Shown in pieces: positions 1-35,205 of a DNA stretch of 35,205 bases; position 1 is the stretch's first letter; each line of letters starts with the position of its first letter. The notes under the pieces are model-generated. The model was not told the DNA's origin, did no database searches, and was given only the letters and a program-made list of their open reading frames with translations. This DNA comes from Candidatus Baltobacteraceae bacterium (GTDB lineage: Bacteria; Vulcanimicrobiota; Vulcanimicrobiia; Vulcanimicrobiales; Vulcanimicrobiaceae). Made by a program: the position numbers and the translations under genes. The DNA lies in assembly GCA_035502855.1 (NCBI GenBank), contig DATJTX010000037.1, positions 1-35,205 of the forward strand. The letters are read 5' to 3'.

Positions 1-462
1 TTCGTCTAAGGTAGCGATGCTAACCGAGACGCTAGCGCCGGCGACGAGCGAGAGCTGCTGTAAGACGTCAATGTCACGAATCACGAGAGGCGAGCGCGTG
101 ATCAGTGCAGCGGGCGTGTGATAGTCTCGCAATGCCTCAAGAACTCCGCGAGTTAGTTTGTATCGCCCCTCTAGCGGTTGATATGGATCGGTGACGGTGC
201 CGATGGCTACGGTATAGTGTCGCCACGATCGCTTCGCGAGCTCGGCGCGCAACACCGTAGGCGCGTTCGTCTTCACATATATGGTGCTTCCCCAATCGCT
301 AACGCCATCTTTTTCCAGGTACGAGTGCGTTCGACGGGCATAACAGAAGACGCACTGGTGGGAACATCCGCGGTAACAGTTTATGGACCACTCGAAGGCC
401 ATGCCCTTGACGCGATTGAGCAGAGACTTGGCGCGTGTCTCGATGATTTCAACTCCGCGCAT
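1..462 (-). CDS. Radical SAM protein, spore-photolyase-like (5' part; 3' end beyond window)
   Basis: Minus-strand reading from ATG at 462 stays open to base 1, giving 154 codons with the C-terminus off the window. The start is forced because an in-frame TAG lies at 466-468. Residues about 28-42 contain YRGCSHQCVFCYAR, the CxxxCxxC iron-sulfur signature of radical SAM enzymes in the style of the PA0069/Rv2578c group related to spore photoproduct lyase. It is followed by a GTVTDPYQPLE stretch, also typical of that group. DNA repair is the family-level guess; the substrate is unknown. The first 32 residues duplicate, at about 65% identity, the stub at 5563-5682, so this 5' end was supplied by the inserted element. 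By my hand count GC at third positions is about two thirds, against about 90% in the stub, so this copy may be foreign. ATG lies 3 nt after the TnpC-like stop. Confidence 0.82.
   Translation of the reverse strand, partial: MRGVEIIETRAKSLLNRVKGMAFEWSINCYRGCSHQCVFCYARRTHSYLEKDGVSDWGSTIYVKTNAPTVLRAELAKRSWRHYTVAIGTVTDPYQPLEGRYKLTRGVLEALRDYHTPAALITRSPLVIRDIDVLQQLSLVAGASVSVSIATLDE
368..375. repeat. Core/attachment site, left copy (CCGCGGTA)
   Basis: Eight bases identical to 5588-5595, at the equivalent codon position of the radical SAM reading frame (Tyr-Arg-Gly). The hexamer CCGCGG inside is itself palindromic. Flanking bases differ between the two copies, so the exact crossover point is inferred. 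Confidence 0.6.
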
Positions 463-465
463 ATC

Positions 466-882
466 CTATGTTCTTCCAGCCTTACGTGCGCGACGTTGAT
501 CCAAACTATTGGTGATCGAGGTGGCTGTTGGGCTCGCTTGTGCTGCAAACTCCCTAGTGAGGCGCAGGTTTTCCGCAAGCAGTAGGTTATTCTGCCGTTC
601 GAGTTCGGCAATGCGCGCGAGAAGGCTGCGGCGGTGTTGCTCAGCGCGGGGCATCGCCTGCGGCCGCGGTGCGTCAAATAGATTATCTATGCTCTTGATG
701 AGATCGGGGAAACGGTATAACGTGGCAGAGCTAACTCCGGCCTCTCGCGCAACCGCTTGCTTTGTGGGCCGCACTTGAATACCAATATGTAGCGGATGAG
801 TCGCTGTGCCGCTGTGCAATCGCTGGATCGCAGCTAGTATTTGGTTCTTGCTTTTTTCTCGACGTTTGTGCCTTTTATCCAT
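466..882 (-). CDS. TnpC-like accessory protein of the recombinase element
   Basis: This 138-residue protein starts ATG at 882, overlapping the end of recombinase C by 8 bp. The basic N-terminus (MDKRHKRREKSKNQI) is followed by a predicted helix-turn-helix around residues 40-65 (PTKQAVAREAGVSSATLYRF). A leucine-rich coiled coil follows around residues 85-112 (LLARIAELERQNNLLLAEN). Size, position after the large recombinase and HTH-plus-coiled-coil layout match TnpC of Tn554 and the DUF6262-type proteins of related elements, which assist recombination or target choice. No catalytic motif is seen. Its stop codon is 3 nt from the ATG of the rebuilt radical SAM gene, so both are probably on one transcript. 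Confidence 0.7.
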   Translation of the reverse strand: MDKRHKRREKSKNQILAAIQRLHSGTATHPLHIGIQVRPTKQAVAREAGVSSATLYRFPDLIKSIDNLFDAPRPQAMPRAEQHRRSLLARIAELERQNNLLLAENLRLTREFAAQASPTATSITNSLDQRRARKAGRT

Positions 883-2722
883 CTGTCAGCTTTCCGATGA
901 TCTTTGCGGCAGCGTCGCGTTGGGCCTCAAGCGCTTCGCTGCGCTTGCCGCGATTCGATATTTCCGCGAGGTCTGAGTCGAATGCATCGCGCTGAGCCTG
1001 CCAAAAGCCGAGGTGTGAGCGATCGACTGAGAAGTTCTTACAAGCGATGCACGTTTGTAGTCCAACGTTGACCACGTTTCCACTACATCGGGCGGATGAT
1101 GCTTCGTAGAAGCAATCGCCGTACACGTGCCTTACCATTCTAAAGCTTGAGTCATTAACGGTTGATTCAATGCAAGCCCGGCGCGCCTCAACTGCCTCAG
1201 CGCTGTCGCCGCGCAACTCCAAATTACGTTTTAGAATCTCCTCGCCCCTCATGCCAGCTAGCCGGTCTGCGCCGAGGATGGCATCGAGCCGTTCAACGTC
1301 GCTCTCGAAGGATTGCTGGATGATCTCGTCCATCAAGTCGGAATCGCTGGGAATGTATCGCTCGGTCATCGCTACGCTGACGTGTTTGAAATGACGTTGA
1401 AGGGCAAGCACGCCGGTCGGAGCGGCAAGTGTAACAAAACGTGCGAATGTCTTCCGGAACTGGTGAGTCGCGAATTTCCAATCGTGAATCCTGTTGAACT
1501 TTGCAAAGGCATTCAGCCGAGTAGAAAGCCCGTGACCGGATCGACCCTTACCTTTGTTACGGCCGCCCCTAAATTCCGGGATGGGCGTAAACAGCAAGAT
1601 GTCCGGATCGAGCGACCCGTGACGTGAATGAAGCTCCTCGAGGGTTCGTACAGCCAATCGAATGGGGTTGTCCGGTGAGTCCCAGCCGGCTATCCATGAA
1701 GCGAGCTCGCCAGCCTCATTCTTTGACGTCTTGTACAACATGCCGATTATGCGCAGCAGCGTCCGCCCATCGGGCGATGAGATTGGTTCAAGGCAACCCG
1801 GGCGAAGCGAGAGGACCTCACACATTCGCATTCCCGTCATTCCGGCGATGATTATGTAACTGGCCGCCATCAAGTGGTTCAGCCAGACGCGCAACGGTAT
1901 GCGCTTGATGCTGCCGATGTCGTATTCCGTCCCGCTAACGTAAACAATCATCGGTTTTGAGGCTTTGTAGTATTCAGCGTAGCGCCTGCCTATCACCGCG
2001 GTACTGCGCGACGTTGATTTGATAGCGATGAGCTCGCTGCTGCGACTCAGTAGACGGGGCCCAACGTCCTCTACCCAAGTGATCGCCGTGCTAAGTAGCT
2101 TAACGAAAATCTCGTCTGGAATACGAGGTGTGAGGCCGGGTCCTCTGCGAGGCACGTCGGTCGCACCTAGGAGATTATCGGTGAGATCTTTGGAGAGCGT
2201 CGCGCCTCCAGGGATCAGCGGCTGCAAATTTACAATCGTGCGGAGCATAAGAGCGGCCTGGCGGCGATATGCTGCGGACCAAATTTTCGACGTTTGGCGG
2301 AAGGTACCGTCGCCGCGGCGCTTCTTGACTTGGTTTGAAGCTAGACCGTTACGGAAAGCAATTATGTGCGCATCCGTCAAATCCGCAAAACGATAGATCC
2401 CGTGCGCAGACATGAGCAGGATGTAGTAGCGAAGGAGCTCCGCACGCGACATGATACTGCGCGCTCGCAGTTGCTTTCCAAGGCCGATGGTTCCCTTAAC
2501 GATGTGGCTGAGAAGGTGCTTGCAGGCGAAAAGAAATGCGGCATTCTGCGGATCGGTCAAATATGATCCGTTGCTGAGTTGCATCTTCCAGCGTACCGTG
2601 GTGTAAGGCTTTCCGGGCAGTGCTGTGTCGAAATGCCATGTATCGTCACTAAAAGCACTCCGTGGTGAAACTACGGGGTCAATCAGCGTGTGGATTTCAG
2701 GCTGGCTGTGAGCTGCGAACAT
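875..2722 (-). CDS. Tyrosine recombinase C, large, with C-terminal Cys cluster (TnpB-like)
   Basis: This protein has 615 residues; the start ATG lies 1 nt after the recombinase B stop. The catalytic set is visible: Arg in TGMRMCEV, HQFRKTFARF for the H-x-x-R box, then RHFKHVSVAMTERY ending in the nucleophile Tyr. About 110 residues follow the Tyr, with four or five cysteines including TCIACKNF, which looks like a zinc-binding tail as in large Tn554 TnpB-type integrases. It should cut and rejoin DNA at the element ends together with its two partners. GC content is clearly lower than in the genes right of 5.7 kb, as expected of mobile DNA. Confidence 0.88.
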   Translation of the reverse strand: MFAAHSQPEIHTLIDPVVSPRSAFSDDTWHFDTALPGKPYTTVRWKMQLSNGSYLTDPQNAAFLFACKHLLSHIVKGTIGLGKQLRARSIMSRAELLRYYILLMSAHGIYRFADLTDAHIIAFRNGLASNQVKKRRGDGTFRQTSKIWSAAYRRQAALMLRTIVNLQPLIPGGATLSKDLTDNLLGATDVPRRGPGLTPRIPDEIFVKLLSTAITWVEDVGPRLLSRSSELIAIKSTSRSTAVIGRRYAEYYKASKPMIVYVSGTEYDIGSIKRIPLRVWLNHLMAASYIIIAGMTGMRMCEVLSLRPGCLEPISSPDGRTLLRIIGMLYKTSKNEAGELASWIAGWDSPDNPIRLAVRTLEELHSRHGSLDPDILLFTPIPEFRGGRNKGKGRSGHGLSTRLNAFAKFNRIHDWKFATHQFRKTFARFVTLAAPTGVLALQRHFKHVSVAMTERYIPSDSDLMDEIIQQSFESDVERLDAILGADRLAGMRGEEILKRNLELRGDSAEAVEARRACIESTVNDSSFRMVRHVYGDCFYEASSARCSGNVVNVGLQTCIACKNFSVDRSHLGFWQAQRDAFDSDLAEISNRGKRSEALEAQRDAAAKIIGKLTDG

Positions 2723-2723
2723 C

Positions 2724-4361
2724 TCAGTCTATCCTTGGTGGCGGCGGCAAGGTTGTAGCGATTTGTTGCGCAGCATTGAGCAGCGCAGCGTCGATTGCTG
2801 GCAAGTATTGGGCCTCGATCAATCTGCGCTTCGGCAAATAGAGACGTCGATAGCGCTCCGATGGGATACGTTGTTGTGCCTCACAAAGCGCCTCGTAGTC
2901 GCGCAATAGGAATGCCACAGAGCGGGGTTCCAGGCGCATGACGAAGTGTCGATCATTGAGAGGCCAAAGGAGATTCGCGCAAAGCCCGTTTGCGTCATGA
3001 CCGTCGTGTGATGCTGCGGGATCAAGGCAGACGTGGCTGGGAGTTGTGGCACTGCGCGTCTCACGGTTGCCGCTGGCCTTGTCAGTTATCGTGCGACCGA
3101 GAAGGATGGTTGATTGCGCATTAGCGATCGTGAGCTCGTCGGTGGCGGCGGCTTCAGAATGATCGAGATATCGCATCGTGTCGCTCAGATTGCGATGCTG
3201 GGCAATTTGTCGAACCCGGAAGGGATCAAGAGATCGCTCATATTCATCCACAAGACGCGTTGGTCGCAGCATGTTAAGAGCAATAGCACTGGTGATGCCT
3301 CTTGATTTCTTGTAGTGGCGAAAGGCAGCGCTAGGCCGAAGAGTCATGAGCGGGAGGACGGATCCAAGTCTAGAGTAGGCAAGAAATAGATATTGCCTAT
3401 AGGGCGGCGCTGCGTGTGGCACCAGTGGCTCGGATAAGGCTAGGAGTGCGCGGATAAGCCAAGGCACACTCAGCTGTCCATAGTCGGAAACCGAATATGG
3501 AGGCATTCCAGGTGAGCGTCCCTTGGGCAATGCAACAAGAAAACGCCTACCCAGAAGCGGGTTATCGATCTCCTGCATGCAGTCACGTCCCATGAGTGCA
3601 ACGGCGTCAACGTTGGCTGCCAATTTGTGAATCAGAAGTGTGTAAAAGGGAATCAGCGTTTCATACGTTGCGTAGCAGTAGCGGCTCAGGAGCCTGGTAT
3701 TGTAACGAACACCTGTCTCGCGCTCCGCTCTTGCCAGAAATTTGCTGTATTCGATACTGATGGGCGTTGCGAGGTCTTGACGCGGGAGTGTGCCGCCGCT
3801 CTTGCTTGCGAACTCTCGGGCCGCAAGGACAACGCTGGGATGCTGCCATGAGCTCGGATCGGTGAAATCACGGTGATAAGATATTGCATCGTTGCGGGCA
3901 CAGATCAAGAGCTGTCTTAGCTCATCACGCGGGGCGGTCCGAATTGGGGTAGAAACGCGCCGAAATGGGTTCCGTGCGCGAAATGCGATCCCATGATGCC
4001 GCGCTGCCTCAGCAAGAACTGCAGCCGCAATCTTGTAGGAATTGTGGCTTGTGCCTTCGCGGGAGGCCGCCGTCTTGAGTTCGCGCACGAGGGCTTCCTC
4101 GCAGTCAAGAATTGATGGAATGGGCGGTGCATATCGGGCAATCGCGTTGATAAGCGTACGCACGATCTTAACGACATTCTCAATCGTCGATGGTCGTGAA
4201 TGGTTATAGAGCCGCTTCGCTGCGTTGAGCATCTGAACAGCAACAGCTCCAGCGTTGGACACCTCCGCCGCGAATGAGACGGTTTTCTGTCTTAGGCGTG
4301 GACTTAAGTACGTCCACGTGGTTGATGATAGATCGTATCCAAGGTCGGAATCGATGCTCAT
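2724..4361 (-). CDS. Tyrosine recombinase B, possibly catalytically degenerate
   Basis: This protein has 545 residues; start ATG overlaps the recombinase A stop by 4 bp (ATGA). The C-terminal half has an integrase-like ending: NMLRPTRLV in place of the usual H-x-x-R box, then AQHRNLSDTMRYLDHS, where His and Tyr fit the second His and nucleophile. I see no clear first-Arg box (G-x-R-x-x-E) in the region expected upstream; the aligned stretch reads IHKLAANVDAV. The middle recombinase could therefore be structural or act only in a mixed complex. That is inference; an unusual spacing could hide the residue. A further 100 or so residues follow the Tyr. Confidence 0.8.
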   Translation of the reverse strand: MSIDSDLGYDLSSTTWTYLSPRLRQKTVSFAAEVSNAGAVAVQMLNAAKRLYNHSRPSTIENVVKIVRTLINAIARYAPPIPSILDCEEALVRELKTAASREGTSHNSYKIAAAVLAEAARHHGIAFRARNPFRRVSTPIRTAPRDELRQLLICARNDAISYHRDFTDPSSWQHPSVVLAAREFASKSGGTLPRQDLATPISIEYSKFLARAERETGVRYNTRLLSRYCYATYETLIPFYTLLIHKLAANVDAVALMGRDCMQEIDNPLLGRRFLVALPKGRSPGMPPYSVSDYGQLSVPWLIRALLALSEPLVPHAAPPYRQYLFLAYSRLGSVLPLMTLRPSAAFRHYKKSRGITSAIALNMLRPTRLVDEYERSLDPFRVRQIAQHRNLSDTMRYLDHSEAAATDELTIANAQSTILLGRTITDKASGNRETRSATTPSHVCLDPAASHDGHDANGLCANLLWPLNDRHFVMRLEPRSVAFLLRDYEALCEAQQRIPSERYRRLYLPKRRLIEAQYLPAIDAALLNAAQQIATTLPPPPRID

Positions 4362-5566
4362 GCTATGTCGGGCACGTCCCAGGTGTCATGAAAAATGTCC
4401 GATAGATAGAACTCCCTTGCTCGCAAGTAGATCTCGGTAGATGCGATGCTGGAATGACGCATTAGATGTCTTAAGACAAGGAGTGGGTTGCGGGCCTGTG
4501 CGTGCGCATTCTCGGTTGAGCGCATCAGCCTGTCCAACATTGTAATCGCGTAGGTGTGCCTTAAGTCGTGGAACGTGCCCTCTGGAATGTCAGCGGCTCG
4601 CAGCGATTTTTTGAAAACTTGGTAAACTGAGTTCGGAGCAAGTTGGCGACCCCATCGTGAAAGCCATATCGCGTTAGGGACGTTGCTGCCGCGTTTCCTA
4701 GCTCGATTCGCGACGTTGCGGCGTTCAAAAAGACTGATATATCGAAATGTCTCATCGAGAAGCCAGGCCGGCACGTAGAGGTCGCCACCGACAGATCCTT
4801 TTGTTACGCGGAGCGGGAGACGATAAAGGCGACTAGCGCGGTAAATATCTTGGTCTGGAATCTGATCAATCGTTAGAGCACACAGTTCATGCTCGCGAAT
4901 GCCCGTGTTGAGGGCCCAAAGTACGATTAGGCGATCACGCAATATGAGCTGCTTGAGAATCCGTTCTTGTTCTTGTCTCGTGAAAAATCGAGGGAGTCGC
5001 TCGCGCCGCGATCTTCGCGGAACGAGAACCCTACGCATTGCGTTTGGCTTTGATGCGTCCAAGTGCGCCAGCAGTCTCGTTGAGACACGCTGATATCCCG
5101 TGGCTTCGAATGCAATCGGCATCTCGGCGAGGTGGCCGCGGCTCTTCGCCCACTCGTAGAACCAGCAGACGACAAGCATCTTGCGAGCGATCGTCTTTGT
5201 TGAAAGCTGCGGTTCTTGCCGCTCCAATGCATTCCGGTAATGGGCAAGCAGCCGTTCCTCCGGCCTGCGCCAATCCCAGCCGTTCGCGTTGCAGTAACGG
5301 AGCCAGCTCAACAAGCTGAAAGCATAATTTCGCCAGGTCCCTGGGGATCGGCTCGAACCGCGAACGACCGCTTGGAAAATGATCCATTCGGTCGGCAAAT
5401 GCTCGATTCGCATGGTCGACTGATCAACGAATATCGGGATACCGGGGTAAGGCAAGCCATCGATTTCGAAGCCGTCGCTACTGAAAAAGAGAGAAAGTCC
5501 TAAGGCTTTCTCAATACTGGGGGGCAAGGCCGCGGTCTTATGCTGGCCGAGGATGTTCTGAGTCAT
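4358..5566 (-). CDS. Tyrosine recombinase A (first gene of the trio)
   Basis: This protein has 402 residues from ATG 5566. The reading frame is open further upstream to 5719, but those codons lie in the host gene, so 5566, inside the element, is the better start. This ATG overlaps the TGA of the interrupted host gene (ATGA), implying translational coupling. A SAM-like core-binding domain (about residues 70-170) precedes the catalytic domain. TGIREHEL supplies the first Arg, RVTKGSVGG a probable Lys, TFHDLRHTYA the H-x-x-R box, and LMRHSSIASTEIYL the second His and nucleophile Tyr. It should be the recombinase nearest to the integration point. All catalytic residues appear present. Confidence 0.88.
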   Translation of the reverse strand: MTQNILGQHKTAALPPSIEKALGLSLFFSSDGFEIDGLPYPGIPIFVDQSTMRIEHLPTEWIIFQAVVRGSSRSPGTWRNYAFSLLSWLRYCNANGWDWRRPEERLLAHYRNALERQEPQLSTKTIARKMLVVCWFYEWAKSRGHLAEMPIAFEATGYQRVSTRLLAHLDASKPNAMRRVLVPRRSRRERLPRFFTRQEQERILKQLILRDRLIVLWALNTGIREHELCALTIDQIPDQDIYRASRLYRLPLRVTKGSVGGDLYVPAWLLDETFRYISLFERRNVANRARKRGSNVPNAIWLSRWGRQLAPNSVYQVFKKSLRAADIPEGTFHDLRHTYAITMLDRLMRSTENAHAQARNPLLVLRHLMRHSSIASTEIYLRAREFYLSDIFHDTWDVPDIA

Positions 5567-5682
5567 GCCCGGCAATACACCGTAAAACCGCGGTAGGGAT
5601 TGATCGACCATTTGAACGGCATCCCGGTGACCCGGTTGATGACGCTCTTGGCGTGCTGCTCTACGATCTCGACCCCGCGCAT
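5563..5682 (-). pseudogene. 5' stub of the host radical SAM (SplB-like) gene
   Basis: ATG at 5682 reads MRGVEIVEQHAKSVINRV and ends with the family motif INPYRG at the core site. The element then replaces the Fe-S cysteines with seven foreign codons and a TGA. The result is a 39-residue peptide lacking the active site. Its codons are strongly GC-ending, like the host genes. Joined across the core to the left copy it would regain RGCSHQCVFC. The stub keeps the promoter and start site, and its stop codon overlaps the start of recombinase A. Confidence 0.8.
5588..5595. repeat. Core/attachment site, right copy (CCGCGGTA)
   Basis: Identical to 368-375 and placed where the host stub departs from the radical SAM reading frame. 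Outside it, toward 5682, the sequence encodes host-like protein; inside it the frame runs into the element. This makes it the right junction. Confidence 0.65.
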
Positions 5683-5697
5683 ATCCGGCAGTATAAT
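5669..5697 (+). promoter_or_regulatory. Candidate promoter for the BI-1 gene
   Basis: TCGACC (5669-5674), a 17-bp spacer and a perfect TATAAT (5692-5697) face the BI-1/YccA gene at 5777. The downstream part overlaps the 22-bp palindrome at 5695-5716, so a dimeric repressor there could block it. Confidence 0.45.
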
Positions 5698-5720
5698 ACG
5701 AACGTACGTTCGTATTCAAG
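5690..5720 (-). promoter_or_regulatory. Candidate promoter of the radical SAM gene, now driving the recombinases
   Basis: On the minus strand TTGAAT and TATACT are separated by 18 bp, and the spacer is filled almost entirely by the palindrome at 5695-5716. The expected transcription start is within a base or two of the ATG at 5682, so the transcript would be nearly leaderless. After insertion this promoter reads through the stub into recombinase A. Confidence 0.5.
5695..5716. promoter_or_regulatory. 22-bp perfect palindrome, likely repressor operator
   Basis: Half-site AATACGAACGT is followed directly by its exact reverse complement with no spacer. It sits across both divergent promoter candidates. 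Gapless palindromes of this size with central ACGT are typical of dimeric repressors such as TetR-family proteins. No such regulator is encoded in the window, so the partner is unknown. Confidence 0.6.
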
Positions 5721-5776
5721 GGTCAGCCCCAATCGGGTGTAACCCCCAGCCCGAACGGAGGTTATCTAGAAGAGCC

Positions 5777-6448
5777 ATGGCCTATCAATATCAACCGGCT
5801 CCGTACGGTCGCCCCGGAGCCGTCACGATGCCGGTCCAGTCGCTGCTTGGGCAAGTGCTCGGGATCACCGCACTGGGCTGGTGTATCACTGCGCTCGCCG
5901 TCTATCTGTTTCCGAACGTCGGGAGCGGACCGAGCTGGATTGCGTTCTTCGGCGGGTTCATTCTGATCTTCGTCATGAACGCGACGCGCGCGAACGCAGC
6001 GCTTTCGCTCGCGATCTTCTATCTGTTTACGTTCCTCGAAGGAATCTTCATATCGCCGATCGTGACCTACTACGCGCACGTCGCCGGAAACGCGGTCGTC
6101 TTCAACGCGGCGCTGACGACGGGACTCGGGCTCTTTGCGCTCGGCGCGATCGTGTATGCGACCGGCCTCGATCTGCGGCGCTTCTCGGGGATTTTCTTCG
6201 GTGCGCTGCTCGTGCTGATCGTCATCGGGATCATCTCGATCTTCGTGCATTTTCTCTCGCCGACGATCTACTCGTGGGCAATCCTGGTCATCTTCGCGGG
6301 CCTCGTGCTGATCGACTTCGCCCGCATCCGTGCCGGCGGCAGCGGGCTGAGCCCGGTGCAAATGGCTGTCTCGATCTACCTCGATTCGATCAATATCTTC
6401 CTGGCGTTGCTGCAGATCATGGGTGGGAGCAGCCGGCGTAGCGAATAA
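5777..6448 (+). CDS. Bax inhibitor-1/YccA family membrane protein
   Basis: This protein has 223 residues from ATG 5777 (MAYQYQPAPYGRPG), with GGAGG about 15 bp upstream. An upstream in-frame ATG at 5600 is rejected because it would run through the stub of the host radical SAM gene. After a short soluble Gln/Pro/Tyr-rich N-terminus there are about seven hydrophobic segments. The C-terminal SIYLDSINIFLALLQIM is the hallmark of the BI-1/YccA family (Bax1-I). Family members sit in the inner membrane and are linked to ion leak, YetJ-like pH-dependent calcium flux, or FtsH modulation; which applies here is unknown. purF begins 12 bp downstream. Confidence 0.88.
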   Translation: MAYQYQPAPYGRPGAVTMPVQSLLGQVLGITALGWCITALAVYLFPNVGSGPSWIAFFGGFILIFVMNATRANAALSLAIFYLFTFLEGIFISPIVTYYAHVAGNAVVFNAALTTGLGLFALGAIVYATGLDLRRFSGIFFGALLVLIVIGIISIFVHFLSPTIYSWAILVIFAGLVLIDFARIRAGGSGLSPVQMAVSIYLDSINIFLALLQIMGGSSRRSE

Positions 6449-6460
6449 CCACGGGCAGCG

Positions 6461-7831
6461 ATGTGCGGGATTACGGGGATACTGACGCCGGGGCGTGACG
6501 CGGCACGCCTGGCGTACTTCGGGCTTTACGCCCTTCAGCACCGTGGACAGGAGTCCGCGGGCATCGCTGCAGGCGACGGCGGCACGATCCGCTCGCACAA
6601 AGACATGGGGCTGATCGGCGCGATCTTCGACGAGGAGTCGCTTGCCCAGCTCTCGGGCCATATCGCGGTCGGCCACACCCGTTACTCCACGACCGGCTCC
6701 TCGATCGTGGTCAACGCGCAGCCGCTGCTCGAAACCACCGAAATCGGCGACTTTGCCTTCGCTCACAACGGCAACCTCACCAATACCGACGAGCTGCGCG
6801 AGCGGCTCTCGCCAAGCACGACGCTGCAGGCGACCTCCGACTCCGAAGTGATGGCCAAAGCGATCGTCGAGGCTCCCGGTACGATGCTCGACCGGATCGA
6901 ACACGTGCTCAGCATCGCGCGCGGCGCTTACTCGATCGTCCTGGCCACCAAAGACGAACTCTTCGCGTTTCGCGATCCGTGGGGCGTGCGGCCGCTGTGC
7001 ATCGGCGCATTTGAGGACGGGGGTTTTGCCGTTGCCTCGGAGTCGTGCGCGCTGCCGACGATCGGCGCGCGCTATCTGCGCGAGGTCGAGCCGGGTGAGA
7101 TCATTCGCATCACGCCGAAGGGCATGGAATCGACGGTGGTGGTCAACGAGAGCGCCTTTCCGGCGCTCTGTATGTTCGAATACATCTATTTCGCCCGCCC
7201 CGACTCCACCCTCAACGGACGCTCGATCTACATGGCGCGCTACGCGATGGGCCGGGAATTGGCTAAAGAGCATCCGGTCGACGCCGACGTGGTAATGGCG
7301 ATTCCCGACTCGGCGGTTCCCGGCGGCATCGGCTATGCGGCGCAGAGCGGTCTGCCGTACATCGAAGGCCTGATCAAGAACCGCTACATCGGGCGCACCT
7401 TCATCAGTCCCGATCAGGATCTGCGCGCGCGCGGCGTGCAGCTCAAGTTCAATCCGGTCGTCGAGAATCTGCGCGGGCAGCGGGTGGTCGTGGTCGACGA
7501 CTCGATCGTGCGCGGCACAACGACGCCGCGCATCGTAAAATTATTGCGCGAAGCGGGCGCGCGTGAAGTGCACCTGCGCATCACCTCACCGCCGATCAAG
7601 CATCCATGTTATTTGGGCGTCGACATGGCCACGTACGACGAGTTGATCGCCGCAAATTATTCGATCGAAGAGATTCGCGTCAAGGCCGGCGCGGACTCGC
7701 TCGGGTATCTCTCGCTTGAAGGGCTCATCGCCGCCAGCGGGAGAAAACGCAATGAGATGTGTTTGGGTTGTTTGACGGGAGAGTATCCCAACGTGCCGGC
7801 CGCGCACAGCGCGCGTGCGATGGTGGGATGA
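6461..7831 (+). CDS. purF: Amidophosphoribosyltransferase
   Basis: First committed step of purine synthesis: PRPP plus glutamine gives 5-phosphoribosylamine. It has 456 residues. It begins MCGITGIL, so the catalytic N-terminal Cys is exposed by Met removal and no propeptide is needed. The glutaminase domain (about 1-230) includes LQHRGQESAGIA. The phosphoribosyltransferase domain carries the PRPP loop VVVVDDSIVRGTT. Cys in FPALCMFEY, HPCYLG and MCLGCLTGEYP match the four [4Fe-4S] ligands of the Bacillus-type enzyme. purM and purN lie 9 kb away on the same strand, so the pathway is dispersed. Confidence 0.96.
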   Translation: MCGITGILTPGRDAARLAYFGLYALQHRGQESAGIAAGDGGTIRSHKDMGLIGAIFDEESLAQLSGHIAVGHTRYSTTGSSIVVNAQPLLETTEIGDFAFAHNGNLTNTDELRERLSPSTTLQATSDSEVMAKAIVEAPGTMLDRIEHVLSIARGAYSIVLATKDELFAFRDPWGVRPLCIGAFEDGGFAVASESCALPTIGARYLREVEPGEIIRITPKGMESTVVVNESAFPALCMFEYIYFARPDSTLNGRSIYMARYAMGRELAKEHPVDADVVMAIPDSAVPGGIGYAAQSGLPYIEGLIKNRYIGRTFISPDQDLRARGVQLKFNPVVENLRGQRVVVVDDSIVRGTTTPRIVKLLREAGAREVHLRITSPPIKHPCYLGVDMATYDELIAANYSIEEIRVKAGADSLGYLSLEGLIAASGRKRNEMCLGCLTGEYPNVPAAHSARAMVG

Positions 7832-9572
7832 CGACTCCGCTTTGATCGAGTACATCACCAAAGACGGCCGTACCGTGTTGCGCATTGGGCGCTACACATT
7901 CTCCCAAACGACATTTTTGATGGTGACCGCGGTCATCATCGGGATCGGCGGTGGTTTCGGTGCGGTCGGCTTTCGCGCGCTGATAACGCTCGAAACCTAT
8001 CTCGCTTTCAATATCATCGGCGCCGGGCTCGGCAAGGTCATCGGCGTCATGGCGATCGTCGTGCAGCTGGCGATCGGCGGCATCATCGCCGCTTGGATCA
8101 CGGCGCGTTTTGCGCCCGAGGCCAAAGGACACGGCGTTCCGGAGGTGATGGAAGCGGTCGCAATGCGCGGGGGTAAGATGCGCCCGCGCGTGATTGCGAT
8201 CAAGGCGATTGCATCCGCCTCCTCGATCGGATTTGGCGGAAGCTGCGGTCGCGAGGGCCCGATCGTGCAGATCGGGTCGACGATCGGCTCGGTGCTCGGG
8301 CAACTCGTGCGCGCGCCTGCGCCGATCGTCCGCACCTTGGTCTCGTGCGGAGCTGCCGCCGGCATCTCGGCCACCTTCAATGCACCGATCGGCGGCGTGT
8401 TCTTCGCCGCTGAAATCATTCTCGGTGAGTTTGCGCCGCGTTCGTTTGCCGCCATCGTCGTTTCGTCGGTGCTCGCGGCCGTGATCGGCCGGGCCTTCCT
8501 CGGCAACCATCCCTCGTTCTCGGCCGCCGGGTTCGTGCTCATCTCGCCCTACGAGCTGATCCTCTACGCGATTCTCGGCGTAATCTGCGCCGTGTGGGCG
8601 ACCGGATTCGTGCGGATGCTTTACTTCATCGAAGACCGCTTCGAGGAATTCAAGATTCCGGCGTGGGTCAAAGGCGGTATCGGCTTCGCCCTCGTCGGCG
8701 TGATCGGCATTTGGCTGCCGCAGGTCTTCGGAGTCGGCTACGTCTCGATACAGCAAGTGCTCGATCAGCACGTGGGCCCCGGCCGCGCGTTGCTGCTCGC
8801 GATCGCCAAGCCTTTGGCCACCTCGCTGACGCTCGGCTCAGGCGGATCGGGCGGCGTCTTCGCGCCCTCGCTCTTCACCGGTGCGTTCTTAGGCGACGCG
8901 TTCGGGCGCCTGGTGCATTTCATGTTCCCGGTGTGGACCGCGCCCGGAGCCGCGTACGGATTGGTCGGCATGGCGGCGCTCTTTGCCGCCGCCGCCGAAG
9001 CGCCGATGACCGCGATTCTCATCGTCTTCGAGATGTCCAACGATTACACGATCATACTGCCGCTGATGGTCTGCGTCGTGATCGCGACCGTGATCGGCCG
9101 CCGGCTGTTGGGATCGACCGTCTACGAGATGAAGCTCATCCGGCGCGGCGTCGATTGGCAGCGCGTACGGCGTCCGCGCTTCCTCAGCCGCGTGAAGATC
9201 GCGACGATCCGGCGCGAACCGCCGGTGGTTGCGCAGTTGAACGACGAGATCTCGGGCATCGTGGAACGCGACGGCGAGTCGGGCGAACTGGCGGTGCCGG
9301 TCTGCAGCGGGCGGCGCTTCATCGGGATCGTCACGTCGGCCGATCTCGCAAAAGCGGTAGCGCAAGGCCACGGAAGCGACCGGATCTCGAGCATCGTGCA
9401 AACCGTCAACCACGTGCTCCATCCCGACGACACCGTCGAGCGCGCGGCAACGTTGATGGCGGACGCGCCGATTCCGCTCTTGCCGGTGGTCGATCCGCGC
9501 GACGAGCATCTGATCGGCATCGTCACGCGCCGCGACGTACTGCAAGCCTATCGCAGTCTCGTCGACGTCTAA
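7815..9572 (+). CDS. CLC chloride channel/antiporter with C-terminal CBS domains
   Basis: This protein has 585 residues from GTG 7815, overlapping the purF end by 17 bp; a TTG nine codons later is an alternative start. The pore signatures are present: GSCGREGPIVQIGS with the gating Glu, FNAPIGGVFFAAE, and GSGGSGGVFAPSLFTGAFLGD. About 10-12 membrane helices span residues 25-430. Two CBS domains fill the C-terminus (IGIVTSADLAKAV and IGIVTRRDVLQAY) and probably sense adenosine nucleotides. The gating Glu is compatible with Cl-/H+ exchange, but the sequence alone does not settle channel versus antiporter. Confidence 0.92.
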   Translation: MRWWDDDSALIEYITKDGRTVLRIGRYTFSQTTFLMVTAVIIGIGGGFGAVGFRALITLETYLAFNIIGAGLGKVIGVMAIVVQLAIGGIIAAWITARFAPEAKGHGVPEVMEAVAMRGGKMRPRVIAIKAIASASSIGFGGSCGREGPIVQIGSTIGSVLGQLVRAPAPIVRTLVSCGAAAGISATFNAPIGGVFFAAEIILGEFAPRSFAAIVVSSVLAAVIGRAFLGNHPSFSAAGFVLISPYELILYAILGVICAVWATGFVRMLYFIEDRFEEFKIPAWVKGGIGFALVGVIGIWLPQVFGVGYVSIQQVLDQHVGPGRALLLAIAKPLATSLTLGSGGSGGVFAPSLFTGAFLGDAFGRLVHFMFPVWTAPGAAYGLVGMAALFAAAAEAPMTAILIVFEMSNDYTIILPLMVCVVIATVIGRRLLGSTVYEMKLIRRGVDWQRVRRPRFLSRVKIATIRREPPVVAQLNDEISGIVERDGESGELAVPVCSGRRFIGIVTSADLAKAVAQGHGSDRISSIVQTVNHVLHPDDTVERAATLMADAPIPLLPVVDPRDEHLIGIVTRRDVLQAYRSLVDV

Positions 9573-10549
9573 CGGCGGCTGCGTTCGATCACGTCGTGGA
9601 TCGCGTCGATCACCAGTTGCGGCTGATCGAGCTCGATGTAGTGTCCGCTGCGGTAGGCGAAAATTTGCTTCGAGTCGGACGAGAGCGCGAGCCAACGCGC
9701 TTGCGCGACCGCCTCAGCGTGCTCGAAGAGCAGGTGCTTGCGGTGCAGGGCCGGCGGCGTCTTGGCGGTGTCGTAGAAATGGTTTTGCGCCGTGAGCACG
9801 CGCACCGGGCGCGACCCCAGGCTCGTCCAATGCGTGATGAGATATGCTTCATCGGCCGGCATCTCGGCCATCTCGGACATCACTTCGTCGTAGAGTGCAA
9901 GCTTGGTGCGCGCGATCCGAAGAATCGCGGCGTTGAGCTGTGCCGGAAACATGCGCTCGGGAATGCCGCGAAAGAATTGCTGCGAGCAGTCCCATCCGGG
10001 CTTACGCGGCAATTTCGGCAACGGGCGACCCGCGGCGAGGGCGTCGCGACAGCGGCGAAGTTCGGCGACGACAGCCGGCAGGCTGCGATCGTGCTGCTGC
10101 CGCTCGTGCGGGGGCTCGACGTCGCCATCCTCGCCGTCGACCAGCACCAGCCCCGCAACCTCGCGCGGATAGCGATCGACGAACGTGCGGGTATTATAGC
10201 TGCCGAAGGAATGACCGACGAGAATATAGGGGCCGCGAATTCCGGCGTTGTGCAGCGCGGCGTGCAGGTCGTCGGCGATGCGAACGCTGGTGCGCGGCAT
10301 CGGACCGGGATCGCTGAAGCCCGCGCCGGCGCGATCGTAGGTGCAGGCGCGCGTCCAGCGCGCGACCGCCGGCTGTACGAGGATCCAAGCCGGCGCCCAA
10401 TCCTCCCAGCCCGAATCGAAGACGACGGTCGGCGAGCCGCGGCCGATGCAGTACATGTTCAGCCGATGATGGTCGACGCGCACGAGCTGACCCGGATGCG
10501 TGTAGAACGAGGCCGAGAGGGCGAGTGCAGCGATCAGCGTTTGCAGCAT
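9569..10549 (-). CDS. Alpha/beta hydrolase, probably exported
   Basis: This protein has 326 residues from ATG 10549. The hydrophobic start MLQTLIAALALSASFY looks like a signal peptide. The nucleophile elbow is GHSFGS (around residue 112), and SGHYIELDQP near the C-terminus supplies the catalytic His. The fold ordering matches alpha/beta hydrolases acting on small esters or amides; the substrate is unknown. Its 3' end overlaps the convergent CLC gene by 3-4 bp. The start is 3 nt from the TGA of a bluB 3'-end remnant, so it was originally directly downstream of bluB in an operon. Confidence 0.85.
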   Translation of the reverse strand: MLQTLIAALALSASFYTHPGQLVRVDHHRLNMYCIGRGSPTVVFDSGWEDWAPAWILVQPAVARWTRACTYDRAGAGFSDPGPMPRTSVRIADDLHAALHNAGIRGPYILVGHSFGSYNTRTFVDRYPREVAGLVLVDGEDGDVEPPHERQQHDRSLPAVVAELRRCRDALAAGRPLPKLPRKPGWDCSQQFFRGIPERMFPAQLNAAILRIARTKLALYDEVMSEMAEMPADEAYLITHWTSLGSRPVRVLTAQNHFYDTAKTPPALHRKHLLFEHAEAVAQARWLALSSDSKQIFAYRSGHYIELDQPQLVIDAIHDVIERSRR

Positions 10550-10554
10550 ACCTC

Positions 10555-10599
10555 AGCGTTCGTGCAGCGTCAGCGCGCGTTCATCCTGCCGTTCCCAAC
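10555..10599 (-). repeat. bluB: 45-bp repeat, distal copy of the bluB 3' end
   Basis: Matches 11854-11898 with 2 mismatches in 45 bases. On the minus strand it encodes the same last residues as bluB (WERQDERALTLHER), followed here by TGA. It sits 3 nt before the hydrolase start and is best read as the original bluB terminus left behind by an insertion. Confidence 0.75.
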
Positions 10600-10749
10600 G
10601 AAAGGCGTCTGTCCCAGTAAGCCATGCAGGTGGCACCCGCCGCGTCGATGATATCCACATGATGCCCACAAGAATTCGCGGTTGCTCACAGGTTGCTAGC
10701 ATTGCGGCAAACATGAGTTCATCAGGATTCGGTGTAATGCACGCGTGCG

Positions 10750-10998
10750 ATGTATACGGTCTGGCTCGGTAATCGATCACACGTAGTTTCGGATCAGGCG
10801 GCCACCAAAATCGCGGAGGCTTTGAACGCCGGGCTACCGATGGTCGAAGTTGAAATGGTGCTTGGGTCGCCGGGCTCGCCGGCATACACCGTTACGGTTA
10901 ATACCAGCCACGTTATTGCGCTCGTAAGGCATCACGAGGGTTTAGACGCTGATGTCACGCCCGACCGTGTGGTGGTTCCCCTAAGATCCCGCGGTTAG
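10750..10998 (+). CDS. Hypothetical 82-residue protein
   Basis: ATG 10750 to TAG 10998, starting MYTVWLGNRSHVVSDQ. The protein is mixed alpha/beta in character with no signal peptide, membrane segment or known motif. No ribosome-binding site is obvious. It converges with and overlaps the HNH gene by 4 bp inside the same cassette. Codon use is less GC-biased than that of flanking core genes. The N-terminal half (VSDQAATKIAEALNAG) could bind a target or partner, but nothing specific can be assigned. Confidence 0.5.
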   Translation: MYTVWLGNRSHVVSDQAATKIAEALNAGLPMVEVEMVLGSPGSPAYTVTVNTSHVIALVRHHEGLDADVTPDRVVVPLRSRG

Positions 10999-11801
10999 CC
11001 CGCGGCGCTTCGCTCGAGCATCCGCGCTCGAAAATGCAGACCCTGAAGTGTTGACCGGTCTCTTTCGTAGAGCGGACCCCCGTTAGAATATATTACAGTT
11101 CTCAGAAGCTGTTCGATTTCCTCAATAGGCGCCAATCTGTCGCCGATCCCCACGTTGCATTGGTTGCATGCCGTAACGTGGAGTCTCTGTGTCGCGAGTT
11201 CGAACTCTTCTTTATATTTCTTACGCTCTTGGTCGCCGCTAAACAGTTTCTTGAGCATCACCTTTGGGATAGGATGATGGACATGCAGCTGCAGCGCCTG
11301 CAGGAATTTGTAAATATCTTCGCGTTTTGCTTGGTCCAGTGAAAGGAGCAAGTGCGACGGAATTACTCTTAGTATTCCGGGAAGATATTGAAAGCATGTC
11401 GGACAGGTGGACGAGGCGTGCTCCAATCCGTCCAACGACCATGTTGGCCCGAAGGCCTCGCTCAGCGCCCGGTCCATGTATTGGATTGGTGAAACTACTA
11501 TAGGTGCTGCTCTTCCGCAATAGATGCACGCGTACCGATCGCGGGCAAGAATAAGCGCCTTTTCGTGAGACGTGACCTCGAAGAGGCCATCATCGTCTTT
11601 CGGCAGGCCAAGTATCTCGTGTCTGTAGTTGAAGGCGTAGCCTTGGGGATGCCGGAGATTGCAATAAGCCATGAAATGGATCCCCGTGTTGACGGGATCC
11701 GCGCTGGGTATTGCGATGCCTTCAACCTCGCGGCAGTGCGGGCACGGCCATCGGAGGCGTACGTGCTCGACGACGCCCGGGTCCGAAAAGCCGGCGTCCA
11801 T
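10995..11801 (-). CDS. HNH-type nuclease candidate with several Cys pairs
   Basis: This protein has 268 residues from ATG 11801. RDRYACIYCGRAAP (about 95-108) and LHVTACNQCNVGIGDRL (about 207-223) resemble the start and end of an HNH nuclease core, where the two CxxC pairs bind a structural zinc. Two more Cys pairs occur (WPCPHCRE near residue 20 and STCPTCFQ near 138). The middle His is not certain; the HVHHPIPK stretch and HASS are candidates. HNH proteins of this kind act as homing endonucleases, restriction enzymes or phage-defence effectors. Placement in a repeat-flanked cassette fits the first or last. Confidence 0.62.
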   Translation of the reverse strand: MDAGFSDPGVVEHVRLRWPCPHCREVEGIAIPSADPVNTGIHFMAYCNLRHPQGYAFNYRHEILGLPKDDDGLFEVTSHEKALILARDRYACIYCGRAAPIVVSPIQYMDRALSEAFGPTWSLDGLEHASSTCPTCFQYLPGILRVIPSHLLLSLDQAKREDIYKFLQALQLHVHHPIPKVMLKKLFSGDQERKKYKEEFELATQRLHVTACNQCNVGIGDRLAPIEEIEQLLRTVIYSNGGPLYERDRSTLQGLHFRARMLERSAAG

Positions 11802-11851
11802 GTTGGAATCTTTCTAGCACGGGCGAGCTTCTATTGTCAAAAAGCGGCGTT

Positions 11852-12490
11852 TTAGCGTTCGTGTAGCGTCAGCGCGCGTTCGTCCTGCCGTTCCCAACCG
11901 GCGGTGACGAGTTCGGGCGTATCGGAATCGCCGGCGGGATAGCCGATGCACAGGTACGCGATCAATTCCCACTCCCCGGGGACGTCGAGCGCGAGCGTGA
12001 CGACCTCGGGTTCGAGAATCGACACCCAGCCCACGCCGATGCCGTCGGCGCGCGCCGCAAGCCAGAGCGTGTAGATCGCCATCGCGGCCGAGTACGCGAG
12101 CATTTGCGGCATCGTCGCTCGGCCGAGACCGCGCCCGGTGGTCGTGCTCGTATCGCAGAAGACGGCGACGTGCGCGGGTGCTTCGCGTAATCCGGAGAGT
12201 TTGAGCTGCGCGTAAAGCGCCGCGTCCTTGCCGTCGTATCCGGCGAGTGCCTGGGCGTTCGCGCGTTCGAACGATGCGATGACCGCACGGCGCCGTTCCG
12301 GTGTTTCGACGCGAACGAAACGCCACGGCTGCGAGTAACCGACCGACGGCGAAAGCGCGGTCTCACGCACCAAACGTTCGAGCGCTTCGTGCGGTAACGG
12401 GTCGGGACGAAAGTGGCGGACGTCCCGGCGCCAACGAAAGAGATCGTGCAGCCGCGCGCGGAACGCGTCGTCGAACCGCGGCGCACTCAC
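11852..12490 (-). CDS. bluB: 5,6-dimethylbenzimidazole synthase (BluB)
   Basis: Flavin-destroying nitroreductase-fold enzyme that converts FMNH2 to dimethylbenzimidazole, the lower ligand of vitamin B12. It has 212 residues from GTG 12490, overlapping panB by 4 bp (GTGA). Family features are WRRDVRHFRPDPLP, LSPSVGYSQPWRFVRV, GRGLGRATMPQM and IGVGWVSILEP, then YLCIGYP. The C-terminus WERQDERALTLHER is duplicated 1.3 kb downstream, so the present 3' end and TAA stop probably came with the inserted cassette. No other cobalamin gene is in the window. Confidence 0.88.
   Translation of the reverse strand: MSAPRFDDAFRARLHDLFRWRRDVRHFRPDPLPHEALERLVRETALSPSVGYSQPWRFVRVETPERRRAVIASFERANAQALAGYDGKDAALYAQLKLSGLREAPAHVAVFCDTSTTTGRGLGRATMPQMLAYSAAMAIYTLWLAARADGIGVGWVSILEPEVVTLALDVPGEWELIAYLCIGYPAGDSDTPELVTAGWERQDERALTLHER
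11854..11898 (-). repeat. bluB: 45-bp repeat, proximal copy in the bluB 3' end
   Basis: Forms the present end of bluB and matches 10555-10599 at 43 of 45 positions, same orientation. The two copies behave like the attL/attR junctions of an insertion. Confidence 0.75.
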
Positions 12491-13317
12491 GTGGAAGGAA
12501 AGGTGCCTTCCTTTACCGCGGCCGCGTACTCGCGCAGCGCATTGGTCGTGGCGATGCCGATTTCGGCAAAGCGTTTGACGAACGGCGGCGAGTGTGGATA
12601 CATGCCCAGCACGTCATGGAGTACGAGCACCTGCGAATCGCAATGCGAACCCGAACCGATGCCGATGGTCAGGATCGAGAGCCGCTGCGTGAGTTCGCGC
12701 GCGATTTCGAAATCGACGACCTCGAGCACGATCGCGTAGGCGCCGGCCTCTTCGACCGCAAGGGCATCTTCGAGCAGACGTTCGCGATGCGTTCGCATGC
12801 GATAGCCGGGGCCCAGGCCGGCCGTTTGCGGCGTGATGCCGATGTGGCCCACGACCGGTATGCCGGCGCGCCAGATGGCGCGAATGCGCGCTGCGACATC
12901 GCTGCCGCCTTCGAGCTTGACCGAGGTCGCACCGCCCTCTTTCACGAGTCGAATCGCGTTACGCACCGCTTCTTCGTCGCTGACTTGATACGAACCGAAC
13001 GGCATGTCGGCGACGATGTGCGCGCGTGAGGTGCCGCGTACCACCGCGGCGGTGTGATGCACGATGTCGTCCATCGTGACCGGTGTGGTCTCATCGAAAC
13101 CGAGCACGACGTTGCCCAAACTGTCGCCCACCAGAATCCAATCGATGCCGGCCTCTTCGGCATAGCGGCCGAAGGGCGCGTCGTACGCGGTGATCATCGG
13201 GATCGTGGCCGTGCCCTTCCGGCGCTTGATCGCGCCCGCCGTTACACGCCGTAATGCCGGACCCTTGGCGGGTTCGTAGGGCCGCGCGTCTTCCTTAACG
13301 AGTTTGGTCTGTGCCAT
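12487..13317 (-). CDS. panB: 3-methyl-2-oxobutanoate hydroxymethyltransferase
   Basis: First step of pantothenate synthesis: transfers a one-carbon unit from methylene-tetrahydrofolate to alpha-ketoisovalerate, giving ketopantoate. It has 276 residues, close to the usual 260-280. ITAYDAPFGRYAEEAG and ILVGDSLGNVVLGFDET carry metal-binding Asp, and VKLEGG and GHIGITPQTAGLGPGYR are classic PanB blocks. The first 30 residues are basic and extra relative to many homologues. bluB overlaps its stop codon. panC and panD are not in the window. Confidence 0.94.
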   Translation of the reverse strand: MAQTKLVKEDARPYEPAKGPALRRVTAGAIKRRKGTATIPMITAYDAPFGRYAEEAGIDWILVGDSLGNVVLGFDETTPVTMDDIVHHTAAVVRGTSRAHIVADMPFGSYQVSDEEAVRNAIRLVKEGGATSVKLEGGSDVAARIRAIWRAGIPVVGHIGITPQTAGLGPGYRMRTHRERLLEDALAVEEAGAYAIVLEVVDFEIARELTQRLSILTIGIGSGSHCDSQVLVLHDVLGMYPHSPPFVKRFAEIGIATTNALREYAAAVKEGTFPST

Positions 13318-13402
13318 AGCCGCAAATGCTTCTGCGTCATTCGAGCCGGGGCCCCTTGTCGTTTGCGCATTGCGTGGGATAGGATGACCGGGAGGGGACC
13401 GC

Positions 13403-13645
13403 GTGACCGGACAGCCGATGGAAGTACGAATGGCGCGCCTCGAAGGCGCCTACGAGCAGATCGCCGACCGCCTCATCGGCGTCGATCGCCGGCTCAACGC
13501 GCTCGAGCAAAGAATGGAATCCCGCTTCGAACGGCTCGAGCACAAGATCGACTCAAATTTGAAGACGATCATTACGTGGATGCTCGGACAGACGGCCGTG
13601 ATCCTTGGTTCGGTTGTAGCCGTCGCATTCGCATTGCACCGATAG
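13403..13645 (+). CDS. Small coiled-coil membrane-anchored protein
   Basis: This protein has 80 residues from GTG 13403, with GGGAGGGG 5-12 bp upstream as ribosome-binding site. Residues 8-52 form an amphipathic coiled coil (ADRLIGVDRRLNALEQRMES, RFERLEHKID). One C-terminal membrane helix follows (TWMLGQTAVILGSVVAVAFAL). This resembles small XhlA-like or hemolysin-type membrane anchors, where a cytoplasmic coiled coil oligomerises at the membrane. Function is unknown. It is divergent from panB and ends just before a REP-like palindrome. Confidence 0.75.
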   Translation: MTGQPMEVRMARLEGAYEQIADRLIGVDRRLNALEQRMESRFERLEHKIDSNLKTIITWMLGQTAVILGSVVAVAFALHR

Positions 13646-13649
13646 TAAC

Positions 13650-13680
13650 GGTCCCTCGACTTCGCTTCGCGCGGGATGAG
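13650..13680. repeat. REP-like palindromic repeat
   Basis: GGTCCCTCGACTTCGCTTCG then GCGGGATGA, a short member of the repeat family also seen at 14890-14917, 27446-27557, 31971-32017 and 32085-32133. It lies between convergent genes. Confidence 0.6.
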
Positions 13681-13683
13681 AGT

Positions 13684-14745
13684 CTAGGTTTCTTCCAATC
13701 GGTCGAAGCGGCGCAGGGCGGGAAAGATCCGCGTCCACAGCGCGACGATGACGATCGTGGCGCAACCGCCCAAGACGACCGACGGCACCGCTCCAAGCCA
13801 CTGCGCAACCGTTCCCGATTCGAACGCGCCGAGTTGGTTCGATGCGCCGATGAAGACGTTTTCGAAGGCGCTTATGCGGCCGCGCATTGCCTCGGGTGTG
13901 CTCAATTGCGCGATCGCAGTACGAATCACCACGCTGACCATGTCGAAGCCGCCGACGCCGGCGAGCGCCAAGAGCGAGAGTGCCATGTTCCGCGAGAATC
14001 CAAAGACGATCGTCGCGATGCCGAAGCCGGCAACGCACCAGAACAGCCAGCGCGCGCCGTGGCGCGCGATCGGCCGGCGCACGAGCCAGGCGCCGACGGC
14101 GCCTGCGCCAACCGCCGGTGCGGCGCGCAGAAGACCGTAGCCGGTCGCGCCGACGTGTAAGACCGCCGTGGCGTAGATCGGCAGCAACGACGTCGCGCCG
14201 CCGAAGAGCACGGCGAAGAGATCGAGCGAGATCGCACCGAGGATAACCTTGCGATCGATGATGAACCGGAAACCGTCGACGGCCGACGCCCAAAGCGATT
14301 CCTCCGGAACCTCGCGCATGCGCGCATCGAGGAAGAAGGAGGCGGCAATTCCCACGGTTTGCAAAACCGCAACCGCCGCGAACGCGACCCACGCGGCGAT
14401 CGCGATGAGCAGTCCGGCCAGTGCGGGTCCGGCAATGGCGCCGAATTCCGAGATCGAGGAGATCAATGCGCTCGCCCGCACGTACTGCTCGCCGCTGACG
14501 ATCGAGGGCAGCATCGCGCGCTGCGCCGGGACACCGAGCGCGTCGGCGACTGAGTACAGGGCGAGCACGCCGAAATACGCCGCGAGCGAGTGTGAGTGGT
14601 TCAGTGCGAGCATCACAAAGAGCAGCGAACTGACGAGGTTGCCGATGCCGGTGACGATGATGACGCCGCGGCGATCGAGACGATCGGCGATCAGGCCCGC
14701 CGGCACGGCAAGCACGAGTTGTGGGATAAAGCCGATCAGGCCCAC
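13684..14745 (-). CDS. MFS transporter (EntS/MFS_3-like); N-terminus probably reaches 14898
   Basis: The open frame from GTG 14745 gives 353 residues with 10-11 hydrophobic helices and the MFS loop GLIADRLDRRG. Homologous sequence clearly continues upstream in frame: 14748-14898 reads QRAFLAFFLSRENVWF, then TTAIGWQIYAIRHQALDLAF, the usual first helix of this family. That stretch has no ATG, GTG or TTG before the TAG at 14899-14901, which is also the pepA stop. Either translation starts at a non-standard codon or is coupled to pepA, or the true start was lost when a REP-like repeat (14890-14917) landed there. The substrate is unknown; relatives export siderophores and drugs. Confidence 0.8.
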   Translation of the reverse strand: MGLIGFIPQLVLAVPAGLIADRLDRRGVIIVTGIGNLVSSLLFVMLALNHSHSLAAYFGVLALYSVADALGVPAQRAMLPSIVSGEQYVRASALISSISEFGAIAGPALAGLLIAIAAWVAFAAVAVLQTVGIAASFFLDARMREVPEESLWASAVDGFRFIIDRKVILGAISLDLFAVLFGGATSLLPIYATAVLHVGATGYGLLRAAPAVGAGAVGAWLVRRPIARHGARWLFWCVAGFGIATIVFGFSRNMALSLLALAGVGGFDMVSVVIRTAIAQLSTPEAMRGRISAFENVFIGASNQLGAFESGTVAQWLGAVPSVVLGGCATIVIVALWTRIFPALRRFDRLEET

Positions 14746-14889
14746 GAACGCGAGATCGAGGGCCTGATGACGAATCGCGTAGATTTGCCAGCCGATCGCC
14801 GTGGTGGCAATGGCTTCGGCGAACCATACGTTCTCGCGCGAAAGAAAGAACGCGAGAAACGCGCGTTGGGTGAAAAGGGTTCGGATGCG

Positions 14890-14917
14890 GTCCCTCGACT
14901 ACGCCCGCGATGACAAG
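14890..14917. repeat. REP-like repeat at the pepA/MFS junction
   Basis: GTCCCTCGACTACGCCCGCG then ATGACAAG, the same family as 13650-13680 and 27503-27557. It forms the last codons of pepA and the first codons of the MFS frame, so it may have altered both gene ends. Confidence 0.55.
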
Positions 14918-16428
14918 GTCTTGCCGTTCGAGTGAATCACCGGTTCGCCCGCCAGCGTCTCGACGAACGACACGAAGGCGCGGACCGGCGTTCCGGTCGG
15001 GCCTTTGGCTTGCCAGGCCGACTCATTGTCGAGATACGCGGTGCCGGCAATGTCGAGATGCAGCCACGGTGTCTCATCGACGAACGATTTCAGGAACGCG
15101 GCCGCGGTCAACGTGCCGGCGGGGCGCCCGCCGGTATTTTTGAGATCGGCAATGTCGCTCTTCATCGCGCTTGCATAGTCGTCGTACAGCGGCATCTCCC
15201 AATAGCGCTCGCCGCTCGGCTTGGCGGCGACGAGAAACTCGTCGGTAAGCGATTCCTCGCTGCCGACGGCAGCGGTTGCGGCGTGACCGAGTGCGATGAC
15301 GCAAGCGCCAGTCAGCGTCGCGCAGTCGACGATCTTCGTCGCGCCGAGTTCGTTCGCGTAGCAGAGCGCATCGGCGAGGATCAAGCGGCCCTCCGCGTCG
15401 GTGTTGATCACCTCGATCGTCTTGCCGTTCATTGCCTTGACGATGTCGCCCGGCTTCGTCGCTTTTCCGCCCGGCATGTTCTCGGTGGCAGGGACGAGCC
15501 CGACGACGTTGAGTTTCGGTTTGAGTTTGCCGAGCGCCCACATTGTCGCGATGACCGCGGCGCCGCCCGACATGTCGTATTTCATCTCTTCCATGCGTTC
15601 GGGCGGCTTGAGCGAGATGCCGCCGGTGTCGAAGGTAATTCCCTTGCCGACGAGCGCGAGCAATTCTTTACTGCCGGGATTGCCGTTGTAGCGCATGATG
15701 ATGAATTTCGGCGGCTGTGCGCTGCCCTGCGCGACCGAGAGAAACGAACCCATCCCTTCCTTACGGATGCGATCTTCGTCGAACACCTCGACCTCGATAC
15801 CGGATTCCTTCCCGTGCTTGGCGGCCTCTTTGGCGAGAATCGACGGCGTCATGTCGTTGCCCGGCGTCACCGCCAGCGTGCGCGCCAAATTCACCGCTTC
15901 GCCGAGGATCACGCCGCGTTCGACGCCGGCTTTGACCGCGTTCGCGTCAAAATCGTGAGCGAGCACGGTGACGCTGGTGGTCGCGATGCGTTTCTCCGGT
16001 TTCTCTTGATAGATCGTGGTCTCGAAGGACCCGGTGATAGCGCCTTCGGCGACAAACGATGCGCATGCCGCTTCATCCCCCTTTGCTTCGTCGGGGAGCG
16101 CGATCGCGATCGCGGCAACGTTACGCCGTCCGAGGTAGCGCACCGCCGCGCCCGCATAGCGCGCCAGATTCAGCGGCTCGAATTTCGCGCGCTCGCCCAA
16201 ACCGACGATCAGCACGCGATGGAACGGCTTATCGCCGGCGTGAAGCAGCGCGCACTCGGCTAACTTGCCTTTGATTTCTTCGGAGGCGAGCACGTCGGTA
16301 ATCGCTCCGCCCAGGATGCCGTCGAGGGACTTTGCGGCGCTGCTCATCTCACCGCTCGTAAAGACCGGAACGACGACGGCATCAGCGCGAGCGCCACCCG
16401 GCGCGTCTTGCGCAATTCGGACTTGCAT
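14899..16428 (-). CDS. pepA: Leucyl aminopeptidase (M17 family)
   Basis: Cytosolic metallo-aminopeptidase that removes N-terminal residues, important in peptide turnover. It has 509 residues from ATG 16428, with GAAAGG about 8 bp upstream. The C-terminal catalytic domain has GKGITFDTGGISLKP, MKYDMSGGAAV and the family signature NTDAEGRLILADAL, which supply the two-metal ligands. The N-terminal macro-like domain covers about 1-170. Its last codons overlap a REP-like repeat. In some bacteria PepA also binds DNA at recombination sites; nothing here shows that. Confidence 0.95.
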   Translation of the reverse strand: MQVRIAQDAPGGARADAVVVPVFTSGEMSSAAKSLDGILGGAITDVLASEEIKGKLAECALLHAGDKPFHRVLIVGLGERAKFEPLNLARYAGAAVRYLGRRNVAAIAIALPDEAKGDEAACASFVAEGAITGSFETTIYQEKPEKRIATTSVTVLAHDFDANAVKAGVERGVILGEAVNLARTLAVTPGNDMTPSILAKEAAKHGKESGIEVEVFDEDRIRKEGMGSFLSVAQGSAQPPKFIIMRYNGNPGSKELLALVGKGITFDTGGISLKPPERMEEMKYDMSGGAAVIATMWALGKLKPKLNVVGLVPATENMPGGKATKPGDIVKAMNGKTIEVINTDAEGRLILADALCYANELGATKIVDCATLTGACVIALGHAATAAVGSEESLTDEFLVAAKPSGERYWEMPLYDDYASAMKSDIADLKNTGGRPAGTLTAAAFLKSFVDETPWLHLDIAGTAYLDNESAWQAKGPTGTPVRAFVSFVETLAGEPVIHSNGKTLSSRA

Positions 16429-16526
16429 GGGCTACCTTTCAGTGGGGTGAAGTATGAGCACGATATGGCTATCGTTTTGCCCTCAGTTCGTGCGCCGCGG
16501 CGTATCGACCCTGCGCTGGAGCCGCG

Positions 16527-17558
16527 GTGAGCGACGAAAGTCGGGCCCCGGACGCCTACGCACGGGCGGGCGTCGACATTGCGGCCGGCAACCAGGCCGT
16601 GGCGCGGTACAAAGAGGTGCTGGGCGGATGGCGCCATCCCGACCAGCTCGATGCGATCGGCGGCTTCGGCGGCGTGTTTCGCCTGCCCGCCGGCGGCGAT
16701 CGTGCGCTGGTCGCCTCGGCCGACGGCGTCGGAACCAAGATTTTGATTGCCGCCGAGCTGCGGACCTACGACGGGATCGGGCGCGACCTGGTCAACCACT
16801 GCGTGAACGACATCTTGGTGGTCAACGCCGATCCGATGTTCTTTCTCGATTATTTTGCGGCGGGGAAACTCGATCCGATGGTCGCGGCGGCGGTGGTCGA
16901 AGGGTGCGCGCGCGCGTGCCGCGCGCACAACTGCGCGCTCCTGGGCGGCGAAACGGCGGAGATGCCCGGTCTGTATTCGCCCGGACACTTCGACCTCGCC
17001 GGAACGATCGTCGGTATCGTGGATACGAGCGCCGTTCCCGACCCCGCGCGCGTTGTGCCCGGTGACGCGATCGTCGGGTTGCCGTCGATCGGTCTGCACA
17101 CCAACGGCTACTCGCTGGCGCGCGCGCTGCTGCCGCGCGACGATTGGATGCGGCCATTCAACGGCGGCACCTACGCGGAAGCGCTGCTCGCCGAGCATCC
17201 TTCCTATTATGATGCGGTGCGCGCGATCCAAAAGGTCGCCGACGTGAAGGCGATGGCGCACATCACCGGCGGCGGATTGCTCGAGAACGTGCCGCGCACG
17301 CTGCCGCCGAACGTGAAGGCGATTTTCGAAGCCGCGCGTTGGAGCGTGCCGCCGATCATGCAGGAGCTGGTGCGGCGCGGGAATCTGACCCACGAGGAAA
17401 AGTATCGCACGTTGAACATGGGCGTCGGCTACACGCTGATCGTGCCGTTCGTCGACGCGAACAAGGCCGTCGCGGCGGTGCCGGGCGCGAAAGTGGTTGG
17501 CTGGATCGAAGCGCGCGAGCCGAGCGAGCCGCAGATCACGATACACGAAGCGCGGTGA
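16527..17558 (+). CDS. purM: Phosphoribosylformylglycinamidine cyclo-ligase (AIR synthetase)
   Basis: Converts FGAM to AIR with ATP in purine synthesis. It has 343 residues from GTG 16527, with GGAG about 8 bp upstream. Diagnostic blocks are YARAGVDIAAGN, ASADGVGTKI, DLVNHCVNDILV, LLGGETAEMPG, LPSIGLHTNGYSL and HITGGGLLENVPR. Its stop codon overlaps the start of the GNAT-PurN gene (GTGA), making a two-step purine operon. It is divergent from pepA with about 100 bp between. Confidence 0.96.
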   Translation: MSDESRAPDAYARAGVDIAAGNQAVARYKEVLGGWRHPDQLDAIGGFGGVFRLPAGGDRALVASADGVGTKILIAAELRTYDGIGRDLVNHCVNDILVVNADPMFFLDYFAAGKLDPMVAAAVVEGCARACRAHNCALLGGETAEMPGLYSPGHFDLAGTIVGIVDTSAVPDPARVVPGDAIVGLPSIGLHTNGYSLARALLPRDDWMRPFNGGTYAEALLAEHPSYYDAVRAIQKVADVKAMAHITGGGLLENVPRTLPPNVKAIFEAARWSVPPIMQELVRRGNLTHEEKYRTLNMGVGYTLIVPFVDANKAVAAVPGAKVVGWIEAREPSEPQITIHEAR

Positions 17559-18652
17559 TCAATCTCGTTGTCGATCTCGACGAACGTTTTGCGAGCGACG
17601 CGGATGCGCGCGAACGGGCTGCGCGCGCAGGGTACGCGTTAGGAGCGGCGAGCGAGGCGACGCTCGCGTGGATCGATGAGATCTTCGGCGGCGTGTGGAG
17701 CACCGAGGTTGCGATGGCGGGGTCGGCCGTCGCGACGAAAGACGACGAGCCGGTCGGATTTGCGGCGTTCGATCCGCAGGGTTTGCGCTTTGCGTGGCTG
17801 CGCGGCATCGCACGCGAGCCGGGCGTCGGCATCTTCGGGCCGTTCGGCGTTGCACCGGCCCATCGCGGCGGCCCGCTGGGACCGGCGCTGCTCGAGATCG
17901 CGCTCTGCGGTCTGCGCGCGCGGGGCTATCGTCGCGGACTGGTCGCCGCCGCCTCCGACGAATTGGTTCCGTACTACGAACGCTACGGGGCCCGCGTCGT
18001 CGAGCGCTACGACGTGCGTGACTTCACGCCGCGGCCGGTACGCACGGTCGTGCTTGCGTCGGGGAGCGGCACGAATTTCCAAGCGGTGATCGATCGCGTT
18101 ACCGACGGGCTGCCGCTCGAACTGGCCGCGCTCGTCGCCAATAAGGCCGATGCGTTCGCGATCACGCGTGCACGGCACGCCGGCATTCCCGCGATCGTGT
18201 TGCCCTGGCAGCGCGAGAGCGTCTCGCGCGAGGAGTACGACGCCGAGTTGTACGATGTCGTCGCGCAACTCGAACCGGAGCTGGTGCTGCTGCTCGGCTG
18301 GATGCATCTGCTGGAGCGGGCGTTCGTGGGTGCGTTCCCGCAGATGCTCAACGTGCATCCCGCGTTCTTACCGCTCGATCCGGCGAGCGATCGCGTCACG
18401 CTGTCCGACCGCACGACGATGCCCGCGTTTCGCGGACCGCACGCCGTGCGCGATGCGCTGGCGGCCGGCAGCACGTGGGTTGGTGCGAGCGTGCACGAGG
18501 TGACGATGCAAACCGACCGCGGGCGCGTGCTCGCGCGCAAACCGCTGCGCGTCGTCGCGGGAGAGGACGAAGGCGCTGTGCTGACGCGGCTGCATCCGAT
18601 CGAACACAAAGTGGTCGCTACGGCGATCAGGCGCTGGCTCTTCGAGCGCTGA
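17555..18652 (+). CDS. purN: GNAT acetyltransferase - GAR formyltransferase (PurN) fusion
   Basis: This protein has 365 residues from GTG 17555, overlapping purM by 4 bp. Residues about 1-160 look like a GNAT domain, with FGVAPAHRGGPLGPALLEIA as the acetyl-CoA loop and ELVPYYERYGARVVERY as the closing strand. Residues about 162-365 are PurN: VVLASGSGTNFQAVID, LLLGWMHLL, LNVHPAFLPL with catalytic Asn/His, and GASVHEV with TDRGRVL carrying the catalytic Asp. PurN normally stands alone at about 200-215 residues. It transfers formyl from 10-formyl-THF to GAR. The GNAT substrate is unknown. I see no internal start with a strong ribosome site, so it is read as one polypeptide. Confidence 0.88.
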   Translation: MINLVVDLDERFASDADARERAARAGYALGAASEATLAWIDEIFGGVWSTEVAMAGSAVATKDDEPVGFAAFDPQGLRFAWLRGIAREPGVGIFGPFGVAPAHRGGPLGPALLEIALCGLRARGYRRGLVAAASDELVPYYERYGARVVERYDVRDFTPRPVRTVVLASGSGTNFQAVIDRVTDGLPLELAALVANKADAFAITRARHAGIPAIVLPWQRESVSREEYDAELYDVVAQLEPELVLLLGWMHLLERAFVGAFPQMLNVHPAFLPLDPASDRVTLSDRTTMPAFRGPHAVRDALAAGSTWVGASVHEVTMQTDRGRVLARKPLRVVAGEDEGAVLTRLHPIEHKVVATAIRRWLFER

Positions 18653-18665
18653 CCAAAGGAGAAAA

Positions 18666-19040
18666 ATGAACGGCGAAGTCATCTTGAAACGATTTGATCA
18701 CCCCGACACCGTGATCGTGTTCGAAAAAGGAAAATTCGAGATCGTCCTCGTCGACGAGATGACGATCGGCCGCGCAACCTACGAGCCGGGATGGAAGTGG
18801 TCCGAGCACGTCGGACGCGATCTCGGGCAACGCAGTTGCGCGGTGGAGCATATCGGCATGGTCGTTTCGGGCAGCGCGACCGCGGCGATGGACGACGGTC
18901 GCGTCATCGAGATGCGGGCGGGCGATATCTTCTATATTCCGCCTGGCCACGACAGTTGGGTCGTCGGCGATCAGCCGTACGTCTCCCTGCATTTCATGGG
19001 TGCGGAGGAGTACGCGCGGCACGAATCGGTCGAGCGCTAG
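18666..19040 (+). CDS. Cupin-domain protein
   Basis: This protein has 124 residues from ATG 18666, with AGGAG 5-9 bp upstream. It is a single small beta-barrel. YEPGWKWSEHVG and VEHIGMVVSG cover the first cupin box with His ligands, then the second box reads MRAGDIFYIPPGHDSWVVGD. Such proteins bind a metal and act as sensors, isomerases or dioxygenases, or only bind ligands; no specific role can be given. It lies 13 bp after purN and may be co-transcribed. Confidence 0.78.
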   Translation: MNGEVILKRFDHPDTVIVFEKGKFEIVLVDEMTIGRATYEPGWKWSEHVGRDLGQRSCAVEHIGMVVSGSATAAMDDGRVIEMRAGDIFYIPPGHDSWVVGDQPYVSLHFMGAEEYARHESVER

Positions 19041-19078
19041 GCAGATGCGGCGCTGCGAAGTGGGTAGATACGGATATT

Positions 19079-19504
19079 ATGAAACGAGAACTTACCGCGA
19101 GCCTGCTCGCCGCAGCGTTTGCGGCCGCCCTGGCGGCTCCGGCAATCGCGCAACAGCAGCCGGTGCAGCAGACCCAACAAACGACGACGACCACCACCAC
19201 GACCACGCTGGGACCGAACGGTCAATACGGCGATCCGGTCTGCGGTGATTGGGCAGGCGGCGTGTGGACGCCGAACGGGCATTGCCCCGGCTACACGGTT
19301 GGACCTCGTCGCGCGCGAATCGCCGGAACGATTACGGCCGTACGCGGCCACCTCGTAACCGTGCAACTGGCGGATCGCACGCTGGTGATCAATGACCAAC
19401 CCGCGCTCAACCGCGAAACCAGCGGCCGCGTGGCGGTGGGACGACAGATCATAGCCTATGGCTACTGGCGTGACGGAAACTTTTACGCCACGGCTCTGGA
19501 ATAG
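19079..19504 (+). CDS. Exported protein with a Gln/Thr-rich linker
   Basis: This protein has 141 residues from ATG 19079. MKRELTASLLAAAFAAALAA then PAIAQ is a clear signal peptide. A low-complexity Gln/Thr stretch (residues about 23-41, nine consecutive Thr) follows, then a compact domain with ARIAGTITAVRGHLVTVQLA resembling small beta-barrel (DUF5666-like) modules. Probably periplasmic or surface-bound; function unknown. An earlier in-frame start at 18791 is rejected because it would run through the cupin gene and bury the signal peptide. A terminator follows 27 bp after the stop. Confidence 0.72.
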   Translation: MKRELTASLLAAAFAAALAAPAIAQQQPVQQTQQTTTTTTTTTLGPNGQYGDPVCGDWAGGVWTPNGHCPGYTVGPRRARIAGTITAVRGHLVTVQLADRTLVINDQPALNRETSGRVAVGRQIIAYGYWRDGNFYATALE

Positions 19505-19530
19505 TACCTATCCTTCATTCCGCCCGGAGG

Positions 19531-19566
19531 AGGGCCCGGCGTGCTGCTTCGCCGGGCTCTCTTTTT
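19531..19566 (+). terminator. Rho-independent terminator
   Basis: An 11-bp GC-rich stem (19531-19541 with 19550-19560, one G-U pair), an 8-nt loop and then CTTTTTCTC. It ends the purM-purN-cupin-exported protein run on the plus strand. Confidence 0.85.
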
Positions 19567-19590
19567 CTCAAATCGCCGTAGAATGCGGGC

Positions 19591-19967
19591 ATGCACGCAG
19601 CACTCTTGATGGCGGCGCTGCTTGGCCTTCACGCCAAGCCCTGCAGCGAAGGAAGAACACATGTTCCCGCGCTGTGCGGGACCTTCGGCGTCTACGAGAA
19701 CCGCGCCACGCAGAGCGGACGTGTAATTCCGATCGCGTTCGTCTTGCTGAAAGCTCGGCACCCGAGCGGCCACGTCATTTACTGGAACCCAGGCGGCCCG
19801 GGCGCGCCGGCGATTCCCGCGGCGCCGGCCATGCCACGGAAACCAGCTGCACCGACCGATTGAAAATTGCATTTGTGCTGGCCCGCTCGGCAAAAGGCCT
19901 CGACGTCAACGGCTGCAGCAACGCCTACAAACGGCCCGCGTTCGCAACGTCGATGAAAGGCTGGTGA
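19591..19967 (+). pseudogene. Remnant of a TAP-type alpha/beta hydrolase
   Basis: From ATG 19591 the frame gives a signal-like start, then CGTFGVYENRATQSGRVIPI and IYWNPGGPGA, the N-terminal part of secreted tripeptidyl-aminopeptidase-like hydrolases, and stops at 19863. In a second frame 19855-19967 encodes FVLARSAKGLDVNGC and ends RPAFATSMKGW, which resembles the C-terminal end of the same family. The whole catalytic middle is missing. The arrangement fits an internal deletion of several hundred codons plus a frameshift. The 90-residue N-terminal ORF might still be translated. Confidence 0.6.
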
Positions 19968-19994
19968 AATGAGCGACCGGCGACGATTGGGCTG

Positions 19995-20381
19995 TTACGG
20001 CGTCCAAACGTACTTCCCGTTTCGCTCGACTAGTCGGTCTTTGGATCCCGGCCAAAGCTTCCACTGAATCGTCGCAACCGCCACCGGTCTCACCTCGCTA
20101 CGGTTGTGCATGAATTCAGCCTTGAGGTTGAATTCGCCGGGTATCCCGACGACCTTGATCCAAACTTGTTGACCGGCTGGAACCCACTCCGTGTAGTTCC
20201 GGCACGGCACATCGAGTTTGCAGTGCGCGTTGTTCAGCGTGACCCACGCACCGAGATGCGTCTGGTTCGTGACACCGTACGCATATTGAACGCCGCTATT
20301 CTGCGCCACGCCGGCAGCCGGCAGAAGTCCCAGGCCGAAGAGGATCGATGCGAACGTAAAAAGAGCTGCTCGTGCGTACAT
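19995..20381 (-). CDS. Small secreted protein of unknown function
   Basis: This protein has 128 residues from ATG 20381, with GAGGAGA 6 bp upstream. A signal peptide (RAALFTFASILFGLGLLPAA, cleaved near GVAQ) precedes a domain of about 100 residues with two Cys (NNAHCKLDVPCRNY) that could form a disulfide. Many beta-forming residues are present, e.g. AWVTLNN and VWIKVVGIPGEFNLKAEF. No known family recognised. It stands alone between the hydrolase pseudogene and the oxidoreductase array. Confidence 0.7.
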   Translation of the reverse strand: MYARAALFTFASILFGLGLLPAAGVAQNSGVQYAYGVTNQTHLGAWVTLNNAHCKLDVPCRNYTEWVPAGQQVWIKVVGIPGEFNLKAEFMHNRSEVRPVAVATIQWKLWPGSKDRLVERNGKYVWTP

Positions 20382-20433
20382 GAGAGTCTCCTCAGGTCTT
20401 TGCTACCCTCCTCGAGGGAGAAAACCCTGGCAA

Positions 20434-21402
20434 TTAGCCGGTCAGAACGACGATCTTACCGCCGGCCATGTTTGAGTCCATCAGCCGGTGCGCTTCGACG
20501 ATCTCGTCAATGTGAAAGACCTTGCCGATCGTTACGGATAACGCTCCGGCAGCAACGTCATCGACGAGTTGCTGCAGCGGCATCGTCATGAACTGCGGGT
20601 CGCCTAGATACGCCGTAAGGTAGACTGCCGTCGGGATCGAGCTCTCCGGCAAAAAGCCCTGCATCGAGAACCGACCGTCGACGATCCCCGTCTTACAGAC
20701 GATGCCGCCTGTCTTGACACATTGCAACGAGTCGTCCAGAGTCGTCACGCCGACCAGTTCGAGCACCTTATCGACGCCGCCGTTCGTCCGCGCTTTGACC
20801 TCCGGTGCGATTCTGCCGTTGTCTACGAACACGTCCGTCGCGCCGCTATCGAGCAAGAGTTGTCTCCGACCGGCGTTGCGCGTCGTCGCATAGACGGTCA
20901 CACCACGACGGCTCGCGAGTGCCGTCGCGGCTAATCCAACCGAGGTGGTGCCGCCACGTACGAGCAGTGACTCGCCTTCTTTCAGTTGGAGCGCCTCGTA
21001 GAGCGAACCCCACGCGGTCTGCAGCATCTCGGGAAGCGCTCCGAGCGTCTCCCAGGGTAAATTGGTCACCACGCTGCGTACGTGATCGGCCGGGACGAGC
21101 GTGTATTCGGCGTAACCACCGTCGAAGGCATGGCCCATGCCGCCCATTGCGGTCGCAACGGTTGCTCCCACCGCGAATTCCCCTCCCGGCGCCGACTCGA
21201 CGATACCGACCGCTTCGAGGCCGAGAACGATCGGAAAGCGCACGTCGGGTAAGAGCCCTTGTCGCGCGAACATATCGTGACGATTGAGGCCGAATGCCTT
21301 GACGCGAATCAGCACTTTGCCCGGTACGGCCGCCGGCATTGGAACGTTCTCGACCTTGAGAACGTCGGGACCGCCCGGCTCGTGTAGCACCACGGCCTTC
21401 AT
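20434..21402 (-). CDS. Zinc-free MDR oxidoreductase (quinone-reductase-like)
   Basis: This protein has 322 residues from ATG 21402 (MKAVVLHEPGGPDVLKVE), which overlaps the DUF899 stop by 4 bp. An earlier ATG at 21447 would lie inside that gene. GLNRHDMFARQG and FPIVLGLEAVGIVESAPGGEF are typical of the GroES-like half; VRGGTTSVGLAATALA is the NADPH Rossmann loop. Zinc-ligand cysteines of alcohol dehydrogenases are absent, pointing to the quinone oxidoreductase branch of MDR enzymes. Last gene of the minus-strand oxidoreductase array. Confidence 0.88.
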   Translation of the reverse strand: MKAVVLHEPGGPDVLKVENVPMPAAVPGKVLIRVKAFGLNRHDMFARQGLLPDVRFPIVLGLEAVGIVESAPGGEFAVGATVATAMGGMGHAFDGGYAEYTLVPADHVRSVVTNLPWETLGALPEMLQTAWGSLYEALQLKEGESLLVRGGTTSVGLAATALASRRGVTVYATTRNAGRRQLLLDSGATDVFVDNGRIAPEVKARTNGGVDKVLELVGVTTLDDSLQCVKTGGIVCKTGIVDGRFSMQGFLPESSIPTAVYLTAYLGDPQFMTMPLQQLVDDVAAGALSVTIGKVFHIDEIVEAHRLMDSNMAGGKIVVLTG

Positions 21403-21998
21403 CGTGCTTGCATCCAGACGTCGAAGGCCTCGTTCGACGTATCCCAATCACCGCGGCCGGCCGGCGTGAGATCGAGAAGAGCGTACACCGGCGTAAGCAG
21501 ATCGATTCCTTGCCCGCGATGCTCCAGTATCGGGTGTGCGGTGTAAACGTGACGAACGCAATCGCCTTCCTTTTCGAAGACCACGATCGTCGAATCGGGG
21601 TTGCCCTCGGCATCCTCAGCGGCGATGTCTCGCGCGAAGGCCGGTCCATCGTCTGAGATGAAGCGAAGGCGATGCCACTCGCGGTGCGCTGCCCACTCTT
21701 GGAGCCGGTCGAACGGTGCCCGCGAGGCGATGACGAAGTTCGCCCGCTGCCTGACGTGCGGCGCGATGCCGTTGAATCCGTCGATCCACATCGAGCAACT
21801 CGGGCAGAACGAATCGTCCTGCACCCAATACATCAAGTGGTAGAGAATCAAGTGCGGCTTGCCGGCGGCAAACAGCTCAGATAAGCGGACTGGCGCGCCG
21901 TTCTCGATGAAGGTATATTCGGGGAGAACCGGGCCGGGCGGCAGGTCACGACGCATTGCCGCGACCGCTTCGATGCGATCGCGCAAGTCGATCTCCAT
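21399..21998 (-). CDS. Short DUF899-family thioredoxin-like protein (paralogue 2)
   Basis: This protein has 199 residues from ATG 21998; a TTG at 22007 is an alternative start. It is closely similar over its full length to the next upstream gene (shared DLRDRIEAVAAMRR, LPPGPV, YHLMYW, ISDDGPAFARDI). The FCPSCSMWIDGFNGIAPHV block carries a CxxCS motif placed like the redox or metal motif of thioredoxin-fold proteins. DUF899 proteins have a predicted thioredoxin-like fold but no established activity. It ends overlapping the MDR gene. Confidence 0.78.
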   Translation of the reverse strand: MEIDLRDRIEAVAAMRRDLPPGPVLPEYTFIENGAPVRLSELFAAGKPHLILYHLMYWVQDDSFCPSCSMWIDGFNGIAPHVRQRANFVIASRAPFDRLQEWAAHREWHRLRFISDDGPAFARDIAAEDAEGNPDSTIVVFEKEGDCVRHVYTAHPILEHRGQGIDLLTPVYALLDLTPAGRGDWDTSNEAFDVWMQAR

Positions 21999-22017
21999 CG
22001 CGCGCAACTGCGCGATT

Positions 22018-22659
22018 TCAGTTCGTTCCGTACCAATCACCGCGGCCGGACGGCGTGAGGTCGAACAGATGCCAGACCGGACAGAGCAAGTCGATGCCGC
22101 GTTCGCGATCGTCGAGCATCGGATGCGCGGTATAAAAGTGACGCACCTGATCGCCGTCTTTCGTGAACACCGCGACGGTCGAATCGGGCCGGCCGTCTGC
22201 ATCTTCGGCGTCGATGTCGCGCGCAAACGCCGGTCCATCGTCGGAGAGGAGGCGCAGACGATTCCATCCGCGATGCGTGGCCCAAGTCTGCAGTTTGTCG
22301 AACGGCGCGCGGGTGGCGACGACAAAGTTCGCCCGCTGGGTGACGTGCGGCGCGATGCCGTTGAGACCGTCGAGCCAGAGCGAACACATCGGGCAGAATT
22401 CATCATCGTCGGCCCAGTACATCAGGTGGTAGACGATCAGCTCCGATTTGTCGCCTTCGAAGAGCTCGGCGAGGTGAACGCGATTACCGTGTTCGGTGAA
22501 CGTGTAATCCGGCACGACCGGCCCGGGCGGCAAGCTTCGGCGCATTGCCGCCACAGCTTCGATCCGGTCGCGCAGATCGATCTCCGCATCACGCAGGCGG
22601 TCGCGCGCCGCGCGGTACGCTTCGTCGGTTCCGGGCATCAGCAGGCTTGAATCGGCCAT
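22018..22659 (-). CDS. Short DUF899-family thioredoxin-like protein (paralogue 1)
   Basis: This protein has 213 residues from ATG 22659, with AAGGAAG 6 bp upstream. The family block FCPMCSLWLDGLNGIAPHV with CxxCS is present, as are VVATRAPFDKLQTWATH and AVFTKDGDQVRHFYTAHPM. The start codon of paralogue 2 is about 20 bp downstream, so this is a recent tandem duplication. Compared with canonical DUF899 proteins (about 240 residues) it lacks the Trp-rich C-terminus. Confidence 0.8.
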   Translation of the reverse strand: MADSSLLMPGTDEAYRAARDRLRDAEIDLRDRIEAVAAMRRSLPPGPVVPDYTFTEHGNRVHLAELFEGDKSELIVYHLMYWADDDEFCPMCSLWLDGLNGIAPHVTQRANFVVATRAPFDKLQTWATHRGWNRLRLLSDDGPAFARDIDAEDADGRPDSTVAVFTKDGDQVRHFYTAHPMLDDRERGIDLLCPVWHLFDLTPSGRGDWYGTN

Positions 22660-22678
22660 AGCACTTCCTTTGTCGTCG

Positions 22679-23251
22679 TCATCGGGCGATGTCGTATCTG
22701 AGGTACACGAGGCTGTCGCCTATGTTGCGGGTTTCAACGAGGCGAAGTGATGTCGTGTCACTCGTCGCGCCAAACAAACGCTCGCCCACGCCGATCACGA
22801 AGGGGTAGATCGTCAGTCGCAACTCGTCGACGAGATCGTGTTTCAGCAACGCGTGCACGAGCTGGGAGCTTGCGTAGAGAACGATTTCCCCCTCTCTGCT
22901 TTGCTTCAGTTTCGAAACCTGGCTCACCACGTCGCCCTTTAGGACGGTCGAGTTATTCCAACGGGGATCTTCCATGGTCGACGACACAACGTATTTGGGA
23001 AGGGTGGCCAACCGATCCGCGAACTCGCCGCTCCGGGATGTCCACTTCTTGGCGAACCACTCATAGGACCGCCGGCCAAATAACAGAGCCTCGGCGTGAC
23101 GGGCTTCATCATACGCGATCTTACCCCACGCCTCGATGTTCTTTTCCCCGACTCGGCCAAACCAGCCACCGCCGTCGAGACCCTCCTCGCCGGTGGGGTC
23201 CTGGACGATTCCATCGAGCGTGACATTCTCACTGACCACGATCTTGCCCAT
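22679..23251 (-). CDS. RibD C-terminal/DHFR-like reductase domain protein
   Basis: This protein has 190 residues from ATG 23251, with GAGAGGAGA 9 bp upstream. MGKIVVSENVTLDGIVQDP opening, ALLFGRRSYEWFAKKW, YVVSSTMEDPRWNNSTVL and LVDELRLTIYPFVIGVGERLF are the usual blocks of stand-alone RibD_C proteins (YwjB/YyaP type), NADPH-dependent reductases of unknown substrate. Sits within the oxidoreductase array, 6 bp after a tiny membrane-protein gene. Confidence 0.88.
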   Translation of the reverse strand: MGKIVVSENVTLDGIVQDPTGEEGLDGGGWFGRVGEKNIEAWGKIAYDEARHAEALLFGRRSYEWFAKKWTSRSGEFADRLATLPKYVVSSTMEDPRWNNSTVLKGDVVSQVSKLKQSREGEIVLYASSQLVHALLKHDLVDELRLTIYPFVIGVGERLFGATSDTTSLRLVETRNIGDSLVYLRYDIAR

Positions 23252-23257
23252 CGCTGG

Positions 23258-23386
23258 TCATCTCCTCTCGAACGCGCGACGGGCGATCGCGTAGCTAAAG
23301 TACAACACTCCGGCTCCCGCGCCGGAACCAAGCCACGGCAACAGCGTTTCCTCTACGGGGATCCCGAAGATGTGCGCGAGTATCAT
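23258..23386 (-). CDS. 42-residue membrane peptide
   Basis: ATG 23386 overlaps the DUF899 stop by 4 bp (ATGA), and TGA at 23258 lies 6 bp before the RibD-like start. The peptide MILAHIFGIPVEETLLPWL is followed by a Gly-rich hydrophobic stretch (GSGAGAGVLYFSYAIA) and a basic end (RRAFERR), giving one membrane helix with a positive cytoplasmic tail. Position and overlap are exactly operon-like, and without it the array would have a 130-bp gap. Translation is inferred; function unknown. Confidence 0.5.
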   Translation of the reverse strand: MILAHIFGIPVEETLLPWLGSGAGAGVLYFSYAIARRAFERR

Positions 23387-24111
23387 TTCGCGTCACTGAG
23401 AAGAGCGCTCGCGTTATCGAGGACCTCTCCCCACCTCGGGTCCGGCTCGGCCTCGTAATTGTCGTGCCAGTTCCACCACTCGTACGGCTCGGTCTGGGGA
23501 TACCCTTCGGGAGAATCTTCCCACGTTTCCTGACGTCCGAGCGCCGTCGCGTCGAGATAGCTCCAGGTGCTCCCCATCGCTTCGTCGCCGCGGCTGTTGA
23601 TGAAGTAGGTGCGGAAGATACGGTCACCGTCGCGGAAGAAAACATTGGTACCGTGCCATTCGTCGACGCCGAAATCCTTATCGAAGCTGTCGACGATGGT
23701 GTACCACGGCATCTTCCATTCCATCCGCGCCTTGAGGCGCGCGATGTCGGGTTGCGGTGCTCGCGAGACGTAGGCGAGCGTGGTATCGCGCGCATTCAGA
23801 TGGGCGAGATGTGCGACCTGGTCGGCGCCGAACGAACAACCGCGACATGCATGGTCGGGCCATCCGAAGACGCCGGGTTCGAAGAACGCGCGGTAGACGA
23901 TCAACTGACGGCGCCCTTCGAAGAGGTCGAGCAGACTGACCGTACCATTCGGTCCTTCGAAGGTGTAGGTCTTTTCGATCGCCGTCCACGGCATGCGCCG
24001 GCGCTCGGCAGCGAGCGCGTCGCGTGCGCGCGTCAACGCTTTCTCTTTCACGAGCAGGTCGCGGCGCGCCGCTTCCCACTCTTGCGGTGAGACGGTCGGC
24101 GGGGTGTTCAT
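23383..24111 (-). CDS. DUF899-family thioredoxin-like protein (full length)
   Basis: This protein has 242 residues from ATG 24111, overlapping the SDR stop by 4 bp. Canonical DUF899 layout: ARRDLLVKEKALTRARDALA, MPWTAIEKTYTFEGPNG, QLIVYRAFFEP, HACRGCSFGADQVAHLAHLN with the CxxCS motif, WHGTNVFFRDGDRIFRTYF, and a Trp-rich end (EWWNWHDNYE). The thioredoxin-like fold suggests thiol redox or carrier work. It is the third DUF899 gene in 3 kb, more distant from the two short paralogues than they are from each other. Confidence 0.85.
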   Translation of the reverse strand: MNTPPTVSPQEWEAARRDLLVKEKALTRARDALAAERRRMPWTAIEKTYTFEGPNGTVSLLDLFEGRRQLIVYRAFFEPGVFGWPDHACRGCSFGADQVAHLAHLNARDTTLAYVSRAPQPDIARLKARMEWKMPWYTIVDSFDKDFGVDEWHGTNVFFRDGDRIFRTYFINSRGDEAMGSTWSYLDATALGRQETWEDSPEGYPQTEPYEWWNWHDNYEAEPDPRWGEVLDNASALLSDAK

Positions 24112-24833
24112 GCCAGGGCCTCACTTTGCACGAGCAGCGCGGCATTCTGCCGTTCGAGCGCTTTTACCGCACCGCCGCGCCAGCTCTCCGCCAGCATCGC
24201 CGAGAACGGATCGGGAAAAATCTCTTCCTCCCCGCGCTCGACGCCGTCGATGATGTTTCGTGCGACCGTCTGCGGAGATTCTTTCGGAATGTCGAGCGCG
24301 CGCACCATGTCGGTGTCGACGGGGCCGGGAAGAACGATATGCACGCTCACGCCGTACGCGGCGAGAAGAGCGCGGACCGATTGCGAGAGCGAGAACGCGG
24401 CCGCCTTCGACAGCGAGTATGACGGAAGGATCGGCACTGCGGCCAGCGCCCCGATCGATACGATATTGACGATCGCGCCGCGCGAACGCTCGAGAAGCGG
24501 GAGGAACGTCTTCGTCATATAGTAGGTGCCGAAGACATTGACTTCGAGATGGCGATCGAGCGACGCACGGTCGCTCAAGTCGTCGGGAAGCGAGATGCCG
24601 GCGTTGTTGATCAGGACGTCGAGCGAATCCACCTGCTCGAAGGCTTGCTGAATCTGTGCTTCGTTGGTCACGTCGATCGCGAGCGGGATCACGCGCACGT
24701 CGTCGTGCGTGAATGATTGGCGGGTTGCGGCGTAGACGCGCTTGGCGCCTCGCGCCAGCGCCTCATTCACCAGCGCCAGGCCGATGCCGCGATTTGCGCC
24801 CGTTACCAGGACGGTTTTGTTTGCGATAGTCAT
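24108..24833 (-). CDS. Short-chain dehydrogenase/reductase
   Basis: This protein has 241 residues from ATG 24833, with AAGGAG about 11 bp upstream; the longer frame to 24893 adds 20 non-homologous residues. VLVTGANRGIGLALV is the cofactor loop, NNAGIS the second motif, and S with YSLSKAA (YxxxK) the catalytic residues. Typical classical SDR length. Substrate unknown. First enzyme gene after the large regulator, and probably co-transcribed with the genes that follow. Confidence 0.92.
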   Translation of the reverse strand: MTIANKTVLVTGANRGIGLALVNEALARGAKRVYAATRQSFTHDDVRVIPLAIDVTNEAQIQQAFEQVDSLDVLINNAGISLPDDLSDRASLDRHLEVNVFGTYYMTKTFLPLLERSRGAIVNIVSIGALAAVPILPSYSLSKAAAFSLSQSVRALLAAYGVSVHIVLPGPVDTDMVRALDIPKESPQTVARNIIDGVERGEEEIFPDPFSAMLAESWRGGAVKALERQNAALLVQSEALA

Positions 24834-24902
24834 CTGGTATGAGCTCCTTTCGCCCTCAGTATCGCCGCATGCGGAAGGCCGGACCAGAGACACTCGAACA
24901 GC

Positions 24903-27374
24903 TTATGCGAACATTTGGAGCGCGGCCGAGACCGCTTCCTCGAATGGCCGCTTGCGGCCGGCGGTGAGTTCGGCGTCGAGCACGTCATCCGGTAGGCTGC
25001 GCCGCAGGTGCTCGAGCAAGCGCTCCATGACAGCATTGTGGAACCGGAACGTCGCGGGCGGCTCCATCGCGCCGCGCGAGCGTGCGCCTTGTACGGCGCC
25101 GATGATCCTGGCCGCGTCGAGCGGGCGATCGCTGCCCAGCGCGGCTTGCGCCGCGGCAAGCTGTGCGCCGAAGAGCATGGCCGGTCCGCAGCGCGCTTCC
25201 GACAGCGCCTCGCGCGCATCGCGAAACGCCGTTTCCGTGTGACCTGCAGCGACGGCCGCCGAGGCTGCGAGCGCGAGCGCCCAGCCGGCGAGGTTCGCAC
25301 CGACGCCCGAAGCTCGCAGCTGCTCGGCGGCTTCGCGCGCGCTCGTTTGGGCAAGCGCGAAGTCTCCGACGTCGAGCGCGAGCGCACAACGCGCGATATA
25401 AATGAGGCCGCCGGTCAACATGCCCGGCGTCGCACCGTCGAGCTCCCAAGCTTCGTCGAGCAACGCGCGCCGCGCCGCGACGTCGCTTGGATCGACCGTA
25501 TGCGATCGGACGACGAGCGCCCACGCGGGCGCGCTCTTGCGCGGCTCGTCGCGCAACTTGCGCACGGCCTCTTCGGCCGCGCGGTCGGCTTCCTCGCATC
25601 GCTGCACGCATGCCAACGCCCACGCAACGAAGGCGAGAACGCGGGCCGCAGCAATCTGCATATCCGGACGGTCGCCGGCTCGAGCGGCGGCGCGAAACAA
25701 TTCCACCGCGCGGTTTCCGGCTGCGACCGCGCGCTCATCCTGACTTGCAAAGACGAAACAACGGCAGAGCGCAAAGTGGAGCCATCCCTCGAGTTCGCGC
25801 GCTCCGGCGGGCGCGATTGCTTCGAGCGCGGCTTCGCACCAACTCGCGCTCTCGGTCCAGCGCGCGAGCAACTCCAACACTTGCGACTGCAGCGCAACCA
25901 GCGTCGCGCCGACCACGATGTCATTGCGATCGACGAGCGACCACTGCAAGGCGGCGTGGAAGTTTTCCAATTCCGGCTCGATGGATGCCAGCCACGGCGT
26001 CGCGGCGGGCCGGCCGTAGGCCGTATCGGCCGTTTTTGCCAGCGCGCAATAGTACTCGGCGTGCGCGCGGGCCGCGCGTGCCTGCTCGCCGTGCGCAGCG
26101 AGTTGTTCGCGAACGTAGGCGCGCGTGGTTGCCAGCAGATCGTACCGCGTATCTTCGACGCGCGTGTCCGCGGTGACGAGCGATTTCTCGACCAGGGAGA
26201 GGAGCGTCGGCAAGATCTTGACTTGGTCGACGATGCCGTCGCACAATGCTTCGGCGGCATCCAGCGTGCAGCCGCCGGCAAAGACCGCGAGGTGATTCAA
26301 CACGCGTCGCTCGGTCTCGTCGAGTAACCCGTAGCTCCAATCGAGAAGACTGCGCAGCGTTTGGTGGCGCGGCGGGGCGGCCAGACCGCCGGCGCTCGGA
26401 AGCTCATTGTGCCGTTCGAGCGCGCGCACGAGCATGTCGGGACTCACGGCGCCGGCGTGCGCGGCGGCTAGCTCGATCGCGAGCGGAAGGCCGTCGAGCC
26501 GGCGACACAGTCGTTCGATCGGGATCATGCGAGCATCGTTGCGATCGATCTGTGCATACTCGGGCGCCACATCGCTCGCGCGATCCAAGAACAGCCGGAT
26601 CGCCGGCGTTGCGTCGGCGTGCGGGTGCGCCAGGGTCCGCAGACGCACGACGACTTCGCCGGCAAGCCGCAGCGGCTCGCGGCTCGTCGCGAGAATGCGC
26701 ACGTTCGGGCAACGTTCGAGCAGCGATTTTGCAACCGCAGCGGCGGCGACGAGCACGTGCTCGCAATTGTCGAGAATAACCAAGAGGTTCTTGCCGACGA
26801 GCGCGCCGATCCAGGCATCACCCGACGCCGTCATCTGTTGTGAAACGCCAAGCGTCGCGGCGATGCTCCAGTCGACGGAAGCGGGGTTGTCCAAATCGCC
26901 CAACTCGGCGAGCCAGACGCCGTCGCGGAAATTGTCGAAGAGATTGCGGGCCGCTTCCAACGCGAGCCGGGTCTTGCCGACGCCGCCGACGCCGCAAATC
27001 GTGACGAGACGACGCTCGGCGATGTGTTTGAGCACGTGGTCGCGTTCTTGCTCGCGACCGAGAAAGCTCGTCAAGGCCAGCGGCAGATTGTGGCGATCCC
27101 GGGCGCCGTCGCTTTCGACGTGCTCGCTGCGGCGCCGCGCACGCGGCGGCCGCGCGGCCGATTCTTCGAGCCGTTTACGGTCGGACTCGGAGAGGCCGAG
27201 CGCCGACGAAAGCAAGGCGATCGTCTCGCGGCGCGGGGCCGTGCGCGTTCCGCGTTCGAGGACGCTGATGCCGCCGGCGCTCATCCGCGCCAATTCGGCC
27301 AGGTCGTCCTGCGTGAGCCCGGCAGCAACGCGAAAGTCGCGCAAGAGCCGGCCGAACGGAACGGAATCGCTCAT
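24903..27374 (-). CDS. XRE-NB-ARC-TPR transcriptional regulator (STAND/AfsR-like)
   Basis: About 823 residues from ATG 27374 (an upstream GTG at 27395 adds 7). An N-terminal XRE helix-turn-helix (RVAAGLTQDDLAELARMSAG, VLERGTR) is followed by a STAND ATPase with Walker A GVGGVGKTRLAL (about residue 130) and Walker B LLVILDNCEHV. LATSREPLRLAGE and DGLPLAIELAA are further NB-ARC features. The C-terminal half is alanine-rich helical, TPR-like. Such proteins are ligand-gated switches that recruit RNA polymerase to neighbouring genes. It lies 69 bp upstream of the SDR, in the same orientation, so it is the likely controller of the oxidoreductase array. Confidence 0.9.
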   Translation of the reverse strand: MSDSVPFGRLLRDFRVAAGLTQDDLAELARMSAGGISVLERGTRTAPRRETIALLSSALGLSESDRKRLEESAARPPRARRRSEHVESDGARDRHNLPLALTSFLGREQERDHVLKHIAERRLVTICGVGGVGKTRLALEAARNLFDNFRDGVWLAELGDLDNPASVDWSIAATLGVSQQMTASGDAWIGALVGKNLLVILDNCEHVLVAAAAVAKSLLERCPNVRILATSREPLRLAGEVVVRLRTLAHPHADATPAIRLFLDRASDVAPEYAQIDRNDARMIPIERLCRRLDGLPLAIELAAAHAGAVSPDMLVRALERHNELPSAGGLAAPPRHQTLRSLLDWSYGLLDETERRVLNHLAVFAGGCTLDAAEALCDGIVDQVKILPTLLSLVEKSLVTADTRVEDTRYDLLATTRAYVREQLAAHGEQARAARAHAEYYCALAKTADTAYGRPAATPWLASIEPELENFHAALQWSLVDRNDIVVGATLVALQSQVLELLARWTESASWCEAALEAIAPAGARELEGWLHFALCRCFVFASQDERAVAAGNRAVELFRAAARAGDRPDMQIAAARVLAFVAWALACVQRCEEADRAAEEAVRKLRDEPRKSAPAWALVVRSHTVDPSDVAARRALLDEAWELDGATPGMLTGGLIYIARCALALDVGDFALAQTSAREAAEQLRASGVGANLAGWALALAASAAVAAGHTETAFRDAREALSEARCGPAMLFGAQLAAAQAALGSDRPLDAARIIGAVQGARSRGAMEPPATFRFHNAVMERLLEHLRRSLPDDVLDAELTAGRKRPFEEAVSAALQMFA

Positions 27375-27445
27375 GTTCGCTTTTTCGAGGGTCACGACGT
27401 TCGCACCGCTCGTCGTGATGATCTATTGGTCGGTGGTCGGCGATT

Positions 27446-27557
27446 TGTCATCCTGAGCGTAGTGAGCGCAGCGAACGTAGTCGAAGGATCGAGGTAATGC
27501 CCGTCCCTCGACTACGCTTCGCTACGAAGGGGTGCGCGCTACGCTCGGGATGACAAG
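27446..27557. repeat. Pair of inverted REP-like repeats
   Basis: TGTCATCCTGAGCG...GTCGAAGGATCGA (27446-27490) faces a reverse-oriented copy, GTCCCTCGACTACG...CGGGATGACA (27503-27557). Together they can form a long imperfect hairpin between metX and the regulator. The second copy ends within 2 bp of the metX stop, so it may also protect or terminate that transcript. Confidence 0.7.
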
Positions 27558-27558
27558 G

Positions 27559-28446
27559 CTAAAGTCGCGCGGCTTCGCTCGCGCTCGTGAGCAGAGGCGC
27601 CAGTAGGGCGCGGAGTTTTTCGGGTTCGGCGAGGAACGCATCGTGGCCGTGATCGCTGTGTAGTTCCAGGTAGCGTGCGCCGAGACGTTGCGCGGCGGCG
27701 CGAACGTCTTGCGGACGGAAGAGCCAATCGGACGAGATGCCGACGAAGGTGACGTCGGGCCCGGGCGGCAGCGTGCGATCGCGCACGTCGAAGCTGTCCA
27801 TCGCGTGCGTGAGCGCGACGTACGCCGCCGGATCCATCCGCGCGATGAGTTTGTCGCCCTGATGATCGAGGTAGCCTTCGACATCGAAGCGTGCGGGGTC
27901 GCGCCGGTCGGGTTTGCGGCCGTACCGCTGCGTGAAGAGCTCTTCGCTCTTGTAGGTGAGCATCGCGATCTTACGCGCGAGCGCAAGCCCGCGCACCGGA
28001 TCGAGCGCGATCGCATCGCGCTGCACGGCGTTGAGCGCGATGCCCATCGCCGAGTGATGATCGTGCGCGCCGACCACGATCGCCCGTTCGACGCGCTGCG
28101 GCGCATCGAGCGCCCACTGCAGCGCCTGCATGCCGCCCAGCGAACCGCCGATCACGACCGCCAGCCGTTCGATTTCGAGCGCGTCGAAGATACGCTGGTG
28201 CGTCTGGACGATGTCACGCACGGTAGTACGGCGAGGAGCGAGCGCGTTGATGCCGATGATGGCGTAGCGGTTGCGGGAGAAGAACGATTCGTCTCCTCCC
28301 GCAATTCCGGGCCACCATTCGGCGACGCGGCTATTCCCCGTCAGCGCGTGCGGCGCGAAGACGGCGTTGCTCTTGTCCGCGTTGAGCTCGCCGTCGATCG
28401 TGACGCGAAAGCGCAGGTCCCCAACGGGAACCTCCAGCTCGCGCAC
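27559..28446 (-). CDS. metX: Homoserine O-acetyltransferase (or succinyltransferase), MetX type
   Basis: Activates homoserine for methionine synthesis. It has 295 residues from GTG 28446, 2 bp after the metY stop, somewhat shorter than the usual 340-380 because the lid region is brief. FAPHALTGNSRV opens the family pattern. Nucleophile elbow is GGSLGGMQALQWAL. Asp is in GISSDWLFRP and His in HSDHGHDAFL. Acyl donor specificity (acetyl versus succinyl) cannot be read with confidence; pairing with metY favours acetyl. Last gene of the thr/met operon. Confidence 0.9.
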   Translation of the reverse strand: MRELEVPVGDLRFRVTIDGELNADKSNAVFAPHALTGNSRVAEWWPGIAGGDESFFSRNRYAIIGINALAPRRTTVRDIVQTHQRIFDALEIERLAVVIGGSLGGMQALQWALDAPQRVERAIVVGAHDHHSAMGIALNAVQRDAIALDPVRGLALARKIAMLTYKSEELFTQRYGRKPDRRDPARFDVEGYLDHQGDKLIARMDPAAYVALTHAMDSFDVRDRTLPPGPDVTFVGISSDWLFRPQDVRAAAQRLGARYLELHSDHGHDAFLAEPEKLRALLAPLLTSASEAARL

Positions 28447-28448
28447 GG

Positions 28449-29717
28449 CTACGACGCGAGCGCCTGGTCGAGGTCGGCGATGATGTCGCGCTTGTCTTCG
28501 ATGCCGACCGAGAGCCGAATCGTGGACTCGTCGACCCCGCTCTGCAAACGCTCCTCGGGCGTGAGCTGCTGATGCGTGGTGCTGGCGGGATGAATCACCA
28601 GCGACTTCGCATCGCCCACGTTAGCGAGCAGGGAGAAGAGCTTGAGCCGATCGATCACCTGCTTCGCGCGCGCGGCATCACCCTTGACGCGGAAGGTCAG
28701 AATCGCGCCGGCGCCGTTCGGCAGATATTTTTCCGAACGCGGGTACGCGACCGAGACGACCTGCGGGTGCCGCTCGAGGAACTCGACGACGGCGAGGGCA
28801 TTCGAGCTGTGGCGCTCGACCCGCAGGCCCAGCGTTTCCAGGCCCTGGAGCAGCAGCCACGCGTTGAACGGCGAGAGCGCCGCACCGACGTCGCGCAGCA
28901 ACTGCACGCGCGCCTTCAAGATGTACGCGATGTTGCCGAAGACCGGCGCGTACTGCAGGCCGTGATACGAAGGATCGGGATCGACGAATTCTTTGAAGCG
29001 CGGGTTGTCGCCCCAATCGAATTTGCCGCCGTCCACGATCACGCCGCCGATCGCGGTGCCGTGTCCGCCGATGAACTTCGTCGCCGAATGCACGACGATG
29101 TCGGCGCCGAAATCGATCGGACGCAGCAGATACGGCGTGGGCAGCGTGTTGTCGACCACCAGCGGCAAGCCGTGACGGTGCGCGAGATCGGCGTAGAGCT
29201 CGACGTCGAGCACGTCGATCTTCGGGTTGCCGATCGTTTCGGCGAAGAGCGCCTTGGTGTTCGGGCGGATCGCCTGCTCGACCGCGAACGGATCGTTGAA
29301 ATCGACCAGCGTCACGTCGACGCCGAAGCGCTTGAGCGTGTGGGCGAAGGCGTTGTAGGTGCCGCCGTAGAGCGAGTTCGAGCTGACGACGTGATCGCCG
29401 CTGCGCGCGAGATTGAGGATCGCGTAGACGACCGCGGCTTGCCCGCTCGCGACCGCCAGCGCGGCAGCGCCGCGTTCGAGCGCGGCGACGCGCTGCTCGA
29501 AGACGTCGGTCGTGGGATTCATGATCCGGGTGTAGATGTTGCCGAATTCTTCGAGGGCGAAGAGTTTGCCGGCGTGTTCGGTCGAGTCGAACAGATACGA
29601 GGTCGTTTGATAAATGGGAACCGCGCGCGCTTTGGTCGCGGGATCACCGTTGTGGCCGCCGTGAATGGCGAGCGTGTCAAAGTGTGGAGTTTGTTCTTGC
29701 TCCAGGGTGGCGCTCAT
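28449..29717 (-). CDS. metY: O-acetylhomoserine sulfhydrylase
   Basis: PLP enzyme making homocysteine from O-acetylhomoserine and sulfide (direct sulfhydrylation). It has 422 residues from ATG 29717, with AAAGGAAA about 9 bp upstream. [48 protein letters not shown] and the PLP-lysine block [14 protein letters not shown] are diagnostic; [18 protein letters not shown] closes the family pattern. It sits 24 bp after hom and 2 bp before metX, completing homoserine to homocysteine in three adjacent genes. Confidence 0.95.
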
Positions 29718-29741
29718 GTGGTGGTCGTTTCCTTTTCCCCG

Positions 29742-30866
29742 TCATGAGAACGCAGTTTCAACCTGCGAGACGGGAGCTTCGAGGAGGCTATCATCCCACA
29801 GCGGATAGCGTGGGAGTTCTGGATGGCGCGGCAGATGCTCGAAGAGCGGCGCGATGTCGAGCGCCGGTTCGAGGGCCGGGTAATGCACGGCGCGCTGATT
29901 GGCGAGGTCGCGCAGCGCGGTGATGACGTCGCCGAGCACGGCCGAGGCGGTGGGAAAACCGCCGGCGCCGGTGCCGGAGAGCAGAAGCGCGCCCGCATCG
30001 CGCGAGACCATGCGCACGACGTTTTCCGGTCCGCTCGCGAGCGCGAACGGATGCGTTTCGGGAACGAGGACCGGGGCGACCTCACCGCGCGCGGCGTTGG
30101 CGCTGCGCGTCGCGGCCGCGACCAGGCGAATGCGGTAGCCGAGCATTTGCGCGCGGGCAACGTCGCGTTTGCTCACGCTGCTGATCCCATTGCGGCGCAG
30201 ACGCGGCGAAATGACCGCCATTTGAAACGCGAGCTGCATCAAGAGCGCGAGTTTGTGGGCGGCATCGAGGCCCTCGACGTCGGCCGAGGGATCGACTTCG
30301 GCGAAGCCGAGTTCTTGCGCGCGGCGCAGCGCGACGTCGTATTCTTCGCCGCGTTCCATCTGCGAGAGAATGTAGGTGCACGTGCCGTTTACGACGCCGC
30401 CGAAGGCGTGGACGCTGTCGCCGGCGAGCGCGTCGTCGAGCACGCGGATCACCGGAATCGCGCCGCAGGCGGCGGCTTCGTAGCGCAAGCGCGCGCCGCG
30501 CGAATGCGCGAGCGCGAAGAGGCGCGGGCCTTGGGTGGCGATGAGATCTTTGTTGGCGGTGACGACCGTGCGCCCGCGTTCGAGCGCGTATTCGAGCAGT
30601 TCGGAGGCGACTTGCGTGCCGCCGATACATTCGATGATGAGATCGACGCGCGGATCGTCGATGACGGCGCGGGCATTTTTGGTGAAGAGATGCGGATCGA
30701 TCGCGGCCGGACGCGGCTTCGACGGATTGGCGATGGCGATCGCCTGCAGGGTGTAGCGCACGCCGCTGCGGCGCTCGATCGCCTCGCGCTCGGACAGCAA
30801 GCGCTGCGCGACCGACGAGCCGACCGTGCCGCATCCGAGTAATCCGATCCCGATTGTACAGTCCAT
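29742..30866 (-). CDS. hom: Homoserine dehydrogenase
   Basis: Reduces aspartate semialdehyde to homoserine, the branch point to threonine and methionine. It has 374 residues from ATG 30866, with AAGGGGA and GGAGG upstream. GIGLLGCGTVGSSVA is the NAD(P) loop, TANKDLIATQG and AAACGAIPVIRVLDD follow, GVVNGTCTYILSQM and DPSADVEGLDAAHKLALL are the catalytic and substrate blocks. There is no C-terminal ACT domain (family length with ACT is about 430), so allosteric threonine feedback through ACT is missing. A leader peptide and hairpins precede it, suggesting control by attenuation instead. Confidence 0.94.
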   Translation of the reverse strand: MDCTIGIGLLGCGTVGSSVAQRLLSEREAIERRSGVRYTLQAIAIANPSKPRPAAIDPHLFTKNARAVIDDPRVDLIIECIGGTQVASELLEYALERGRTVVTANKDLIATQGPRLFALAHSRGARLRYEAAACGAIPVIRVLDDALAGDSVHAFGGVVNGTCTYILSQMERGEEYDVALRRAQELGFAEVDPSADVEGLDAAHKLALLMQLAFQMAVISPRLRRNGISSVSKRDVARAQMLGYRIRLVAAATRSANAARGEVAPVLVPETHPFALASGPENVVRMVSRDAGALLLSGTGAGGFPTASAVLGDVITALRDLANQRAVHYPALEPALDIAPLFEHLPRHPELPRYPLWDDSLLEAPVSQVETAFS

Positions 30867-30897
30867 GATCCCCTTGTAGCCTCCGAGAGAGAGAAAG

Positions 30898-30964
30898 AAC
30901 GACGCCCCCGCTGTATCGGCGGAGGCGTCGTTGGAGTGCTTTCTCGATTCCGTGTGTTACACGG
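30898..30964 (-). terminator. Candidate attenuator hairpins upstream of hom
   Basis: Two stems lie in the thrB-hom gap. One spans 30898-30932: nine perfect pairs, a mismatch, four more pairs and a 7-nt loop, followed on the minus strand by a pyrimidine-rich run (TTCTTTCTCTCTC). The other (30950-30964, CCGTGT/ACACGG, 3-nt loop) covers the stop codon of the leader ORF. A terminator-like stem with an upstream stem that a stalled ribosome would cover is the layout of amino-acid attenuation. The U-run is imperfect, so terminator strength is uncertain. Confidence 0.55.
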
Positions 30965-31040
30965 TGCTCCCAATGACCGTCCCCGCCTTATGCGTCCGCA
31001 TAATGCACATGGAACAGGTCATCATGGAGGTCTGGAACAT
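30957..31040 (-). CDS. Candidate Met/Thr-rich leader peptide of hom
   Basis: 27 codons from ATG 31040: begins MFQTSMMTCSMCIMRTHKA, then GTVIGSTV and TAA. Five Met, five Thr and two Ile codons make up nearly half the peptide, which are the end products of the hom branch. It lies between thrB (stop at 31054) and the hairpins before hom. No Shine-Dalgarno is visible, so translation may be coupled to thrB. Inner ATGs (31025, 31022) are alternatives. It may also be chance; support is from composition and position only. Confidence 0.45.
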   Translation of the reverse strand: MFQTSMMTCSMCIMRTHKAGTVIGSTV

Positions 31041-31053
31041 TTCGGACAGGCTA

Positions 31054-31965
31054 TCATGCCGCTTTGCGCTCCGTCAAGTACCGGCGCGAAACCAGGCCGC
31101 GCGGTGCGAAGGGCAGCCGGTAGCTCCGGCTGGCGATCCCGGCGGCGGCAAAGCAGGCTTCGATGCGGGCGGCGAGCGGGCGCCATGCGACGCGGTCGCG
31201 GATGAGCGCGAGTACGCTCGGGCCCGCGCCGGAGAGGGCGATGCCGATGATTTCGGGGGCATCGAGCGCGAGCGCCGCGGCGAGACCGGGGACGACCGCC
31301 GCGCGCTGCGGCTGATGGAAACGGTCGCGCATCGCGTCGCGCAGGGCGTTCCAATTGCCGGAGGCGAGCGCGGCGCCGAGCAGCGCGACGCGCTGCAAGT
31401 TGAAGACGACGTCGGCTTTCTCGTACTGCAGCGGCAAGAGCGCGCGCGCCGCTTTGGTGGCGAGTTCGAAGTCGGGCACGACGACGATCGCGCGCAGATC
31501 GCTCGGCGCGGCGAGTTTGATGCTTTCGCGCGACGAGGCGGCGATCGCGATGCCGCCGTAGACGGCGGGCAGCGCGTTGTCGGGATGACCCTCCAGTTCG
31601 CAGACGCGGTGCGCGATCGCGTCGCGGTCGAGCTGCATGCCGTGCGCGCGGGCTGCGATCGTGACGCCGAGCGCGCGCGCCGCGGCGCTCGAGCCCAGAC
31701 CTTTGCCCAGCGGAATCGCGTTGACGAGCTGCACGCGAATGCGCGGGAGCGTCATGTTGACCGAACGCATCGCGGCAATGAGCATGCGCTCGAATCCGGG
31801 GTGCGTGGGCCGTTCCGGTCCGCCGAATTCGATTGCGAAACGATCGGCCGGTTCGACCATGGCGCGCGCACGCAGATCGAGCGCGATGCCGACGCAATCG
31901 AACCCAGGCCCGAGATTCGCACTCGACGCGGGCACACTGACGACGAACGCGCTACGCAACGGCAT
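31054..31965 (-). CDS. thrB: Homoserine kinase
   Basis: Phosphorylates homoserine for threonine synthase. It has 303 residues from ATG 31965 (MPLRSAFVVSVPASSANLGP), overlapping the thrC end by 14 bp; longer upstream frames lie within thrC. SVPASSANLGPGFDCVGIAL is the GHMP N-terminal block, PLGKGLGSSAAAR the ATP-binding GLGSSAA loop, and GIALSGAGPSVLAL the third GHMP motif. Gene order thrC-thrB-hom reverses the common hom-thrC-thrB order. Confidence 0.95.
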   Translation of the reverse strand: MPLRSAFVVSVPASSANLGPGFDCVGIALDLRARAMVEPADRFAIEFGGPERPTHPGFERMLIAAMRSVNMTLPRIRVQLVNAIPLGKGLGSSAAARALGVTIAARAHGMQLDRDAIAHRVCELEGHPDNALPAVYGGIAIAASSRESIKLAAPSDLRAIVVVPDFELATKAARALLPLQYEKADVVFNLQRVALLGAALASGNWNALRDAMRDRFHQPQRAAVVPGLAAALALDAPEIIGIALSGAGPSVLALIRDRVAWRPLAARIEACFAAAGIASRSYRLPFAPRGLVSRRYLTERKAA

Positions 31966-33136
31966 GGACCTTGTCACCCTGAGGTGCGAGCGCGTTCGCG
32001 CGAGCCTCGAAGGGCCGCGCATCTTTGAGAACGTGCCCGGTGAGAATCGCGACGACGTCGGCATCGGGAGCAATCGTGTCACCACTGTCACCCTGAGCCG
32101 ACACCACACTGTCACCCTGAGCCTGTCGAAGGGCGCGCACGCCCGCGAGCGACGCGGCGGAGGCCGGTTCGCAGCCGATGCCTTCGCGTCCGATCTGCGC
32201 TTTCGCATCGAGGATCGCATCGTCGCCGATCGCAAGTTCGATGCCGTTGAAGCGCTCGAGTGCGCGCGAGGCGCGGCTGCGCGATTTCGGATCACCGACC
32301 GCGATGGCACTGGCCGTCGTGTCGACGCCGCGCTCGGCGCGAATCAGCGCGATGCGCGGGAGTTTGTCGATCAGCCCGAGCGCGAGCGCTTCACGGAAAC
32401 CTTTGCTGATCGCGGAGATGTTGCCGAGGTTGCCGCCCGGCAGCGCGATCCAATCCGGTACGCTCCAGCTGCGCGCTTCGAGGATCGCGAAGGCCGCGCA
32501 CTTCTGACCTTCGATGCGATAGGCGTTGACGGAGTTGACGACCGCGGCGTCGCGCACGTCGGAGAGCGCGGCGAAGGCGTCGTCGAAGGAACCGTCGACC
32601 TCGATGAGCTGCGCGCCGTACTCGCGCATCTGCGCGAGCTTCGCATCGCTGACGCGGCCGCGCGGCACGATCGCGTAGGCGTCGAGCCCGGCGCGCGAGG
32701 CGTAGGCGGCCATCGACGAGGCCGTGTTGCCGGTGCTGGCGCAGACCACGCTGCGCGCGCCGGCGGCTTTGGCCGCCGAGATCGCGACCGTCATGCCGAG
32801 ATCCTTGAACGAGCCGGTGGGGTTCATGCCCAGGTGCAGGTAGGCGAGGCGATCGACGCCGGCGTAGCGCGCGCCGGGCGCGGAGTCGTAGAGCGGGACG
32901 TTGCCCTCGGCCAGCGAGACGATCGCGGCTGCGGGGATGGGCGGGAGCAGCTCGCGCCAGCGCCACACGCCGCTGGCGAAGAGCGGCTCGAACGAGGCGC
33001 GTCGCTCGCGCACGACGCGCCGTAGCCCGATCGGGTCGAGCCGCAGTTCGCCGAGGACGAACTCGGGCAACCCGCCGCACCGGCAGGGTTCGAGGGGGTC
33101 GGCGACCGCGCCGCAGTCGCTGCATTCCACGCGCAT
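31952..33136 (-). CDS. thrC: Threonine synthase, with REP-like sequence in its 3' part
   Basis: PLP enzyme making threonine from O-phosphohomoserine. It has 394 residues from ATG 33136, with GGGAG 5 bp upstream (a GTG at 33151 is less well spaced). An N-terminal zinc-ribbon-like CSDCGAVADPLEPCRCGG precedes the PLP-lysine block LGMNPTGSFKDLGMTVA, then CASTGNTASSMAAYASRAG and ALPGGNLGNISAI. Near the C-terminus ALRQAQGDSVVSAQGDSGD is encoded by a tandem REP-like repeat, and the last 25 residues by another. The encoded chain stays open, so the repeats are tolerated or add a surface loop. Confidence 0.93.
   Translation of the reverse strand: MRVECSDCGAVADPLEPCRCGGLPEFVLGELRLDPIGLRRVVRERRASFEPLFASGVWRWRELLPPIPAAAIVSLAEGNVPLYDSAPGARYAGVDRLAYLHLGMNPTGSFKDLGMTVAISAAKAAGARSVVCASTGNTASSMAAYASRAGLDAYAIVPRGRVSDAKLAQMREYGAQLIEVDGSFDDAFAALSDVRDAAVVNSVNAYRIEGQKCAAFAILEARSWSVPDWIALPGGNLGNISAISKGFREALALGLIDKLPRIALIRAERGVDTTASAIAVGDPKSRSRASRALERFNGIELAIGDDAILDAKAQIGREGIGCEPASAASLAGVRALRQAQGDSVVSAQGDSGDTIAPDADVVAILTGHVLKDARPFEARANALAPQGDKVHAVA
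31971..32017. repeat. REP-like palindrome in the thrC 3' end
   Basis: TTGTCACCCTGAGGTGCGAG...GCGAGCCTCGAAGGG: the TGTCACCCTGAG and TCGAAGGG ends of the repeat family with a palindromic centre (GCGCG around TT). It encodes the last residues of ThrC and ends near the thrB start. Confidence 0.6.
32085..32133. repeat. Tandem REP-like repeat inside thrC
   Basis: The 15-bp unit CTGTCACCCTGAGCC occurs at 32085-32099 and 32109-32123, and the second is followed by TGTCGAAGGG. In ThrC this reads as ALRQAQGDS and SAQGDS on the minus strand. The reading frame is preserved. Confidence 0.7.
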
Positions 33137-33158
33137 GAGGGCTCCCGTCACAATGCAA

Positions 33159-33188
33159 GAAGCCCCGCACCAATCGGTGCGGGGCTTC
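33159..33188 (-). terminator. Threonine-operon attenuator terminator
   Basis: A perfect 13-bp stem (33159-33171 with 33176-33188) and 4-nt loop, very GC-rich in its core, lies 24 nt after the leader-peptide stop and about 20 nt before thrC. On the minus strand it is followed by TTGCATTG, a weak U-tract, so termination may depend on the very strong stem or on Rho. Confidence 0.8.
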
Positions 33189-33212
33189 GTAAGCTGGTCC
33201 AGATCTCGCGCT

Positions 33213-33293
33213 TTAGCCTACGTCAACCCTACACCGAACGACAGTGGTCGTGGTGGTGGTCGTCGTGGTCGTCGAAACGAACATCGAGATCAT
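33213..33293 (-). CDS. thrL: thr operon leader peptide with ten consecutive Thr codons
   Basis: 26 residues from ATG 33293: MISMFVS, ten Thr in a row (ACG, ACC and one ACT codons), then VVRCRVDVG and TAA at 33213. This is the logic of the E. coli thr leader: ribosomes stall on Thr codons when charged tRNA-Thr is scarce, changing the folding of the RNA so that the hairpin at 33159-33188 does not form and thrC is transcribed. AAGGTAG precedes the ATG by 9 nt and may serve as ribosome site or as part of the -10 box. Too short for standard gene callers. Confidence 0.85.
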   Translation of the reverse strand: MISMFVSTTTTTTTTTTVVRCRVDVG

Positions 33294-33302
33294 GGTGCCG
33301 CT

Positions 33303-33332
33303 ACCTTACCAGGGCCAGGCTGGCCGGGTCAA
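33303..33332 (-). promoter_or_regulatory. Candidate thr operon promoter with internal palindrome
   Basis: TTGACC (33327-33332), 18-bp spacer, TAAGGT (33303-33308) on the minus strand. Transcription would start a few bases before the leader ATG. The spacer holds a perfect 13-bp palindrome, GGCCAG-G-CTGGCC (33313-33325), which may be an operator in addition to attenuation. Confidence 0.45.
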
Positions 33333-33483
33333 GCGGTCTTACCGAGGGTTAACGGGGCGTGAATTAGGCTCGCTCCGACGAAAAGACCAAGTCCCCGCCT
33401 GGATCGATATCGGACCGCAAGTGGCTTCAGTCGCATGGGCTAGCCGTCGGCTAGCCGTCGTGCCTTCGACTAGCGGAAGACGC

Positions 33484-33489
33484 TATAAT
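33484..33489 (+). promoter_or_regulatory. Perfect -10 box upstream of the structured region
   Basis: TATAAT. The nearest -35-like hexamer, TTCGAC at 33465-33470, is 13 bp away, shorter than the usual 17, so promoter strength is uncertain. An 11-bp unit GGCTAGCCGTC is directly repeated just upstream (about 33438-33460). Confidence 0.35.
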
Positions 33490-33495
33490 TAAGGC

Positions 33496-33730
33496 CACGC
33501 TACAAAAGAGCCGACCCCCACCCGCACTTGGAGAGAATGGGTAGAGGGCCGACTTCCAGATCCTCGACCGTCGCTGATCCTAAGGGCTAAGCGACCGGCG
33601 CGGACCCGGCAACATCCGGGTTCCCCTTGTGGGCCAGCAAGCGCTTTCGGGGCTTGCGCTTACGCGCTCCGGAGTTACGTAGTCCGGCCTACTCTGCTTG
33701 CCCGGCGATCCCGGCTGACGGGCGAGGTCT
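33496..33730 (+). ncRNA. Candidate structured RNA
   Basis: About 235 bases with no plausible ORF but five successive stems: GTCGCT/AGCGAC (33570-33595), GGACCCGG/CCGGGTTCC with one bulge (33602-33624), GCAAGC/GCTTGC (33637-33657), CCGGA/TCCGG (33669-33687), and CTTGCCCG/CGGGCGAG with one or two non-canonical pairs (33697-33726). It begins just after a TATAAT. It does not match tmRNA, RNase P, 6S, SRP or riboswitch signatures I can recall. GC-rich DNA folds easily, so this is only a candidate; the direction is set by the -10 box alone. Confidence 0.3.
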
Positions 33731-33833
33731 GCCGATATTATGATCGAACGGTCACGGGCATGCAAGGGCTCGCGACCCCCACCTATCGGTGCAAAGCGGG
33801 CAATGAGCAAAAGCCAAAGCAAAAACCAACAGT

Positions 33834-33866
33834 AGATTCCACGCTAAGATTCCAGAGTAGAATCCA
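33834..33866. repeat. Three iteron-like direct repeats
   Basis: AGATTCCA at 33834 and 33847 and AGAATCCA at 33859, spaced 12-13 bp, slightly more than one helical turn. Short evenly spaced repeats ahead of a winged-helix gene are typical of binding sites for a replication initiator or autoregulator. Confidence 0.45.
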
Positions 33867-33885
33867 GGCCACGCACGGATTATAC

Positions 33886-33918
33886 GGTAAAACCCCCATG
33901 TATGGGGAAGGTTTTACC
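33886..33918. promoter_or_regulatory. 33-bp inverted repeat ahead of the winged-helix gene
   Basis: Outer arms GGTAAAACC and GGTTTTACC pair perfectly over 9 bp, inner arms CCCCAT and ATGGGG over 6 bp around a GT centre, with a 2-nt asymmetric bulge. It lies 26 bp before the ATG at 33945. It could be an operator, a replication hairpin or an RNA stem. Confidence 0.6.
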
Positions 33919-33944
33919 CGAATACGGGTCGGAATTATCGAGTC

Positions 33945-34721
33945 ATGGACCAGGATGCTCGATACCTCTTCCGGCCAGAATACCGGTGGCCAACCGGCAA
34001 AAAGGCTCAACCGCAGCCATTCTTCGTTTTTCCGGCGTGGTGGCGGCGATTCATATTCCACGTTTTGAATCCGCGTGCACTTTCGGTTTACCTATACTAC
34101 CTTTCAATTATGAGGGAGAACGGCATCGCGTTTCCGACGATCGATCAGATTGCGCACGATTTGGGGCTGTCCGACAAAGAATCGATCCGGAGGGCCATCG
34201 GGCGGCTCGTCGAGTGTGGCTTCTTGATCAAGCCTACGCCGGAGCACCGGTTAGCGCATAAGATGGGAACTCGACCGATCTATCAACGACCGTGTACGCA
34301 GTTCACTCTTAGAGAGTTGCTTGAAATAAAGGAAATCGACGGTGAGCTGTACCCGCGGAACTCAAAACTGCACTCAGAGCATTCGCGCTCGAGTGACTCT
34401 GTAGTGCAGGCTGGGTTGAAGTTTCTCCTTGACGACCACTACGCGTACTACCAGCACGCCCTCGCGCAAAGCGGGCCTGACCGCGGGAAGAAGATTAAGG
34501 ACGTTCTGCTCGCGATACTGAACTCCCAGCTCAGGGAGATGGAGGAGTTTCAGAAAGAATCAATTGATGCTGCGGTGACCGAGCTTGACGACGAGACAAT
34601 TAAGGAAATGCCGCCCGAAATTCGCACCGCTCTCGGCATTCCCGAGAAACAGAAGGAGAAGGCCCAGAAGAAAAAGCCGGCGTTACCGCCAAAGCGCTCG
34701 AAGCGTAAGAGCTTGCGTTAA
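33945..34721 (+). CDS. Winged-helix protein, replication-initiator-like
   Basis: This protein has 258 residues from ATG 33945. Residues about 42-95 form a winged HTH: NPRALSVYLYYLSIMRENGI, TIDQIAHDLGLSDKESIRRA, IGRLVECGFLIK. This resembles helix-turn-helix modules of phage and plasmid replication proteins (RepA/DnaD-like). The middle has no recognisable domain. The C-terminus is strongly basic (KEKAQKKKPALPPKRSKRKS). Codon use is much more AT-tolerant than in the thr operon, indicating transfer. With upstream repeats it could be the remains of an integrated replicon. Replication role is inference; a transcription factor is equally possible. Confidence 0.68.
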   Translation: MDQDARYLFRPEYRWPTGKKAQPQPFFVFPAWWRRFIFHVLNPRALSVYLYYLSIMRENGIAFPTIDQIAHDLGLSDKESIRRAIGRLVECGFLIKPTPEHRLAHKMGTRPIYQRPCTQFTLRELLEIKEIDGELYPRNSKLHSEHSRSSDSVVQAGLKFLLDDHYAYYQHALAQSGPDRGKKIKDVLLAILNSQLREMEEFQKESIDAAVTELDDETIKEMPPEIRTALGIPEKQKEKAQKKKPALPPKRSKRKSLR

Positions 34722-34814
34722 GTGTCGCACCCGTTTTTCGGGATAAGCCTCAGGAACGAAATAGTGCGGTAAATTGGTTTTATAATGGTTCAACTTCGCT
34801 CAGCTGCTATCGCT

Positions 34815-35080
34815 GGCGCCGACTTCGCGGAGTGAAGCTCGTGATCTCCGGTTCGCACGTCGGTCTCAAAGCAGCAATCGCAAAAGTATTCAAAGCGACA
34901 TGGCAGCGTTGTCGCGTGCATTTCATGCGTAACGCGCTCGCCCACGCCGGCAAGGGGCAGCGCCAGATGGTGCTTGCGTTGATCAACACCGTTTTCGCGC
35001 AAGAAACGCCCGAGGCAGCGCATGCACAGTGGCGCGTCGTCGCCGATCAGTTGCGCGAGAAGTTCGATGACGTCCCTTAA
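34815..35080 (+). pseudogene. IS256/Mutator-family transposase fragment
   Basis: The frame from 34832 (GTG), with homologous residues WRRLRG just before, reads VKLVISGSHVGLKAAIAKVF, then ATWQRCRVHFMRNALAHAGK. This is the core block of IS256-family transposases around the second catalytic Asp (here Ser-His replaces the usual Asp-Ala/His, so the Asp appears changed to Gly-Ser). About 80 residues remain of roughly 400. It ends at LREKFDDVP with a TAA, just before another repeat structure. Both ends are missing. Confidence 0.75.
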
Positions 35081-35106
35081 AATGCTGTAAAAGCCCGGTG
35101 GCGGGG

Positions 35107-35175
35107 GGCCACCGTTTCGGTTCGGAAGATTCATTTTGTGAACAACTTCTCAACCGAAGGGACGAAACGGTGGCC
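35107..35175. repeat. Inverted repeat at the right edge, possible IS end
   Basis: GGCCACCGTTTCG (35107-35119) and its exact complement CGAAACGGTGGCC (35163-35175) flank a 43-nt loop, with TTCGG/CCGAA extending the stem after a small asymmetry. The right arm covers the GTG start at 35170, so it could sequester translation of the next ORF or mark an insertion-sequence end. Confidence 0.5.
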
Positions 35176-35205
35176 GATTACGATGTTACCCTATCCGAAT
35201 CGCTG
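35170..35205 (+). CDS. Start of an ORF cut by the window edge, possibly a transposase
   Basis: GTG 35170 reads VADYDVTLSESL to the last base of the window (12 codons). The position directly behind an inverted repeat and next to an IS256 fragment suggests the N-terminus of an IS256-type transposase. Too short to identify on its own. Confidence 0.3.
   Translation, partial: MADYDVTLSESL

Follow-up and report, generated by a model that had tools for sequence, protein, structure and literature searches.

Why should ten threonine codons stand in a row in a short open reading frame (ORF) just upstream of the threonine synthase gene, thrC, in a phylum far from the proteobacteria? The locus lies in a stretch of 35,205 nucleotides (hereafter the window), positions 1 to 35,205 of contig DATJTX010000037.1 of a Candidatus Baltobacteraceae bacterium, whose 3.33-Mb assembly is called G000 below. 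It is best read as a ribosome-mediated transcription attenuator (probability roughly 0.87), with charged tRNA-Thr as the signal, thrC-thrB as the genes under control and read-through into hom-metY-metX. Its parts are the following:

33303-33332, minus strand: promoter read in the sequence, with the -35 box TTGACC (33332-33327), an 18-nt spacer and the -10 box TAAGGT (33308-33303).
33213-33293, minus strand: leader peptide ORF of 26 codons, MISMFVSTTTTTTTTTTVVRCRVDVG (the T10 leader), with its ATG at 33293, 9 nt past the -10 box, and without a Shine-Dalgarno motif.
33243-33272, minus strand: ten consecutive Thr codons (ACG ACC ACG ACG ACC ACC ACC ACG ACC ACT), the proposed stall site.
33217-33238, minus strand: segment 2, the 5' side of the antiterminator (TTCGGTGTAGGGTTGACGTAGG), inside the leader ORF and 3' of the Thr codons.
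33174-33192, minus strand: segment 3, the 3' side of the antiterminator together with the 5' arm of the terminator.
33159-33188, minus strand: terminator hairpin with a perfect 13-bp stem and a 4-nt loop (-28.0 kcal/mol), followed by TTGCATTG.

An earlier note on this DNA had described a leader ORF with ten Thr codons, a stop, 24 nt, a perfect 13-bp stem before thrC and a promoter upstream, and all of these can be read directly. Its limits are exact as well: the -35 box begins at 33332 and the stem ends at 33159. The peptide has the pattern MISMFVS-T10-VVRCRVDVG; its stop codon ends at 33213 and lies 24 nt from the hairpin. Neither the promoter nor the terminator was detected by a simple promoter and terminator scan of the window, the former because its -10 box TAAGGT is too far from consensus and the latter because its tail, TTGCATTG, is a poor U-tract. 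The leader region folds much more stably than its shuffles do (z of -4.1). Ten consecutive ACN codons are matched once in the window and never in 100 shuffles of it, and runs of at least eight Thr codons occur at two places only in the assembly. The second place, 19181-19206 on the plus strand of the window, has nine Thr codons in an ORF with a signal-peptide-like start and resembles an ordinary linker of an exported-looking protein.

A leader ORF and a terminator precede thrC in 15 genomes from two families of the order, within Ca. Eremiobacterota, a phylum now named Vulcanimicrobiota, and in 12 of the 15 the peptide is rich in Thr or in Thr and Ile. Nine of these leaders are those of G000, G001, G007, G011, G033, G077, G092, G095 and G096; seven of them have 10-13 Thr codons, that of G092 has 9 and that of G011 has 5. 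Thr/Ile leaders, such as MYAMIITTTTTITRGFGLWAGAALQ, precede thrC in three genomes of the second family (G037, G038 and G039), and weak leaders with 3-5 Thr codons in three g21 genomes (G021, G089 and G090). Relatives carry orthologues of the ORF at 33213-33293; they keep the TTGAC and TAnnnT of its promoter, and in all of them a T-rich tail follows a strong, GC-rich stem. The stem has one mismatch in G001, and the tails of the relatives are better than that of G000, for example TTCTTTTTTG in G096. The arrangement of leader and terminator is more than chance. Alignment in relatives, which the earlier note had put forward as the test that could refute its reading, shows both the Thr run and the hairpin to be conserved. 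The distribution is patchy: a Thr leader directly before thrC was not found in many family members, and in most other genera thrC follows directly after another gene (ilvD or tsaD, by reading of the sequence) with no Thr leader. Six g9 genomes have a Thr/Ile leader before hom instead of thrC. Outside the phylum, none of 76 thrC loci (mostly Acidobacteriota) has a Thr leader within 700 bases of the gene.

A low-complexity ACG/ACC repeat that happens to stand before a constitutive terminator, with no regulatory meaning, would also give a Thr run, and the Thr-rich linker at 19181-19206 is a case of such a stretch elsewhere in the window. The third positions of the Thr codons vary, however (G 56, C 40, T 15), with the reading frame kept; the run is flanked, in several genera, by a promoter and an antiterminator that are both conserved; and the leaders of other biosynthetic operons carry codons for their own amino acids. 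A constitutive terminator with a simple repeat is very improbable, and it was discarded on the grounds of codon pattern, reading frame and conservation.

The antiterminator had not been looked for in the earlier note. In G000, segments 2 and 3 form a duplex of -24.5 kcal/mol, versus -28.0 for the terminator, and only 2 of 1000 shuffles do as well. The same pairing is found in every thrC leader, at -20.9 to -30 kcal/mol, with 2-54 of 1000 shuffles as good. The segment 2 sequence CGGTGTxGGGTTGA is almost invariant as RNA, yet it is read in different frames, giving V-R-C-R-V-D in G000 and F-G-V-G-L in G007 and G092; the constraint therefore appears to be on the RNA and not on the peptide. Conservation of this kind, at the level of RNA and across frames, is what attenuation would predict. 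In the second family and in g21, both antiterminator strands differ in sequence yet still match, and a strand mostly fits its own partner better than a foreign one. The RNAalifold consensus over 12 cassettes from several operons is also the antiterminator. Its cells are paired in 90.9% versus 30-52% when slid, with 11 two-sided changes, a test that leans somewhat towards structure since the 12 cassettes came from the hits of a terminator-containing model. A run of amino-acid codons, an intrinsic terminator and a mutually exclusive antiterminator overlapping the leader ORF, three sequence marks of a leader-peptide attenuator, are present together, and the conservation and the antiterminator support the attenuator reading of the earlier note.

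The leaders appear to share an unusual start. The distance from the end of the -10 box to the ATG is 9 nt in the T10 leader, which has no Shine-Dalgarno motif, and 7 nt in a second leader described below. Over 50 leaders, the -10 box of the best promoter lies 6-11 nt before the start in 49, as against 24% for shuffled upstream sequences; the former count is slightly inflated by leader starts picked with the promoter in view, which those of the thrC and hom leaders were not. A Shine-Dalgarno-like motif is found in 2 of the 50. From the position of the promoter we infer that transcription starts at or near the leader ATG. Because the -10 box stands so near the ATG and a Shine-Dalgarno motif is lacking, as is common to 49 of the 50, translation of the leaders probably proceeds from mRNA that is leaderless or nearly so.

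In the proposed mechanism, the transcript would begin at the leader ATG or a few bases upstream of it, and a ribosome would load on this leaderless or nearly leaderless 5' end. When threonine suffices, the ribosome would reach the stop codon and cover segment 2; segment 3 would then fold into the 13-bp terminator and transcription would end before thrC. With little threonine, the ribosome would stall in the Thr run, leaving segment 2 free to pair with segment 3; the terminator would be blocked and the operon transcribed. Calculated foldings in which a ribosome masks part of the leader are consistent with these steps: 10.9 antiterminator pairs are expected with the ribosome at Thr codon 1, 4 or 8, and 0.1 with the ribosome at the stop codon, where the terminator is unopposed. 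The antiterminator is also preferred, at 10.9 pairs, in the calculation for nascent RNA without a ribosome. Read-through may then be the default of an untranslated leader, unlike the textbook case.

A stalled ribosome might instead act on translation, with the hairpin making the thrC start more or less accessible, in the manner of the leaderless cysteine upstream ORFs (uORFs) of mycobacteria. The start of the T10 leader does resemble these uORFs (Shell 2015, PMC4633059; Canestrari 2020, as cited in PMC9094748), and the U-tract of G000 is poor. Such control is nevertheless quite unlikely: the Shine-Dalgarno-like GGGAG of thrC lies outside the hairpin, the partner of segment 2 is the 5' arm of the stem and not the thrC start, and all relatives keep the strong GC-rich stem and the T-rich tail.

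The operon that would be controlled contains five genes, with a second set of leader elements between thrB and hom:

31952-33136, minus strand: thrC, threonine synthase (TIGR00260, 207.8 bits, cut-off 167.1), with its ATG at 33136 and GGGAG upstream of it.
31054-31965, minus strand: thrB, homoserine kinase (TIGR00191, 215.9 bits, cut-off 168.25).
31048-31077, minus strand: candidate second promoter, at the 3' end of thrB, with TTGACG (31077-31072), 18 nt and TAGCCT (31053-31048).
30957-31040, minus strand: second leader ORF, MFQTSMMTCSMCIMRTHKAGTVIGSTV, with its ATG 7 nt past the -10 box.
30899-30931, minus strand: hairpin of the second terminator (ACGACGCCTCCGC...GCGGGGGCGTCGT; -25.5 kcal/mol), just upstream of hom and with a tail rich in T and C.
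29742-30866, minus strand: hom, homoserine dehydrogenase (PF00742 and PF03447; NF004976).
28449-29717, minus strand: metY, O-acetylhomoserine sulfhydrylase (TIGR01326, 639.6 bits, cut-off 495.1).
27559-28446, minus strand: metX-like homoserine O-acyltransferase (NF001209, 219.7 bits, below the NCBIfam cut-off of 331; Abhydrolase_1).

The order behind the T10 leader, thrC, thrB, hom, metY and metX-like, is identical in G007, G011, G033 and G092; it is thrC-thrB-hom in g21 and, within the stretch read, thrC-thrB in the second family (f2, G037). The TIGR00260 match bears out the earlier naming of thrC as the downstream gene. Structural genes have Shine-Dalgarno-like motifs upstream (GGGAG before thrC, GGAGG before hom). 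The closest named relative of thrC outside G000 is from a Candidatus Eremiobacterota MAG, with 70% identity over the best segment. In two relatives (L111 in G095 and L112 in G092), the thrC match runs in a frame with one internal stop (TAG, TGA); these may reflect a match that continues past the gene end, or assembly errors.

The hom-metY-metX part has a putative promoter of its own, followed by a second leader of attenuator-like form in which Met, Cys and Thr codons abound. This leader is conserved in seven genomes (G000, G007, G011, G033, G077, G092 and G095); the peptides differ and yet are of the same kind, for example MFATTTAMMCSMCRMQMRTAWVVMESTV in G033, and Met makes up 23% of residues 2-18, Thr 16% and Cys 12%. 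Its antiterminator is good in G007, G077, G011, G092 and G095 (5-24 of 1000 shuffles as good), and four of the five distinct second leaders other than that of G000 reach 24/1000 or less; it is weak in G033 (95/1000) and, in G000 itself, no better than shuffles (232/1000). A Met/Cys leader, MSMPTSRMFCMCCWYDHAARMAFA, also stands in another genus (G029), before a gene that begins like hom and was named by its N-terminus only. The second leader probably works in the same way as the first, with Met, Cys and Thr as the amino acids sensed. The earlier note had suggested that attenuation may be the main feedback on hom, which lacks an ACT domain. The lack holds, as Pfam gives no ACT match in hom; the T10 leader can hardly be the only RNA-level feedback, given the second leader before hom.

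Similar cassettes are found before other operons. They were collected as hits of two covariance models, with hits below about 30 bits taken as unreliable, as palindromic terminators also score on the opposite strand. Model R1 returned nine strong leaders and weak matches that turned out to be further leaders; some of its hits were rejected as leaders, being plain gene ends, a tRNA or ordinary terminators. Model R2, built on the 12 cassettes, has matches at E <=0.001 in 52 of 149 genomes from the phylum, nearly all of them members of the family of the window. Besides those before thrC and hom, G000 has three more cassettes: i) a Leu/Val-rich leader, MLVTSLLLLALALVGRSASNRLGLTTA, before leuA (L171; G000:C20, near 7356); ii) a Leu/Ile/Val-rich leader, MLLTALLIVVLVLISRSSPNRLGLTTA, before ilvB (L186; G000:C31, near 2771); and iii) a Met/Cys leader, MSNLHVMCHMCLVPAPDRRRLASRISK, before ssuA, a gene for an SsuA-like sulfonate-binding protein (L172; G000:C25, near 17866). 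In other genomes, cassettes with fitting codons precede ilvB, pheA, aroA, ilvA, ilvC, hom and a sulfite reductase-like gene, where ilvA, ilvC, the later cases of ilvB and pheA, and sulfite reductase were named by first residues only. The codons fit the operon throughout: Leu/Val/Ile before leuA, ilvB, ilvA and ilvC, Tyr/Phe/Trp before pheA and aroA, Met/Cys before ssuA and, in g9, Thr/Ile before hom. A single genome, G009, has leaders before hom, ssuA, the sulfite-reductase-like gene (peptide MLLCCCLLMACPASVARRSASS), ilvA, ilvC and aroA (L199, L200, L203, L204, L205 and L163).

The common antiterminator and terminator sequence suggests that the cassettes spread by duplication. There is about an even chance that the Vulcanimicrobiales/Baltobacterales control most of their genes for amino acids and sulfur through a single kind of cassette with the codons swapped, and that an attenuator sensing Met, Cys and Thr is nested before hom. 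The cassette so defined consists of a TTGAC promoter, a leaderless leader peptide, a segment 2/3 antiterminator and a terminator, and its codons are for Thr, for Leu/Ile/Val, for Tyr/Phe/Trp, or for Cys or Met.

The element would work like E. coli thr attenuation. Both have a Thr-rich leader peptide and a segment 2/3 antiterminator set against an intrinsic terminator, upstream of threonine genes, and the f2 family even has a Thr/Ile leader, IITTTTTIT. Unlike in the E. coli thrLABC operon, thrC comes first, the leader is likely leaderless and has no Shine-Dalgarno motif, metY and metX are part of the operon, and a second leader precedes hom. Descent from the gammaproteobacterial thr leader, by old inheritance or by transfer, would concern the origin of the element only and not its function. 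Local alignment does show segment 2 and the terminator to resemble the E. coli leader (best score 25, in G011, reached by 1 of 1000 shuffles, and 21 in G000, reached by 5 of 1000), and the Rfam Thr_leader model (RF00506) matches at full length with 27.7 bits. This score stands against a gathering score of 55 bits; a search at the gathering threshold gave no match, and relatives score 26-32 bits at relaxed E-values, some on the wrong strand. Membership of RF00506 was rejected on these grounds, several sub-threshold matches of equal score being on the wrong strand (G011, leuA). The alignable part is confined to the terminator/antiterminator core, where terminator and antiterminator have to be complementary and likeness in one therefore entails likeness in the other, and no excess is seen in G007 (314/1000) or in G037 of the f2 family (935/1000). 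With no Thr leader at the 76 thrC loci outside the phylum, mostly of Acidobacteriota, common descent is unlikely.

Among systems outside the proteobacteria, leaderless cysteine leader peptides are known in mycobacteria (Shell 2015, PMC4633059), and such cysteine-codon uORFs have been proposed or reported as an attenuator (Canestrari 2020, as cited in PMC9094748). Like them, the T10 leader is a short ORF rich in codons for the amino acid of its pathway, and it probably starts at or near the 5' end of the mRNA. The mycobacterial type is marked by Cys codons near the stop and by leaders with no conserved terminator hairpins (Seliverstov 2005, PMC1262725); the T10 leader differs in its amino acid, with Thr codons, and in its conserved terminator and antiterminator. 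The actinobacterial trp and ilvB attenuators also have a leader peptide and a terminator before amino-acid operons; for the threonine and methionine operons of Actinobacteria, the same study reports no conserved RNA structures (PMC1262725). A 2010 survey counted Proteobacteria and Actinobacteria as the only groups with known leader-peptide systems before it added Firmicutes (PMC2965389). The open-licence papers searched yielded no description of attenuation in Vulcanimicrobiota.

If this reading is right, threonine synthesis is under leader-peptide control also in a phylum distant from the proteobacteria, a Met/Cys leader-peptide attenuator joins the known systems as a candidate, and attenuation on leaderless mRNAs is combined with intrinsic terminators, with ribosomes loading by a route other than that of E. 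coli. Lying where the routes to threonine and methionine part, hom could respond to both amino acids through a pair of attenuators in its operon. The likely leaderless start and the family-wide cassettes were absent from the earlier note, and this wider result, of likely leaderless attenuators throughout a family and a Met/Cys/Thr leader inside a thr operon, is more surprising than the T10 leader itself. The family has a cultured member, Vulcanimicrobium alpinum WC8-2 (PMC9758169), which makes the system testable.

Some further short ORFs were seen in addition to these cassettes. Three g21 loci (L179, L217 and L219) carry leader-like ORFs (MSSAFTLATITMLGSVSDRRWMATA and similar), and the leader-like ORF of G021 precedes an ORF with aspartate-kinase C-terminal, ACT and Trans_reg_C domains. 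At L181 (G020:C93, near 138823), a Cys-containing short ORF, MSSRPLVCCSACPMHRFGVRPI, with a promoter and a hairpin, stands before the gene of a flavoprotein related to fumarate reductase and is possibly a cysteine attenuator.
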